DNA of 56,955 nt from Acidobacteriota bacterium (GTDB lineage Bacteria; Actinomycetota; Acidimicrobiia; Spongiisociales; UBA5794): the NCBI GenBank assembly GCA_022562055.1, contig JADFQA010000021.1:1-56955 (forward strand). The letters run 5' to 3'. Shown one piece after another: positions 1 to 56,955 of the stretch (position 1 is its first letter; each line of letters begins with the position of its first letter). Under the pieces are notes generated by a model that was not told the DNA's origin, made no database searches, and saw only the letters and a program-made list of their open reading frames with translations. Both the position numbers and the translations under genes were made by a program.

Positions 1-233
1 ACTCGGAACCGGGTGGTGCTCAGCTCGAAGTATTTTTCGCCTATCGAAGTGCCGTCCGTAAGCTCCTGGGCCGCAGGCGTTTCTTTTACCTGCCCACTTT
101 CCAACACCACAACGGTCTTGCTGGTGTCCATGAGTTCTCGGGCGATAGTGATACCAGCCATCCCTCCTCCGATGATGCAGATGTCGGCGTTTACGATTGC
201 CCCGTCGGCCACGGTTCGTGCGTCGATCAACAC
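1..233 (-). CDS. FAD-dependent (GMC-like) oxidoreductase, N-terminal part only
   Basis: The reverse strand reads from a GTG at 233 off the left edge, giving about 77 residues. A nucleotide-binding motif IIGGGMAG followed by TIARELMD and an acidic strand end (VVVLESG) is the classic N-terminal Rossmann fold that binds the ADP part of FAD. The following stretch with a KYFELSTTRFR segment resembles GMC-type oxidoreductases that often sit in polysaccharide clusters. The start follows the TAA of the upstream glycosyltransferase by five bases, with AAGGGG as ribosome site inside that gene, so the two are translationally coupled. The substrate cannot be told because most of the protein lies outside the window. 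Confidence 0.75.
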   Translation of the reverse strand, partial: MLIDARTVADGAIVNADICIIGGGMAGITIARELMDTSKTVVVLESGQVKETPAAQELTDGTSIGEKYFELSTTRFR

Positions 234-238
234 GGTGG

Positions 239-1468
239 TTATGCCCCTTCGGTGTTCTGGGGGTCTGTATCGGATACATTGGTACCGTCCCTTGAGGCTA
301 TTGCAGCGAGAAACAACTCGTGAAGGTGGCTAGCGGCCGCTTCTGAGGTAAGCATCGGTGCCCGTTCAGTTGTGTCGTTGAGAGTGGCGTGGTCGATTGC
401 TTGTGCCAGTTCCCGTTCCACTGTGTCCGCATCGTTCGGAGCCACGATCTGGATTCGTTTGTCGTTTCCCGCAGCGGAGCACAGAACCAGGGGTCCGCCG
501 TTGCCGATAACGATGACGGGCCTTCCCGACATCAGGCCCTCGGCGAGGGCAAGTCCTCCCTCCTCGCGCAAGCCGGTGTACAGTGTCGCGGCCGCACCCG
601 CCATCATCTTTTGCACGTCCGCTCGAGGAATTCTCCCTGTGGTCCGTACCTTGTCCTGTAAGGACAGCGCGTTGATCATCCTTAGCACAGCTTCAAGCTG
701 TGGACCCTCGCCAACGATGACAAGCCGTGCGGCAGCATCGGTGTACTGCATTGCTCGTACGGCAAGGAGAGGACCCTTTCGTGACTCCACCGCCCCGACC
801 CACACGATCTCCCCCGTCGATTCCGCCTGGGTCGCCTTGGGAGCAATAGTGAACTCAGCATGGTTGAGAAGTACGTCGAGCGAGTTGTTTCGTCCAACCC
901 GACGTTGTGTGCTCGGGTTCTGGAAGAGTGCGATCGTCGCCTCTTTCCACATTGCTCTGGTTCTGGGGTTGAGGGCGGAGAGACGGACCGAGAATGCGTC
1001 GAAGAATTCTTCAAGGAGGTCTCGCCTGCTCAATGTTGATCGCAGCGGTCCCGGAGTTATGACGGCACCGCCCACAGGACCCCATATGACGGGGAGACCA
1101 AGTCCGCGTGCGGCGGAAGGCAGCCAGTACACGGACCAAGTGGCATGGTGGATTACATCGAATGGCTCAGTGGCAATGAGTCCGAGTGCTGCCCGGCGCG
1201 CCCGAGGAATCCACCGAATGTACGCAATGAACCTGAAGATCTTGTTCTGATGGTCGGGGTTGGGGTATCTGGCAACAGGGACGTGGACAAACTTGACGCC
1301 GGACGACGGATGTTCTGTCTGGTAGCGAGCCAGCTCCTCAGCATCAGAGGAGGCGTGCAATACCGTGACATCCGCGAACCGCCGAACGGCCTGGAGAAGA
1401 CCCCACCCTGCACCTGATTCAGAGCCCTCGGATGGGCTCAACGAATAACTGAACATCAAGACGCGCAT
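239..1468 (-). CDS. Glycosyltransferase, family 4 type
   Basis: This 409-residue protein starts with MRVLMFSYSLSPSEGSESG, the N-terminal strand and glycine-rich loop of GT-B glycosyltransferases. The second half has the donor-binding region: VWVGAVESRKGPLLAVRAM, then GEGPQLEAVLRM, and the nucleotide-sugar signature around REEGGLALAEGLMSGRPVIV near residue 300. It probably transfers a sugar from a nucleotide donor to a lipid-linked or surface glycan at the inner membrane face. It is followed within five bases by an FAD oxidoreductase gene, suggesting both modify the same glycan. The acceptor and the sugar are unknown. Confidence 0.85.
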   Translation of the reverse strand: MRVLMFSYSLSPSEGSESGAGWGLLQAVRRFADVTVLHASSDAEELARYQTEHPSSGVKFVHVPVARYPNPDHQNKIFRFIAYIRWIPRARRAALGLIATEPFDVIHHATWSVYWLPSAARGLGLPVIWGPVGGAVITPGPLRSTLSRRDLLEEFFDAFSVRLSALNPRTRAMWKEATIALFQNPSTQRRVGRNNSLDVLLNHAEFTIAPKATQAESTGEIVWVGAVESRKGPLLAVRAMQYTDAAARLVIVGEGPQLEAVLRMINALSLQDKVRTTGRIPRADVQKMMAGAAATLYTGLREEGGLALAEGLMSGRPVIVIGNGGPLVLCSAAGNDKRIQIVAPNDADTVERELAQAIDHATLNDTTERAPMLTSEAAASHLHELFLAAIASRDGTNVSDTDPQNTEGA

Positions 1469-1573
1469 ATCCCAACGGACACTAGCGATGGCCGATCAGT
1501 GGACGAAACCATGCCGAGGCTACGAATCGCCCACCGTGGTCGGGGATCCGCCGTGGTACCATCTCACCTCCAC

Positions 1574-1657
1574 GGGCGAGTGGCGGAATTGGTAGACGCG
1601 CAGGATTCAGGTTCCTGTGAGGTAACACTCGTGGGGGTTCAAGTCCCCCTTCGCCCA
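1574..1657 (+). tRNA. tRNA-Leu (anticodon CAG)
   Basis: GGGCGAG at the 5' end pairs with TTCGCCC at the 3' end (last pair G-T). The anticodon arm is CAGGA-TTCAGGT-TCCTG with anticodon CAG. A long variable arm (class II) and a T arm with GGTTCAAGTCC complete the cloverleaf. The discriminator is A. CCA is not encoded. Confidence 0.95.
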
Positions 1658-1784
1658 CACGCGTGTGCGATGTTAGTTCAGCTTTGCTGAACGGTCGCTT
1701 CGACTTTCGCCTCCCCGGTCGGCGCCGGTACTCTCCTTGCTATCGCTATTTCGTGGCGAGACTGAGCGGCAAGTGGAGAAAGAC

Positions 1785-2072
1785 GTGCAGTATCAACTTC
1801 GCGATTACACGATCATGGACGGGATCATGTCCCAATTCGTGGCCGAATGGAAATCTCAAGTCGTCCCCTTGCGAGCGCAAGCCGGCTTCGAGATCGTTAG
1901 TGCGTGGTCGAGTTCGGAGACGGGTCGCTTTGTGTGGATCATCGGCTTCGAAGGAGACTTTGAGGAGGCAGACCGGTTGTATTACGAGTCGCCTGGGCGG
2001 ATCGCTCTATCCCCAGACCCTGCCCGGTTCATCGAGACGACCCGTTCCGAATTCGTGTCGGCGGCACTGTAG
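1785..2072 (+). CDS. NIPSNAP/antibiotic-monooxygenase-like small protein
   Basis: About 95 residues. The pattern VQYQLRDYTIMDG at the N-terminus, then an amphipathic helix (FVAEWKSQVVPLRAQAGF) and strands ending in FVWIIGFEG, fits the small dimeric alpha+beta barrel of NIPSNAP proteins. I chose GTG at 1785 because the conserved first strand begins there and GGAGAAAG lies a few bases upstream. The frame stays open further upstream (to 1737), but that part does not look like protein. Its role is unknown. It stands alone between tRNA-Leu and a permease remnant. Confidence 0.65.
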   Translation: MQYQLRDYTIMDGIMSQFVAEWKSQVVPLRAQAGFEIVSAWSSSETGRFVWIIGFEGDFEEADRLYYESPGRIALSPDPARFIETTRSEFVSAAL

Positions 2073-2111
2073 AACGAGCACCAACCGGGCAAATCTACCC
2101 ACAAAGTCGGC

Positions 2112-2549
2112 GTGTGTCCGACGGTTGAGCGCGCCGTGTGCAGGGGGTGCGTAATGATCTGGACAAGTCTTCGGTCGCAGATCGTTACGGGTGCCGAGGT
2201 GTACTTTGGTGCTGACGGGATGGTCGATTTTCCCGGTTTCACTAACGGGGTAATCGGGTTCACCTTCCTGTTTGTCGACTTTTTCGACACGGCGGGCACG
2301 CTGATCATCATCGGAGCGATGATGATCAGCGGTGCTGCCAAGATCGATTGGTCGGACTATCGGCTGTCAATCCCTGCTTTTCTTGCAATCGTTGGCATGC
2401 CATTCACGTTCTCAATTACCGATGGCATCAGCCTGGGCATCGTGGCACACACGGTGATTACAGCGACGTCAGGTAAACCAAAGGACGTGCACCCGGTGAT
2501 GTACGTGCTCTCGGTCTTGCTCGTGTGGAGGTTCTTCGTTCTCGGATAG
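2112..2549 (+). pseudogene. Collapsed AzgA-type purine permease remnant
   Basis: The readable part holds two pieces of an AzgA/NCS2-like adenine/guanine permease joined together. The first is the conserved mid-protein helix with FLFVDFFDTAGTL. The second is the C-terminal region with GAMMISGAAKIDWSDY, MPFTFSITDGISLGI and a last helix VHPVMYVLSVLLVWRFF. In intact proteins of roughly 450 residues these parts are about 100 residues apart, and the N-terminal half is absent here. The joint falls on a perfect 12-bp inverted repeat at 2301-2329. The neighbour on the other strand is adenine deaminase, the natural partner of such a permease. It should not be a working transporter. Confidence 0.75.
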
Positions 2550-2564
2550 CTCCATCGCGCTCTT

Positions 2565-2594
2565 GGAGAGGGTGGACAGTTGTCCATCCTCTCC
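2565..2594. terminator. Hairpin between convergent genes
   Basis: A 13-bp stem (GGAGAGGGTGGAC at 2565-2577 with its partner at 2582-2594, one G-T pair) closes a four-base loop. It sits between the converging permease remnant and adenine deaminase, so it can end transcripts from both sides. No clear T-run follows. Confidence 0.55.
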
Positions 2595-2610
2595 AGCGCG
2601 CCGCCTTCGT

Positions 2611-3603
2611 TTACGCGATGTAGCTGTTGAGTTCGGCGATTAACACGGCCTTCTCGGCTTGATCGAGGAAGGTTGCCTCGATGGAGTTTCTGGCCAGGAG
2701 CGCGAGGTCATCTCGGTCGAGGTCCAAGGCTTTTGCTATTGCAAGGTAGTTGTCGAGCACATATCCCCCGAAGTAGGACGGGTCGTCAGAGTTGACTGTC
2801 ACTTTGACACCCTTATCGAGCAGGTCCTTGAGGTTGTGATCACGAAGGTCGGGGAACACCTGGAGTTTCTGATTCGACAGCGGGCACATCGTGAGTGGAA
2901 TCGCTTCTCGTACGAGTCGATCAATGAGGCCGGGGTCTTCCGCTGCGCGGATGCCGTGGTCAATTCGTTCAACGCGCAACACGTCAAGCGCGGAACGCAC
3001 ATAGGCGGCGGGGCCTTCCTCTCCCGCGTGTGCAACGAGCCTTAAACCGGTAGATGCGGCCTCGCGGTAGGCATCGACGAACAACTCAGGGGGATTGCCG
3101 ACTTCCCCTGAATCGAGCCCCACAGCCTGAAACTTGTCTCGATACGGCAGCGCTTCGCGCAGTGTCTCCACCGCGGCGGCCGGGGGTAGGTGACGGAGGA
3201 AACACAGAATGAGCGAAGTCGAAATGCGATCCTCGTACTCCCTTTGGGCCGTAGCCAGCCCGCCGATCACCGTTTCCATCGGGATGTCGCGCGATGTGTG
3301 CGTCTGCGGGTCGAAAAAGATCTCGGCCCTGCGGACACCGTCACCGATTGCTCGATCAAGGTAGGCAGCCATGAGATCTCGAAAATCGTCGTGAGTCACG
3401 AGTACCGATGCACCGGCGTAGTAGATGTCGAGGAAACTCTGGAGGTCGGTGAATTCGTAGGCAGAGCGTATCTCGTCGACGCTGGCGAACGGGATGTCGA
3501 TGCCGTTCCTGGCGGCGAGCGAGAACATCATTTCCGGCTCAAGGGTGCCTTCGATGTGGAGGTGTAACTCCGCCTTGGGGAGCCCCCTTACGAATGCTTC
3601 CAT
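2611..3603 (-). CDS. Adenine deaminase (adenosine deaminase-like superfamily)
   Basis: This enzyme should deaminate adenine to hypoxanthine in the cytoplasm. Zinc and catalytic motifs of the ADA fold are present: HLHIEG (residues 14-19), HAGEEG (His192, Glu195), His216 in DHGI, and SDDP (Asp273, Asp274). The forms HIEGTLEPE, LDSGEVGNPP and NSDDPSYFGGY are those I associate with the adenine-specific branch rather than with true adenosine deaminase. I chose ATG at 3603 because AAGGA lies nine bases upstream and the conserved region begins there; a TTG at 3681 would add 26 unconserved residues. It follows the CoA ligase gene on the same strand. A dead purine permease lies next to it. Confidence 0.85.
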   Translation of the reverse strand: MEAFVRGLPKAELHLHIEGTLEPEMMFSLAARNGIDIPFASVDEIRSAYEFTDLQSFLDIYYAGASVLVTHDDFRDLMAAYLDRAIGDGVRRAEIFFDPQTHTSRDIPMETVIGGLATAQREYEDRISTSLILCFLRHLPPAAAVETLREALPYRDKFQAVGLDSGEVGNPPELFVDAYREAASTGLRLVAHAGEEGPAAYVRSALDVLRVERIDHGIRAAEDPGLIDRLVREAIPLTMCPLSNQKLQVFPDLRDHNLKDLLDKGVKVTVNSDDPSYFGGYVLDNYLAIAKALDLDRDDLALLARNSIEATFLDQAEKAVLIAELNSYIA

Positions 3604-3677
3604 TCTTGGTCCTTCCGGCTCCGCTGACCCGAGGTTAGGGCTGCGCTCCCTCTTTTCGCGACCGGTCGGCTTGTAGC

Positions 3678-4973
3678 TCAATGCCGTTTGTCGATGACAC
3701 GCTGAGCCTTGCCCTGGGACCGCGGAATAGAGCCGACATCGCCGACGGCGACGGCGGTCGAGATGCCCACATATGACTTTATGTAGCGTTGCAACTCCGC
3801 GGCTATCTGCTCACGTGTCTCGTCGCCCATGTCTATCGCCTGCGGGCGTAGTTCTACAAGCACACGCAGGGCGTCGAGGTTGGAGTCCCGGGTTACCTCG
3901 ATTTGGTAGTGCGGAGCTAGCGCCTTCACTCTCAATACCTGTTCCTCAATCTGTGTGGGAAAGACGTTGACGCCTCTGATGATCAACATGTCATCGCTAC
4001 GTCCCGTGATCTTGTCCATCCGTCTCATCGTGCGTGCCGTTCCCGGCAGTAGCCGCGTCAGGTCTCGGGTGCGGTACCGGATGATCGGGAACGCCTCCTT
4101 GGTCAGCGATGTGAACACCAGCTCGCCGTGGTTGCCGTCCGCGAGCGTTGCACTCGTCTCCGGGTCGACAATCTCGGGGTAGAAGTGATCCTCCCAGATT
4201 GTCGGTCCGTCCTTGGTCTCAAGGCACTCCTGTGCGACACCGGGGCCGATGACCTCGGAGAGTCCGTACAAGTCCACTGCGTCGATCCCGAGCCTATGCT
4301 CGATCTCGTCACGCATCGCGTTGGTCCAGGGTTCGGCGCCAAAGATGCCGATCTCCAGAGAGCACTTGGCTGGGTCGAGTCCCTGGCGCTCGAATTCATC
4401 GGCAAGATTCAGACAGTAGGACGGAGTGACCATGATGATGCGTGGCTTGAGGTCTTCGATCAGTTGAACCTGTCGTCCGGTTTGTCCGCCGGACACCGGG
4501 ATCACCGTGCATCCAAGGAGTTCCGCTCCGTAATGGGCGCCGAGTCCACCAGTAAACAACCCGTAGCCATAAGCAACGTGGCAGATGTCTCCACGATTTC
4601 CGCCAGCGGCACGGATCGATCTGGCAACCACGGCGGACCACATGTCGATGTCGTTCTTGGTGTATCCGACGACCGTTGGCTTGCCGGTCGTGCCGCTCGA
4701 CGCATGGATACGCACGATTTGGTCACGCGGAACCGCAGACATCCCGAAGGGGTAATTGTCGCGAAGGTCCGCCTTGGTGGTAAAGGGAAAGTTGGCGAGG
4801 TCGGTGAGCGACTCCACGTCGTTCGGATGGACACCCGCAGCGTCGAAGCTGTTGCGATAGAAAGCAACGTTGTCGTACGCATGGTGCAGAGTCCACCGCA
4901 GACGTCGGAGCTGCAGCGATGAAAGCTCATCGCTGCTTGCGGTTTCGATTGGCTCCAACCCTGTGGTTCTCAT
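3678..4973 (-). CDS. paaK: Phenylacetate-CoA ligase (PaaK-type adenylate-forming enzyme)
   Basis: The 431-residue protein has the ATP-binding loop SSGTTGKPTVVGYT near residue 93, the adenylation motif LYGLSEVIGPGVAQE, and the hinge/C-terminal motif ITGRSDDMLIIRGVNVFPTQIEE. This set and length are typical of PaaK, which makes phenylacetyl-CoA from phenylacetate, ATP and CoA. No other paa ring-cleavage gene is in view, so the true acid could be another aryl acetate. It lies just upstream of adenine deaminase on the same strand and may be cotranscribed with it. GGTGGAG precedes the start. Confidence 0.88.
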   Translation of the reverse strand: MRTTGLEPIETASSDELSSLQLRRLRWTLHHAYDNVAFYRNSFDAAGVHPNDVESLTDLANFPFTTKADLRDNYPFGMSAVPRDQIVRIHASSGTTGKPTVVGYTKNDIDMWSAVVARSIRAAGGNRGDICHVAYGYGLFTGGLGAHYGAELLGCTVIPVSGGQTGRQVQLIEDLKPRIIMVTPSYCLNLADEFERQGLDPAKCSLEIGIFGAEPWTNAMRDEIEHRLGIDAVDLYGLSEVIGPGVAQECLETKDGPTIWEDHFYPEIVDPETSATLADGNHGELVFTSLTKEAFPIIRYRTRDLTRLLPGTARTMRRMDKITGRSDDMLIIRGVNVFPTQIEEQVLRVKALAPHYQIEVTRDSNLDALRVLVELRPQAIDMGDETREQIAAELQRYIKSYVGISTAVAVGDVGSIPRSQGKAQRVIDKRH

Positions 4974-5192
4974 CGGGCGTCAGCTCCACCAGTCGGTTTG
5001 GCGGCTCGGGTCGTTCCGAGAGTACCCGAGTGCGGCGGGCCGTGTCAGTCATATGCGCCAATGCCTGGTCGTCGGGCATCGACTCAGCATTGCCATTCGT
5101 GTCGCCGGGGGTTTACCGTAGACTTCTTTGTGCGACGCATCAGGTGCTTCGCACGTACCGGGTCGGCTCACAGCGTCCCAGAAAAGGTCACA

Positions 5193-6197
5193 ATGGCGTA
5201 CAACAGCTACACCCCGTATCGTTCTCCGCGGCGGCGCCGTCGAACGGTATTGCTTGTATTCCTAACGATTCTCGTTGCGGTGTTTGCGTTGGCCGTTCGT
5301 TCTCGGTCTGAGCAGCGCGATGTGCTGGATTTTGTTGCCGTGGCGCGAGAGTCGTTGGGCGAGCACCGCGAGATCGCAACCCAGGCCGCCACGCTGCTTT
5401 TGGACCTCGGCGACTTGGAACGCCAGGTCGTTCTAGACAGGGTCGCGACGCTTCATGCTCGAGCATTGGCGGCAAACGCCAACCTCGCGGCAATTCCTGT
5501 CGCGCCTGAAGTTGCTGTGCTTGCTGGGTTTATCACCGTCGCGACATCGTCGTGGACGAACGCGGTCGGATCGCTCGATGAGGCATTTCTAGCTGCTGTC
5601 GACGAGGACCAGGATGTGACCGTTGGCGAACGTCTGTTGGCTTCCGCGTTCGAAGAACTCAAGGTCGGCGATCGAGCCTACGGCCAGGTGGCCGAACTGC
5701 TGGCGCCGATTTCGGATGAATACTCTTTGGATGCATTCCCCGTCTTCTCCTACATAGATCCGGCCCAAATCAACTTGTACGACGCGGTGCTGACGGCGAC
5801 GCGCCTGCGTGAATTTCGCCTCCTTCAAGAGTTTCGTGACGTAGCGGTGAGTGTTTCGGTCGACCCGCTGCCGGTCTCGGAACAAAACGGGGTGGCCGTA
5901 TTCCCTTTCGCTGACACGTTCACCGCCTCGGTTGTTGTGAGCAACAACGGGAACCTCTCTGAACGCAACCTCGTAGTGACGCTGATCTTGGCCGAGCCGG
6001 GTGGGGACTACGTGTTCACTGTCTCAGACGTTATTGAAGAACTCAAACGCGGAGAGTCATCGACTGTTGTGTTCGTTGATCTTCCGCTCCTAGCCGGGCC
6101 GCTCTACGAGGCAGTGGTCGAGGTCCCGACGGTGAACGATTCTGATCCGAAGTCGAACATTTGGCGTTTGCTGTTTCGTAGAAATGCGGGAGAATGA
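5193..6197 (+). CDS. Membrane-anchored protein with CARDB-like C-terminal domain
   Basis: The 334-residue product begins with a basic segment (RSPRRRRR) and one membrane helix (TVLLVFLTILVAVFALAV), so it is probably a single-pass protein with its bulk outside the cell. Residues about 35-190 are helical. The C-terminal part (from about FPFADTFTASVVVSNNGN) is a beta-rich module like the CARDB adhesion domain. ATG 5193 has AAAAGG upstream; an in-frame extension to 4998 has no ribosome site. It overlaps the next gene by four bases (ATGA), so the two are coupled. No specific function is recognised. Confidence 0.7.
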   Translation: MAYNSYTPYRSPRRRRRTVLLVFLTILVAVFALAVRSRSEQRDVLDFVAVARESLGEHREIATQAATLLLDLGDLERQVVLDRVATLHARALAANANLAAIPVAPEVAVLAGFITVATSSWTNAVGSLDEAFLAAVDEDQDVTVGERLLASAFEELKVGDRAYGQVAELLAPISDEYSLDAFPVFSYIDPAQINLYDAVLTATRLREFRLLQEFRDVAVSVSVDPLPVSEQNGVAVFPFADTFTASVVVSNNGNLSERNLVVTLILAEPGGDYVFTVSDVIEELKRGESSTVVFVDLPLLAGPLYEAVVEVPTVNDSDPKSNIWRLLFRRNAGE

Positions 6198-6640
6198 CAT
6201 TAGAACTCGCGATCGCGATCATTGCTCTGGTAGTCGCCGCGATTGCATACGCACAGGCGGCGTCGACGGCGCGTCAGTTGCGTGGCGTTCCCGACGAACA
6301 GCACATTGCCGGATTCCTAAAACGGGTCGACAACGAGATCGGTGCGATCTCCGACGTACTCGCCGACATCGAGTCTCGACTCATTTCAGTAGAAAGTCGG
6401 CTTCCGTACGCGATCACCCGCACGGGGGTGGTCGAGTTCGATGCCTTCGGCGATGTCGGCGGCCGGTTGTCGCGCGCCATTGCGCTTCTCAACGAACGCT
6501 CAGACGGGATCGTGATAACTCTCTTGGTAGGACGTAACGAAACCCGTTTTTTCACCAAACAGTTGCGAGGTGGTGAAGGAGTAGAGCTGCTTTCACCCGA
6601 GGAGCGTCAAGCCGTGGATCAAGCAGTGCAGGGTCCCTAA
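6194..6640 (+). CDS. DUF4446 family membrane protein
   Basis: The 148-residue product has an N-terminal membrane helix (LAIAIIALVVAAIAYAQ), a helical middle, and the conserved pattern RTGVVEFDAFGDVGGRLSRAIALL followed by GIVITLLVGRNETRFF and LSPEERQAV. That order is typical of DUF4446, a family of unknown function common in Firmicutes and Actinobacteria. It overlaps the preceding membrane protein by ATGA, and serS follows after about 80 bases with its own promoter. Confidence 0.8.
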   Translation: MTLELAIAIIALVVAAIAYAQAASTARQLRGVPDEQHIAGFLKRVDNEIGAISDVLADIESRLISVESRLPYAITRTGVVEFDAFGDVGGRLSRAIALLNERSDGIVITLLVGRNETRFFTKQLRGGEGVELLSPEERQAVDQAVQGP

Positions 6641-6684
6641 GAGACTGGCGCAGCGCGGGGTCGTGTCAGGTGTGGTCCGTGAGC

Positions 6685-6713
6685 TTCGCCGATGGATGGC
6701 GGCCCGGTATCAT
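6685..6713 (+). promoter_or_regulatory. serS promoter, leaderless type
   Basis: TTCGCC (6685-6690) and TATCAT (6708-6713) are 17 bases apart, and the serS ATG begins seven bases after the -10 hexamer. Transcription would start at or next to the start codon, giving an mRNA without a leader. No Shine-Dalgarno sequence is present. Confidence 0.55.
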
Positions 6714-6719
6714 CTAGCG

Positions 6720-7973
6720 ATGCTCGATGTGTCTCACCTTCGCAAAGAACCCGAGCGCCTTCGCGCGTCGCTTGCCCGCAGAGGTATCGATTTAGATCTC
6801 GATGTGCTTGCCGATCTTGACCGCCAAAGGCGTATCTCAAGAGTGTTGGCGGAGGAGTTGCGGGCAGAACAAAAATCCGCCGGCAAAGGGATTTCTCAAC
6901 TCGAGGGCGATGCGAGAACGGCTGCGATCGACCGGGCTGGGCAGCTTGCAGACAAATACAAGGCCGCGTTGGCCGAGGCGGACGCGCTTGACCATGAATT
7001 CGAAGCCCAATGGATGGCTCTCCCCAATATCACAGACGACACCGCTGCAGATGGGATGACCGACGCAGACAACGTCGAGATCAAGCGGTGGGGGACAGTC
7101 CCGGAATTCGAAACCACTCTCGATCACATTGCCATAGGTGAGACATTGGACATAATCGATGTGGAACGGGCGGTAAAGATCTCTGGGAGCCGCTTCGGGT
7201 TTATCAAGGGCGGCCTGGTCCGTCTTGAATTTGCGCTGGTCCAATGGGTGTTCGACGAACTCGAACCGTATAGATTCAAACCCATCGTGCCGCCGGTCCT
7301 GGTACGCGAGCAAGCCCTGATCGGAACGGGCTTCTTCCCAGGTGAGAAGGATCAGGTCTACGGGGTCGACGGTGGAGAGCTATTCCTCGTCGGCACATCT
7401 GAGGTCCCACTAGCCGCTATGCATGGCGACGAGATTTTCGCAGCGGAAGATCTACCACTTCGTTACGCAGCGTTTTCGACCTGTTTCCGTATTGAGGCAG
7501 GGACGTACGGCAAGGACACCCGGGGGATCTTTCGGGTGCACCAATTTGACAAGGTCGAGATGTTTTCGTTCTGCCACCCGGATGAGTCGGGTGCCGAGCA
7601 CGACTTTTTGCTCGCGCGCGAAGAGTCGATCATGCAAAAGCTCAACATCCCGTACCGTGTTGTCAACGTCGCAGCCGGCGACCTCGGATCGTCCGCTGCA
7701 AAGAAGTACGACGTAGAGGCATGGTTCCCCGGACAAGCACGCTATCGCGAGGTCACGTCGGCATCGAACACCACTGACTACCAAGCCCGTCGGCTCAAGA
7801 TCCGATTCAAGGGTGAGCGCGGCAATCAGCTTGTGCACACTCTCAACGGGACCGCAATGGCGATGGCCCGCATGTTGATAGCAATCATCGAGAACTACCA
7901 ACTCCCCGACGGAACGGTTGCGGTTCCAGAGGTTCTGCAGCCGTACTGCGGGTTCGAAACCATCACCGGGTAG
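6720..7973 (+). CDS. serS: Seryl-tRNA synthetase
   Basis: This 417-residue class II synthetase charges tRNA-Ser. The N-terminal coiled-coil arm (about residues 25-100, rich in Arg/Glu/Ala) binds the long variable arm of the tRNA. Motif 2 is CFRIEAGTYGKDTRGIFRVH, and motif 3 is in LNGTAMAMARMLIAIIENYQ near the C-terminus. The length matches the family. Four serine tRNA genes lie elsewhere in the same window. The MenG-like methyltransferase follows after nine bases. Confidence 0.97.
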   Translation: MLDVSHLRKEPERLRASLARRGIDLDLDVLADLDRQRRISRVLAEELRAEQKSAGKGISQLEGDARTAAIDRAGQLADKYKAALAEADALDHEFEAQWMALPNITDDTAADGMTDADNVEIKRWGTVPEFETTLDHIAIGETLDIIDVERAVKISGSRFGFIKGGLVRLEFALVQWVFDELEPYRFKPIVPPVLVREQALIGTGFFPGEKDQVYGVDGGELFLVGTSEVPLAAMHGDEIFAAEDLPLRYAAFSTCFRIEAGTYGKDTRGIFRVHQFDKVEMFSFCHPDESGAEHDFLLAREESIMQKLNIPYRVVNVAAGDLGSSAAKKYDVEAWFPGQARYREVTSASNTTDYQARRLKIRFKGERGNQLVHTLNGTAMAMARMLIAIIENYQLPDGTVAVPEVLQPYCGFETITG

Positions 7974-7982
7974 TGCAATCCC

Positions 7983-8609
7983 ATGGCCGCTGAAGTATTT
8001 TCCGAGATCGCGGGCAACTACGACCGCATCAACGCCGTCCTTTCGCTTGGCCAGGACAAGCGTTGGCGGGAGAAGGTGGTTGCCAAGCTTCCCCCGGGTA
8101 GGATCCTTGATCTCGGGGCAGGGACCGGTGCCGCAAACCCTTTGTTTAGCAAGCGGGTTGTCGTGGCGCTCGACCCAGCTCCAGAGATGCTTGCTTTGAA
8201 CGCTGCGGTGCATCGTGTCGTCGCCTACGGAGAGCGTTTGCCGTTTGCGGACGAGGCATTCGATGCAGTGTTTTCGGCGTTTGTCATAAGAAATCTTGAG
8301 TCGGTGCCTGAAGCGGTGAAAGAGATTGCTCGCGTGCTGAAACCTGGGGGTGCAGCGGGCATCGTTGATCTGGGCCGGCCGCGCAACTCCGCAGCCGCGG
8401 CCGTCCACAGGGCAGGTTCGGCGATCACCCTGCACACGGTCGGCTTTCTGTCCCGATCGCCCGCCGAATACGCGTATCTGCACCGGAGTCTCGACAAGTT
8501 GCCGCACCCTGAGGTTCTCTACTCCGACCTTGCTCTTGAGGTTGAGGATGTATGGAGGATGGGTCCGCTGGGGTTTGTATACGGTGTCATCCTGCGCAAG
8601 TCGCGGTGA
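7983..8609 (+). CDS. UbiE/MenG-like quinone C-methyltransferase
   Basis: A 208-residue SAM methyltransferase beginning MAAEVFSEIAGNYDRINAVLSLGQDKRWR, the typical opening of UbiE/MenG enzymes (FxxIAxxYDxxNxxLS...W). Motif I is ILDLGAGTGA, and later segments are LPFADEAFDAVFSAFVIRN and EIARVLKPGG. The expected reaction is methylation of demethylmenaquinone in the last step of menaquinone synthesis. It is slightly shorter than usual (about 230) and its centre is less conserved, so another substrate is possible. It follows serS closely. Confidence 0.8.
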   Translation: MAAEVFSEIAGNYDRINAVLSLGQDKRWREKVVAKLPPGRILDLGAGTGAANPLFSKRVVVALDPAPEMLALNAAVHRVVAYGERLPFADEAFDAVFSAFVIRNLESVPEAVKEIARVLKPGGAAGIVDLGRPRNSAAAAVHRAGSAITLHTVGFLSRSPAEYAYLHRSLDKLPHPEVLYSDLALEVEDVWRMGPLGFVYGVILRKSR

Positions 8610-8701
8610 ACGCTTCCCTGCCAAAGTTGTAACGGCAGGGGTTATGTGCGCCCCCGCCGTCGAACGTGGATCACCCGGCGCTTTCCGAAATACACAGCTC
8701 G

Positions 8702-8800
8702 CATTGAGCGCTCCCGCCACACCCGAGACTGACCCGCTTAGAGCTGCTTCCTTCCGGACCTGACCCAATTCACGACGCCTCGCCGCGGCGGGACCCAATG
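8702..8800 (-). ncRNA. ffs: SRP RNA (small bacterial 4.5S type)
   Basis: Read on the reverse strand, the sequence contains the invariant domain IV core GGTCAGGTCCGGAAGGAAGC (complement of about 8743-8762). The ends pair: CATTGGG with CTCAATG, then TCCCGCC (8787-8793) with GGCGGGA (8712-8718), giving one long hairpin of about 99 nt. This RNA binds Ffh to form the signal recognition particle. A weak promoter (TTGTTC and CATAGT, 16 bases apart) lies just upstream on the same strand. Confidence 0.93.
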
Positions 8801-9126
8801 TTCAACACTATGTGGTTCGGTGCTGCCCGAACAACCACGCCCTCGGGCGGGGATTCGGCCTCGCATGAAGAGGATTTCGAGAAGAGGGCACCCCTAGCGC
8901 CCCGCCTAGCACATGGATGCATGGTAGGTGAAGCCGGAAGCAGTGTGGAATCGCGAGTGCCGCCAAACAAAGGTCTTTCCGTCCGCACACTGCTTTGCGA
9001 TCGGGACCGGTTTTCTACTCGGTCGAGGGGTGACACCTGTCAAGGCTTTCCGTCTGGGTGTGTCGAGGCCTCCGCGGTGCGTCACCTGCATCGCGGTAAC
9101 CTCAGAACTGACAGGTCGGAGCGAGC
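8801..9126. other. Intergenic stretch without a recognised gene
   Basis: Apart from the SRP RNA promoter at its left end and the ribosome site GGAG just before the thioesterase, I see nothing I can name. Open frames exist on both strands, but their translations show no family pattern. Confidence 0.4.
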
Positions 9127-9531
9127 TTGGAAACGTACAGAGGCATTGTCCGCAAGAGTGACATTGACCACATGGGGCACATGAACGTCACGTACTACAT
9201 GCAGAAGTTCGACGAGGCTACATGGGCGTTCTTCGCCGAACTTGGCATGGGGGCGTCATGGATGTCCGAGAACCGCCGTGGCATGATGGCCGTTGAGCAA
9301 CACATCAAGTATTACGCCGAGGTGGTGGCCGGCGAACGCCTTGTGATTTCGACAAAGGTGGTTGACGCCTCCAAGCAAACCATTCGGATCCTGCACACCA
9401 TGGTGAATCCGGCAACCGACACGGTCGTGGCGACCTGCGAGATGGTTGGCGTTTCTGTCGACCTCGATAGCCGATCGGCAACGCCGTTGACTCCAGAGGT
9501 ACGTGCGGTGGCCGAGACGTTGAGGGAGTAG
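9127..9531 (+). CDS. Acyl-CoA thioesterase, 4HBT hotdog family
   Basis: The 134-residue product has the 4HBT signature near its N-terminus: VRKSDIDHMGHMNVTYYMQKFDEATW, with the catalytic Asp in DIDHMGH and the Asn in MNVTYY. Hotdog-fold proteins of this size hydrolyse acyl-CoA thioesters. Initiation is at TTG 9127, because the conserved strand starts immediately after it and GGAG lies five bases upstream. It stands alone and the acyl chain is unknown. Confidence 0.85.
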   Translation: METYRGIVRKSDIDHMGHMNVTYYMQKFDEATWAFFAELGMGASWMSENRRGMMAVEQHIKYYAEVVAGERLVISTKVVDASKQTIRILHTMVNPATDTVVATCEMVGVSVDLDSRSATPLTPEVRAVAETLRE

Positions 9532-9537
9532 GCGTCT

Positions 9538-10139
9538 GTGTTGATTCATGCCCATGACGAGTAGCCGACGCCTGATGCGTGGAGAAAATTCGCAGAGGCG
9601 AACAGCTTCGGTCACCTTGTTGCGTCTGGTAGCGACCGCGACGTCGCGGTGGATGTGCCCACGCAATTCCTACTGATTGAAGACACCGTGTGGTTGCACC
9701 TCGCCAGGCCGAACCCGGTTTTTCAAGCCCTGTTTGAGAACCCGAACGTAGTGCTCAGCATTGCAGGCGATTGGGCCTACATCCCTGATGCGTGGAAGGC
9801 CATTGGTGAGGAAGATCCACGCAGCGGAATTCCCACGACGTACTACGCGGCGGTTCAGCTCATCGGTACTGCATCGTGATTGATGATCCCACTGAGGTTG
9901 CCGACATTCTCGCACGCCAGCTTGGCGATCTTGAGCCAGGCTCGGATGCGGTCCATCCCTCAGAACATGCAAGCCGGCCGCGGGCGATTCGAGGCCTCAA
10001 GATCGAAATCGACGAGGTCCGTGCGAAGTTCAAATACGGTGGCAACGCCGATATCGAGCATCGCCGTGCCGTGGCGGCTCTGCTCGCCGAGAGAGATGGT
10101 CCCGGTGACTCAATGGCGTTGCAGCATCTGAACGATTAA
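9538..10139 (+). pseudogene. FMN-binding PaiB-like protein, broken by a stop and a frameshift
   Basis: Across two frames the sequence spells a PaiB-type FMN-binding protein. After GTG/TTG at 9538-9543 come LIHAHDE, an in-frame TAG (9562-9564), then DAWRKFAEANSFGHLVA, FLLIEDTVWLHLARPNP, SIAGDWAYIPDAWKA and IPTTYYAAVQLIGTA. At about 9874-9879 the frame shifts by -1, and the rest (IDDPTEVADILARQL, RAIRGLKIEIDEVRAKFKYGG) follows to 10139. Intact relatives of about 200 residues are continuous through both points. Two independent lesions argue for a true pseudogene rather than one sequencing error. Confidence 0.8.
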
Positions 10140-10241
10140 CTGGCTGGCGAACCAACTACCTAACACCAAGGTCTCGAAGGGTTCGCAATTTTCTCGGGGA
10201 ACTCCTCTAGGGTCACGGCGCGCGTTGTGGAGGAGTCCGAA

Positions 10242-10703
10242 GTGCCGATGTCTGATCATCTCAGGTCTGTCCGTTCGAAGGTTGGTAGCCAACTGCTGGT
10301 GCTGCCCGCGGTGGGAGCGGTGATCCATAACGACGTCGGCGAAATCTTGCTCGTATTCACTCATGATGACATGTGGGGTACCCCAGGTGGTGCGGTCGAC
10401 CCCGGTGAACAACCGGCTGACGCTGTGGTTCGCGAGGTGTTTGAGGAGGTGGGACTCAGGGTCGAGCCTGAGCGCGTCTTGTCGACCCATCTGCACCACG
10501 TCGATTATCCAAACGGCGACTCCGTGGACTACACGGTGGTTGTGTTTCGGTGCCGGGTTCTCGATGGCGAGATCAGTGCGAATGACGGCGAAGTGGTCGA
10601 GTGGGAGTGGGTAGATCCTGCTGCGGCTTGGGGCCGGGGTGTGGAGATCGACCCGACGGTTCTAGGTGCCGACTACGCCGGCCCAACAACCTTCCGAAAG
10701 TGA
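10242..10703 (+). CDS. Nudix hydrolase
   Basis: A perfect Nudix box lies at about residues 47-69: G, five residues, E, seven residues, REVFEEVGL. This motif binds the divalent metal that helps cleave a nucleoside diphosphate linked to another group. The fold is otherwise standard (VGAVIHNDVGEILLVF before the box, HHVDYPNGDSVDYTVVVFRC after). GTG 10242 is six bases from a strong GGAGGAG (10229-10235); ATG 10248 is the alternative. The substrate is unknown. Confidence 0.85.
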   Translation: MPMSDHLRSVRSKVGSQLLVLPAVGAVIHNDVGEILLVFTHDDMWGTPGGAVDPGEQPADAVVREVFEEVGLRVEPERVLSTHLHHVDYPNGDSVDYTVVVFRCRVLDGEISANDGEVVEWEWVDPAAAWGRGVEIDPTVLGADYAGPTTFRK

Positions 10704-10771
10704 CAGCCGGATAGCCTTCGGTACTTCGCAACTGTTGGGAACTATCCTGCACTAGTGGGCGTCTCATTGGC

Positions 10772-11791
10772 ATGCGGGGGTTTAGGCGCGTTACAGGTAG
10801 GGCTTCGGCAAGTGCGGTCGCACTGGCCGTACTTGTTATGTCGAGTTGCAGTTTTGGCAACGATCCATACCAGATCCCGGCCGATCAGTTGCGCCAGAAC
10901 GCTCCTTTGGCGACTGCGGTGCAAGTCACAGAGTCTTGCGTGGGTCTACCTCGCGGCGTCGCAGCCACAGCGGATCTGGGCCGAATTGTGGTTAAAGCTA
11001 ACGAGGCGGTGTTTGTACTGTCGATGCGCACCGGCTCGTTCACGAGCATCGAAACCCCCGCCCTCGGTGCTGTTGTTATGACGCGTCCAGGGGTGGCGCT
11101 GATTGGTTCGGGTGCCTACGGAGTCGATCCGCAGCGTAACGTCCTGTTTGATTTCAATCGCGAGATGTCGGTTGGTTTGGACCTCCAGGGATGGCGCCTC
11201 GACAAGAGCGGCCCGACACCCGTGCTCGGCTCGTTCGGCGGCCGGGTGCTCCTAGCGGTTGTACAAGCCGACCCAGACTCGGGCAACGTGACCACCGGCG
11301 TGGGTGGCCTTTCGATCGAGGGTGTTCTCGATTGGGTCGTTCCAATGGAAGTATCGGGCGAGAGAGTTGGGCCATTGGCGCCATCGCCCGTGTTCGTAAG
11401 CCCGGCCCGCAATCGAGTTTTGATCGCCGCGCGAGCTCCCAATACTCCGAAGTTGCAACATGTGTTGCTGACGTTGGTAGATCAGGCGGGGTCCGTCGTG
11501 GAGTCCGGTGGCGTCTGGCCTGCGGATGGGATGGCGATTGTTGGGTGGTGGGATGCGGACAGGGTTGTTGCCGAAGATGTGGCTACCGGGTTGCGTGTCA
11601 TCGGTGCTCCACTAGCGGTCGACACCGCGCCTTTCGAACTGTTCGACGATGTCGCGTTTGAGAACCTCCGTCTGGCCGGGGACGGGAAGAACGCACTCGT
11701 GGACACTGCGTCGACGCTGGCGCTGGTGTCACAAGACGGGGTAAGTGTGTGGACCGCCATTACGAGCTGCGAGATCCGGCTCTCGCGATAG
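10772..11791 (+). CDS. Secreted lipoprotein of unknown function
   Basis: The 339-residue product begins with basic residues and a hydrophobic stretch ending in a lipobox-like MSSC (about residues 23-26), which predicts export and lipid anchoring. The mature part is rich in beta strands with repeated short VLIGSG/VLIAARAP-like segments, suggestive of a beta-propeller, but I recognise no family. It converges on the agmatinase-like gene. Confidence 0.65.
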   Translation: MRGFRRVTGRASASAVALAVLVMSSCSFGNDPYQIPADQLRQNAPLATAVQVTESCVGLPRGVAATADLGRIVVKANEAVFVLSMRTGSFTSIETPALGAVVMTRPGVALIGSGAYGVDPQRNVLFDFNREMSVGLDLQGWRLDKSGPTPVLGSFGGRVLLAVVQADPDSGNVTTGVGGLSIEGVLDWVVPMEVSGERVGPLAPSPVFVSPARNRVLIAARAPNTPKLQHVLLTLVDQAGSVVESGGVWPADGMAIVGWWDADRVVAEDVATGLRVIGAPLAVDTAPFELFDDVAFENLRLAGDGKNALVDTASTLALVSQDGVSVWTAITSCEIRLSR

Positions 11792-11801
11792 GCGAGAAGC
11801 G

Positions 11802-12773
11802 TCAGGCCTGGGCAGCGAGCTTGCGCTCTGCCATCCCGTTGAGCACTTCGAGCACGACCCTGTTCGCCATAAATGCGGTGATCTGTCCCGGGCCGTCGTA
11901 CGGTGGTGACACCTCAACAATGTCGACACCAATAACCGGCAGCTCCTTGGCAATCCGTCGTACGGTGTCGAGCAGTTCCCTCGATGTGATGCCGCCGGGC
12001 TCGGGGGTGCCCGTACCCGGCGCGAAGGCTGGATCGACGACGTCGACGTCGACCGAAATAAAGACTCCCTTGGTACCTGCGTCGGTGCAGGCTTGCACGG
12101 CGTCATCCACCACTGCATGCAGACCGCGATCTGCGATTTCGGACATTAAGAACGTGCGCATCCTCTGTTCAGCCATCCAGGCGATCACATCAGGATTCGG
12201 CCAGTAACCGCGTAGCCCGATCTGGACGAACCGATGCCCGGGGACCGCACCAGACTCGATGAGGCGGCGCATCGGCGTACCGTGGCCGTGGAGCTCACCG
12301 TAGTGATCGGTACCGGTATCGGCGTGCGCATCGAAGTGAACGAGCCCGAAACTTCCGGCACCATACGTTCGTGCGAGTCCAGTACCGTTGCCGTAGGTGA
12401 TCGAGTGGTCACCACCCAGCACGATTGGGATGGCACCCTTGGCGGAGATCTCAGCGATAGCCTCGGCAAGACGTTCGAGAGATTTCTCGGCGTAACCGGG
12501 CGGCAGTTCAAGATCGCCAATGTCCACGACTCGGAACACCTCGAACGGGTCGACGCCGGTTGGTAGGTGAGGACGCCGTGCGTTGGTGTCGAGGTAGTCC
12601 GCTTCGCGAATGGCTTTCGGTCCGAAACGAGTTCCTGAGCGGAACGTGGTCCCGCAATCGATCGGCGCGCCAACAATTACGATGTCGGCGTCTCCCTCAC
12701 CAAGGTCGCTCAACGCAACCGCGGGCACACCCGCATAGGTATTAAACGCCCCAAACCGCCAAATATCACTCAT
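11802..12773 (-). CDS. Agmatinase-like ureohydrolase
   Basis: The 323-residue protein has the three manganese-binding motifs of the arginase/agmatinase family: GGDHSITYG (about residue 138), FDAHADTG (about 160) and SVDVDVVDPAFAPGTGTPEPGG (about 243). It should hydrolyse a guanidino compound to urea plus an amine. Agmatine, guanidinobutyrate, guanidinopropionate or guanidine itself are all possible within this branch. ATG 12773 has GAGGCG upstream. The frame stays open to 12929, but that extension is the tail of a decayed phosphoesterase. Confidence 0.88.
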   Translation of the reverse strand: MSDIWRFGAFNTYAGVPAVALSDLGEGDADIVIVGAPIDCGTTFRSGTRFGPKAIREADYLDTNARRPHLPTGVDPFEVFRVVDIGDLELPPGYAEKSLERLAEAIAEISAKGAIPIVLGGDHSITYGNGTGLARTYGAGSFGLVHFDAHADTGTDHYGELHGHGTPMRRLIESGAVPGHRFVQIGLRGYWPNPDVIAWMAEQRMRTFLMSEIADRGLHAVVDDAVQACTDAGTKGVFISVDVDVVDPAFAPGTGTPEPGGITSRELLDTVRRIAKELPVIGVDIVEVSPPYDGPGQITAFMANRVVLEVLNGMAERKLAAQA

Positions 12774-12814
12774 AACATCGCCTCGTGTCGGTGATGAAAC
12801 GATATCGCGTGTTG

Positions 12815-13015
12815 TGAGGCCCCGGACGGATACTGACCGTCCGGCGAACGTGTCTATGAACTGCCACATGTACCCGGTGTCCTCGAGGTCGAATATCAGG
12901 ACACCGTTCGAGGCAGCGATGCCTCCCACTGCTGTGAGGCGGTGAAGCGTTCGTAGTTGTGGTCGCTACCGCCAAACGCGAGGTTGAACTGGGCACCTAC
13001 ATTTCGGTACCTCAG
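12815..13015 (-). pseudogene. Remnant of a secreted metallophosphoesterase C-terminus
   Basis: On the reverse strand one frame reads LRYRNVGAQFNLAFGGSDHNYERF, which resembles the last metal-binding block of purple-acid/PhoD-like phosphatases (normally GHDHNYER). A second frame, open from 12929, continues GVLIFDLEDTGYMWQFID, like the final strand of such enzymes. The frames are offset, so the segment is a broken tail. Its frame runs on without a stop into the agmatinase-like gene. The call rests on short motifs only. Confidence 0.45.
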
Positions 13016-13098
13016 ATGTCCAGCGCCTGCCGAAAGCTGCCAGCTATCGGCAGGCTCTCGCTGCGGCGAGAGTTCTTTGCGGAACGCAAACTATTTTG

Positions 13099-13188
13099 CG
13101 GAGAGAGTGGGATTTGAACCCACGGAACTGAAAATAACAGCTCAACAGTTTTCGAGACTGCCGCCTTCGTCCACTCGGCCATCTCTCC
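13099..13188 (-). tRNA. tRNA-Ser (anticodon CGA)
   Basis: GGAGAGA pairs with TCTCTCC, and the discriminator is G. The anticodon loop is CTCGAAA with anticodon CGA between GCAGT and ACTGT. A long variable arm and the T loop TTCAAAT are present. CCA is not encoded. Confidence 0.95.
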
Positions 13189-13260
13189 AGGTTTGGCCAT
13201 GTGTCATCGCGACGACGTGGCCTAGGAGCAGGATGATAGTTGGTGCCGAGCCGAACTCGG

Positions 13261-13713
13261 CTATCTGTGCGCCTCGAAGAAGGTAGTCAGAATTGCCGCG
13301 CACCGATCTTCCAGGACTCCCGCTTCGAGCTGGATCAAATGGTTGAGACGTTCGTCGCGTGGGATGTTGAACAGGCTCCATACGGCGCCAGCCTTGGTAT
13401 CGGTTGCCCCGTAGACAATGCGGTCCACACGAGCCCACACTGCGGCCATTGCACACATCGCACACGGTTCCAGCGTCACGACGAGAGTATGTCCGGTGAG
13501 TCGCCAGTTGCCCAGCTCTCGCGACCTCTGCGAGATGACGAGTATTTCGGCGTGCGCAGTTGCGTCGCCCAGTTGCTCTCGGCGATTGTGGTCGCTCGCT
13601 ACGATCTTGCCGTCGCGGTCGAGCAGCACAGCGCCGACGGGAACGTCTTCGTGGTCCGCTGCAGCTTGGGCTTCGATAAGCGCCGATTCCATTACCGTGT
13701 TCCAAAGATCCAT
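13261..13713 (-). CDS. tadA: tRNA-specific adenosine-34 deaminase
   Basis: The 150-residue protein has the zinc deaminase motifs HAE (in ATAHAEIL, about residue 55) and PCAMC (about residues 86-90), with the TadA-specific NRREQLGDATAHAE and LEPCAMCAMA contexts. It converts A34 to inosine in tRNA-Arg(ACG); that tRNA is encoded in this window at 50981. AGGTGA precedes the ATG. It sits among three serine tRNA genes. Confidence 0.92.
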   Translation of the reverse strand: MDLWNTVMESALIEAQAAADHEDVPVGAVLLDRDGKIVASDHNRREQLGDATAHAEILVISQRSRELGNWRLTGHTLVVTLEPCAMCAMAAVWARVDRIVYGATDTKAGAVWSLFNIPRDERLNHLIQLEAGVLEDRCAAILTTFFEAHR

Positions 13714-13753
13714 AAATCACCTAAGTGCGGAAGGGTTAATATGGCACACCTCC

Positions 13754-13842
13754 GGAGGGGTCGCATAGTCCGGCCGAGTGCGCACGCTTGGAAAGCGTGT
13801 AGGCGGGTAACCGTCTCGAGGGTTCGAATCCCTCTCCCTCCG
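13754..13842 (+). tRNA. tRNA-Ser (anticodon GGA)
   Basis: GGAGGGG pairs with TCCCTCC. The anticodon stem-loop is CACGC-TTGGAAA-GCGTG. A class II variable arm and the T arm GGTTCGAATCC follow. Discriminator G; no encoded CCA. Confidence 0.95.
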
Positions 13843-13914
13843 CAGTCTCGATACCGATAGGTGACGAGTCCGTTGTTCCTTTCGGGACGATGCGCCGCGT
13901 TGCGGCAAGAGCTT

Positions 13915-14001
13915 GGAGGGATAGCCAAGCGGACGAAGGCAACAGTCTTGAAAACTGTCGAGCCCTTATGGGTTCCGTGGGTTCGAATCCCACTCCCTCC
14001 G
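13915..14001 (+). tRNA. tRNA-Ser (anticodon TGA)
   Basis: GGAGGGA pairs with TCCCTCC. The anticodon loop is CTTGAAA with anticodon TGA. A long variable arm and the T loop TTCGAAT are present. Discriminator G. It lies about 70 bases after tRNA-Ser(GGA) and may share its transcript. Confidence 0.95.
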
Positions 14002-14158
14002 CAAAACCACAGGGCCGCCGCGATGCGCGAGTTCGCACGGTCTGGGTCGCGCAGTGAGGTGCTTCACGGAGGGACCCATATTTGGTTGCACTACGCGTTT
14101 TTTCCGACTTCTCTGAGTGGTCGGCGTCAAGGTGTGGAAGTCGAAAAAGAAGGTTTGT

Positions 14159-15098
14159 ATGCAACGACGTTTGATTTTACTCATTTCCGCCGCACTTGCG
14201 ATGTCGACTTTGGTCGTCTCACCTGCGCTGGCGCACGACGACGAGAGTGAAGGCGGTGGCGGCACCCTACCTGGCGTTGGGAGATTCGATCGCTGCCGGC
14301 ACCCAGCAGCCAGTACCGTTTACCGACAACGGGTACACCGGCCGCTTGTTCAAAGATCTCAAAGATGAATACGGGTTCGACACGTTCGTGAACCTCGCCT
14401 GCCCTGGCGATGACACCCGCGAAATGCTCGACGGTAACTACGGGTCGTTCTGCTACGGAGATAGCGCATTCCTGCCACCCGGCGGATCCTCGCAGTTGGC
14501 CGCCGCGCTTGCCTATCTGGTGGCCAACCCCGGCGAAGTCAAGCTCATCACATTGACGATGGGTGCAAACGACATCCTCGGTTGCAACTTCGCTACCCCA
14601 GCGGGGATCCCTTGTTTCTTCGGTGCTCTTGATCAGATCGGCGCAAACCTGACGGTAATTCTCGCGGCATTGCAAGCCGCCGCACCAGGCGTCCCGATCA
14701 TTGCGATGAACTACTACAACTCGAACCTCGGTTTCTGGCCGGTCGATCCCGCGCTTGCTCTGTCGACACAGCCGCTTGTTCCGTTCTTCAACGGAGCGCT
14801 CGCAGCGGTGTATGGAGTATTCAGTGTGCCGGTTGCGGATGTTGAGACCGCGTTCGATACGTTCGACACGAACGGGAAGATCCCCAAGAACTTCCGATCA
14901 ATCTGCAAGTACACGCGGATGTGCGCGAAGCAGCACGGAACCTATGTTCAAAGCCTCTTTGAAACGGCCACATCTGGATTGCAACCTGACATTCATCCGA
15001 CAAACAAGGGTTACAAGCAGATCGCTAAAACGTTCAGTAATCTGATCGAAGATCTGGACCTGTTCGACGATGATGGTGGCGATTCTAACGACGACTAG
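14159..15098 (+). pseudogene. Secreted SGNH/GDSL esterase with a frameshift after the signal peptide
   Basis: A start with a good site (AAGAAGG, ATG 14159) encodes a clear signal peptide (basic residues, LILLISAALAMSTLVV, SPALA cut site) and then DDESEGGGG. The esterase domain follows in a different frame (+1), beginning at about APYLALGDSIAAG. It has block I GDS, block III GAND (in LTMGANDIL) and block V DIHPTNKG. The shift lies within the repeat GGCGGTGGCGGC at about 14254-14265. If one base is lost or ribosomes slip, the product is a normal secreted lipase/esterase of about 310 residues. It could be a fresh mutation, a phase switch or a sequence error. Confidence 0.75.
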
Positions 15099-15149
15099 CT
15101 CTTTGAGCGTGCTGCCCAGAAGGCGGCAACTCTTTGCAGAGGTTGGTGA

Positions 15150-15180
15150 TTGTGGGCGCAACTCCATGTTGCGCCCACAA
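15150..15180. terminator. Bidirectional hairpin between convergent genes
   Basis: A perfect 13-bp stem (TTGTGGGCGCAAC at 15150-15162 with its complement at 15168-15180) encloses a five-base loop. It lies between the converging esterase and patatin genes. No long T-run is present. Confidence 0.6.
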
Positions 15181-15249
15181 CCGCGCCCCGGTCGGGGTAG
15201 GGACGCCGGTTTTGGGATTTCGGGCCAGATCGCCTGGCGGGAAGCAGCG

Positions 15250-16137
15250 TTACGAGTTGGCGAGCTGCTGGGAGGTGGCTTCGTAGCCCTCGTCAAACAT
15301 CTGGGCGGCTTCGTCTTTTGTGATGTCGAAGTCCAGGGGGTCGCGAGTTGCCGGCACCACGATGACGTGGGCTTCGACGTTGGGGAGACTGCCAAGGGCG
15401 TCGCGAGCTTTGATACCGGAGGCCACGACAGCCGCGGCGTACGAAACGGGACCGTTAATCAGCCGGTGGTCTTCTTCGGATGTGCCGGTCTCGAATCGGA
15501 ATCCCAGGATCGGGAGACCCGCCGACATGTCGACCACCCGTAGCCCAAAGTTTGCTGCCATTGCGCCATCGATGAGCAACGTTTCATGGCCCTTCACTTT
15601 CACCTTGACGGGTCGGAACACGAACGGCACGGCAGACGAGGCGCGCACCGCCCACGCGACCGAGGTGCTTTCTGGTGTCCGACCGAGTTTTTCGAGGTCA
15701 TCCGGCAGCACGAGGCCGCGCACGTGGGTGACATCGGTCACGATCACGCGAAATGTGGTCGTCGGTGAATCGGCCGCAACGAGGTCTGCGAAGGTGCGGA
15801 TGCCGCGTCTGCCAAGGAGTTCGTTCCAGGTGCGTTCGATCTCCTTTCCCATGAATATGCCGTTGCTCCTCAGCATCGCCAGGCGTCGGCCAATCGCCGG
15901 AATTCTGGCGACAAAGTCGGCGTCCATGAGTCCGGGCCAATCAACGTCGCACACAATCGATCGGAGTTCTCCCGCCGAGTACCCGGCAGCGACGAGGGCA
16001 CCGACCATTGCACCCGCCGAGGTCCCGACCACACGTTCAAATACGTAGCCGCTGTCCATTGCAGCAGCAGCGGCCCCTGCCGATGCGATGCCGCGGATGC
16101 CACCCCCCTCGAACACCCCGATCACGTTTTCACCCAT
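15250..16137 (-). CDS. Patatin-like phospholipase
   Basis: The 295-residue protein has the complete patatin Ser-Asp dyad: oxyanion hole GGGIRG (about residues 11-16), nucleophile elbow GTSAG (about 39-43) and DGA (about 195). These enzymes hydrolyse acyl chains of lipids in the cytoplasm or at the membrane. ATG 16137 begins seven bases after TATTAT on the same strand, so the mRNA is probably leaderless; no ribosome site is seen. Confidence 0.88.
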   Translation of the reverse strand: MGENVIGVFEGGGIRGIASAGAAAAAMDSGYVFERVVGTSAGAMVGALVAAGYSAGELRSIVCDVDWPGLMDADFVARIPAIGRRLAMLRSNGIFMGKEIERTWNELLGRRGIRTFADLVAADSPTTTFRVIVTDVTHVRGLVLPDDLEKLGRTPESTSVAWAVRASSAVPFVFRPVKVKVKGHETLLIDGAMAANFGLRVVDMSAGLPILGFRFETGTSEEDHRLINGPVSYAAAVVASGIKARDALGSLPNVEAHVIVVPATRDPLDFDITKDEAAQMFDEGYEATSQQLANS

Positions 16138-16150
16138 ACCAAATATAATA
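16138..16150 (-). promoter_or_regulatory. Leaderless -10 element of the patatin gene
   Basis: On the reverse strand, TATTAT (16150-16145) is followed by seven bases and then the ATG. This spacing puts the transcription start at the start codon. The 214 bases from here to iolB hold no recognisable gene. Confidence 0.5.
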
Positions 16151-16364
16151 CGACCGGACCGCTGTTTTGTTCCGCATCGGTCAGCAGCGAGGGAGTATGA
16201 CAAGGGACCGCGGCCCTCTCCTCTTTGCTGCACCGACTTGTGCGGCTCGCAGGTCGAGAAGAACTTGGTTCAGTCGTCGGCGGGCGGCCGCCGTGACATG
16301 TCTCCTCATCGTCCAAGAACCGAACCCCTATTCGTTACGCGACGTGTTGCTCGTGTAGGTTTGG

Positions 16365-17216
16365 CTACGGGCTCGTCATCGGGAGGCGGGGGTCGGTTGG
16401 TTGGTTGTCTAGCGATGCTCGGACCCAGGCGTGTACGGGGTCATCGCAGAATCTCCAGGCGCGGTCGGGTGACGGGCCGGCCATGACGTTGAGGTAATAC
16501 ATGTGGTGCCCGGGGGCTGCCGCTGCGGGACCGTGGTAGCCGCGTGGCACGAGATATACGTCACCGTCTTGCACCCTCATCGTGTCATCGATCTCGCCGT
16601 CATCGGTGTAGGCGTTGAAGAGACCAAACCCGTCATCTCCCGCAATGCGGAAGTAGTAGATCTCCTCAAGTTCGGTCTCTGTTTCACTCGTCTCATCGTG
16701 CTTGTGTGGGGGATACGACGACCAGCTTCCCTCGGGCGTTAACACCTCAACTGCAATCAGCTTGTGTGCATCAGCGGAGTCGGCGCTGAGGAAGTTGTTG
16801 ATCTGGCGAGTGCCGGAACCGCCGCCCCTCACCTCGACGCGGACGTCCTTGGCATCGACGCGGTACGGGTCGATGCGTCGTGTTGCTTCGGCCGTACACA
16901 ACGCGATCTGGCACGGTTGGTCAGCGATCAGCCGAACCGAGGTGTCGATGGGCACATACGCAAAGTCGGTGACTGCGTCGAACACCCCAGACCGACCCGC
17001 GAGAGTGAAGGAATGAGACTCGACTTGAACGGTCACGCCTCCCGAGAGAGGGAGGATCGCCATTTCTGTGGTGCCCGTGACGAGATCGTGAGTGGCGTTC
17101 GCGTCCAAATTGAGGACGCGTAGGCCCGAGTACCGCCAACCGGCCCGGGTAGCGTCGATGTCGACCAGAGCGTTTCCGCTACCGCTCGATCCTGCTGGGT
17201 AGAACCGTCTAACCAT
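16365..17216 (-). CDS. iolB: 5-deoxy-glucuronate isomerase
   Basis: The 283-residue cupin protein starts MVRRFYPAGSSGSGNALVDI. It contains the conserved metal-binding region SSYPPHKHDE...ETELEEIYYFRI (about residues 160-185) and the later DGDVYLVPRGYHGPAAAAPGHHMYYLNVMAG. It turns 5-deoxy-D-glucuronate into 2-deoxy-5-keto-D-gluconate in myo-inositol breakdown. Its start overlaps the end of the aldolase gene by eight bases. It is the last gene of the leftward iol operon. Confidence 0.93.
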   Translation of the reverse strand: MVRRFYPAGSSGSGNALVDIDATRAGWRYSGLRVLNLDANATHDLVTGTTEMAILPLSGGVTVQVESHSFTLAGRSGVFDAVTDFAYVPIDTSVRLIADQPCQIALCTAEATRRIDPYRVDAKDVRVEVRGGGSGTRQINNFLSADSADAHKLIAVEVLTPEGSWSSYPPHKHDETSETETELEEIYYFRIAGDDGFGLFNAYTDDGEIDDTMRVQDGDVYLVPRGYHGPAAAAPGHHMYYLNVMAGPSPDRAWRFCDDPVHAWVRASLDNQPTDPRLPMTSP

Positions 17217-18111
17217 GTCGGCCTCCTTGGAGTAGTTGAGCAGCGCGGTCCACGGCTTCCATCACGGTACCGCTCCTCGGATACAACAGTGTGCGCCCTA
17301 CAACGAGGCCGCGCACTTGTGGAATCTCCAAAGCCCGGCGCCATCCCTCATACGTTGTGGCGGGATCGTTCCCTGGGTCCCCGCCGAGCAGCAGAGTCGG
17401 CAGGGTCGTGGACGCCATAACCCTCTCCATGTTTTCGACCACCGGGATCTTTAGCCATGTGTGCGCAGATGTTGCTCCTAGGCCGCAAGCAACCGAGACT
17501 GCATGAATGATGTCGTCTGGCTCTTTGGAGATGACGACGCGATGATCGGTTGTGTGGTGCGCGGGCAACGGTTCGACCATCGCCATCAGCGAAAGGTCCG
17601 CAAGTTCGGTCACCGCGTGGCCGCAGGCTTCGAGGGTGGCGTTCGTTCTGTCGTCATGTGGGTCGATCCGCAGCAGCATCTTTCCGCCGTCGAACCGCAT
17701 CGCCGCGATGTGAGCCGCATCGTATCCGGTGAATCTATCGTCGAGTTCCCACACGCTTCCGGCCAACCCGCCTCGGTTCATCGATCCGATAACCAGTTTG
17801 TCTTCGAGTAACCCGAGCAGCAAAAGATCCTCAACGATGTCGGCGGTGCCGAGAACACCGTCAACCCGCGGGTGTTCGAGTGCGGTAGCGATGCGGTCCA
17901 GCAGAGATCGACGATGGGCCATTGCGAACGGATCTTCGCCGACCGCCAGTGCCGAGCGTGCCGGATGATCGGCTGCCACCAGGAACAGATCGCCAGCCGC
18001 CGCAACCGTCGCGACGGTCGCCCGGGACCTTCGCCTCGCGGCGGCAACCACCGCCTCAGGTTTCTCCGCCCGGACTCGTAGCAACTCCGCGAAGGCGCTA
18101 TCCGTGATCAT
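17209..18111 (-). CDS. Class I aldolase of the Cgl0159/DeoC-like family, probable DKGP aldolase
   Basis: The 300-residue protein resembles the aldolase-type proteins found between iolC and iolB in actinobacterial inositol clusters. Segments such as LFLVAADHPARSAL, KMLLRIDPHDDRT, HTWLKIPVVENM and LLLGGDPGNDP outline a TIM barrel with a candidate Schiff-base lysine in WLKIP. From position I infer that it cleaves 6-phospho-5-keto-2-deoxygluconate into DHAP and malonate semialdehyde, the IolJ step. It overlaps iolC by 14 bases and iolB by eight. Confidence 0.82.
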   Translation of the reverse strand: MITDSAFAELLRVRAEKPEAVVAAARRRSRATVATVAAAGDLFLVAADHPARSALAVGEDPFAMAHRRSLLDRIATALEHPRVDGVLGTADIVEDLLLLGLLEDKLVIGSMNRGGLAGSVWELDDRFTGYDAAHIAAMRFDGGKMLLRIDPHDDRTNATLEACGHAVTELADLSLMAMVEPLPAHHTTDHRVVISKEPDDIIHAVSVACGLGATSAHTWLKIPVVENMERVMASTTLPTLLLGGDPGNDPATTYEGWRRALEIPQVRGLVVGRTLLYPRSGTVMEAVDRAAQLLQGGRHG

Positions 18112-19072
18112 CCATGAACTCCCTCACCTGCTGTTCAGTTGGCATGGCGTCGGCACAAGCGAGCTGCGTTGCGACGTACGCACCCGCAGCGTTGGCAAAA
18201 CTGAGAATATCGATCGGGTCCCAGCCGAGAAGTAGACCGTGACACAGCGCCCCGCCGAAGGCGTCGCCGGCACCTAGGCCGTTGACGACGTCGATACGCA
18301 ACGCGGCAACTCTCTCGATACCGTCCTTCGTTGCAAGTAGTACCCCGTCAGGTCCCATCTTCACGATGGCGATTTCCAGGCCGAGTTCTAGGAGACGCTG
18401 CGCCTGTTGTTCAGGCGTTCCGGGACCAACGGCGACTTTGCATTCTTCTTGGTTGCCAACTGCCACCGAGACGAGGCTCAGCGCCTTTCGCTGATACTGC
18501 CCCGCTGTTTCGGGAGAAGACCAGAAGCTCTCGCGGTAGTCGAGATCGTGAATCGTGTGCTGCTTTTCACCGCGTGCTTCAAGGGCCGCGAGCGTTGCGG
18601 TGCGACTCGGTTCATCGGCAAGGGCGGCGCCCGTGGTCCAGAAGATGTCTGCATCGCGGATCGCATTTAGATCTAGGTCGCTTGCCGAAATGTTCATATC
18701 CGGTGCCTTTGGCTCTCGGTAGAAGAGCAGGGGAAAATTGTCCGGCGGGTAGATCTCGGGAAAGACAAGTGGCGTGCGATACTGCGTATCGGTGCTGACG
18801 TAACGGTCATCAACCCCGAACTCGCCTAACGCGACTCGCACGTACTCGCCAAAGCCGTCATCCCCGACAGCGGTGATGACTGCCGAGTTGTGGCCGTAGC
18901 GGGCCGCAGCCACCGCGACATTTGTTGGACTTCCACCAAGAAACTTTCCAAACGACTTCACCTGCGACAGCGGAAGCCCGATTTCTGATGGATAGAGATC
19001 GACACTCACGCGACCGATCGTGATGACCTCAAAACCGACCTTGTCGTCAGGTCCGGTCTCATGGTTCACCAT
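18098..19072 (-). CDS. iolC: 5-dehydro-2-deoxygluconokinase
   Basis: This PfkB-family kinase of about 324 residues has the N-terminal GRVSVDLYP, the KFLGGSPTNVAVAAARYG sugar-binding motif, and the C-terminal ATP-binding signature NGLGAGDAFGGALCHGLL with the catalytic Asp. It phosphorylates 2-deoxy-5-keto-gluconate. The start is unclear: ATG 19072 or GTG 19084, neither with a strong ribosome site. It lies between iolE and the aldolase gene in the same operon. Confidence 0.92.
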   Translation of the reverse strand: MVNHETGPDDKVGFEVITIGRVSVDLYPSEIGLPLSQVKSFGKFLGGSPTNVAVAAARYGHNSAVITAVGDDGFGEYVRVALGEFGVDDRYVSTDTQYRTPLVFPEIYPPDNFPLLFYREPKAPDMNISASDLDLNAIRDADIFWTTGAALADEPSRTATLAALEARGEKQHTIHDLDYRESFWSSPETAGQYQRKALSLVSVAVGNQEECKVAVGPGTPEQQAQRLLELGLEIAIVKMGPDGVLLATKDGIERVAALRIDVVNGLGAGDAFGGALCHGLLLGWDPIDILSFANAAGAYVATQLACADAMPTEQQVREFMDDHG

Positions 19073-19126
19073 TGGCCATCGCACGATGGCGCCGCGCCAG
19101 GTTCAGCGCAATGACTTGAGCGCCAC

Positions 19127-20014
19127 TCACAGACCATGTGCCACATCCTCCAAAAACGAAAAGCTCTCCGCTGCTGCAATGATCGGTCCTTCTCCCGGGT
19201 CGGGCTCGGTGTCCAACACGATATCTTGTTCGATGACATACCAGCCGTCGTAGCGATCCTTTTCGAGGGTCTCGATGAACGCACGAATATCAACGCTGCC
19301 AGAACCGAGCGGTACGAACAGTCCGTCAATCACCGCCTGACGAAACGCCAGGCTTCCCGAACTTACCCGTTTCGCCAGCCCGGGATCGAGGTCTTTGAGG
19401 TGGACGTGGGCGACACGCCCGGTTGCAGACTCTGCTATCGCTACCGGGTCGGCCCCTGCGAGGGCAAGATGACCAGTGTCGATACACAGATCGACGCTGG
19501 TCTTTGCAAGGACTCGCTCGACATGATCTTGGCGGACGACGGCCATCCCCCAATGTGGGTGCAGGGCGGTTCGCAGACCGTGGCGGGATGCAATTTCAAT
19601 CGCCTCGCCAAGGTTGGTAAGGAACGTGTCCCATTCGGCATCGTTCAGGTCAATCTGAATGTCGTAGCCAGCGTGGGGGGAGTCCGGCCCGAGCACCATA
19701 ACCGGCGCTCCGGTGGCTGCGAGTGTTGCCGCAGCACGATTGATGTATGCAAGGTTCTCAGCGCTCAGCTCGGGGACGTACAGCACGGCGGGGATGAAGC
19801 CGCCGACCATGGCAAGCCCAATACGATCGAGAAGACTCTGCAGTTCCTCAGTGGTGGACGCGAGGTAGCGATCCGGACCGAGTTCGGTCGCAGAGAGCCC
19901 GATCTGTTTCATCTCGGTCAATACTCGTTCGGCGCTCATGAGATGGCCCCATCCGGGAGACCCGTCGACGCCCCAGGTAATCGGCGCGCCCGCGATGCGG
20001 CTCAAGAATGTCAT
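19127..20014 (-). CDS. iolE: myo-Inosose-2 dehydratase
   Basis: The 295-residue AP-endonuclease-2-like TIM barrel opens IAGAPITWGVDGSPGWG, as IolE proteins do. It carries metal ligands in ALHPHWG, CIDTGHL, AHVHLKD and YVIEQD. It dehydrates 2-keto-myo-inositol to the trihydroxycyclohexane dione used by IolD. ATG 20014 overlaps the stop of iolG by four bases (ATGA). Confidence 0.9.
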   Translation of the reverse strand: MTFLSRIAGAPITWGVDGSPGWGHLMSAERVLTEMKQIGLSATELGPDRYLASTTEELQSLLDRIGLAMVGGFIPAVLYVPELSAENLAYINRAAATLAATGAPVMVLGPDSPHAGYDIQIDLNDAEWDTFLTNLGEAIEIASRHGLRTALHPHWGMAVVRQDHVERVLAKTSVDLCIDTGHLALAGADPVAIAESATGRVAHVHLKDLDPGLAKRVSSGSLAFRQAVIDGLFVPLGSGSVDIRAFIETLEKDRYDGWYVIEQDIVLDTEPDPGEGPIIAAAESFSFLEDVAHGL

Positions 20015-21003
20015 GTCACTTCCTCCGTAGTCACGATCCGTCCCTCACGGGCTGACAGCGTGCACGCCTCCGCAATCACGAGCGCTGACCTCGCATCCTG
20101 CACTGAGCATTCTGCCTGACCGCCGTCTTTCACCATGGAGATGAACGCGTTCATCTCGCTTTCGTAAGTCCCTCCAAAACGTGGAATCCACTCGGTGTAT
20201 GGGTCGCTGGGCGGTGGAACACCCGGCTCGACCGAACGCAACGGAGTGCGCGGATCGAGACCGATCGCTATCGAGTCCTTGGTGCCGAACACTTCCATTC
20301 GAACGTCGTATCCGACAGGGTCCTGGCGCGATCCACACAGGGCGGCAAGCGTGCCGTCATCGAGCCACAACGTGACCACCGACTGGGCGTAATCACCAAA
20401 CTTTTTGAACCAGTCGAACCCCTTCGTGGAGCCTGCCGCGTGAACCTGAACGACTTCTCGGCCGGTAATGAATCGGAGGATGTCGAACTCATGGATCAGC
20501 TGGTCGCGGAACTCGCCCCCTGAATGTTCGATGTATTGCTCGCTTGGCAGCTCGTAATCGTGGTGTTGTCCGACGATGAGTGTGAGGGTGCCGAGGCTTC
20601 CGTCTGCGACAAGATCCCGAGCTGCTCGGTACCCGGGGTCGTACCTGCGGTTGAACCCCATCTGTACCTGAACATTGCTGGCGGCGACCGTGGCAACGGC
20701 TCGGTCGGCGTCCGCGAGATTCATGGCGATCGGCTTCTCGCACAGCGCGGGCACACCGTGTGAGACGGCAAGCTCGATCTCTTCGACGTGCATGTCGGCC
20801 GGTGTGCAGATGACAACCGCATCCACCGATTCGAGCAGTTCGTTCGTGTCCGTTGCAACAGTGCCGCCGACAGCCGAGGCGACGCGTTCGGACGAGGCAG
20901 GGAACACGTCAGTGATGACGATTGCAGACACATCTGGGTGGCGGCTCAGATTATTGGCATGGATGGCCCCAATGCGGCCGGCTCCGATGAGGCCTACTTT
21001 CAT
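20011..21003 (-). CDS. iolG: myo-Inositol 2-dehydrogenase
   Basis: The 330-residue GFO/IDH/MocA enzyme begins MKVGLIGAGRIGAIHANNL with the NAD-binding GAGRIG loop. It has the conserved ALCEKPIA motif (catalytic Lys near 96) and GGEFRDQLIHEFDILRFI, which supplies the Asp and His of the active site. It oxidises myo-inositol to 2-keto-myo-inositol, the first pathway step. ATG 21003 has AGGAG upstream. It is the first gene of the leftward operon; two operator copies lie in its leader. Confidence 0.92.
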   Translation of the reverse strand: MKVGLIGAGRIGAIHANNLSRHPDVSAIVITDVFPASSERVASAVGGTVATDTNELLESVDAVVICTPADMHVEEIELAVSHGVPALCEKPIAMNLADADRAVATVAASNVQVQMGFNRRYDPGYRAARDLVADGSLGTLTLIVGQHHDYELPSEQYIEHSGGEFRDQLIHEFDILRFITGREVVQVHAAGSTKGFDWFKKFGDYAQSVVTLWLDDGTLAALCGSRQDPVGYDVRMEVFGTKDSIAIGLDPRTPLRSVEPGVPPPSDPYTEWIPRFGGTYESEMNAFISMVKDGGQAECSVQDARSALVIAEACTLSAREGRIVTTEEVT

Positions 21004-21022
21004 CTGTATCTCCTGGCAAGGT

Positions 21023-21088
21023 CTTCTGTGTTGAAGTTGGAACGTTCCAAAAATGCTTCTGTGTTGAAGTTGGAACGTTCCAAAAATG
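21023..21088. repeat. Perfect 33-bp tandem duplication carrying the iol operator
   Basis: Two identical 33-bp units lie head to tail (21023-21055 and 21056-21088), each containing one copy of TTGGAACGTTCCAA. The spacing of about three helical turns puts both operators on the same DNA face. The perfect identity suggests a recent duplication or selection for both copies. Confidence 0.95.
21037..21083. promoter_or_regulatory. Two iol operators (TTGGAACGTTCCAA)
   Basis: Perfect 14-bp palindromes at 21037-21050 and 21070-21083, of the CG-centred kind bound by LacI-family repressors. They lie downstream of the iolG promoter and just upstream of the TATACT (21095-21100) that may serve iolD. The likely binder is the LacI-type protein encoded at 23211. 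Confidence 0.85.
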
Positions 21089-21092
21089 GGAC

Positions 21093-21120
21093 GGTATACT
21101 CGCCACCAATTCGATGTCAA
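21093..21120 (-). promoter_or_regulatory. Promoter of the leftward iolG operon
   Basis: On the reverse strand, a consensus TTGACA (21120-21115) is 16 bases from TATACC (21098-21093). Both operators then fall just after the start of transcription, where a bound repressor would block the polymerase. On the forward strand TATACT overlaps the same bases and may be the iolD -10 element. Confidence 0.65.
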
Positions 21121-21261
21121 AGTTGGGATATGCTGGATAGCGAACCCGTCTTCTTCATCTTGCTGATCGACGGCCCAAGCGGCGAGCGTGCAGATTAGCG
21201 CGGAACTGCACTTGCGGAGAACCCCTGTGATCATTTCAAACCACACTTCTACGGAGTAACC

Positions 21262-23112
21262 ATGGAGACTGTTCGACTTACTACGGGCCAAGCGATTGTC
21301 CGATGGCTGGTCGCACAACGTACGGAAATTGACGGTGTTGAAGTGCCTGTATTTCCCGGTGTGTTCGGAATCTTCGGTCACGGCAACGTCGTTTCTCTCG
21401 CCGAGGCCCTTGCCCAGGTGCAAAACGAGATGCCGACGTGGCGAGGACACAATGAACAGTCCATGGCGCTCGCCGCAGTCGCGTTTGCGAAAGCGAAAAA
21501 CCGCCGCCAGATCATGATCGCAACCTCATCGGTCGGGCCAGGCTCGACGAACATGGTTACGGCCGCCGCGGTGGCGCACGCCAACCGGCTTCCACTCCTG
21601 CTCATCAGCGGTGACACATTTCAGCACCGTATCGTCGACCCTGTCCTCCAGCAGGTCGAACATTTCGACAGTCCTTCGACGACTGTCAGCGACACGTTTC
21701 GGGCTGTCACCCGGTTCTGGGACCGCATTACGCGACCCGAACAGATCATCCAAACCCTGCCTCAAGCCCTGGGCGTGATGCTCGACCCAGCTGACTGCGG
21801 TCCCGCATACATCGGGCTGCCGCAAGACATTGCTGCTGAAGCTTATGACTACCCGGCGCAGTTCTTCGCAACAACCGTCCACCAGATTCGGCGCCCCGGC
21901 CCAGACGTCAGGGAAATCGCCGCAGCTGCGTCCCTTCTCTCAGCCGCCTCGAAACCGCTCATCATTGCAGGTGGCGGGGTGCGCTACTCCGGGGCGGTTG
22001 CAGAGTTGACCGCCTTTGCGGTCCGACGTGGGATCCCCGTTGTCGAGACCGTGGCAGGGAGGTCGACCATGGTGTCTGACCATCCGAACTACGCCGGGCC
22101 GATCGGTGTGACGGGCAGCACGTCAGCGAATGCGCTCGCTGCTGACGCCGATGTCGTCATGGCTGTCGGGACTCGTCTGCAAGACTTCACAACCGGGTCT
22201 TGGTCTGTTTTCAAGAACCCCAAAATGCGCCTCGTGTCGATCAATGTTGGGCGCTTCGACGCAACCAAACATCACGCTGTCACCGTGGTCGGCGACGCTC
22301 AAGTCTCGATCACGGCCTTGGATGACCTGCTTGGCGACTACAAGGCCCCCGAACAATGGTTGCAGCGGGCCGGTCAAGAGAGACGTGATTGGTACGCCTA
22401 TCTCGATGAACTTGTCGCTCGCAACACCGACATTCCGACGTACGCCCAGGTTGTTCGCGCGGTAAACGACATGGCTGACGACACCGACTATCAGGTGTCC
22501 GCGGCTGGTGGGCTGCCTGGTGAGATCAACATGGGGTGGATGAGCAAGTCGGTTGGCTGTTTTGACGTTGAATATGGATTCTCATGCATGGGGTACGAAA
22601 TCGCCGGTGCCTGGGGAGCGAAGATGGCTCTCCCAGGGCGGGAAGTGATCTCGTGGGTTGGTGATGGTTCGTACCTCATGGCGAACTCGGACATCTACTC
22701 GACAGTCGCAACCGGGCACAAGGTCATCTTCATTGTGTGCGACAACGGCGGATTTGCTGTCATCAACCGTCTCCAGGTGAACACCGGTGGAGAAGAGTTC
22801 AACAATTTGCTGAGGGACACAAAAAGGGTGGGCGAGGCTCGGGTTGATTTCGTCAAACACGCCGAGTCCCTTGGCGCGACTGCTGAAAAAGTTGTCGGCA
22901 TTGCAGAGTTCCGCGCCGCGTTCGCACGAGCCAAGCAGTCCGAGAAGAGTTACGTGATCGTCATCGATACGGACCCCTACGAGTGGACGGATGGCGGCGC
23001 CTGGTGGGAGGTTGGCGTGCCCGAGGTATCTGACAGAGACCAGGTCCGAGTGGCTCGGGCTGAATTGGACGCCGAACGCAAACACCAACGTCCCGGAATC
23101 TGGGTCGAGTAA
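21262..23112 (+). CDS. iolD: 3D-(3,5/4)-trihydroxycyclohexane-1,2-dione hydrolase (ThDP enzyme)
   Basis: The 616-residue protein belongs to the acetolactate-synthase-like ThDP family. The cofactor-activating Glu lies in RGHNEQSMALAAVAFAKA (about residue 67). The central domain has PLIIAGGGVRYSGA, and the diphosphate/Mg site is GDGSYLMANSDI (about residue 468). IolD opens the ring to 5-deoxyglucuronate. ATG 21262 follows CGGAG. It is divergent from iolG; a leader of about 150 bases without a recognisable gene separates it from TATACT. Confidence 0.93.
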   Translation: METVRLTTGQAIVRWLVAQRTEIDGVEVPVFPGVFGIFGHGNVVSLAEALAQVQNEMPTWRGHNEQSMALAAVAFAKAKNRRQIMIATSSVGPGSTNMVTAAAVAHANRLPLLLISGDTFQHRIVDPVLQQVEHFDSPSTTVSDTFRAVTRFWDRITRPEQIIQTLPQALGVMLDPADCGPAYIGLPQDIAAEAYDYPAQFFATTVHQIRRPGPDVREIAAAASLLSAASKPLIIAGGGVRYSGAVAELTAFAVRRGIPVVETVAGRSTMVSDHPNYAGPIGVTGSTSANALAADADVVMAVGTRLQDFTTGSWSVFKNPKMRLVSINVGRFDATKHHAVTVVGDAQVSITALDDLLGDYKAPEQWLQRAGQERRDWYAYLDELVARNTDIPTYAQVVRAVNDMADDTDYQVSAAGGLPGEINMGWMSKSVGCFDVEYGFSCMGYEIAGAWGAKMALPGREVISWVGDGSYLMANSDIYSTVATGHKVIFIVCDNGGFAVINRLQVNTGGEEFNNLLRDTKRVGEARVDFVKHAESLGATAEKVVGIAEFRAAFARAKQSEKSYVIVIDTDPYEWTDGGAWWEVGVPEVSDRDQVRVARAELDAERKHQRPGIWVE

Positions 23113-23171
23113 GGGTCCAGCGGCGAATCGGTTGCCTCGGCGAGCTCCAGCTGACGACGTCGCCCAAAATT

Positions 23172-23202
23172 TTGGAACGTTCCAACTTTGCCCTGTTACA
23201 GT
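23172..23202 (+). promoter_or_regulatory. Operator and leaderless promoter of the iol repressor gene
   Basis: TTGGAACGTTCCAA (23172-23185) is followed by TACAGT (23197-23202), eight bases before the repressor ATG. The arrangement predicts autorepression and an mRNA with almost no leader. Confidence 0.7.
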
Positions 23203-23210
23203 GTGCAGCT

Positions 23211-24230
23211 ATGGGGCATCCAACAATTCTCGACGTCGCTGCGGAGGCAGGTGTCTCCAAATCACTGGTCTCGCTGGTCATGAGGGACTCTGACAGAGTC
23301 AGCTCAACCAGCCGGGATGCTGTGCTCGACGCCGCCAAGAAACTTGGTTACCGACCCAATGCGGCAGCTCGGACAATGGTCAGAAAACGCTCGCTTGCCA
23401 TCGGAGTGATGGTATCTGACCTTCACAACCCGTTTTACGCTGAGGTGATCGACGGGATCTACGCCGCGGTCACGGAAGCCGGATACCAGGTCATTCTGAC
23501 CACCGGTAACCGCGCGCAGGAGAAGGAGACCCTTGCTGTGGCGACCCTTCTGGAGATGCGCGTCGACGGATTGATCCTCACGTCCCCGGTCATGGGAGGA
23601 GAGGCTGCAGTCGAGCCATCATTAATCGTGCCGACGGTCATCATCGGTCAAGCGACCAGAGCGAAGGGTTTTGACAGCGTCACTAACGATGACCGCCACG
23701 GTTCCGAGATGGTGGTCGACCATCTCGTCGAACTCGGGCACCGTCATATTGCTCACATCGATGGTGGCGCGCACGGTAGTGCGAAATCGCGTAGAACCGG
23801 CTACTTCAAAGCAATGCGACGACACGGACTCGAAGACGAGATCCAGGCTGTGAGAGGAAGCTTTACTGAAGAGGGCGGACGTTCCGGGATTCTCCAACTT
23901 CTCTCTGGTCCTGTACTTCCGTCCGCCGTTTTCGTTGCAAACGACTTGGCCGCCATCGGTGTGTTGCGCGTGCTCGACGCCGAAGGGTTGTCGGTCCCAC
24001 GTGATATTTCTGTGGTTGGCTACGACAACACTACGCTTGCAGTCAGCCGTCGCCTAGGGTTGACCACGGTCGACCAGCCGCGGTTTGATATGGGTCGCGT
24101 AAGCGCTGAACTCATTTTTCAGCGCCTCGTCGAAGGCCGGGTGACCGCACGCAACGTCGTCCTTGAACCGAAGCTCGTGGTTCGAGAGTCGACCGGTCCG
24201 CCATCTTTTCAGAAAAATCAATCGGAGTAA
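23211..24230 (+). CDS. LacI-family repressor of the iol regulon
   Basis: The 339-residue protein has an N-terminal helix-turn-helix and hinge (TILDVAAEAGVSKSLVSLVM, then KLGYRPNAAARTMV). It continues into a periplasmic-binding-protein-like ligand domain (IGVMVSDLHNPFYAEVIDGIY, VFVANDLAAIGVLRVL). Its gene is preceded by the same palindrome found between iolG and iolD, so it is the obvious regulator; the inducer is probably an inositol pathway intermediate. It lies between iolD and mmsA and reads in the same direction. Confidence 0.9.
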   Translation: MGHPTILDVAAEAGVSKSLVSLVMRDSDRVSSTSRDAVLDAAKKLGYRPNAAARTMVRKRSLAIGVMVSDLHNPFYAEVIDGIYAAVTEAGYQVILTTGNRAQEKETLAVATLLEMRVDGLILTSPVMGGEAAVEPSLIVPTVIIGQATRAKGFDSVTNDDRHGSEMVVDHLVELGHRHIAHIDGGAHGSAKSRRTGYFKAMRRHGLEDEIQAVRGSFTEEGGRSGILQLLSGPVLPSAVFVANDLAAIGVLRVLDAEGLSVPRDISVVGYDNTTLAVSRRLGLTTVDQPRFDMGRVSAELIFQRLVEGRVTARNVVLEPKLVVRESTGPPSFQKNQSE

Positions 24231-24235
24231 ACGCC

Positions 24236-25729
24236 ATGAAAGTTATCAACCACTGGATTGATGGAGAGTTCGTCTCCACTAGGCCTAGCCGAACAACTCC
24301 AGTGTTCAACCCGGCCAGCGGGGCGCAAACCGCCGAAGTCGCTATGGCGACTGTCGCCGGCGTCAATGCGGCCGTCGCGTCTGCGAAGAAGGCCTTTGAG
24401 ACTTGGCGAAACGCACCGCTGACCCGTCGACAGAACATCATGTTTGAGTTTCGTAACCTCGTGGCGGAAAACCGTCAGGAGCTTGCCGAGGCGATGACCG
24501 CCGAGCATGGCAAGACCATCGATGACGCTCTCGGGGAGGTTCAACGCGGTCTAGAGGTCATCGAGTTTGCTTGCAACATTGCACACTTGCTCAAGGGTGA
24601 CTTTTCCGAACAGGTCTCGACCGGTGTCGACACGTTCTCTATCCGGCAGTCGCTCGGCGTGGTGGCCGGTATTACGCCGTTCAATTTCCCGGTCATGGTG
24701 CCCATGTGGATGTACCCGATTGCCATTGCGTGCGGAAACACCTTCGTGCTCAAACCGTCTGAGAAGGATCCCACCGTGTCACAGATGGTGGCGGAGTTGT
24801 TTAAGCGGGCGGGCCTTCCCGATGGTGTATTCAACGTTGTCCACGGTGACAAAGAGGCCGTCGATGCCTTGCTCACCCATCCCGACATCGCGGCAATCTC
24901 GTTTGTCGGCTCGACACCGATTGCGCGCTACATTCACGAAACGGGTACATCTCACGGCAAGCGTGTGCAGGCCTTGGGCGGTGCGAAGAATCACATGATC
25001 GTGCTGCCGGACGCAGACATGGATCTTGCAGCCGACGCTGCAGTCTCCGCTGGTTACGGGTCGGCTGGCGAACGCTGCATGGCGATCTCGGTAATAGTCG
25101 GGGTCGGTGACGCGATCGATTCGTTGCTCCCAAAAATACAGGAACGGATTGCTGATCTGAAGATCGCACCGGGGGACGCTGAAGGTGCCCAGATGGGACC
25201 TCTCGTGACCCAGCAGCACCTCGATAAGGTCAGGTCGTATGTCGACGCTGGAGAATCTGAAGGTGCGACGCTCGTAGTAGATGGGCGTGGGTTACAGGTC
25301 GACGGCTGTGAGGCCGGGTACTTCATTGGACCGAACCTTTTTGACCATGTCACGACTGAAATGTCGATCTACACCGACGAGATATTCGGTCCGGTGCTTT
25401 CATTAGTGCGCGTCGAACACTACGAAGACGCCATCAAGCTCATCAACGACAACCAGTACGGCAACGGGACCGCGATTTTCACCAACGATGGCGGAGCGGC
25501 CCGCAAGTTCCAAAACGAGATTCAGGTCGGCATGGTCGGTATCAACGTACCGATCCCAGTTCCACTCGCGTTCTACAGCTTCGGTGGTTGGAAGGATTCC
25601 ATTTTCGGGTCAAACGCTATTTACGGCCCTGAGGGAATCCGTTTCTACACGAGGCCCAAGGTAGTGATCACCCGCTGGCCGGATCCGATTCATCGAGGTG
25701 TGGACCTGGGCTTCCCGCAGAACCAATAA
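24236..25729 (+). CDS. mmsA: Methylmalonate/malonate-semialdehyde dehydrogenase (CoA-acylating)
   Basis: This 497-residue aldehyde dehydrogenase has the MMSDH features GVVAGITPFNFPVMVPMWM, FVGSTPIARYI, and the catalytic Cys281 in GSAGERCMAIS. It has ALGGAKNH in place of the general-base Glu motif of ordinary aldehyde dehydrogenases, as expected for CoA-dependent members. In inositol breakdown it converts malonate semialdehyde to acetyl-CoA and CO2 (IolA role). It starts five bases after the repressor gene with GGAG upstream, so both are cotranscribed. Confidence 0.93.
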   Translation: MKVINHWIDGEFVSTRPSRTTPVFNPASGAQTAEVAMATVAGVNAAVASAKKAFETWRNAPLTRRQNIMFEFRNLVAENRQELAEAMTAEHGKTIDDALGEVQRGLEVIEFACNIAHLLKGDFSEQVSTGVDTFSIRQSLGVVAGITPFNFPVMVPMWMYPIAIACGNTFVLKPSEKDPTVSQMVAELFKRAGLPDGVFNVVHGDKEAVDALLTHPDIAAISFVGSTPIARYIHETGTSHGKRVQALGGAKNHMIVLPDADMDLAADAAVSAGYGSAGERCMAISVIVGVGDAIDSLLPKIQERIADLKIAPGDAEGAQMGPLVTQQHLDKVRSYVDAGESEGATLVVDGRGLQVDGCEAGYFIGPNLFDHVTTEMSIYTDEIFGPVLSLVRVEHYEDAIKLINDNQYGNGTAIFTNDGGAARKFQNEIQVGMVGINVPIPVPLAFYSFGGWKDSIFGSNAIYGPEGIRFYTRPKVVITRWPDPIHRGVDLGFPQNQ

Positions 25730-25776
25730 GGCCTGCAGAACCACTAGGGATCACGGAACCGTCGTGCGAGGAGTGC

Positions 25777-25983
25777 TCACTCCGAGGGCGGCTCTCTGTG
25801 GACGTTGCGGTTTGGTGGGATCACCCATCCGACAAGACCGATAGGCAGAATGAACGGAACAATGATTCCGCCCAATGCCAGGAGGCCCAAGATTAAGCGC
25901 CGTTTCTGAAACAGTCTCACGACTCCTACGATCCACACAGCGAGCATGACCGCGAGTAGTAGAGCTGTTAGTACTTGACGGAT
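25777..25983 (-). CDS. Small two-helix membrane protein with unclear start
   Basis: A short reverse-strand frame encodes two hydrophobic helices joined by a basic loop: VLTALLLAVMLAVWIVGVV, then QKRRL, then LILGLLALGGIIVPFILPI, ending in a polar tail. A strong GGAGGT lies exactly six bases before an ATC codon at 25983, where a start codon would be expected. The first ATG is at 25947 and would cut into the first helix. Either a rare ATC start or a mutated start is possible. Function is unknown. Confidence 0.5.
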   Translation of the reverse strand: MRQVLTALLLAVMLAVWIVGVVRLFQKRRLILGLLALGGIIVPFILPIGLVGWVIPPNRNVHREPPSE

Positions 25984-26063
25984 GGTCGACCTCCGACGGC
26001 AACGTTAGGAGTTTCGTGGACGATCCGGCGGTTGCTGATGTGAAGCGGACGCGCTGTGCTTGA

Positions 26064-26086
26064 TGGAACGTTCCAACCCATATACT
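26064..26086 (+). promoter_or_regulatory. Fourth iol-type operator with -10 element
   Basis: The 12-bp core TGGAACGTTCCA (26064-26075) is followed after five bases by TATACT (26081-26086), the same -10 hexamer as in the iolD region. A repressor bound here would cover the spacer between -35 and -10. It controls the transaldolase-like operon and ties it to the iol regulon. Confidence 0.75.
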
Positions 26087-26162
26087 AAGCAGACGGACAT
26101 TCAGCCGGCGTAGGGCCAGTCCTCAGGACGGACTCCGTCAGCCAAGACAAGGAAACAGCACC

Positions 26163-27254
26163 ATGCCTGAACGCCAATACAAAAGTCCGCTGCACGAAAC
26201 CGTCAGCGCTTACGCGACGGATCTCTGGAATGACTCATGTTCGGTGGCAGAACTTGCATACGCGATTGAACACGGAGCCGTCGGCGCGACAAGCAATCCG
26301 ACAATCGTCGAACAGGTTCTCAAGCTTGAACGCCATCTGTGGGAAGATCGGATCCACGAGCTGATCGCCAAGAACGCCACTTGGTCTGATGAAGATGTCA
26401 TGTCGAAGGTTTCCGAAGAGATCGCGGTTAAGGGTGCGGAACTTCTACTCCCAGTGTTCGAGCGTGAGAACGGGAAGAAAGGTCGCCTGTCGATCCAGAC
26501 AAATCCTTCGTACTTTCGCAATTCTGACAAGATGATCGAGCAAGCGATTCGCTACGACGCCCTCGCGCCAAACATGCAGGTCAAGCTGCCTGCTACCAGC
26601 CGCGGTATTGCTGCAATTGAAGAGGTGACGTACCGGGGGGTGAACATCAATGCAACGGTGAGCTTCACTGTGGCTCAAGCGGTTGCCGTTGGCGAAGCAG
26701 TCGACCGTGGTCTTGCCCGACGTGAGGCGGACGGGCTACCTATCGATGGCATGTCCCCGGTCACGACCATCATGGTCGGCCGCACCGATGACTGGATGCG
26801 CGTGGTCGCCGACAGGGACGGCATCACCGTAAATCCACAGTACATCCCGTGGGCTGGTGTAGCGGTGTTTAAGGAGGCTTATCGGATTTACGAGGAACGC
26901 GGGTTTCGATCTCGACTGCTCGCAGCTGCCTACCGGCACCACCTGCACTGGTCCGAGTTCATCGGAGGCGACGTCATCCTCACAATCCCCTCGAAATGGC
27001 AGAAACTCTTCAACGGTTCAGATGTCGAGGTGAAGGATCGCATGGGCGACCCCGTTGCCCCTGAGATCATCTCCGAGCTGTACGATCGAATTCCGGATTT
27101 CGCCAAGGCATACGACGTCGACGGTATGACAATCGAGGAGTTCGATACCTACGGGGCGACGGTACGCACGCTGCGTGGCTTCATTGCCTCGTATCACGAG
27201 TTGGTGCGAATAATCCGCGAAGACTTCATGCTCCCGAACCCCGACGTGAGTTAG
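26163..27254 (+). CDS. Transaldolase-like protein of the iol regulon
   Basis: The 363-residue protein has transaldolase landmarks: TDLWNDSCS, GATSNPTIV (residues 39-47), the Schiff-base lysine in MQVKLPATSRGI (about Lys140), and GVNINATVSFTVAQAVAVGEAVDRGL. Length and C-terminus differ from housekeeping transaldolases. AAGGAAAC precedes the ATG. An iol-type operator lies in its promoter, so it should be induced with inositol breakdown. A sugar-phosphate rearrangement that handles the triose phosphate from inositol, or an alternative aldol cleavage, are possible roles. Confidence 0.82.
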   Translation: MPERQYKSPLHETVSAYATDLWNDSCSVAELAYAIEHGAVGATSNPTIVEQVLKLERHLWEDRIHELIAKNATWSDEDVMSKVSEEIAVKGAELLLPVFERENGKKGRLSIQTNPSYFRNSDKMIEQAIRYDALAPNMQVKLPATSRGIAAIEEVTYRGVNINATVSFTVAQAVAVGEAVDRGLARREADGLPIDGMSPVTTIMVGRTDDWMRVVADRDGITVNPQYIPWAGVAVFKEAYRIYEERGFRSRLLAAAYRHHLHWSEFIGGDVILTIPSKWQKLFNGSDVEVKDRMGDPVAPEIISELYDRIPDFAKAYDVDGMTIEEFDTYGATVRTLRGFIASYHELVRIIREDFMLPNPDVS

Positions 27255-27259
27255 CAATC

Positions 27260-28087
27260 GTGGTTGCCGGCGCATCAGAGCGACGCGAGTTCGCCGAGGA
27301 CATCGCGGTCGAGGCCGGTGAGCTGGCATTGTCGTATCGCGGGCGCGACAACCTCAACGTGCGTTCCAAAGGGGTTCTCGACTGGGTGACCGAGGCGGAC
27401 CTTGCTGTTGAGCGGCTGATCCGCGACAGGATTCGCGAGACGTTTCCCGGCGACGGCTTCTTTGGTGAAGAGGGGGTTGACGACAGCTCACAGTCGGGCA
27501 CGAGCAGCCCGACGTGGGTTGTCGATCCGATCGATGGCACGACCTGCTTCGTTGCGGGGTTACCAAGCTGGTGCGTATCGATTGCGTGTTTAGACGGTTC
27601 GGGTCGCCCGTTCCTCGGGGTCGTCCGCGATCCGAGCGGTGGCGAAACTTTCTCAGCGCTCGAGGGTGAAGGCATGACCATCAACGGCCGTCTGAGTGCG
27701 GTACCCCAGATGGGTATCACCGATGGGCTCGTCGGGGTCGGCCATCCCAGAAACGCTCCGGACGAGCCGACTCTAGATTTCCTCAAGGGGCTTTTTTCGC
27801 AAGGAGGACTTTTCTACAACGCTGGTTCGGCCGCTCTCACCATGGCGTACGTTGCGGCTGGCCGCCTCGTAGGGTTCTTCGAGTCTGACCTTCGGGCGTG
27901 GGACGCCTTGGCGGGCGAGGTACTCGTTCGAGAGGCCGGTGGCTGGGTTACGAGCTTCATGCGCGACGGCTCCTTGGAGACCAGCAAACCGGTGCTCGCC
28001 GCAAACCCAGGTAGCCGCGAGGTGCTGTGGAACCTTGCGAAAAACACGTTCGACGGCGTCGACGGTCCACACGGAGCTCGGCAATGA
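27260..28087 (+). CDS. Inositol monophosphatase family protein
   Basis: The 275-residue protein has the metal-binding motifs of the family: EADLAVERLI with GEEGV (Glu-Glu), WVVDPIDGTTCF (Asp-Pro-Ile-Asp-Gly-Thr) and WDALAGEVLVREAGG near the C-terminus. It should release phosphate from inositol phosphates or related sugar phosphates in the cytoplasm. It starts at GTG 27260, five bases after the transaldolase-like gene, and its TGA overlaps the next ATG. In a regulon for inositol use, making free inositol is the natural role. Confidence 0.85.
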   Translation: MVAGASERREFAEDIAVEAGELALSYRGRDNLNVRSKGVLDWVTEADLAVERLIRDRIRETFPGDGFFGEEGVDDSSQSGTSSPTWVVDPIDGTTCFVAGLPSWCVSIACLDGSGRPFLGVVRDPSGGETFSALEGEGMTINGRLSAVPQMGITDGLVGVGHPRNAPDEPTLDFLKGLFSQGGLFYNAGSAALTMAYVAAGRLVGFFESDLRAWDALAGEVLVREAGGWVTSFMRDGSLETSKPVLAANPGSREVLWNLAKNTFDGVDGPHGARQ

Positions 28088-28731
28088 TCAGGATTCTTGC
28101 CGTCGCTGACGAGGTCGACGAGGGGCTAACGCGGAGTAGATTGCTGCAGCTTGAGGTAGACCTCATTCTGGCGTGCGGCGATCTACCGTTTGACTATTTG
28201 GAGCGGCTGCGATCCGATGCCGAGGTTCCCCTCCTATATGTCCACGGCAACCATGATCGATCGCCGAGGCATCGCAAAGTGTCTGCATATTTGCCAGCCC
28301 AATACACGCCAAGAAAACCGCGGGAAGTTGTTGGCTGCACTGATCTTGAGGACAAGTGGCGAGACGAGATGGGCATTCGGGTGGTTGGGCTCGGCGGTTC
28401 CGTACGGTATAACGATGGGGCAAATCAGTTCACCCAGACAGAGATGCGCAAACGTGTTCGACAACTCGGTCGGCGGACCCGGCTGCAGCGATTCCGCGAC
28501 GGCAAAGGCGTCGATATTTTCATTGCTCACTCACCGCCGCTCGATTGCGGAGATCAGCGGGATCCTCCACATCGCGGATTCGCAGCGTTTCACAAACTCA
28601 TCGAGAGGGTTTCCCCGAAGCTCATGCTTCATGGCCATATCCATCCACATGGGACGCCACGTCCCGACCGATTCCTTGGCCGGACCCGCATCGTAAATGT
28701 GGTGCCGTATCGGGTTGTGGAGGTCGAGTAG
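28084..28731 (+). CDS. Calcineurin-like metallophosphoesterase
   Basis: The 215-residue protein has the dimetal phosphoesterase motifs GDLPFDY (about residue 39), GNHD (about 57), AHSPP and GHIHPHG (about 181). The usual first Asp motif is replaced by VADEVDEG, as in a branch acting on phosphodiesters or nucleotides. It is coupled by an ATGA overlap to the inositol monophosphatase-like gene and by a shared base to the next gene. It could cleave an inositol-containing phosphodiester, but that is inference. Confidence 0.8.
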   Translation: MIRILAVADEVDEGLTRSRLLQLEVDLILACGDLPFDYLERLRSDAEVPLLYVHGNHDRSPRHRKVSAYLPAQYTPRKPREVVGCTDLEDKWRDEMGIRVVGLGGSVRYNDGANQFTQTEMRKRVRQLGRRTRLQRFRDGKGVDIFIAHSPPLDCGDQRDPPHRGFAAFHKLIERVSPKLMLHGHIHPHGTPRPDRFLGRTRIVNVVPYRVVEVE

Positions 28732-29597
28732 TGGCCTACTCATCCTCGTTCGCCAAGGCCCACCGTAAAGAGGTGTATCGCAGATTGACCAAGGTCGTGC
28801 GCGGTGGCCGATCGATCGCCCTCCCATCGTTCACTGAGATGCAAACCCGTCTGTCGCTTTTTCGACATTCCTATGTCGGGTTGGAGACAATTGAACTGTC
28901 AAAGATTGTTGGCACTGTCGACCGATCCAACGATTTTGATCGCGACTTCCTGCCACGTACTGCACAGACGAGGGAGCGTTGGGAGCGGCTCGAGCGTGCT
29001 TTTCCGACATTGGGGTTTCCGCCGATTTCGGCGTACCGAGTTAACGATGTGTACTTCGTGATCGATGGCAACCATCGTGTGGCCCTAGCCAAGCAGAAGA
29101 AGGCGGAGTTCATCGACGCCGAGATCACTGAAATCCGCACCGATGTCGAGATTGACGAGGATATCGATTTTGAACGCGTTCTCTACCTCGAACAGGCGCG
29201 GCACTTCATGCAGCGCAGCGGACTCGCACGATCGCGTCCGATGGCGCGCATCGATTTCACCCATCCCAGAGAATTCGCTGTGCTTCTCGATATTGTGAAG
29301 GTCCATGGATACGATCTGATGATGGAAAAAGGCGCGCTGCTAGAACCGTCTGAACTTGCCGCCGATTGGTATGACAGTGTGTACCTTCCCGCGGTCGAAT
29401 CAATTCGGTGGGAAAGATTGCGAGAACTTGAACCGAAGTTCACGGACGGCGATTTGTTTCTCTGGGTGCTCAAGCGGCGTGGCGAACATGATGCTGGGCA
29501 TGGCGAACAGTCATTTGAGGACGCCGTACGCGAAGTTGCACACGAGCAGGAGCGTCGAATAAAGGTGAGGGCGCGTAGAGCGTTTGGTGTCCGCTAG
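28731..29597 (+). CDS. ParB/DUF4032-like protein
   Basis: The 288-residue product contains a ParB-type core, YFVIDGNHRVALAKQ (about residues 109-123), and a C-terminal part with DWYDSVYLPAVESIR and DGDLFLWVLKRR that resembles DUF4032 proteins. GTG 28731 shares a base with the preceding TAG and has a perfect GGAGGT six bases upstream. ParB-fold members can act as CTP-driven switches or as kinases of small molecules, so DNA binding should not be assumed. Its place in an operon with two phosphatases points to metabolism. Confidence 0.7.
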   Translation: MAYSSSFAKAHRKEVYRRLTKVVRGGRSIALPSFTEMQTRLSLFRHSYVGLETIELSKIVGTVDRSNDFDRDFLPRTAQTRERWERLERAFPTLGFPPISAYRVNDVYFVIDGNHRVALAKQKKAEFIDAEITEIRTDVEIDEDIDFERVLYLEQARHFMQRSGLARSRPMARIDFTHPREFAVLLDIVKVHGYDLMMEKGALLEPSELAADWYDSVYLPAVESIRWERLRELEPKFTDGDLFLWVLKRRGEHDAGHGEQSFEDAVREVAHEQERRIKVRARRAFGVR

Positions 29598-29628
29598 TGC
29601 TGCAAGATTCGGTTCTCGTACTCCGGGC

Positions 29629-30687
29629 CTAGGTAGATTCACGCACCAGTAGCTTCGGCTCCCACAGCTGGACTTCTCCTTCCGACGGGGTCCCCTCTGC
29701 CACGCAGGAGAGCAGTGCGTTGAAGGCAGCATCCGCCATACCGAAGCTGTCTTGGACGATCGTTGTTAGCGGCGGGTTTGCTGTCGCTCCGAATGGGATG
29801 CCGTCGTACCCGACGACCGCGATGTCTTGAGGGATGCGTAACCCGAGGTCGAGGCACGCAATGAGCGCACCCATCGCCATCGTGTCGTTAAACGCCACGA
29901 TGGCATTGAGGTCGGGGTGACTCTTGAGAAGCCGCATTGCAGCCTCGCGTCCTTCGTTTATCTTCGGATAGTCTGCTTCTACCGGCGGCCGAATAGTGTC
30001 CGTCTTGGTCGCAATTGAGCGTTTGAGCGCAACGAAACGCTCATGGATGACATCGGGAAACATTTCATTCATAAGAATACCGATGCGACTCTTTCCCCGA
30101 CTCACGAGATGGTCGATCACCAAATCCGCGGCTCGCACTTCGTCCATCGCAATCGAGACGACATTGGGGATCCTGCTCGTTCGACCGAACATCACGACAG
30201 GGCGTCGGCTGTTTCTAGCGAACAGTTCAATGTCAGCATCGCCAAGAAATGACGGAAAAAACGCGACACCATCGACTCCGAGAGTGAGCAGCGTTTCCAA
30301 CGTGCCCATCCCGCGATCATCGCTGAAATCGAGTTCGGTGACGACCAGGTAGTAGCCGTGTTCTCTGGCGGCCGCTTGCATGCCGGCACATGTGTCGCCG
30401 AAGTGAAGGTCCCGCATGTCGACCGTCGCAAAACCGAATGTCAGCGATGTCTGGGTGACCAGGGCCCGCGCCATGCGGTTTGGTCTGTAGCCAAGCTGTT
30501 CGATCGCCTCTTCTATTCGACGGCGGGTTGTTGGCGCGACGCGCGGGTTGTCGGATATCACCCGCGAGACCGTTTGGCGAGAGACGCCGGCGATCCGCGC
30601 GACGTCGACAATCGTCGGGCGGTTGGTTTCGTTCGTCTTCGTTCCTATTGCCACGTAAACAATTCCCACTGCATCGAAGGGTGTCAT
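29629..30687 (-). CDS. LacI-family regulator of the ABC/GDPD operon
   Basis: The protein of up to 352 residues has the helix-turn-helix TIVDVARIAGVSRQTVSRVI and hinge QLGYRPNRMARALV, followed by the ligand-binding domain (VVMFGRTSRIPNVV, IVAFNDTMAMGALIACLDLG, DIAVVGYDGIPFG). It is divergent from the ABC transporter operon, and a palindrome TGTGAACGTTCACA lies in the shared gap. About 24 residues precede the helix-turn-helix if ATG 30687 is used; GTG 30654 is an alternative start. Confidence 0.88.
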   Translation of the reverse strand: MTPFDAVGIVYVAIGTKTNETNRPTIVDVARIAGVSRQTVSRVISDNPRVAPTTRRRIEEAIEQLGYRPNRMARALVTQTSLTFGFATVDMRDLHFGDTCAGMQAAAREHGYYLVVTELDFSDDRGMGTLETLLTLGVDGVAFFPSFLGDADIELFARNSRRPVVMFGRTSRIPNVVSIAMDEVRAADLVIDHLVSRGKSRIGILMNEMFPDVIHERFVALKRSIATKTDTIRPPVEADYPKINEGREAAMRLLKSHPDLNAIVAFNDTMAMGALIACLDLGLRIPQDIAVVGYDGIPFGATANPPLTTIVQDSFGMADAAFNALLSCVAEGTPSEGEVQLWEPKLLVREST

Positions 30688-30699
30688 TTACAAAATCAG

Positions 30700-30757
30700 T
30701 TGACACCCAGTGATCGTTTACTCTAGGGTGCCGTGTGAACGTTCACATGCGTTCACA
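30700..30757 (+). promoter_or_regulatory. Promoter and operator of the ABC importer operon
   Basis: A consensus TTGACA (30700-30705) is followed by a TAGGGT-like -10 (30724-30729). The 14-bp palindrome TGTGAACGTTCACA lies at 30734-30747, with an extra half-site GTTCACA at 30751-30757, exactly ten bases after the first. The neighbouring LacI regulator probably binds here. Confidence 0.75.
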
Positions 30758-30852
30758 GATTAAGGAGGCGAGCCGCGTGTTGCCAGCTTTGGTGCGCGTC
30801 GGCGTCGTTTCGTAATTCAAAAGGTCCCAGATATCCTGGACAAGGAGGTCAT

Positions 30853-32337
30853 ATGAGAAGGCAAAGAGTACGGTCACGATCGTTCCTGTTTCTTGTGTCG
30901 GCGTTTGCATTGATCGCAGCAGCTTGCGGTAGCAGCACCACTGACACGACTGCGGCGGGTCCGCCAGAGACGGTCATCGTCAACGTCCCTGGCGAGACGG
31001 TCACGGTGACCGAGATCGTAGAAGTTGAAGTACCGGCCGAGGGCGAGCTAGTCACGATTGTTGCCCGTTGTAAGGCGAACCCAGGAACCGAAGAGGGTCG
31101 TTGTAACAACCTACTTCGCGGTATCGTCGAGGTAAATGCAACGCTTGAAGCTGATGGAGATTCGCGCCGAGTACAGTTGAAAATCATCCAGGACAATGCT
31201 GACTGGGGTGACTACAAGACGGAGTTCGAGCTTGCTTCCGCTGCTGGCGAGGCTTCAGACATCATCGTGTCCGGTCATGAAGACATTGGAGCTTGGGCTA
31301 CGTCTGGCATCATCACAGATGTCACGAACCTGATCCCCAACTACCCAGAGTTTGACGATGTCGTCGAAACGCTGTGGTTGTCTACCGAACTCAACGGCAG
31401 CCGCTGGGGTGTTCCGCAGGACGCCGAAGCCCGCCCAATGTATTTCCGCAAGGATCTCTTGGCCGAGCTTGGCTGGTCACAGGACGAAATTGACAGCTTG
31501 CCTGATCGTGTCGCAAGTGGTGAGTTCACCATGGAAGACATGTTTGATACCGCCGAAGCAGCCATTGCGGCTGGCGTTGTCGCCAATGGCAATGGCTGGT
31601 GGCACAGGCCAGTGAACGGTCCTGACTTCTTGTACTTCTACTACGGAGCCGGCGGAGTCACACAAGAGGCCGGCAACGATGCGTTGATATTCGATAAGGC
31701 CGCTGCGCTCAAGGTGTACGAGCTGTTCGAAGATGCAACCCAGACACGCGGCATCATTACGGACACCCGTCTTGATGGTGACTGGACCAACTGGAACACA
31801 GGGGTCGCCACTGGCGACGTACTGTTCTGGTTCGGTGGATCGTGGCAGTGGGCGGACTGGGCAGTTAACTACATCGCCGATCGCGGTGGTGAAGAGTATC
31901 TGTTCGACAACGTCGGCTTCAGTGCAATTCCTGCGCAGACAAACGGAACCGGGAACCCGATCACACTGACCCACCCATTGGTGTACATGGTGAGTTCTGC
32001 TTCCGAGCATCCAGACCTTGCAATGCTTGTCATTGCTAAGGCGACGACGAAGGAACTGAACACCGAGTACGCAGTTACGAGTGGTCACTTGGGCATTCTC
32101 AATGCACAGTTGACCTATGAGCCATTCACGAGTGCACGGATGTTGAGTGAGGTGTCGTCGATCCTTCAGTTCACGACATTCCTGCCTAACAGCCCGTTCT
32201 TCAGCGCTTGGTCCGAGGCGTACTACCTCGGTATCCAGGCCGTCTCTTCGGGCGACGTCGACGCTGCTGGAGCACTTGAAGTGGTCATTTCCCAGCTCGA
32301 AAACGAACTGGGTGAAGGCGTAGACATCAGGTCGTAG
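30853..32337 (+). CDS. ABC transporter substrate-binding lipoprotein (CUT1 type)
   Basis: The 494-residue precursor has a lipoprotein signal with lipobox AAAC (about residues 22-25), a linker rich in Thr, Val and Glu (about 30-70) and a large solute-binding domain typical of family 1 sugar-binding proteins (MYFRKDLLAELGWSQDEIDSL, WFGGSWQWADW). It is lipid-anchored outside the membrane and delivers its ligand to the permeases encoded downstream. AAGGAGG precedes the ATG. A strong hairpin directly after the gene probably raises its mRNA level above that of the permeases. Confidence 0.9.
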   Translation: MRRQRVRSRSFLFLVSAFALIAAACGSSTTDTTAAGPPETVIVNVPGETVTVTEIVEVEVPAEGELVTIVARCKANPGTEEGRCNNLLRGIVEVNATLEADGDSRRVQLKIIQDNADWGDYKTEFELASAAGEASDIIVSGHEDIGAWATSGIITDVTNLIPNYPEFDDVVETLWLSTELNGSRWGVPQDAEARPMYFRKDLLAELGWSQDEIDSLPDRVASGEFTMEDMFDTAEAAIAAGVVANGNGWWHRPVNGPDFLYFYYGAGGVTQEAGNDALIFDKAAALKVYELFEDATQTRGIITDTRLDGDWTNWNTGVATGDVLFWFGGSWQWADWAVNYIADRGGEEYLFDNVGFSAIPAQTNGTGNPITLTHPLVYMVSSASEHPDLAMLVIAKATTKELNTEYAVTSGHLGILNAQLTYEPFTSARMLSEVSSILQFTTFLPNSPFFSAWSEAYYLGIQAVSSGDVDAAGALEVVISQLENELGEGVDIRS

Positions 32338-32371
32338 TCATCAGGTAATCCGACTATCGACAAGCCAGTCC

Positions 32372-32400
32372 GGGGGTGGGAAGCGAGACTTCCCACCCCC
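32372..32400 (+). terminator. Intra-operon hairpin after the binding-protein gene
   Basis: GGGGGTGGGAAG (32372-32383) pairs perfectly with 32389-32400 around the loop CGAGA. No T-run follows, so this is more likely a partial terminator or a 3' stabiliser than a full stop. Confidence 0.6.
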
Positions 32401-32467
32401 GCACTCGGCGATCCTCCCCGCAGATCGATGCGGGCACCCCAAAGGAAGAGAGGGAAGTGGCCGATCT

Positions 32468-33460
32468 ATGACCGATTTAGCTGTCGACAACAGACCCGAA
32501 CCGCAGAGCGTCCTACCCGATCATCGGAGTAAGGGCACACAACTTCGGGCGACTTTGACTGCCTATGGGTTTATGAGCCCGGCGATCGTCTTGGTAATCA
32601 CGTTCTTCCTGATACCGGGCGTCCTCCTGATCCTTCTCAGCACTACGAGTCTCTCGTCTGCGAACTTCACTTCAGCCTGGGAGTACATCGGTCTCGACAA
32701 CTTCTCGCGACTTTTCAGTGACGCGTTCTTCCCCAAAATCCTCCGCAACACCTTTTTCTATACATTTACAACGCTGGTGGTGTTCAATCTCGGACTTGCA
32801 CTTGTACTCGCTCTTGTTACGACGAACATTGCACGCAAGGCAGGGTTCTTCTTTCGCCTAGTGTGGTTGCTTCCTCGCATCACGCCATCCGTCATTTACA
32901 TCATGATGTGGAAACGTCTCGGCGCCGCAGCACCATTCGGAATTATCAACCAGATCGTTCCCGAGCAACTCGGAGCGTCGGGTGGGAACCTGATCATCGG
33001 TGGCAGCCCGTGGCTGTTCGTGATTCTCGCCAACGGCTTCGTCGGCGCCTCATTCGGCATGATCATATTTACATCGGCGATCGAATCGATTCCCAAGGAC
33101 TTAATCACCGCTGCCAAGGTTGACGGTGCGGGCACTTGGCGCCTCATCAGGGACATAAAACTTCCGATGATCAAATGGCCGCTTCTTTTCATCGCCACCT
33201 ATCAGACGCTTTCCCTACTCACATCGTTTGAGTACATCTTGCTGCTCACTGAGGGAGGACCTGGGCTATTTGGTACTGAGGTCTGGGCCCTGACCGCCTA
33301 CAAACGAGCATTCTCGACGTACTTTGGAAACAGTCAATGGGGGTACGGGGCAGCGTGGGCTGCAGTGATCGTCACGGTCGGCCTCATCCTCTCCATTGGG
33401 TATGTGAAGCTATTCAAATTCAACGAACTCATTGCAGAGCCAAAGATTGAGAACCTCTGA
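32468..33460 (+). CDS. ABC sugar permease, MalF/UgpA type
   Basis: The 330-residue protein has about six membrane helices (for example SPAIVLVITFFLIPGVLLILL) and the ATPase-docking EAA-like loop KVDGAGTWRLIRDIKLPMIKW near residue 220, standard for CUT1 permeases. It pairs with the next permease to form the import channel. Confidence 0.9.
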   Translation: MTDLAVDNRPEPQSVLPDHRSKGTQLRATLTAYGFMSPAIVLVITFFLIPGVLLILLSTTSLSSANFTSAWEYIGLDNFSRLFSDAFFPKILRNTFFYTFTTLVVFNLGLALVLALVTTNIARKAGFFFRLVWLLPRITPSVIYIMMWKRLGAAAPFGIINQIVPEQLGASGGNLIIGGSPWLFVILANGFVGASFGMIIFTSAIESIPKDLITAAKVDGAGTWRLIRDIKLPMIKWPLLFIATYQTLSLLTSFEYILLLTEGGPGLFGTEVWALTAYKRAFSTYFGNSQWGYGAAWAAVIVTVGLILSIGYVKLFKFNELIAEPKIENL

Positions 33461-33462
33461 TT

Positions 33463-34386
33463 ATGACTACTACTGAATTCGAAATTATCGATGACGTCGA
33501 GCCCAGCACGATTCGGAGACTGACACGGCGTGTGTTTAGCGGCCGAGGGTTCGCCTACCTGTTCTTGACGTTGTCTATCGCACCGATCCTTCTCGGCTAC
33601 TCGTGGTTGGTCATTGCCAGCTTTTCGACACGCACACGCGGGTTGATTCCGGTCAATGCCAGTGACGGTTTTGGCGGCTTGACGCTGAGTAACTGGTCGT
33701 TCTTGAGCGATATCGTCGTGTGGAAAGCAATGTGGAACTCGCTGCTGATCGCAGTAGCGATGGTTATTGGAGTCGGCGTCGTGTCGACATCGGCTGGTTA
33801 TGCGCTTGCTCGTATGAAGTTCCTCGGTCGCAAGGGATTCTTGTCCATGACGCTGATCTTGCACGCGTTCAAAGCAGAGATGCTGCTCATTGCGATCTTC
33901 TTTGTTCTACTGACGCTTGGGGATTTTCCGATAATTGGAAACTTCATCGGTTTCAACACGGTCGGCGGAGTAGCGCTCGTCATGATTGCGCTCGAACTCC
34001 CGCTCGGTATTTGGTTGATGAAGGGTTTCTTTGACAACCTCGCTTGGGACATGGAACGTGCCGCCATGATCGACGGGGCCTCGCGCTTTCGGGTGTGGTG
34101 GCAAATCATGCTGCCGCAGATCCGGCCAGGCATTGCAGCGCTCAGCTTGTTCACGTTCATTGCTGGGTGGAACGCCTATCTGGTCCCATTCACTTTCACG
34201 CTCGGCACCAGGGTGGCCAACATGCCCGTGTTTCTCAACCAACTCCTGAGCGACACAGCCCCGGTGAACTGGAACGCGGTCGCTGCGGTTGGCATGTTCC
34301 AGCTCATACCGCTTTTGGTCTTCTTTATCTTCACACAGGAGTTGTTGTTGAACATCTATGCCGGTGGTGCGAAAGGTGGTAACTAA
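33463..34386 (+). CDS. ABC sugar permease, MalG/UgpE type
   Basis: The 307-residue second permease has several membrane helices and the EAA loop ERAAMIDGASRFRVWWQIMLPQIRPG near residue 200. It starts two bases after the first permease and shares one base with the ATPase gene, so all three are translated together. Confidence 0.9.
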   Translation: MTTTEFEIIDDVEPSTIRRLTRRVFSGRGFAYLFLTLSIAPILLGYSWLVIASFSTRTRGLIPVNASDGFGGLTLSNWSFLSDIVVWKAMWNSLLIAVAMVIGVGVVSTSAGYALARMKFLGRKGFLSMTLILHAFKAEMLLIAIFFVLLTLGDFPIIGNFIGFNTVGGVALVMIALELPLGIWLMKGFFDNLAWDMERAAMIDGASRFRVWWQIMLPQIRPGIAALSLFTFIAGWNAYLVPFTFTLGTRVANMPVFLNQLLSDTAPVNWNAVAAVGMFQLIPLLVFFIFTQELLLNIYAGGAKGGN

Positions 34387-35483
34387 TGCAAGTTGTACTT
34401 GACAAGCTGACCAAGAAGTGGGACGACGTCGTCGCCGCTGATCAGATTTCTCTCGACATCCAAGATGGCGAGCTTGTCGCGTTCCTCGGCCCATCGGGTT
34501 GCGGCAAGACGACGATGCTTCTCATGGTGGCCGGGATCTACAAACCGACTGAAGGCAGGATCATATTCGACGGCAAGGTGATGAACCAAGTCCCGCCCAA
34601 GGATCGTGGCATCGGCATGGTGTTCCAGAGTTATGCCTTGTATCCACACATGTCCGTGTACAACAACATCAGTTACCCGCTGCGGTTGCAAAAGGTTGCC
34701 AAGCGTGAAGTCAAAGAGCGTGTACAACGGGTTGCGGACATGATGGGCATCGGCAACCTTCTTGATCGTAAGCCCGGGCAGCTTTCAGGTGGACAGCAGC
34801 AGCGAGTAGCTCTTGGCCGGGCATTGGTGAAAGAACCTCAGCTCTTGCTCTTCGACGAGCCTCTCTCGAACCTCGATGCTCGCCTCCGTCTCACGATGCG
34901 CGGCGAGATCAAGCGGCTCCAATCTGACATGGGAATCACCGCAATTTATGTTACGCACGACCAAGTCGAGGCAATGACTATGGCCGATAGAATCGCGGTC
35001 ATGGCAAATGGCGCACTCCAGGCGTTTGACACGCCTGAGGACCTGTACGATCGTCCGAAGACACTCTTCGTTGCCGGGTTCGTCGGCAACCCGCCGATGA
35101 ACTTTCTCGAAGTGGAAGTTATGGAGGTCGACGGCCAGTTTCATGCGCGGAGCGACTCACTTGACATCGTTATCCCAGCGGACCGAGGCAAGCCGGCGGC
35201 GGCGCACAAGGGCAAAGTGTCGATGGGCGTTCGACCTGAGGATGTCTCGGCTGTCGGCGCTTCGGACGGTGGTTCTACCGAGGGCGCACGCGGCAAGGTA
35301 CTCATCGTAGAACCACTTGGGCGGGAAGATCTTGTGGTGGTCGACATCGATGGCGAGGAAGTTCGGCTGCTCGTGGACAAGTCCGAGCAGGCGACGCTAG
35401 GGCACAACATGGGGCTGGTGTTCAACGGAGACAAAGTGCAGTTCTTCGATCCAGAGACTGAGATGTCTCTCCTGTGGTCGTAG
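34386..35483 (+). CDS. ABC importer ATPase, UgpC/MsmK/MalK type
   Basis: The 365-residue ATPase has Walker A GPSGCGKTT (about residues 37-45), the Q-loop, the signature LSGGQQQR (about 135), Walker B LLLFDEPLSNLDA and the switch His in VTHDQ. A C-terminal OB/TOBE regulatory domain (from about 240, with MGVRPEDVSAVG) marks the carbohydrate-importer group. It drives the two permeases encoded just before. Confidence 0.93.
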   Translation: MQVVLDKLTKKWDDVVAADQISLDIQDGELVAFLGPSGCGKTTMLLMVAGIYKPTEGRIIFDGKVMNQVPPKDRGIGMVFQSYALYPHMSVYNNISYPLRLQKVAKREVKERVQRVADMMGIGNLLDRKPGQLSGGQQQRVALGRALVKEPQLLLFDEPLSNLDARLRLTMRGEIKRLQSDMGITAIYVTHDQVEAMTMADRIAVMANGALQAFDTPEDLYDRPKTLFVAGFVGNPPMNFLEVEVMEVDGQFHARSDSLDIVIPADRGKPAAAHKGKVSMGVRPEDVSAVGASDGGSTEGARGKVLIVEPLGREDLVVVDIDGEEVRLLVDKSEQATLGHNMGLVFNGDKVQFFDPETEMSLLWS

Positions 35484-35538
35484 CTGGTACGTTCTGTCGT
35501 TGTCGGCGTCCGTAGCGATCCGCGGATCGGGGTTCCCC

Positions 35539-36309
35539 GTGCAATACAAGACACCACCGTGGACGCAAGTGATTGCTCACCGCGGCAATTCCGGACCGTT
35601 GCCGGAAAACACGTTGCGCGCGATCGAAAGCGCGGTTGATCTCGGCGTCGACATGATCGAGGTCGATGTCCGAATGACCAAGGACGACGTCGCGGTTCTT
35701 CTGCACGACGCTCGCGTCGACGATACAACCTCTGGTTCAGGCTTCGTGGCGGAGTTGACCCTGGCCGAGTTGAGAACGTTGGATGCCGGTAGCTGGCGAG
35801 GCGATGAGTTCGCAGACGAGTTAATTCCGACTCTCGACGAGGTGCTCGCCCTCGCCCGTGGTCGTGTCGCTCTAAATCTCGACGTCAAGGTTCCGGAGGC
35901 GGCGCGGCCGACCGTTGCTGCTGTGACCCGGTCGGCCATGACCGACCAGGTCGTCATCAGCGGCTGCGCTGCGGATTGTGTAGAGGACATCAGTGAAATG
36001 ACACGCGACATTGCTGTTCTGTTCAACCTGGACGAAATGCTCGAAGGGGCTGAGACCGACGAGATCCGAACGGTCGCACGGAGCAGTGTCGACATCGCTG
36101 CAAGGTTGGGTGCCGTGGCGATCAACGTGCCTCATTCGTTGGTTGATGCTGCGCTGGTTGAGCGCGCACACTCTGCCGACATCGGTGTCTGGACTTTCAC
36201 CGTCGACGATTCGTCCCGGTTCGTTGAGGTGATGGAGATGGGGGTGACGTCGCTCACGACCAACTGGCCCGAACGAATGTTACCCTTGGTGCCGGCACGG
36301 ACTCGATGA
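35539..36309 (+). CDS. Glycerophosphodiester phosphodiesterase
   Basis: The protein of about 256 residues has the GDPD hallmarks: AHRGNSGPLPENT (His14, Arg15), then IEVDVRMTKDDVAVLLHDARVDDTT with the Glu-Asp metal ligands and second His, and a C-terminal GVWTFTVDD with TTNWPERM. It hydrolyses glycerophosphodiesters to glycerol 3-phosphate plus an alcohol, here presumably in the cytoplasm because no signal peptide is seen. GTG 35539 is chosen; TTG 35500 is an alternative. It follows the importer genes, so the imported compound is probably a phosphodiester. Confidence 0.85.
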   Translation: MQYKTPPWTQVIAHRGNSGPLPENTLRAIESAVDLGVDMIEVDVRMTKDDVAVLLHDARVDDTTSGSGFVAELTLAELRTLDAGSWRGDEFADELIPTLDEVLALARGRVALNLDVKVPEAARPTVAAVTRSAMTDQVVISGCAADCVEDISEMTRDIAVLFNLDEMLEGAETDEIRTVARSSVDIAARLGAVAINVPHSLVDAALVERAHSADIGVWTFTVDDSSRFVEVMEMGVTSLTTNWPERMLPLVPARTR

Positions 36310-36328
36310 CCTTGAGTAGCAGGCTGCA

Positions 36329-37795
36329 ATGAGTTGGATGCAATCTCTAAGCGATGCGTACCGCGATGCACGCGACCGCTACCCAGACGAGAAGCTCCTC
36401 CTGGTGCTCGATATTGACGGGACCATTAGCGACATGCGAGCGGCCGTGCTTTCGGTCTTGCAATCGTACGACCGCGTACACGGCAGCGACCACTTCACTC
36501 TTCTGCAAGAGACCGACATCGATGTACACGAAAACCACGTTCCTCGACTACTCAAGAGATTGGGAATCGCAGATCCGGATCTTGAGTCCGTGATGGACTG
36601 GTACTTACAGCAGCGGTGGTTGGACGACACGGTTGTCGACACACACCGTCCATTTCCGGGTGTCATGCCGATGATCCGGTGGTTCCAGATGCAGCCCAAC
36701 ACGAAGATCGGTCTGCTGACCGGTAGACCCGAGGTTTTGCGCGGTGCGACTCTTCGTTCGTTGAACAATATGGGTGACCGCCATGCCGTGGTCTTCGACG
36801 ATGACCTGCTGCTCATGAACCCGGGGGAGTGGGGCGAGAACATCGCCGAATCCAAGGCTGCGGGGATCGGGCGTTTCCGCGAGATGGGGTACCGAGTGTT
36901 TGCGGTTATCGATAACGAGCCGGACATCCTTGTATCGCTTGCCAACGACTTTGACGGAGAGCATATTCGCCTGCTTCACGCTGATACGATTTTCGAGTCG
37001 GACAAGTCAGCGTTGCCGGACACGGTCGTCTCCGGTCGTGGCTATCAGCTGGAGGAGCTCGTTCCCGGAATTGACCGGCTCTCGGAAGCGGTGCAGCTCG
37101 TTTGGCACGGAGTCAACGACCCGGCGAATCTGGAAATGTTCTTAACCTCCGGGGTTGATTGGGCTGAGATAGACATTCAAGAGGATCCGTCGGGCAAGCT
37201 CATGTTGCGTCATGATGCATTTGCGACAACGCCCCTGGTTGAGAACGAAGCACGACTCATGTACCTCGACACGATGGAAGAGTTGGCGGCGCGCGGCGCA
37301 AGCATCAAGCTCGATATCAAAGGCGGCGTGGACATCCTTGATCGTGTTTTGAAGTCCGTGCAGTCGCTGCAGATTCCTGACGATCGCCTCTGGTTCAACG
37401 GTGACATCGAGGGGATATGCGAGGAGGGGTTCCGCACCATCCGCGATCTTCACCCTGGATCCATCATTCAGTGTCCCATTGGATGGTTGCGACCCTTGCT
37501 AGGTGCGGCGCCTAGCGAAGCGCATCGAATTCTCGACACTCTCGCCGACTGGGGTATGAACCGCTATTCCGTGGACTGGTCGGCAGGCATGGCGCGCACA
37601 ACATTCAAACAATTGACCGGATGGGGTTTCGAAGTCAACTTTTATGGGGTGTTCGACTTGGAGAGCTTTCTTGAGGCGGCGGTGCTGTCGCCGTCGTCGG
37701 TAACCGTCGACTTCAACTTTCCGACGTGGGGTTACTACGGTCGTGGTTCTGGCCAAGGTGGCAAGTGGTTCACGTACCCGGACGCATCTGACTGA
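36329..37795 (+). CDS. Fusion of HAD phosphatase with a GDPD/FAM151 (menorin)-like domain
   Basis: The 488-residue protein has two parts. The N-terminal part is a HAD phosphatase: DIDGT at residues 28-32, LTGRPE near 130 and VIDNEPD near 195. The C-terminal part (from about 255) begins VQLVWHGVNDPANLEMFL, followed by GVDWAEIDIQEDPSGKLMLRHDAF. This recalls FAM151/menorin domains, relatives of GDPDs with the Glu-Asp...His arrangement. One chain could thus cleave a phosphodiester and remove the phosphate. It ends the importer operon and overlaps the convergent acyltransferase by 26 bases. Confidence 0.75.
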   Translation: MSWMQSLSDAYRDARDRYPDEKLLLVLDIDGTISDMRAAVLSVLQSYDRVHGSDHFTLLQETDIDVHENHVPRLLKRLGIADPDLESVMDWYLQQRWLDDTVVDTHRPFPGVMPMIRWFQMQPNTKIGLLTGRPEVLRGATLRSLNNMGDRHAVVFDDDLLLMNPGEWGENIAESKAAGIGRFREMGYRVFAVIDNEPDILVSLANDFDGEHIRLLHADTIFESDKSALPDTVVSGRGYQLEELVPGIDRLSEAVQLVWHGVNDPANLEMFLTSGVDWAEIDIQEDPSGKLMLRHDAFATTPLVENEARLMYLDTMEELAARGASIKLDIKGGVDILDRVLKSVQSLQIPDDRLWFNGDIEGICEEGFRTIRDLHPGSIIQCPIGWLRPLLGAAPSEAHRILDTLADWGMNRYSVDWSAGMARTTFKQLTGWGFEVNFYGVFDLESFLEAAVLSPSSVTVDFNFPTWGYYGRGSGQGGKWFTYPDASD

Positions 37796-38930
37796 CCGGG
37801 GTTACTTCCCCGCGTCGTCTCGTTGTACTGTTTGCGTCCCCCGGTTTTCTCGTGAGTCTTGCGAGGCCCCGCATGAGGGGGTAGGTGAACAGAGCGGGGG
37901 CAATCAACCAGACTGGGCGGGTGAGCCACCATTCGGTTGTCGGTTCGTTTGGTGGCACGTAGTTGAACAGCAAGAACCCGGCTGCCAAGGCGAGTGCCAT
38001 TCCCGTGGTGTGGAGGAGGTACAGCGGTAGGGAATTTTCGTTGACCCAACTGAACAGCCTCTTCCAGCTAGCGCTTGTGTCGAGTTTGTTCATCACCCAC
38101 GGCCTTACGATGAGCACCAGGCCGACCTGAAGAAGCGTGAGCGCGACAATTGCAAGCGTCGGTGGGCCCATGTTTGAGAACCGCTCTCCGGGGACACCCA
38201 CAACCGATCGCGGATAAAAGCCCATGTTCGTCAGTGCGATTAGTGAGAACAGCCCTCCCCAGAAGAACATCCACCCCGTCCGGGCTGGCGCTGCAATGAG
38301 TCTGTCGTAGAAGAACCCGAGCTGGTGGGCTAGTCCCCAGATCACCAAAAAGTTCAGCCACGCCGCCCACCCCTGCAGGTGGCTAAACCGCAGGACATCG
38401 AGAATTGCCGCAATTCCGACCAGCCAGACAATCACCAGCTCTCCCCAACGCCAATGGGCCCTGATCGCAAGCGGCGCAATGAGTACGAGGACGAGGTAGA
38501 CCACGATGAACCACAGCGGGGAGAGCGCAAGTATGACGGCGTCCCACGTCCAGCCGGCGCCGATCGTGGCCTGGAGGATGAAACCGATGCCGATCCACAC
38601 CGCTACGAGCGTTAGTGCCGGTACAAGCAGTCGCTTGGTTCGCCGACGAAGGAAGCGTCGCGAAGTGCCTTTTACGTAGTCGTCGAACGCTAAGCGGTGC
38701 GCAAAACCACCCACAAAGAAGAACACCGGCATCACCTGGAACAGCCACGTGATCGCCCACATGCCCTTGGTGAATCCGATCGGGTTGCTGGGAGAGACGG
38801 TGTCGGCGCTGACGGTGAGGATCGTGAACACCCAGTGCCACAGGACAACTATCACCAGCGAGAACGCTCGCAAGAAGTCAACATACTTGTCCCGTGCAGG
38901 CTTCGTCTTGACTGTTCGTTGGTCGCTCAT
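37770..38930 (-). CDS. Membrane acyltransferase, acyltransferase 3 family
   Basis: The 386-residue protein starts with DKYVDFLRAFSLVIVVLWHW, the first helix and catalytic His region of acyltransferase 3 proteins. About ten membrane helices follow. These enzymes transfer acetyl or other acyl groups onto sugars or lipids at the membrane. ATG 38930 lies eight bases after TACCAT on the same strand, which suggests a leaderless transcript. Its 3' end overlaps the convergent HAD fusion gene. Confidence 0.85.
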   Translation of the reverse strand: MSDQRTVKTKPARDKYVDFLRAFSLVIVVLWHWVFTILTVSADTVSPSNPIGFTKGMWAITWLFQVMPVFFFVGGFAHRLAFDDYVKGTSRRFLRRRTKRLLVPALTLVAVWIGIGFILQATIGAGWTWDAVILALSPLWFIVVYLVLVLIAPLAIRAHWRWGELVIVWLVGIAAILDVLRFSHLQGWAAWLNFLVIWGLAHQLGFFYDRLIAAPARTGWMFFWGGLFSLIALTNMGFYPRSVVGVPGERFSNMGPPTLAIVALTLLQVGLVLIVRPWVMNKLDTSASWKRLFSWVNENSLPLYLLHTTGMALALAAGFLLFNYVPPNEPTTEWWLTRPVWLIAPALFTYPLMRGLARLTRKPGDANSTTRRRGEVTPVSQMRPGT

Positions 38931-39047
38931 CGCGTGAGATGGTAGCGGCATCGTCGCCCAGATCGGCTCATCTCCGCGGTGGAATCGTCCTCAGCCGGTA
39001 GCTCCTCTCCAGTTTCTAATCCTACGATCCGCTGGCACGAGGGGACG

Positions 39048-40823
39048 TCACACGTTGCCGCCGCCGGTCTGCACGTTCCAGAGGCGCTGGTACACACCGC
39101 CTTCGATTGCGATGAGGTCGTCGTGCCTTCCGGTTTCTTTGATAGCCCCGTTTTCGAGGACGAAAATATGGTCGGCGTTGCGAACGGTGGAGAGCCGGTG
39201 GGCAATGATGACCGTGGTGCGGTCCACCGTGATCTTTTCAAGCGAGCGCTGGATGGCCGCCTCGGTTTCGTTGTCAACGCTCGACGTTGCTTCATCCAAG
39301 ACAAGTATCGGAGGGTTTTTCAATATCGCGCGGGCAATGCTGACACGTTGGCGTTGACCACCCGACAGCTTGATACCTCGCTCACCAACCAGGGTGTCGT
39401 ACCCATCGGGGAGTGACATGATGAAGTCGTGGGCTTCAGCGATCGTCGACGCTTCGATGATTTCGGCATCGGTTGCGTCGAAGGAGCCGTATCCGACATT
39501 GTCGCGAACAGTGCCGTCGAAAAGGTACACGTCCTGGGACACGAGTCCTATTGATCTGCGGAGATCTTCAAGCGGCATGTCGCGTACGTCGATCCCGTCG
39601 ATCGTCACCGCACCCTCGGTGGCGTCGTAGAAACGCAGCAGGAGCTTGACCACGGTCGACTTCCCGGCGCCGGTCGATCCCACGATTGCTATGGTTTCGC
39701 CGGGTGCTACCTTGAACGAGAGGTCTTTTAGCACTGGTATGCCGTTTGCGTAATGAAAGCCGACCATGTCGAACTCGAGGGCGCCCCGTGCGCGGGTCAT
39801 GCGCTGCTTGGTGCCGTCGGTGATCTGTGACGGCCGGTCGAGCACGTCCATGACTCGCGTCGTCGACGCCATTGCACGCTGGTACAGGTCGAAGGTTTCG
39901 CCAAGCTTTGTCAATGGCCACAGCAGACGCTGGGTCATGAAGATCAACATCGAGTAGAGACCTTCGCTGAGACGTCCATCAAGCGTGAGCCTTCCGCCAT
40001 AGACGAGGATGGCGACGAACCCGAGGACGATCACCATACGAATAAGTGGTGCAAACGCCGAGCTGAGCTTGATAGCGGACTTGTTGCGTATCCGATACTC
40101 GTTGGAGGACGCCCGGATTCGAGCGACCTCGTGACTTTCAGCCGTGTATGACTTGATCGTTGCAACACCGCCGAGGTTGTTGGCAAGGTCGGTGTTCAGC
40201 ACGCCAACCTGTTCGCGCACGAGGGCGTAACGCGGCTCTAGCTTCTTTTGGAACCGCATCGAGCCGTACACGATGAACGGCATCGGCACCACGGCCATCC
40301 ATCCGACCGACGGGGCAGTGAAGAGGAAGAGGGAACCAATGAGAACAACCGTTGTGGCGATCTCGATCAGGCTGTCGGCCCCCACGTCGAGAAACCGTTC
40401 GAGCTGGTTGACGTCATCGTTGAGTATTGACATCAAACTGCCGGTCGACGCGTCCTCGAAATAGCCAAGTTCGAGCCCCTGCACATGGGCGTAAGCCTCC
40501 ACCCGTAGATCGTGCTGCACCTGTTGGGCGAGGTTGCGCCATGTGACATCGCTGAGATAGTCGAACATCGATTCGGCCATCCAAATAGCCACCGTGACGG
40601 CGGCAAGCGCGTAGAGTTGGTTGGTAACGTTCTCGACGCCGAGCGTTGCAATGAAGGAATCTTCTCGACGCACCACGATGTCAACCGCTGTGCCGATCAG
40701 CGCTGGTGGCGCAAGGTCGAAGATCTTGTTCAGGATCGAGTAGGTAACAGCCTTGACGACGTGACCGCGATGATTGCGCGTGTGTGCCAGCAACCGTCTG
40801 AGTGGTCCGTGTTGTTTCGCCAT
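39048..40823 (-). CDS. ABC exporter with fused membrane and ATPase domains
   Basis: The 591-residue protein has six membrane helices in the first 320 residues. The ATPase domain follows: Walker [10 protein letters not shown] (about 400), signature LSGGQRQR (about 500), Walker [13 protein letters not shown] and switch IAHRLS. This is the MsbA/multidrug exporter layout for lipids or drugs. ATG 40823 has AGGAAG upstream; the frame extends further but shows no conserved residues there. Confidence 0.92.
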
Positions 40824-40905
40824 GGTCTTCCTATGTGCAGTTTCAATGCACGGGAGTCTATCGGCCAACCACATGACGATTGGCCGCCGCGGGTATCGTG
40901 GGTGA

Positions 40906-41979
40906 ATGAGCGGAACACCAATCGACAACGACAAACTGAGCGAGTACGCCAAGCATGTCTTTGGGATGCTGAGCGGTGCGACGACCGCAGCGATGATCTA
41001 CCTGGGAGACCGTCTGGGTCTGTTTGGTGCTATCGCCGCTGATGGCCCGGTGTCTTCAACTTCCCTTGCCGAAGCGACCGGCTTTGATGAGCGCTGGATC
41101 CGCGAGTGGCTCTATCAGCAGGGCGCGGCCGGCGTCCTCGAAGTGACCGACGATGAATCGTTTTCGATATCTCCCGAGGCGGTTGCGGTCCTCGTCGATG
41201 AGGAGCACCCCGCGTTTGGGATGGGGAGTTTCGCCGGTCTGCCGCACATGATCGCAAGTGTCGAGAAGTTGTCCGAAACGTTTGTTACCGGCTTGGGTTA
41301 CCTGTACGACGACCTCGGGCCTGAAATGGCGGTAGCTCTCGAACGTGCCAATCTCCCGTGGTTCAAGAGCTTTCTTGTGCCTTCCATCATCCCGAAACTG
41401 GGTCTTGTTGACGCACTCACCCACGGTGTCAAAGTCGCCGACATCGGCTGCGGATCTGGGTCGATCTTGCTTCTTCTCGCAGCAGCATTTCCAAATTCGG
41501 AGTTCCATGGATACGACATCTCGATACATGCGCTGGCGCGCGCCGAGGAGAATGTCGCGGCTGCCGGTGTGTCCAACACGATGTTCCACAACGCTGTGGC
41601 GGATCCGTTGCCGCCGTCGGGCGACTTTGCGCTCGTGCTGACGACGGACGTTCTGCACGACATGACAAACCCGCGCGGCACCGCGTTTTCCATCCGGGCG
41701 GCTCTCGCCGATGACGGCGTGTGGCTCATTTCGGATATCAAAGCGAAGGACACGTTTGCGGAGAACGTCGAGAAGAACCCGATGGCGGCGTTGATGTATG
41801 GGTTCTCGATGCTTTCTTGCCTTGGATCGGCAACCAGCGAGCCGAACGGTGAGGCTCTCGGCACGCTTGGGTTCACGAAATCGGTGGCCGCCGAGATTGC
41901 ACGCAATGCGGGCTTTGGCGGCTTCGAGGAAGTCGATTTTCGCCACCCGGTGAACGCGTTCTACGTCGTCACGCCATAA
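40906..41979 (+). CDS. SAM-dependent methyltransferase with N-terminal winged-helix domain
   Basis: The 357-residue protein has an N-terminal helical/winged-helix part ([39 protein letters not shown]), as in O-methyltransferases. The SAM-binding motif [16 protein letters not shown] is near residue 180, with later [10 protein letters not shown]. The substrate is unknown. ATG 40906 comes six bases after TATCGT, again a leaderless arrangement. It is divergent from the ABC exporter and convergent with the ATP-grasp gene. Confidence 0.82.
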
Positions 41980-41989
41980 TGGGGGCAAT

Positions 41990-43282
41990 TCAGTCTGGCG
42001 TGACGGTAACTGTGAGAGCGGCCTGGGCCGTGCGCAGCGTTTTCTCGACGGTGTCGGCGTCAGGACCGCGCGCGAAAAGGAACCCGAGGTAACGATCCCC
42101 TTCGGGCAGGGGCACGACGGTTTTCCCGTTTGCGATGGTCTGGGAAAACTCGGTTATTCCTTTGACTGCCAACGCGTCGTCGGTACCCTCGATCGACTCG
42201 AGCGTGCCGGCGATGGGTATGGGGATCATCAGGACACCGGTCGCCGGAACGGAGGAATCGAGACCGGCACCTGGCATGCCCAGGGCGGCACGAATGATCA
42301 CTGATTCGAGCGATTCGCCAAGAAGACCAAACGACAATGCTCGTCCACAGAGACCGCCGATCGAACGGGCAGCGATCTCGATGAGCACGACACCGCCTGG
42401 GCCGCACCGCAGTTCGGCGTGGATGGGACCCGAAACGAGGCCCAACGCTCGCGTTGCCGCCGCGGTCACAGACTTGATCTCCGCTTGGAGATTCGTCCCG
42501 TGGCGAGAGGGTGTGACAAACATCGTCTCCTCAAAGTACGGTCCATCGAGCGGGTCGGGCTTGTCGAGGATGGCGAGCACTGTGAGATGACCGTTCGTGA
42601 GCATGCCTTCGACCGCGACCTCAGGGCCGAGTACAAACCGTTCCACGAGCAGAGTCGCGTCGTGTGCACCGCCCGCGCCGGCAACGATGGCACGAACACG
42701 CCGTTCGGATCGTTCGGCATCGACGTCGTTGTCGATACGGATCACGCCACGGCTCGCTGACAGGTCACGGGGTTTCACCACACACGGATATCCGAGCGCT
42801 CCTGCGATCGCGGGCACTTCGCCCGGGTGCGCAATCTTGTAGTCGGGTTGCGGCACCTTGGCGTTGCTTAGCAATCCCCGCATACGAATCTTGTCCCTAG
42901 TTGACGTCACCGCCCCGATCGGGCTTGTCGGGATTCCCAGTTCGATTGCTGCCATCGCCGCCGTAATGACACCATCGTCGTCTGCTGCGATTACCGCGTC
43001 GGGTCTAGGGCGCAGTCGCGCGATGCGTGCTGCGGACCACTCGGGTCGCGTGCAGTCGATCGTCAGTGACCGCGATACCCCTAGCCCGCTCATGGGGAGA
43101 TCACTGTCGGAGGCGACGACGAGATCGACCCGAAGATTGCGTGCAGCCGCGATAAAGTCGGTTGTCCGGTAGCTCTCTGCGGGGACGACGAGAACTGCAA
43201 CCAGCTTTTTTGAACCTCGAGGTGGTGCCTCTGGGTCGATACCGGCGGATTCGTGATCATTTGGTGATATTCTTGCGGTCAT
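41990..43282 (-). CDS. ATP-grasp family ligase
   Basis: The protein of about 430 residues has an N-terminal Rossmann-like part (VLVVPAESYRTTDFIAAARNL). The ATP-grasp core follows: TRDKIRMRGLLSNAKVPQPDY, YPCVVKPRDLSASRGVIRI, LLVERFVLGPEVAVEG and the metal-binding VLIEIAARSIGG. It should join a carboxylate to an amine or similar group using ATP. The start ATG at 43282 overlaps the ATG of the opposite gene. No earlier homologous residues are seen although the frame stays open to 43408. Confidence 0.82.
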   Translation of the reverse strand: MTARISPNDHESAGIDPEAPPRGSKKLVAVLVVPAESYRTTDFIAAARNLRVDLVVASDSDLPMSGLGVSRSLTIDCTRPEWSAARIARLRPRPDAVIAADDDGVITAAMAAIELGIPTSPIGAVTSTRDKIRMRGLLSNAKVPQPDYKIAHPGEVPAIAGALGYPCVVKPRDLSASRGVIRIDNDVDAERSERRVRAIVAGAGGAHDATLLVERFVLGPEVAVEGMLTNGHLTVLAILDKPDPLDGPYFEETMFVTPSRHGTNLQAEIKSVTAAATRALGLVSGPIHAELRCGPGGVVLIEIAARSIGGLCGRALSFGLLGESLESVIIRAALGMPGAGLDSSVPATGVLMIPIPIAGTLESIEGTDDALAVKGITEFSQTIANGKTVVPLPEGDRYLGFLFARGPDADTVEKTLRTAQAALTVTVTPD

Positions 43283-43283
43283 G
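43268..43283. promoter_or_regulatory. Overlapping divergent start codons with leaderless -10 element
   Basis: CATG at 43280-43283 supplies both the forward ATG (43281-43283) and the reverse ATG (43282-43280). On the forward strand TATTCT (43268-43273) is seven bases before the ATG. On the reverse strand GAATCT lies six bases before its ATG. Each promoter lies inside the coding sequence of the other gene. Confidence 0.6.
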
Positions 43284-43913
43284 ACCACAGATTCTCGCAT
43301 CCTCACGATCACCGACAAAGCGCTCGCAAAGCTGCTGGAGATCCGGTCCGCAGAAATTGATGCGGATAACCTTGCTCTCGTCCTTGCGATCGGGGGAGTG
43401 AAGGACACCGAGTTTACCTACGCAATGCACATGACGCGGGTTGATCAGCTCGACCCCGACGATGTTGTCGAGCAGCATGGAGACCTCCCCGTCGCGATGC
43501 CGCAAGCGAGTGTTGGCAACCTGACCGGTGCGACGATCGACATGGCGAGAGATCTTCTGAACCCTGGCCTCCGGATCGACAACCCCAATTCGCCGTCACC
43601 GCAGATACTGGGTGGCGACAACCCGCCGGATCTCTCTGGTCCCGTTGCCGAACAGGTAGATCACGTGCTCAACCAACAGATCAATCCGTCGATTGCTTCG
43701 CACGGCGGTTTTGTCGAGCTGGTGGCTGTCGAGGAGGGAATTGCTTATGTGCGTCTCGGCGGTGGATGCCAAGGATGCGGCATGGCAAGTGTCACACTGT
43801 CACAAGGAATCGAGACTACCATCGTGGCACAGGTTCCTGACGTGAACCAGGTCATCGACGTCACTGATCACAACGCTGGTGAAAACCCCTACTACGAACA
43901 ATCGAAGAAGTAG
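43281..43913 (+). CDS. NfuA-like iron-sulfur cluster carrier
   Basis: The 210-residue protein has an N-terminal A-type-carrier-like domain (ILTITDKALAKLLEIRSAE) without its cysteines, and a C-terminal NifU domain with VDHVLNQQINPSIASHGGFVEL and the cluster-binding CQGC in LGGGCQGCGMASVTLSQGIE. This two-domain layout is that of NfuA, which delivers 4Fe-4S clusters to target enzymes. It is transcribed alone and starts within the codons of the divergent ATP-grasp gene. Confidence 0.9.
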   Translation: MTTDSRILTITDKALAKLLEIRSAEIDADNLALVLAIGGVKDTEFTYAMHMTRVDQLDPDDVVEQHGDLPVAMPQASVGNLTGATIDMARDLLNPGLRIDNPNSPSPQILGGDNPPDLSGPVAEQVDHVLNQQINPSIASHGGFVELVAVEEGIAYVRLGGGCQGCGMASVTLSQGIETTIVAQVPDVNQVIDVTDHNAGENPYYEQSKK

Positions 43914-44040
43914 CACCGCTTCGGAGGGTCCGATATTTCTCGACGTACCGTGGCTCACCCCGGACACTGTACGGCGTTGCAGAACGGGTCCGATAGCAGC
44001 GAACGCCGACCGATTTTCGAGAAGCTGAGGTCAACCTGTC

Positions 44041-44673
44041 ATGAGGTTCCGTGACCGAGAACACGCCGGAGATGTACTCGCAAACCTTGTCAGCGAGACA
44101 CTGAGCGACGTGACAGACGGCATTGTGTTGGGACTTCCAAGGGGCGGGGTGCCTGTGGCGGCCAGAGTTGCGACTTTCATGGGCCTCTCACTCGACGTGT
44201 TCCTAGTGCGGAAACTTGGCCTACCCGGTCATGAGGAACTCGCCATGGGAGCAATCGCGACTGGCGGCATTCGGGTTCTCAACAATGATGTACTCACTCA
44301 TTACGGAGTTGCTGAAACGACCGTCGAAGAGGTCGCCGCGAGCGAACTCGTCGAGATTCAACGGCGTGAACGTCTGTACCGCGGCGACCGGCCGGCTCTC
44401 GACCTCGGCGGTCGGGACGTGATCCTGGTCGACGATGGGATAGCGACCGGCGCTTCGATTCGTGCGGCGATCGAGGCCGTCGCCGCGACCGACGCAATGT
44501 CCGTCGTCGTCGCGGTCCCGGTGGCCCCCGTGTCATGGCGGTCAGAGATGCCCTCCGCCGTCGACGAATTGATCGTTGTGCAGACTCCTGAGCCGTTCTC
44601 TGCCGTCGGTTGGTGGTATCGCGATTTCACCCAGACAACCGACGGCGAGGTTCAAGAACTACTTGCTCGCTGA
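44041..44673 (+). CDS. Phosphoribosyltransferase family protein
   Basis: The 210-residue protein has the PRPP-binding loop DVILVDDGIATGAS (about residues 125-138) and the N-terminal GIVLGLPRGGVPVAARVA with VFLVRKLGLPGHEELAMGAIA. That pattern is common in stand-alone phosphoribosyltransferase-like proteins of actinobacteria. A base substrate cannot be named. GAGG lies upstream but rather far from the ATG. Confidence 0.85.
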   Translation: MRFRDREHAGDVLANLVSETLSDVTDGIVLGLPRGGVPVAARVATFMGLSLDVFLVRKLGLPGHEELAMGAIATGGIRVLNNDVLTHYGVAETTVEEVAASELVEIQRRERLYRGDRPALDLGGRDVILVDDGIATGASIRAAIEAVAATDAMSVVVAVPVAPVSWRSEMPSAVDELIVVQTPEPFSAVGWWYRDFTQTTDGEVQELLAR

Positions 44674-44711
44674 CACCGGTAATTCAGTGAAATGACACGG
44701 CCGCGGACGGC

Positions 44712-44864
44712 CTAGAAAACTTCGCCGGCCCAGTCGAGTAAGAGACTTCCGATCAGCCAGATCGATATTAGCGACCCCACCGCAATCACGAATAGTCCGG
44801 CAAGCTTGGCCGAGCCGCCGATGGCGGCCAGCATCTCGCGAGGGTTGTCGGTGTCGTCGTCCAT
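44712..44864 (-). CDS. Small single-helix membrane protein
   Basis: The 50-residue product starts MDDDTDNPREMLAAIGGSAKL and continues into one membrane helix, LAGLFVIAVGSLISIWLIGSLLL. The acidic N-terminus and single helix suggest a small membrane protein of unknown role. The frame is open upstream, but the sequence there does not look like protein. Confidence 0.55.
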   Translation of the reverse strand: MDDDTDNPREMLAAIGGSAKLAGLFVIAVGSLISIWLIGSLLLDWAGEVF

Positions 44865-44902
44865 GGCCCGAGTGTACAGATCGCCTCGATGACGGGTTCT
44901 CG

Positions 44903-45349
44903 TCAGTGCAGCCAGGTACCGTTTCGCATGATGGTTCGGCCGTTGATTTCCGCAACGTCTCGCCATGCGTGAACCTTGGTCGGCTTGAGGGTGACGAACA
45001 CCATGTCGGTCGTTTCGCGATTCGGGTTCCAGCCAGTGCGGGCCGAAAACTGTTCTACGAGCTGCGCGTCCGACTTCTGCACGTCAACCACGCTGACGAG
45101 TTCGGCGGTGACGAGGACGACATCGTTACTGTCACCAATGGAGAGCTTCGCATTGGGCGATGAGACCAGATTCTTTACCGTCGCGGACGCGGGGTCCGTA
45201 CAGATGATGATGTGTTCACCATCCCAGTGGAGCGAGAAGGGGACCATGTGCGGATTCGCCTCGTGGTTAGCCGTTGCCACCCACACGTTGGCTTGTGACA
45301 AGAGTGCTTCTAGCGATTCCTTTACTCGTTGGGCCGTTGAGCGTGTCAT
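44903..45349 (-). CDS. Pyridoxamine 5'-phosphate oxidase-like flavin protein
   Basis: The 148-residue split-barrel protein has VWVATANHEANPHMVPFSLHWDGEHIIICTDPASATVKNL, the usual order of the FMN/F420-binding barrel. Members include pyridoxamine phosphate oxidases and F420-dependent reductases; which cofactor is used cannot be told. ATG 45349 has GGGAGGGA upstream and overlaps the stop of the preceding gene by four bases. Confidence 0.8.
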   Translation of the reverse strand: MTRSTAQRVKESLEALLSQANVWVATANHEANPHMVPFSLHWDGEHIIICTDPASATVKNLVSSPNAKLSIGDSNDVVLVTAELVSVVDVQKSDAQLVEQFSARTGWNPNRETTDMVFVTLKPTKVHAWRDVAEINGRTIMRNGTWLH

Positions 45350-45981
45350 GTGGGTCCCTCCCGGGTTCGATTGGCTCTCAATTTTATGTCGGCCAGCAGT
45401 CGCTGCCAATGGTGGTCGGCGTTCTGTAACAGCTTGAGCCGCCTGAGGTGAACGAGTCCAAGTGTCGGGATTGTCTCGCGAGCATCCAGCGTGTCCTTCG
45501 CCCGTAGGTTCTTGCTCTTGAACAGGAGGGCCAGCTCTGGAGTCAGATAAGGAACGCCGTTGGGGGCCGAGATAACAGCCTCGTTCCAGGGAAGGCGGAT
45601 CTTGCGGTCCCGACGATAGATCCACTCGGTTGCATCGCCGTCTCCTACTGGAACATCGAATCGCCATGGACCGTCTGTTGTTTCCCGACACCACAGATTG
45701 TTCTGGTGTTTCGCCGGGTCAAGGAGCTGTCCGTCCCACGGGGTGAGAACTCCGTCGGCTGCAACGTAAATGTCCCACTCCGCTAGGAAGCTTCTGAGTG
45801 GCCCGGTGTCAGATCCACAGATACTGATGTCAATGTCGGCGTGTGTGCGCCAGCTCCGTGCGGTGTGGAGTTCGAGCGCATAGCCGCCCGCCATCCACCA
45901 CCGAAACGGTGCGTCCCTGAAGAGGTCGGCGACCTCATCGACCGTCAAGGGTTCCCATCGATCTATGTCGGCCGTTGTCAT
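45346..45981 (-). CDS. Nucleotidyltransferase-like protein
   Basis: The 211-residue protein has WMAGGYALELHTARSWRTHADIDI near residue 30. The Gly-Gly and the Asp-x-Asp are the catalytic features of aminoglycoside/MNT-type nucleotidyltransferases. A later segment LTPELALLFKSKNLRAKDTLD fits the same family. The substrate is unknown. It overlaps the flavin protein gene downstream by ATGA. Confidence 0.8.
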   Translation of the reverse strand: MTTADIDRWEPLTVDEVADLFRDAPFRWWMAGGYALELHTARSWRTHADIDISICGSDTGPLRSFLAEWDIYVAADGVLTPWDGQLLDPAKHQNNLWCRETTDGPWRFDVPVGDGDATEWIYRRDRKIRLPWNEAVISAPNGVPYLTPELALLFKSKNLRAKDTLDARETIPTLGLVHLRRLKLLQNADHHWQRLLADIKLRANRTREGPT

Positions 45982-46038
45982 GACACGATCCTATTGGAAA
46001 GTGGTCGATCGTTCGACGGGCCGCTCGAGACTATGCGT

Positions 46039-47061
46039 TCAGGTTTCGCGGAGGAGCGGGGCGACTTCGGTTCCGAGGAGTTCAATCGAGTGTTTGACTT
46101 GCTCATGTGGCATCGTGCCGACGCTGACGTGCAGCATGAACCGTGAGATGCCAAGGATGTCTCGCCACCGCAGGATCTTGGCTGCCACCTCCTCTGGGTT
46201 GCCCAACACGAGCGACCCTTCCGGGCTGCGCATTGCGTCGAACTGCGGTCGTGTCATCGGACCCCACCCACGTTCCCTTCCGATGCGGGTCATTGCTGCC
46301 GCATAAGACGGGTAGAACTCCTCCGCAGCCGTATCGGATGAGTCCGCAATGTGGCCATGGGCGTGGACCGCCAGCGGCACCGCCTCGGGGTCATAGCCAG
46401 ATTCCGTGAGCGTGCGGCGAAATAACGCGCCAAGGGCTCCAAATCGCGCCGGGTCACCACCGATGATTGCGAGTACCACCGGAAGGCCTCGCCTGGCAGC
46501 GCGGACAATTGATTGTGGCGTGCCGCCGACACCGACCCAGACCGGGAGGGGGTGCTGTTTTGGACGTGGGTAGATGCCCTGATTGTCGAGTGGCGATCGG
46601 AAGCTACCGGACCAGGTGACCCGTTCTTGGTCTCTGATCGCCAGGAGCAGGTCGAGCTTCTCTGCGAAAAGTTCTTGGTAGTCGTCGAGGGAGTATCCGA
46701 ACAGCGGGAACGACTCAATGAATGAGCCACGACCGACCATGAGTTCAGCTCGACCGTTCGAGATCAGATCGAGAGTGGCAAAACGCTGAAACACCCGCAC
46801 CGGGTCGTCCGATGACAGCACCGAGACCGCCGGGCTGAGCCGGATGCGTTCCGTCTTGCCGGCGATCGCGGCGAGCACCACCGAGGGAGCGGACACGGCA
46901 AAGTCAGGCCGATGGTGTTCGCCGATCGCATAGACGTCCAGACCGACCCGCTCCGCAAGCACGGCCTCCTCGATGACCTGACCCAGACGCTCCTCAGCAT
47001 CCGGAGTCTCCTCACCCGAGCCCGGTATCAATTCTGCAAACGTCGTGAGTCCGAGTTCCAT
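46039..47061 (-). CDS. LLM-class flavin-dependent oxidoreductase
   Basis: The 340-residue luciferase-like protein has AERVGLDVYAIGEHHRPDFAVSAP near residue 40, IRLSPAVSVLSSDDPVRVFQRFATLDLISNGRAELMVGRGS, and LPVWVGVGGTPQSIVRAARRGLPV. These match alkanal monooxygenase-type enzymes using FMN or F420. It is transcribed alone. A 21-bp hairpin and tRNA-Ser lie upstream of it. Confidence 0.88.
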   Translation of the reverse strand: MELGLTTFAELIPGSGEETPDAEERLGQVIEEAVLAERVGLDVYAIGEHHRPDFAVSAPSVVLAAIAGKTERIRLSPAVSVLSSDDPVRVFQRFATLDLISNGRAELMVGRGSFIESFPLFGYSLDDYQELFAEKLDLLLAIRDQERVTWSGSFRSPLDNQGIYPRPKQHPLPVWVGVGGTPQSIVRAARRGLPVVLAIIGGDPARFGALGALFRRTLTESGYDPEAVPLAVHAHGHIADSSDTAAEEFYPSYAAAMTRIGRERGWGPMTRPQFDAMRSPEGSLVLGNPEEVAAKILRWRDILGISRFMLHVSVGTMPHEQVKHSIELLGTEVAPLLRET

Positions 47062-47115
47062 GTGGTCTCCTGGGCCTTGCGATGCCGGGTCCTACTCGTC
47101 GTCAAAAGCGCCCTC

Positions 47116-47171
47116 CAGGATTCTGGCGCTGATTGAGCCCGAATATGGGATCAATCAGCGCCAGAATCCTG
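47116..47171 (-). terminator. Long perfect hairpin downstream of tRNA-Ser(GCT)
   Basis: Two perfectly complementary 21-base arms (47116-47136 and 47151-47171) enclose a 14-base loop that can itself pair CCC with GGG. On the reverse strand it follows the tRNA gene directly, with TTTT a few bases beyond, so termination of the tRNA transcript is likely. The arms are unusually long for a terminator. Confidence 0.65.
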
Positions 47172-47178
47172 TTTGTTG

Positions 47179-47268
47179 CGGAGAGAGAGGGATTTGAACC
47201 CTCGAGGAGGTTTAACACCCCCTACTCGCTTAGCAGGCGAGCGCCTTCGTCCACTCGGCCACCTCTCC
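47179..47268 (-). tRNA. tRNA-Ser (anticodon GCT)
   Basis: GGAGAGG pairs with TCTCTCC (one G-T). The anticodon arm is CTCGC-CTGCTAA-GCGAG with anticodon GCT. A long variable arm and the T arm GGTTCAAATCC are present. Discriminator G; no encoded CCA. Confidence 0.95.
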
Positions 47269-47372
47269 GTGTTTCATTCGAACAGGTCCGAACGTGAGTC
47301 CAGGATATCAGACCCAGACACGGTGGGACGTACCGGATCCGTCCGCCAGGCGTCGGTGTGTAGTCTGTGGCC

Positions 47373-48821
47373 ATGCCAATCCGTACAGCCGACGATTACA
47401 TCGAGAGCCTGCGGAACCGCGACCTCAAGGTCTACCTGTTTGGCGAATTGATCGAGGAGCCGGTCGACCATCCTTTGATCCGCCCCTCGGTCGAAGCGGT
47501 TGCCGAGACGTACCGGCTCGCCGAGCAAGAGCCTGACGTCGGCAGCGCCCAGTCAAGCCTCACCGGCCAGCGGGTGAATCGGTTCTTGCACATCACCGAG
47601 AGCGTTGAGGACGTTGTCCAGCAAAACAGGATGCAGCGCAACCTCGGACAACGTACCGGAACTTGTTTCCAGCGGTGCGTCGGCCAGGACGCCCTCAACT
47701 CGCTCTGGACCGTGACTTTCAACATCGACAAACGCGACGGTACGAAGTATCACGAGCGCTTCAGGGGCTTCGTCAAGCATATGCAAGATGAGAACTTCGT
47801 TGTGGGCGGTGCCATGACCGATCCCAAGGGGGACCGCAGCAAAGGCCCCGCTGACCAGAGTGACCCTGACCTCTATCTTCGAGTTGTCGAGCGCCGCCCG
47901 GACGGCGTCGTATTGCGCGGGGCCAAGATGCATCAGACGGGTTGCATCAACTCGCACTGGCTGATTGCCATGCCGACTATGCGGCTGCGCCACGAGGACT
48001 CCAACTACGCCATCGTGGCAGCGATGCCAGTCGACACCGAGGGCTTGTCATACATCTACGGACGGCAGAGCTGCGACACGCGGGCTCTCGAAGGCGGCGA
48101 CATCGACGCTGGCAACGCCAAGTTCAGCGGTCAGGAAGCGATCATCATTTTCGATGATGTATTTGTACCGACATCGCACGTCTTTATGGACGGCGAGTAC
48201 GACTTTGCAGCCGAGCTTGTCGATCGGTTTACGGCGTATCACCGACGCAGTTATGTCTGCAAAGCTGGCCTCGGGGATGTATTGGTGGGTGCCGCGGCCA
48301 CGATCGCCGACTACAACGGCGTTGAAGACGCGTCACATATTCGCGACAAGATCGTCGAGATGACGCACCTCAACGAGACCATCGCCGGGTGCGGTATCGC
48401 GGCATCTCATGAATCACATCAGACTGACGCCGGTAACTTTGAGCCAGATGCCATGTTGGCAAACGTCTGCAAACAGAACGTCACCCGGTTCCCTTACGAG
48501 ATTGCTCGATTGGCCCAGGACATCGCGGGTGGGTTGATGGCGACCATGCCGTCACAGGCGGACTTCGACAACGAGGTGACAGGGTCACTGCTGGAGAAGT
48601 ACCTCAAGGGTCGCGATGGTGTCACGGTTGAGAACCGACGTCGGATTCTTCGGCTCATCGAGAACATGACTATGGGTCGCAACGCGGTCGGGTATCTTGT
48701 CGAGTCCATGCACGGTGCCGGCTCACCGCAGGCGCAACGTATCGTGATCCGTCGTCTTGCGGATATCGAAGGTAAGAAGGCAATGGCGAAGAACCTCGCC
48801 GGGATCAACGAAGACGGTTAG
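47373..48821 (+). CDS. 4-hydroxybutyryl-CoA dehydratase-like protein (HpaB/AbfD superfamily)
   Basis: The 482-residue protein belongs to the 4-hydroxyphenylacetate 3-hydroxylase superfamily. Cys98 and Cys102 (TCFQRC) and His290 with Cys296 (YHRRSYVCK) stand where the 4Fe-4S ligands of 4-hydroxybutyryl-CoA dehydratase lie (Cys99, Cys103, His292, Cys299 from memory; the last spacing is one residue shorter here). Plain HpaB flavin monooxygenases lack these cysteines. It may dehydrate 4-hydroxybutyryl-CoA or a related thioester. TAGTCT lies six bases before ATG 47373 (leaderless). Confidence 0.75.
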   Translation: MPIRTADDYIESLRNRDLKVYLFGELIEEPVDHPLIRPSVEAVAETYRLAEQEPDVGSAQSSLTGQRVNRFLHITESVEDVVQQNRMQRNLGQRTGTCFQRCVGQDALNSLWTVTFNIDKRDGTKYHERFRGFVKHMQDENFVVGGAMTDPKGDRSKGPADQSDPDLYLRVVERRPDGVVLRGAKMHQTGCINSHWLIAMPTMRLRHEDSNYAIVAAMPVDTEGLSYIYGRQSCDTRALEGGDIDAGNAKFSGQEAIIIFDDVFVPTSHVFMDGEYDFAAELVDRFTAYHRRSYVCKAGLGDVLVGAAATIADYNGVEDASHIRDKIVEMTHLNETIAGCGIAASHESHQTDAGNFEPDAMLANVCKQNVTRFPYEIARLAQDIAGGLMATMPSQADFDNEVTGSLLEKYLKGRDGVTVENRRRILRLIENMTMGRNAVGYLVESMHGAGSPQAQRIVIRRLADIEGKKAMAKNLAGINEDG

Positions 48822-50873
48822 CCGCGGGAAGAATCCGCCGGCGTCGCGTCGACAGGTCGCGCGTCGGCCAAGTCAGGTACTGGAATGTCACACACGTTGC
48901 CGTGTTCGTCGACGTAACAGGTGTCCGATTGGAATCTGTTCCACTCTGTGAGGTACGTGTCGAGTGCTCTCACAAACGCCCTGACGTTCTCGATGCCACG
49001 AACAACTTTGCGGTTCTCGATGATCGTCGGCAGAGGTCCAGGAGAAAGTTCGGATGGCCATTGGTCACCGATGGTGATGACATCATGTGCAACGACCATA
49101 TCCCTGAGCCGTTTGGCGATTTCGGTGCACTCTTCGCAAGAGTCGCGCTGATACAAAGTGATCATGCTCTTCCAACCAGGTGAGGAGGATGCCCATTCCG
49201 AGACCATCCGATCCAGTGTCGGCAGCGGCATCAAACCCGACGAGAGCACAACATCGTGGAAGCCTTTGATGTCGAAACGGTCTCCCATCGTGTCACGGGC
49301 CTCCTGTCGCATTCTCATGATCTCCAGACGACCGATCATGTATGCAAGCGCCTGGCCGGGCCAGCCGATGTATCGGTCGACCTCGTTCGTGATCTGGCCA
49401 ACGTTCATCGGTGAGTTGCTGGCAAGGAAGTCGATGGCTTGCTGGCGGCTCCACCCGTGTGCATGCATCCCAGTGTCGACGACGAGACGGCCCGCTCGCA
49501 TCGAGTCCATCGAGAGCATGCCGATGCGTTCCAGCGGTCCGGTGTACAGGCCCATCTCATCGGCCAACCGTTCTGTGTACAGACCCCAGCCTTCGGCGTA
49601 TGCAGTGATGTGAGCGTGCTTGCGGAAGTTTGGGACGTCCTGAAGTTCACCTGCAATGGCGAGTTGGAGGTGGTGGCCGGGGATGCCTTCGTGGTAGGCG
49701 AGCGCTTCGATCTCGAAACGGCCCCACCCGCTCGGGTCTGACGTGTTGACAAAAAAAGTACCGGGGCGGGACCCGTCGGCTGCGGGGCGAAAGTAGAACG
49801 CCAGGGGTCCTGACGGTGTTTCGCTCACGAGGCAATCGGCCTCAGGGAGCCTGCCGAACCAATCGCCCATTGCCGCTTTTGCTTTTGCCAGGGCGGCTTT
49901 AGATGCGGCAACGATCATTGGCCCATCCTCGAAGTGAAGCTCCGGATCGTTCCGGAGACGCCCATAGATCTCGGTGAGGTCTGAGGTGCCAAGGACTTCC
50001 GCTCCGAGTTCCTTGTATTCCTCATCAAGCTCCGAGTTCCTTGTATTCCTCATCAAGGCGTGCGATCGCGTCGAGTCCTATCTGGTGGATCTCTTCGGCG
50101 GTGAGGTGTGTCAGCGACGTATGTTTGCGAATCGCGTTTTGGTAGATGTTGTCTCCGTCGTCGAGCCAGCAAATCCCGGGTCTATCGTCTGGTCGTGCTT
50201 CAGGGAGCACCTTGTCTGCAATGACGTCACGGTAGGTCTTGAGTCCGGGACGAATATGGTCCGCGAGAGCCGAGGCGAGGTCTGTTTTCCATCGTGTTGT
50301 GTCGTCATCTGAGAAATCTTTGGGAACCCGGACGGCCAGCATTGGGTCGGACTCAATGGGAGACGTCAGTATCTCGTCGAGTTGTTCGACGGTCTTGCCA
50401 GCATGCAGGCCGATCGGCGTCCTCCCTTTCTCGACTCCTTGCGCAAGACGCGCCGCTGCTTCAACAAAGTAGCGGCCAATGCCTTCGTACTTCTCCAACA
50501 ACGCTTCGGCGTGCTCCGGTTTTGCAATAGGTAGTTGCTGCATCTCTGTCGGGAGCATCGATTGCTCGCCGATGACATGGTTGACGGAGAGTTCGGCAGA
50601 ACGCGCTTCGAGTCCGTGTGCGTTGGTTGTTGCGTCGAAAATCAGCACGTCGCGTGACACTTGTTCGTCCGCGGTGAGCGTCGATGGGTCCATTGCTTCG
50701 GCCTGTGCAGCGAACTTCTTGTAGGAGGCGATCGTGGCGTTCTCAGTTTCCAGAGACGGGTCTTCGTGGAGGTGCCCGAAGCGGTGATCACCCAGCATGA
50801 GCGCCATGGTGGGGTTATCAGCGAGTTGAAATTCCCAGAATTCCTCGCCGAGTGTGCGCAGTCGCTCGTTCAT
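48818..50873 (-). pseudogene. DUF885 metallopeptidase-like gene split by a tandem duplication
   Basis: The N-terminal half runs from ATG 50873 (MNERLRTLGEEFWEFQLADNP) and stops at 50025 just after RLDEEYKELGA. The C-terminal half is open in another frame from 50056 and repeats LDEEYKELGA before continuing EVLGTSDLTEIYG. It contains the zinc motif HEGIPGHH (in ALAYHEGIPGHHLQLA). A perfect 28-bp duplication at 50002-50057 causes the shift; removing one copy restores a protein of about 680 minus nine residues. The family has an HExxPGHH zinc site and is thought to be peptidase-like. It overlaps the convergent dehydratase-like gene by four bases. Confidence 0.85.
50002..50057. repeat. 28-bp perfect tandem duplication
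   Basis: Two identical 28-bp units (50002-50029, 50030-50057) lie head to tail inside the DUF885 gene. Because 28 is not a multiple of three, the reading frame is lost after the second unit. Confidence 0.97.
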
Positions 50874-50980
50874 TGGGAACCCTTCGTTGCAGCGGTCCCG
50901 ACCAGCGTACCGGATCGCCAGCTTTCCGATTGCGGCGGTACCGACTAATTTATAGGGCCGCGCTAAAATAGTGCGCGTAT

Positions 50981-51054
50981 GCGCCCGTGGCTCAATTGGA
51001 TAGAGCACCTGATTACGGATCAGGAGGTTGGGGGTTCAAGTCCCTCCGGGCGTA
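50981..51054 (+). tRNA. tRNA-Arg (anticodon ACG)
   Basis: GCGCCCG pairs with CGGGCGT (first pair G-T). The D arm is GCTC...GAGC. The anticodon stem-loop is CCTGA-TTACGGA-TCAGG, and the T loop is TTCAAGT. A34 is the substrate of TadA, also encoded here. TAAAAT at 50964-50969 is a likely -10 element. Confidence 0.95.
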
Positions 51055-51060
51055 CAAGAC

Positions 51061-51095
51061 GACACCGCCTGCTCCGTGATCGGACAGGCGGTGTC
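51061..51095 (+). terminator. Terminator of tRNA-Arg
   Basis: GACACCGCCTG (51061-51071) pairs perfectly with 51085-51095, and the inner TCCG/CGGA extends the stem past one bulged C. It starts seven bases after the tRNA. Only a short T-rich stretch follows. Confidence 0.7.
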
Positions 51096-51128
51096 TTGCG
51101 TTGCAGCGGACGCTTACCCCGACATGAT

Positions 51129-51737
51129 CTAGTCGATTTGTTCCGCGGGGCGGGTTGCCACGACGAGGGTGTCGAGGGCAGTTCTTGGGCCGTCGGGGGT
51201 GTCGACGGTCCGCTCAGCCACTTCTGCAATGTCGATGTTGAGCCCGTTGAGTGACTCGATCGTGCGGTCCACGGTGTAACAAATCTCAGCGGTTGGTGGA
51301 CCACCGTAACCATCGGTCATGTTTGACTCGTCGTGCGCAATGATGAAGATGGTTCCTCCCGGGCAAAGCCAGGTTTTGGCGTGATCGAGAATTGTGTGCT
51401 GTTCAGACCGCGGCAGCTGGAGGTAGGAGACAACGACTAGGTCGACGAGTTCGTCGGGTTGATAGGTCGTTGCGTCGGCGCACACGAAGTCGACACTCAC
51501 GTTGTGATCGGATGCCAGAGTGCGACCTTTCTCGAGGGCAACTTCTGAGAAATCGACAGCCGTTGCTTGCCACCCGAGGGATGCGAGCCACACGGCGTTG
51601 CGCCCCTCGCCGGCAGCGAGGTCGATGGCCGTCCCGGGATCAAGGTCAGAGAGGTGGGCCTTGACAAACTGGTTGGGTTCGACCTCCCAGACGTATTCCT
51701 TGGTTGCGTACCGCTCATCCCAAGACTTGCTATCCAC
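51129..51737 (-). CDS. SAM-dependent methyltransferase (TehB-like)
   Basis: The 202-residue protein begins VDSKSWDERYATKEYVWEVEPN and has the SAM-binding motif AIDLAAGEGRNAVWLASLGW (about residue 38), then AVDFSEVALEKGR and the acidic FVCADATTY. This is the class I methyltransferase layout seen in TehB and thiopurine-type enzymes. GTG 51737 has AAAGGAG upstream. The substrate is unknown. Confidence 0.83.
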   Translation of the reverse strand: MDSKSWDERYATKEYVWEVEPNQFVKAHLSDLDPGTAIDLAAGEGRNAVWLASLGWQATAVDFSEVALEKGRTLASDHNVSVDFVCADATTYQPDELVDLVVVSYLQLPRSEQHTILDHAKTWLCPGGTIFIIAHDESNMTDGYGGPPTAEICYTVDRTIESLNGLNIDIAEVAERTVDTPDGPRTALDTLVVATRPAEQID

Positions 51738-51860
51738 GTGAGGCTCCTTTATCGCGTTGTGCTCGCCGGGCTGGTGGCACTCGTTTGGTGCACCGGCGAC
51801 TCGCGACGGGAACCAGCGCAAGCCGCGGAGGTGTCGTTGACGGTGCGTTGTCGTTGCTGA
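51738..51860 (+). CDS. Possible short lipoprotein or remnant of one
   Basis: A 40-codon frame from GTG 51738 encodes a basic start, a hydrophobic stretch and a lipobox-like LVWC (RLLYRVVLAGLVALVWCTG), then a short polar tail. It looks like the exported N-terminus of a longer protein that has been lost. Its GTG abuts the reverse GTG of the methyltransferase in the palindrome CACGTG. No ribosome site is seen. Confidence 0.3.
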   Translation: MRLLYRVVLAGLVALVWCTGDSRREPAQAAEVSLTVRCRC

Positions 51861-51998
51861 TTCACGATGGGATCACGATTTTCGCACGATTCAAATTCCT
51901 GATCAACGGTAGCGATGCTGCCAGAGATGTCGTAGCCGACCGCCGGTCCCTGTGGTGCGGATACAGTGGAGGCTGGGTTTTATCACGAAGGAGGTTGC

Positions 51999-52565
51999 AT
52001 GGCTCGACTAGACGTTCTGGTTGATGGGTTCATCGATTTGGATGGCGGCGAGAGTCCCGGTGCGATTCGCGTGGGTAGCACTGTGAGCTTGATTAGAGAT
52101 GGCGATCTGGTCGCGATTGTCGACCCTGGAATGGTGACGTCTCGGTTGGCGATTCTGGATCCCCTTGCGGCTCTTGGCGTGTCTGTGGATGATGTAACGG
52201 ACGTCATCATTTCGCATCACCATCCAGACCACACGATCAACATCGCGTTGTTCCCCGACGTGAAAATCCATGACAACTGGGCAACGTATCACCACGAAGA
52301 GTGGGTATCGCGCCCTGCCGAGGGACTGCAGTTGTCGGCCGGGGTTCGGCTCATTGAGACACCTGGTCACACCCCCCAAGACATCACCACGCTGGTCGAC
52401 ACCGATGCAGGTGTGGCGGCGCTGACACACCTTTGGGGGTATGAGGGCGCGGGGACCGACCGGCTTGCCGCCGACCATGATCTTCTCGACAAGAACCGGC
52501 TTCGTGTCCTCGAAATAGCGACGATCTTCGTCCCAGGCCACGGTCCCCTGTATACGGCCGAGTAA
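51999..52565 (+). CDS. Metallo-beta-lactamase fold hydrolase
   Basis: The 188-residue protein has the zinc motif SHHHPDH (about residues 69-75), a conserved His in TPGHTPQD, and a final metal His in FVPGHGPLY. It resembles small MBLAC1- or lactonase-like members. The substrate is unknown. ATG 51999 has a strong AAGGAGG upstream, which excludes the longer frame from 51966. Confidence 0.87.
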   Translation: MARLDVLVDGFIDLDGGESPGAIRVGSTVSLIRDGDLVAIVDPGMVTSRLAILDPLAALGVSVDDVTDVIISHHHPDHTINIALFPDVKIHDNWATYHHEEWVSRPAEGLQLSAGVRLIETPGHTPQDITTLVDTDAGVAALTHLWGYEGAGTDRLAADHDLLDKNRLRVLEIATIFVPGHGPLYTAE

Positions 52566-52778
52566 CTTCCCGGTCTCTTTCCCGGCGGGACACGACCGCA
52601 CGGGAACCGGCCGTGGTTCGGCCCGTCGGTACCGAAAGGGGTCGTCGCAGCGTTTGGCGAGCCGGTCCTGGGTTTCGTCACTCTCACTGCCGCGGGGGAC
52701 TTGGAATACATCATCAACGACGAAGTTGTCGCGGTCCTAGCGCCCGATGACGACCCGTTGATTGTCGGTTGCTTCTGA
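52566..52778 (+). other. Coding-like remnant downstream of the MBL gene
   Basis: Directly after the TAA of the MBL gene and in the same frame, a protein-like segment runs to TGA 52778. It includes VAAFGEPVLGFVTLTAAGD and LEYIINDEVVAVLAPDDDP. No start codon with a ribosome site is present. It is probably the tail of a decayed gene. I do not recognise the family. Confidence 0.35.
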
Positions 52779-52875
52779 GTCCAGGTAGATGCCTCCTTCG
52801 GTGTCTGTACATGACCCCTCTGCCTGTGACCTAAGTGCACACATCTATTGAGGGTAAGTGTGCTCTAATCGTATA

Positions 52876-52922
52876 ACTACATGTAGTGACACATTGACAA
52901 AAGATGTCACATCTGAGACAAT
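52876..52922 (+). promoter_or_regulatory. Promoter and palindromic operators of the VapBC-like pair
   Basis: TTGACA (52894-52899) and GACAAT (52917-52922) are exactly 17 bases apart, with the antitoxin ATG seven bases after the -10. The spacer contains the palindrome AGATGTCACATCT (52902-52914). A second perfect palindrome, ACTACATGTAGT (52876-52887), lies just upstream. Such sites fit autorepression by the toxin-antitoxin complex. Confidence 0.75.
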
Positions 52923-52928
52923 TTGCCT

Positions 52929-53177
52929 ATGGTCGTAGCAGGCGCACCGATGAACACACAGGGTCGAGTTGTTATTCCCGCGTCCATCCGCCGGGCCATG
53001 GGCCTGGAAGGGACTGTCGATCTCGTGTTTCGGTACGAAGACGACACACTGACAGTCGAGACAATCCAGGATGCTGTTGCGGCGGTGCAGGCGATCGTTG
53101 CCAGTCGGGTGCAAGCGACCGGCTCGCACGTTGCCGACTTCATCGCGGATCGCCGCGTTGCCGCCTCTCTCGAATGA
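52929..53177 (+). CDS. AbrB/SpoVT-type antitoxin (VapB-like)
   Basis: The 82-residue protein has the swapped-hairpin DNA-binding domain: TQGRVVIPASIRRAMGLEGTV, then LVFRYEDDTLTVETI, and a helical tail that would wrap the toxin. It should neutralise the PIN toxin and repress the operon. The promoter position indicates initiation at ATG 52929 on a leaderless mRNA; ATG 52950 is possible. Its stop overlaps the toxin start by four bases. Confidence 0.87.
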   Translation: MVVAGAPMNTQGRVVIPASIRRAMGLEGTVDLVFRYEDDTLTVETIQDAVAAVQAIVASRVQATGSHVADFIADRRVAASLE

Positions 53178-53554
53178 CGGCTGTCCTTGATGCTTCGGCA
53201 GTTTTGGCAGTGTTGTTGGGGGAGGAAGGGAGTTCGCGCGTTGTTGGGTATCTTGACGATTCGCAGATCTCCGCTGTCAATCACGCCGAGGTACTTTCTC
53301 GCCTTGACCTTCTCGGAATTTCGGTTGAGAGCGGTAGCGACCTGGTTGACCGTCTTCGCATCGAAGTGGTTCCGTTCACTGCCTCGCACGCCCGCGCCGT
53401 TGCCCGATTGCGGTCCTTGACCGCCGGATCAGGACTATCGCTAGGCGATCGGGCCTGTATTGCGGTCGCTCGCGAACTCGGGCATCGAGTTGTGACGGCG
53501 GACCGAGTCTGGATGACTCTCAAGTTGGGCGTCGAGGTCGTCACTATCCGTTAA
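53174..53554 (+). CDS. PIN-domain toxin (VapC-like ribonuclease)
   Basis: The 126-residue protein has the four acidic residues of PIN nucleases: Asp6 in AVLDASAVLA, the Glu in NHAEVLSRL, the Asp in LGDRACIAVA, and the Asp in VVTADRVW. Such toxins cut tRNA or rRNA when the antitoxin is degraded. ATGA couples it to the antitoxin gene. Confidence 0.88.
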   Translation: MTAVLDASAVLAVLLGEEGSSRVVGYLDDSQISAVNHAEVLSRLDLLGISVESGSDLVDRLRIEVVPFTASHARAVARLRSLTAGSGLSLGDRACIAVARELGHRVVTADRVWMTLKLGVEVVTIR

Positions 53555-53568
53555 CCGTTGTCGGGCGG

Positions 53569-53922
53569 TCAGTGGGAGTCGAACCAGTCGACGACATCGT
53601 TCCATAGCGGCTTGGCTTCCGGTCGGAAGAAGCCGAAGTGTCCGATGGTGTCGAGTCCGATGTCGGACGAAGCCACGTGTCGGCGCTCCACGTTGGGATA
53701 CGCAGACATCATCGCGTCAACCGCTCTGCGGGTTCGCCAGTTGTCGTCGTCAATGCTGTACGCAAGCACTGGTGCGCTGAACCCCGCGTAGCGGTCAAGC
53801 GGCAGAGTGCGATCGTCGAGCAAGTAGCGAGGTGATCGGATCCATCGGACCCACTCAACAGACACACCCCTGGGAATGTCCTCGGCGCTACTCAGCCGAC
53901 TCCACGGCATGTAACCGAAGAT
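53569..53922 (-). pseudogene. C-terminal remnant of an alpha/beta hydrolase (COG4757-like)
   Basis: The segment from IFGYMPWSRLSSAEDIP to WNDVVDWF matches the last third of predicted alpha/beta hydrolases of about 290 residues. It includes SVEWVRWIRSPRYLLDD and the conserved IGHFGFFRP with the catalytic His. The N-terminal two thirds, including the nucleophile, are missing. Upstream sequence switches abruptly to the TetR remnant at about 53920, so a deletion joined the two genes. Confidence 0.75.
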
Positions 53923-54376
53923 CTTGGGCCTTGAGCGTGTGTGCCACCAACGAGATGATTCCCTCGAAAGCGGTTCCGGTCTGACGCTGGATCTTGTTGG
54001 CAGTACCGGACGTTTCCAGAGCAACAGTGGCGAGCGGGCATCCGCGGGCGAAATCGCTGCTCTCGAGTTCATGTATGTAGTAGTTGCAAAACCGACGGAT
54101 ACCTTCAGCCACAGAACCCGAGGTGTCGAACAGCAGACCTAATGCATCCACGATGTCGGTGCCAGATTGCTCGATTGCACTTGCGGCAACCTGCTCATTG
54201 CCATCTGGAAAGTGGTGGTACAACGAGCCCCGGGGAACGCCGCTGTCGTCGAGAATATCGCTGACGCCGGTCGCTGAAAACCCTCGAGTCTGTAGCAGCC
54301 CGGCGGTGCTGTGTAGAAGCCGTCGTTTCAGTCGATTTAGCGTATCCCATGTCGGGATGAATTTAGACCGAACGAT
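53888..54376 (-). pseudogene. TetR-family regulator with broken start and lost C-terminus
   Basis: The open frame encodes a TetR helix-turn-helix (RRLLHSTAGLLQTRGFSATG, then ILDDSGVPRGSLYHHFPDG) and most of a ligand domain. No normal start codon exists in frame. An ATG at about 54350 is one base out; if its GGG were GG, the protein would begin MDTLNRLKRRLL. The C-terminus is cut at about 53920, where hydrolase sequence begins. Two lesions suggest it is dead. Confidence 0.72.
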
Positions 54377-54380
54377 CTAA
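54363..54380. promoter_or_regulatory. Likely TetR operator, NemR-box-like
   Basis: TTAGACCGAACGATCTAA is an 18-bp palindrome with one mismatch. It resembles the TAGACC-N4-GGTCTA boxes of NemR-type TetR regulators. It lies just before the TetR remnant. Confidence 0.5.
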
Positions 54381-54704
54381 TTCCTCCAACTGCTCCGCGG
54401 GCGCTCACGTCTACATTGTGCTGTGATCGCGAGAAGTTCCCAATCTGCCCGCGAACGCGCAAAGTAGCGTTGAGGGTGCGCGTGGCATTTCCACCGAATC
54501 GGTGCGAGCTTGGATCGGGTCTCCAGATCGGACGATCCCAGTGGGTCGCAGGTCATCGCGTGCGACCTATTGCGGGTGGTCGGTGATCGACGGTCGTGGT
54601 GTATGGAACCACGTCGCGCCGATGCGGACGATCGCCACCACGCCGATGATCATTCGCCAACCTCAGTCACCGCTGTGCACCCTGCGAATCCTCCCCGTCT
54701 CTCG
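54381..54704. other. Intergenic stretch without a recognised gene
   Basis: I see no convincing gene. A reverse-strand frame of 28 codons starting MIIGVVAIVRIGATWF is hydrophobic but too short to support. Confidence 0.4.
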
Positions 54705-54753
54705 TTGACCTCGCCTGTATACCGGGTATAGTGGACAAGTTATACTCGGTATA
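54705..54753 (+). promoter_or_regulatory. PadR operon promoter with two palindromic operators
   Basis: TTGACC (54705-54710) and TATAGT (54727-54732) are 16 bases apart. The palindrome TATACCGGGTATA (54718-54730) covers the spacer and -10. A second, TATACTCGGTATA (54741-54753), lies 23 bases further on. The PadR protein probably represses its own operon here. Confidence 0.7.
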
Positions 54754-54769
54754 TAGATCGGTGGCCCGC

Positions 54770-55381
54770 ATGTCAGTGCAGATGAGTTTGTTGGCGATGC
54801 TTAGCGAACGACCGATGTACGGTCTCGAACTCAAGAACGGCTTCGAGGAGCGCACCGGTAGTGTTTGGCCGCTCAACGTCGGCCAGGTCTACACGACTCT
54901 TGGGCGCTTGGAGCGCGATGGGCATGTGACTCTGCACTCCGAGGCAGGTGGCAATAAGGAGTATGCGATCACTCCCGAGGGTAGGGCTCTTCTCGACGAC
55001 TGGTTTGTCCATCCCGTTCACTCAGAAGCACCACCTCGCGATGAGCTTGTACTCAAGCTGCTTCTGGCATCTTCGAATCCGAGCATCAATGTCACACGAG
55101 TTATCCAAGCAGAGCGTCGAGCGGTCCTCGAGCAACTTCAGGGGTACACCCGCCTCAAGACCGGCGTTCCTCGCATGGATGACCTCGGCTGGATGATGTT
55201 GCTTGACTCGCTGATCTACAAGGCAGAAGCCCGGGTGCGCTGGCTCGATGTCTGTGAGGCCCGAATCGCTCAGCATCCGTCCCTGCGCGGAAGTAGTCGA
55301 GATGCGGGACGGCGGACTCAACAAGCGGACGTCGATCACCCAGAGACGACTACTGAAGAAGATCGCGAGGTTGTCGAGTGA
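54770..55381 (+). CDS. PadR-family transcriptional regulator
   Basis: The 203-residue protein has the PadR winged helix: SLLAMLSERPMYGLELKNGFEERTG, then LNVGQVYTTLGRLERDGHVTLH and KEYAITPEGRALLDDWF. A C-terminal helical dimerisation part follows. Regulators of this kind often control the ABC exporter encoded next to them. Its TGA overlaps the GTG of the ATPase gene by four bases. Confidence 0.88.
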   Translation: MSVQMSLLAMLSERPMYGLELKNGFEERTGSVWPLNVGQVYTTLGRLERDGHVTLHSEAGGNKEYAITPEGRALLDDWFVHPVHSEAPPRDELVLKLLLASSNPSINVTRVIQAERRAVLEQLQGYTRLKTGVPRMDDLGWMMLLDSLIYKAEARVRWLDVCEARIAQHPSLRGSSRDAGRRTQQADVDHPETTTEEDREVVE

Positions 55382-56100
55382 CGCCGGTTCTTGAGCTTCG
55401 TAGTGTCTCTCGGATTCATGGCTCCGGCCATACCAAGGTCAACGCTCTCGTCGATACGTCTCTCACTCTGTCTGTAGGGGAGATGGTTGCGGTTATGGGA
55501 CCGTCAGGGTCAGGCAAGACGACATTACTTTCTCTCGCCGGTGGGCTTGACGAGCCAACCCGCGGTGAGATCCTCGTCGAGGGAACGACCATGAGTTCGC
55601 TTGACCGAGGGGCTCGAGCCCGCTTGCGGAGGCGTCGGGTCGGGTACGTCTTTCAGGAGCTCAATCTCATCGATGTCTTGACTGCGATCGAAAACGTCGC
55701 GTTGCCGCTCGAGTTCGACGGTGTTGGCGCTGGGAAGGCACGGTCCGCGGCCAAGAGTTCCTTGGAGAGGCTTGGACTCGGCGAACTTGGGAACCGTTTC
55801 CCGGAAGATCTCTCGGGAGGGGAGAGACAACGGGTCGCGATAGCTCGCGCAACCGTCGGTGACCGCATACTTCTGCTCGCGGATGAGCCGACCGGCGCGT
55901 TGGACTCCCTCACGGGGGAGTCGGTACTCCGACTGATGAGGGGGCACTGCGACGACGGTGGAGCCGCGATCCTTGTTACACACGATGCCCGCCTCGCCGC
56001 GTGGGCGGACCGCATCGTGTTTCTCCAGGACGGTCGCCTCGTCGACGAGTCGAGGCCACGCGCGGACGCGGATTCGTTGCTTGGGGAGGCTTCGCTGTGA
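55378..56100 (+). CDS. ABC ATPase of the MacB/LolD type
   Basis: The 240-residue ATPase has Walker A GPSGSGKTT (about residues 41-49), the Q-loop FQELNLID, signature LSGGERQR (about 145), Walker B LLLADEPTGALDS and switch VTHDARL. It pairs with the FtsX-type permease that begins four bases before its end. The system may expel peptides or antibiotics. Confidence 0.92.
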   Translation: MTPVLELRSVSRIHGSGHTKVNALVDTSLTLSVGEMVAVMGPSGSGKTTLLSLAGGLDEPTRGEILVEGTTMSSLDRGARARLRRRRVGYVFQELNLIDVLTAIENVALPLEFDGVGAGKARSAAKSSLERLGLGELGNRFPEDLSGGERQRVAIARATVGDRILLLADEPTGALDSLTGESVLRLMRGHCDDGGAAILVTHDARLAAWADRIVFLQDGRLVDESRPRADADSLLGEASL

Positions 56101-56955
56101 TCCCCGCCGGGGAATTGCGTCCGTTGTTCAGGATTGCCTGGCGCAACGTCCGCAAGAATCCGTGGCGGAACCTGCTGGTTAGCGCACTGATAGCCCTGCC
56201 GGTGTTCGGACTCACGTTCGCCCAGATCGTTGTTGCCACGGCTACACCATCGAAGGATGAGATGGCGACTGGCATCATCGGGAACGCTGACGCCGCGATG
56301 TTCGGTTCGCCGCCGAGTGAGGAGACAATTTCTCTGCTTCCAGAGGGCGTTCGCACAGTCGTTCGAACAACATGGGAGGTTCAGACCGTAGTTGGGGGCA
56401 GGAACGTACTTGTTATTGTCAACGACGTTCTCCCCGAAGATCCGTTGCTCGGACCGATGTACAAACTCTTGGAGGGCCGGTCACCTGCGGCACCAGGCGA
56501 AATCGCTGTTGCACCGCGTATTCTTGAAAACTTCGACTCGGCGATCGGTGAAACGATCGAGCTGGGTGAGGAGCGGGTCCCCTTTGAAGTGGTCGGCGTC
56601 GCCGTTTACCGGGAGGGACTGTCGCAGCCGACAGGCCTTGTTGCACCGGGTGCTCTCGACCGCGTGGCCGACGCCAGACAGTCCGGCGTCTTCATTCAGT
56701 TCTCCAAGGATGTCACTCACGCGGCACGGGATCGGACGGTCGAACTCCTCGGTTCCGACAGATACGCCATGCGGCGGTATGTTGGGGAGTCTCCCTCGGG
56801 TACGTATGCGAGCGGGATGCAGTTTGCAGCTACGGCAGTTGCTCTTGTGGCAGCGGGCCTGATCATCGGCACCGCGTTTGAGGTATCCACCCGCCGGCAG
56901 TTGCGACTGTTTGGCCTGGTGGGTGCCACCGGGGGAGAGCCGCGTCATGTGTTCT
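56097..56955 (+). CDS. FtsX/MacB-type ABC permease, cut by the window end
   Basis: From GTG 56097 (GTGA overlap with the ATPase) the frame runs off the right edge after about 286 codons. It starts with LFRIAWRNVRKNPWRNLLVSALIALPVFGLTFAQIVV, the first helix of FtsX-like permeases. A large extracytoplasmic domain follows (APGEIAVAPRILENFDSAIGETIELG), then another helix, AATAVALVAAGLIIGTAF. Confidence 0.87.
   Translation, partial: MIPAGELRPLFRIAWRNVRKNPWRNLLVSALIALPVFGLTFAQIVVATATPSKDEMATGIIGNADAAMFGSPPSEETISLLPEGVRTVVRTTWEVQTVVGGRNVLVIVNDVLPEDPLLGPMYKLLEGRSPAAPGEIAVAPRILENFDSAIGETIELGEERVPFEVVGVAVYREGLSQPTGLVAPGALDRVADARQSGVFIQFSKDVTHAARDRTVELLGSDRYAMRRYVGESPSGTYASGMQFAATAVALVAAGLIIGTAFEVSTRRQLRLFGLVGATGGEPRHVF

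Follow-up and report, generated by a model that had tools for sequence, protein, structure and literature searches.

Within the 56,955-nt stretch of DNA analysed here (the window), a short open frame beside a deaminase gene resembles a purine permease with large parts missing, and a perfect hairpin lies where the similarity leaps from the middle of the protein to its C-terminal region. The locus raises the question of how the permease gene came to be reduced, and whether, as a preliminary description of the sequence had proposed, the hairpin drove the deletion. The features that bear on this question are listed in Table 1.

Table 1. Features of the permease locus and its surroundings (positions in the window)
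Feature	Position	Strand	Remarks
tRNA-Leu(CAG)	1574..1658	+	borders variable stretch
Small NIPSNAP-like ORF	1737..2072	+	PF07978 21.3 bits, just below cut-off 22.3
AzgA (NCS2/AZG) permease remnant	2147..2549	+	match to AZG1 structures; 76-78% identity to intact G030 C-terminus
Putative AzgA N-terminal leader	2147..2188	+	reads VRNDLDKSSVADRY; frame differs from remainder of remnant
Joint A	2180..2188	+	out-of-frame deletion, about 615-627 nt; inferred shared word GATCGTTAC
Joint B	2259..2265	+	in-frame 75-nt deletion at TTCACCT (GFT / VFT codons)
Joint C	2289..2306	+	in-frame 270-nt deletion within imperfect direct repeat TAGTLI / T(A,S)xxLI
Inverted repeat	2299..2331	+	15-nt arms, 3-nt loop; codes LIIIGAMMIS; native to gene
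Codons ATC AGC (I S)	2325..2330	+	M T in 7/7 intact relatives; palindrome lengthened
Adenosine deaminase by family model, intact	2611..3681	-	PF00962 E 3.6e-87; NF006850 502.9 bits vs cut-off 419

The open frame at 2112-2549 on the forward strand has 145 residues, and its earliest in-frame ATG is at 2154. In a PDB sequence search, residues 61-116 of this frame matched AZG1 structures at E 1e-7 and AZG2 at 4e-4; moreover, the remnant matched the intact permease of the relative G030, itself a PF00860 protein at 157 bits, at E 5e-40. By sequence homology to AZG proteins, the frame is thus of the AzgA purine permease type. It shares the C-terminal block and the FFDTAGT motif with the AzgA/AZG adenine-guanine permeases (NCS2 superfamily, PF00860); in contrast to these, it has lost about 960 nt from a length of about 1.35-1.4 kb and, with its three deletions, has no match to PF00860 (Xan_ur_permease) as a full-length transporter would. 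PF00860 was found nowhere in the same genome at E up to 1 (assembly of 2.93 Mb, 97% complete), and other permease pieces were not found elsewhere in this assembly at E up to 10. Adenine/guanine transport by the remnant has presumably been lost, and uptake is not expected.

The remnant frame matched 15 of the 60 genomes in the relatives set at E 0.001 (own genome counted), while matches at E 1e-20 among 138 genomes of the order came from seven other genomes, in open frames of 430-578 residues; the homolog searches used cut-offs of 1e-20, 1e-5 and, with a full-length query, 1e-100. The preliminary description had suggested looking for the intact gene in relatives and aligning the remnant with full AzgA proteins to fix the joint. 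Seven intact close relatives were found, i.e. G030 (a 490-residue frame), G056, G051, G037, G117, G131 and G005, the last with its C-terminus cut by a contig end. Compared with these genes, the remnant has three deletions of about 620 nt, 75 nt and 270 nt. Residues 253-282, 305-320 and 405-490 of G030 align to 2178-2267, 2259-2306 and 2289-2546 of the window, respectively, and residues 283-304 and 321-404 are absent between these blocks. The middle block is weak on its own (E 0.08), yet it is 100% identical and keeps its place in the order, and an alignment of five intact relatives together with Bacillus atrophaeus agrees with the three-block layout. The lost parts are most of the N-terminal half, a stretch directly before FTFLFVDFFDTAGT, and the stretch from that motif to the C-terminal block. 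Thus, the proposed deletion of a purine permease is borne out, both by the homology to AZG proteins and by the missing blocks, as is the leap from FFDTAGTL to the C-terminal block at LIIIGAMM, which does coincide with an inverted repeat; however, two further joints (A and B) had been overlooked.

Joint A directly follows an apparent AzgA N-terminus, NDLDKSSVADRY. In a comparison with the N-termini of five of the seven relatives (G131 and G117 were not picked up by the script), the last 12 residues of this leader were, by mean BLOSUM score, unmatched by any other of the 86,213 12-mers of the window; by best single score, 24 of the 86,213, the leader included, reach its level. The support for reading the leader as the N-terminus of AzgA is good but not proof. 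The spacing from the leader to the first block was 615-627 nt in the five of six intact genes with both motifs found (measured without G117; the right-hand motif was not found in G131), and because joint A shifts the frame the true loss must differ from this figure by one or two bases. At the joint itself, the letters of the window fit both flanks over GATCGTTAC, which points to a repeat shared by the two sites.

The other two deletions are of constant size. At joint B, 75 nt between GFT and FTFLF are missing relative to 7/7 intact relatives, and the two sites in these genes have 5-8 of 9 nt in common, reading in the best cases GGGTTCACC at the left site and GTNTTCACC at the right one. At joint C, 270 nt are missing relative to 7/7 relatives, and 9-14 of 18 nt are common to both sites, with 12 or more in five of the seven. 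In these five genes, a level of at least 12/18 is reached by 0.012-0.24% of in-frame offset pairs from the same gene; the 9/18 seen in G030 and G005 is reached by 6.6-7.8% of pairs and is hence unremarkable. Judged from the relatives, therefore, short and partly imperfect direct repeats lie at each deletion, and such repeats are present at the homologous sites in most, not all, of these genes. The words were taken from relatives with about 65-78% identity in the C-terminal part, which stand in for the intact ancestor of this gene.

The hairpin had been described as a perfect 12-bp inverted repeat at 2301-2329. It is real and in fact longer, with its 15-nt arms starting at 2299 and ending at 2331, and no perfect hairpin (loop 3-8) in the window is stronger. 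In 40 first-order Markov simulations of the window, perfect hairpins with arms of at least 12 nt occurred at a mean of 0.075, and arms of 15 nt occurred in none; the hairpin exceeds chance by composition. Perfect hairpins with arms of 13 nt and loops of 5 nt also occur at 15150-15180 and 32371-32401, both between ORFs of at least 250 residues, and an imperfect 15-nt hairpin (93%) is located at 2564-2595.

We compared nine distinct stretches recognised by a fixed pattern, i.e. those of the seven relatives, the window and B. atrophaeus. The same codons form perfect 12-nt arms with a 3-nt loop in the intact genes of G051 and G117 (2/7 relatives), 8-nt arms with a loop of 7 in G037 and G131, 6-nt arms in G056 and G005, and 4-nt arms in G030, while the best inverted pair in B. 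atrophaeus lies elsewhere than at the LIIIGAMM codons. The codons behind the hairpin are of the type ATC ATC ATC GGN GCG ATG ATG ATG, encoding the conserved stretch LIIIGAMMM, and the hairpin arises because the ATC repeats before the central GGN GC and the ATG repeats after it are complementary. Four intact genes with arms of 8 or 12 nt do not have the deletion, and the hairpin is thus not tied to the joint. Since it also occurs in intact relatives, it is inherited coding sequence and not a scar; most simply, it would predate the deletion.

These observations bear on the proposal that the palindrome stalled replication and set the end of the deletion. The permease had been said to be deleted exactly at the inverted repeat. 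This holds insofar as the 18-nt range of joint C, which codes TAGTLI, extends over the initial 8 nt of the left arm of the hairpin, itself the strongest perfect one in the window; beyond these 8 nt, the hairpin belongs to downstream coding sequence without interruption. A deletion stimulated by a hairpin classically takes the hairpin away, whereas relatives have this one within their intact gene and the remnant still carries it. Moreover, joint C carries a direct repeat of its own in five of the seven relatives, and joints A and B have similar words with no close hairpin listed at either; a weak 11-nt inverted pair (2129-2139 / 2287-2297, 91%) spans both. In favour of the proposal, deletions in mycobacteria can be provoked by inverted repeats, though by perfect repeats only in the absence of SSA (PMC3519483). 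In total, the evidence does not support a deletion driven by the hairpin, which we consider quite unlikely. More generally, the codons of a conserved protein stretch can by themselves give rise to a striking hairpin where a deletion has its joint, and intact relatives let a scar be told apart from such background.

The arms are longer in the window because two adjacent residues that do not vary among the seven relatives have been replaced, M by I and T by S, and both changes add pairing to the arms; in more distant homologs, the residues at this site vary. Thus, the hairpin was probably sharpened by two substitutions. With the ancestral codons taken from the relatives, this is suggestive of the quasipalindrome template-switch mutation pattern documented in E. 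coli (PMC7202029) and in yeast coding genes (PMC8604942). As in these systems, neighbouring substitutions would have perfected an imperfect inverted repeat; in contrast to them, the event in the window is reconstructed from relatives and not from a direct parent sequence. Should a template switch have occurred, bacteria would offer here a natural case of quasipalindrome mutation within a protein-coding gene; if not, the locus shows nothing beyond ordinary gene decay.

A broader version of this idea is a single complex replication accident, in which serial template switches gave rise to the three microhomology joints as well as both palindrome-completing substitutions, with the palindrome as one switch site. 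All three joints, together with the two-codon change, are confined to about 150 bp (2180-2330) while the surrounding coding sequence is intact, the adjacent substitutions hit residues invariant in 7/7 relatives and both improve pairing, and quasipalindrome template switching is known from the two systems cited above. However, the clustering is partly forced, with about 400 nt of the gene left, each step also occurs singly, and no intermediate strain is known. We regard a single accident as unlikely; if it did happen, complex template-switch rearrangements would have a small-scale counterpart in this bacterial gene.

Joints B and C are in frame, and there is no stop from the ATG at 2154 to the terminal stop. 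Under unselected decay, such an outcome would be expected about once in nine for the two joints, and this counts against the reading of the locus as a pseudogene. It would instead suit a retained membrane protein of 131 residues (ATG 2154 to 2549) whose frame is kept by selection, and by eye the sequence AGGGGG lies six bases 5' of this ATG. The preliminary description had named an intact short permease family with the same architecture in other genomes as the finding that would speak against a deletion. We compared 28 other distinct homologs, drawn from frames of at least 150 residues, and found frames of 430-660 residues. The DTxGT pattern was found in 24 of the 28, located 94-145 residues N-terminal of the C-terminal block compared with 5 in the window, and was not found in four. 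In a repeat search that took frames of at least 40 residues in all 139 loci, apart from the locus in the window itself, the C-terminal block matched frames of 430-660 residues in every case, some of the long frames stopping at contig edges, and the only matching frames of fewer than 400 residues were seven views of the window's own locus. A short permease family with the architecture of the remnant, in size and motif spacing, is rejected within the searched set, and none was found in the 139 loci or the 138 genomes of the order.

The substitution record also bears on a retained protein. In the 62-residue C-terminal block, 34 residues are invariant in the other seven genes and three of these are changed in the window (M to I, T to S and E to D); the same test on each intact gene gave 0-5 changes at otherwise invariant residues. 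The pN/pS of the remnant against five relatives (pairs without G131 and G005) was 0.22-0.27, compared with 0.16-0.37 for the ten pairs among those five; however, pS is near saturation (0.53-0.68), and the ratio therefore says little on the most recent period. Because pN/pS is within the range of the intact genes, the gene was selected for most of its history and its death looks recent; we infer that the pseudogene probably died recently. Third-position GC was 0.63 in the block and 0.70 and 0.72 in the two neighbours, giving no sign of very recent import. A pN/pS that is not raised would agree with a protein under selection, as would the two in-frame joints, but the low value mostly reflects the time before the deletions, joint A is out of frame relative to the old N-terminus, and the architecture occurs in none of the other genomes or loci searched. 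In total, a retained protein is very unlikely.

The joints are known from the assembly alone, a draft genome of 83 contigs, and an assembly or amplification artefact could in principle have produced them. Ordinary assembly overlaps are longer than the joint overlaps of about 6-9 exact nt. Moreover, there are three separate joints, and the assembly does not contain the missing pieces at another place. We consider an artefact highly improbable.

Altogether, with a probability of roughly 80%, the remnant comes from the gene of an AzgA-type purine:cation symporter that recently became a pseudogene through three repeat-mediated deletions. This reading is preferred because the blocks are ordered, the 270- and 75-nt deletions are constant in size against 7/7 relatives and the joints lie at repeated words, and because the hairpin occurs in intact genes and the missing pieces are absent elsewhere in the assembly. 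Each of the three deletions would have occurred between short, partly imperfect direct repeats of about 6-18 nt, with replication slippage or microhomology-mediated deletion as the likely process; the hairpin beside joint C would be old coding sequence that a template switch may have perfected. Three deletions without clear point-mutation decay in a small remnant are somewhat unusual for slow decay. Overall, the locus is mostly routine gene decay.

There are precedents for such deletions. In Haloquadratum walsbyi, repeat-mediated losses bounded by 4-20 bp direct repeats, with one copy left and gene truncation included, are described (PMC3119063) and resemble the joints in the window; there, both states are seen in two near-identical strains, whereas the intact state for the window comes from distant relatives only, and the window differs in having three joints within one gene. 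In Mycobacterium smegmatis, precise deletion between direct repeats is described to proceed unchanged when NHEJ or SSA is lost and to be enhanced when HR is absent (PMC3519483). Judged by titles and the openings of abstracts, a literature search found no reports on deletion at short direct repeats or microhomology in bacterial pseudogenes.

The neighbouring deaminase had been called an adenine deaminase and the intact partner enzyme of the permease. The gene is intact; however, the curated models NF006850 and TIGR01430 both name it adenosine deaminase, the substrate predicted by family model, and the pairing is unproven. Among 29 deaminase loci from 27 of 50 family genomes, only that in the window has a permease within the flank examined (at most 1.5 kb); at the other loci (0/28, some flanks cut by contig ends) none was found. 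Conversely, no deaminase match was found near the intact permeases in the five of seven regions examined (3.5-15 kb). With adjacency not conserved, permease and deaminase are not an established pair. Deaminase-like fragments are also present at contig ends of the same genome (G000:C29:9-764 and G000:C55:9-392), one of them with an internal TAG.

In G002, of the same genus, a glycosyltransferase gene, tRNA-Leu(CAG), the deaminase gene and PaaK are collinear with the window. The gap between the tRNA and the deaminase gene is about 950 nt in the window (1660-2610) and about 120 nt in G002, and neither the NIPSNAP-like ORF nor the permease was found at the matching place in G002; the stretch 1660-2610 is a variable spot that contains both. 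A tRNA-borne island was considered; the end of the tRNA was not found repeated on the far side, and we do not claim an integrative element. In G001, of the same genus and 72% complete, no deaminase match was found, and an insertion in the line of the window and a loss in G002 are therefore inseparable. An Rfam scan of 1450-2700 detected the tRNA only, and no terminator-like site was found in this interval.

The preliminary description had suggested that adenine uptake may now use another route. Three Bmp-family binding proteins in the genome score over the cut-off, while PF02133 transporters were not found in it. Purines may therefore still enter by another route, plausibly through nucleoside uptake by an ABC system.

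Elsewhere in the window, ARAGORN called a tRNA-His at 37611-37705 inside a 488-residue ORF; there is no Rfam tRNA there, and the call is probably false. Three tRNA-Ser genes with different anticodons are clustered at 13098-14002, and a fourth tRNA-Ser is located at 47178-47268. Finally, the reverse strand at 8646-8914 encodes a bacterial large signal recognition particle RNA (Rfam RF01854), matched at 145 bits over the full model length.
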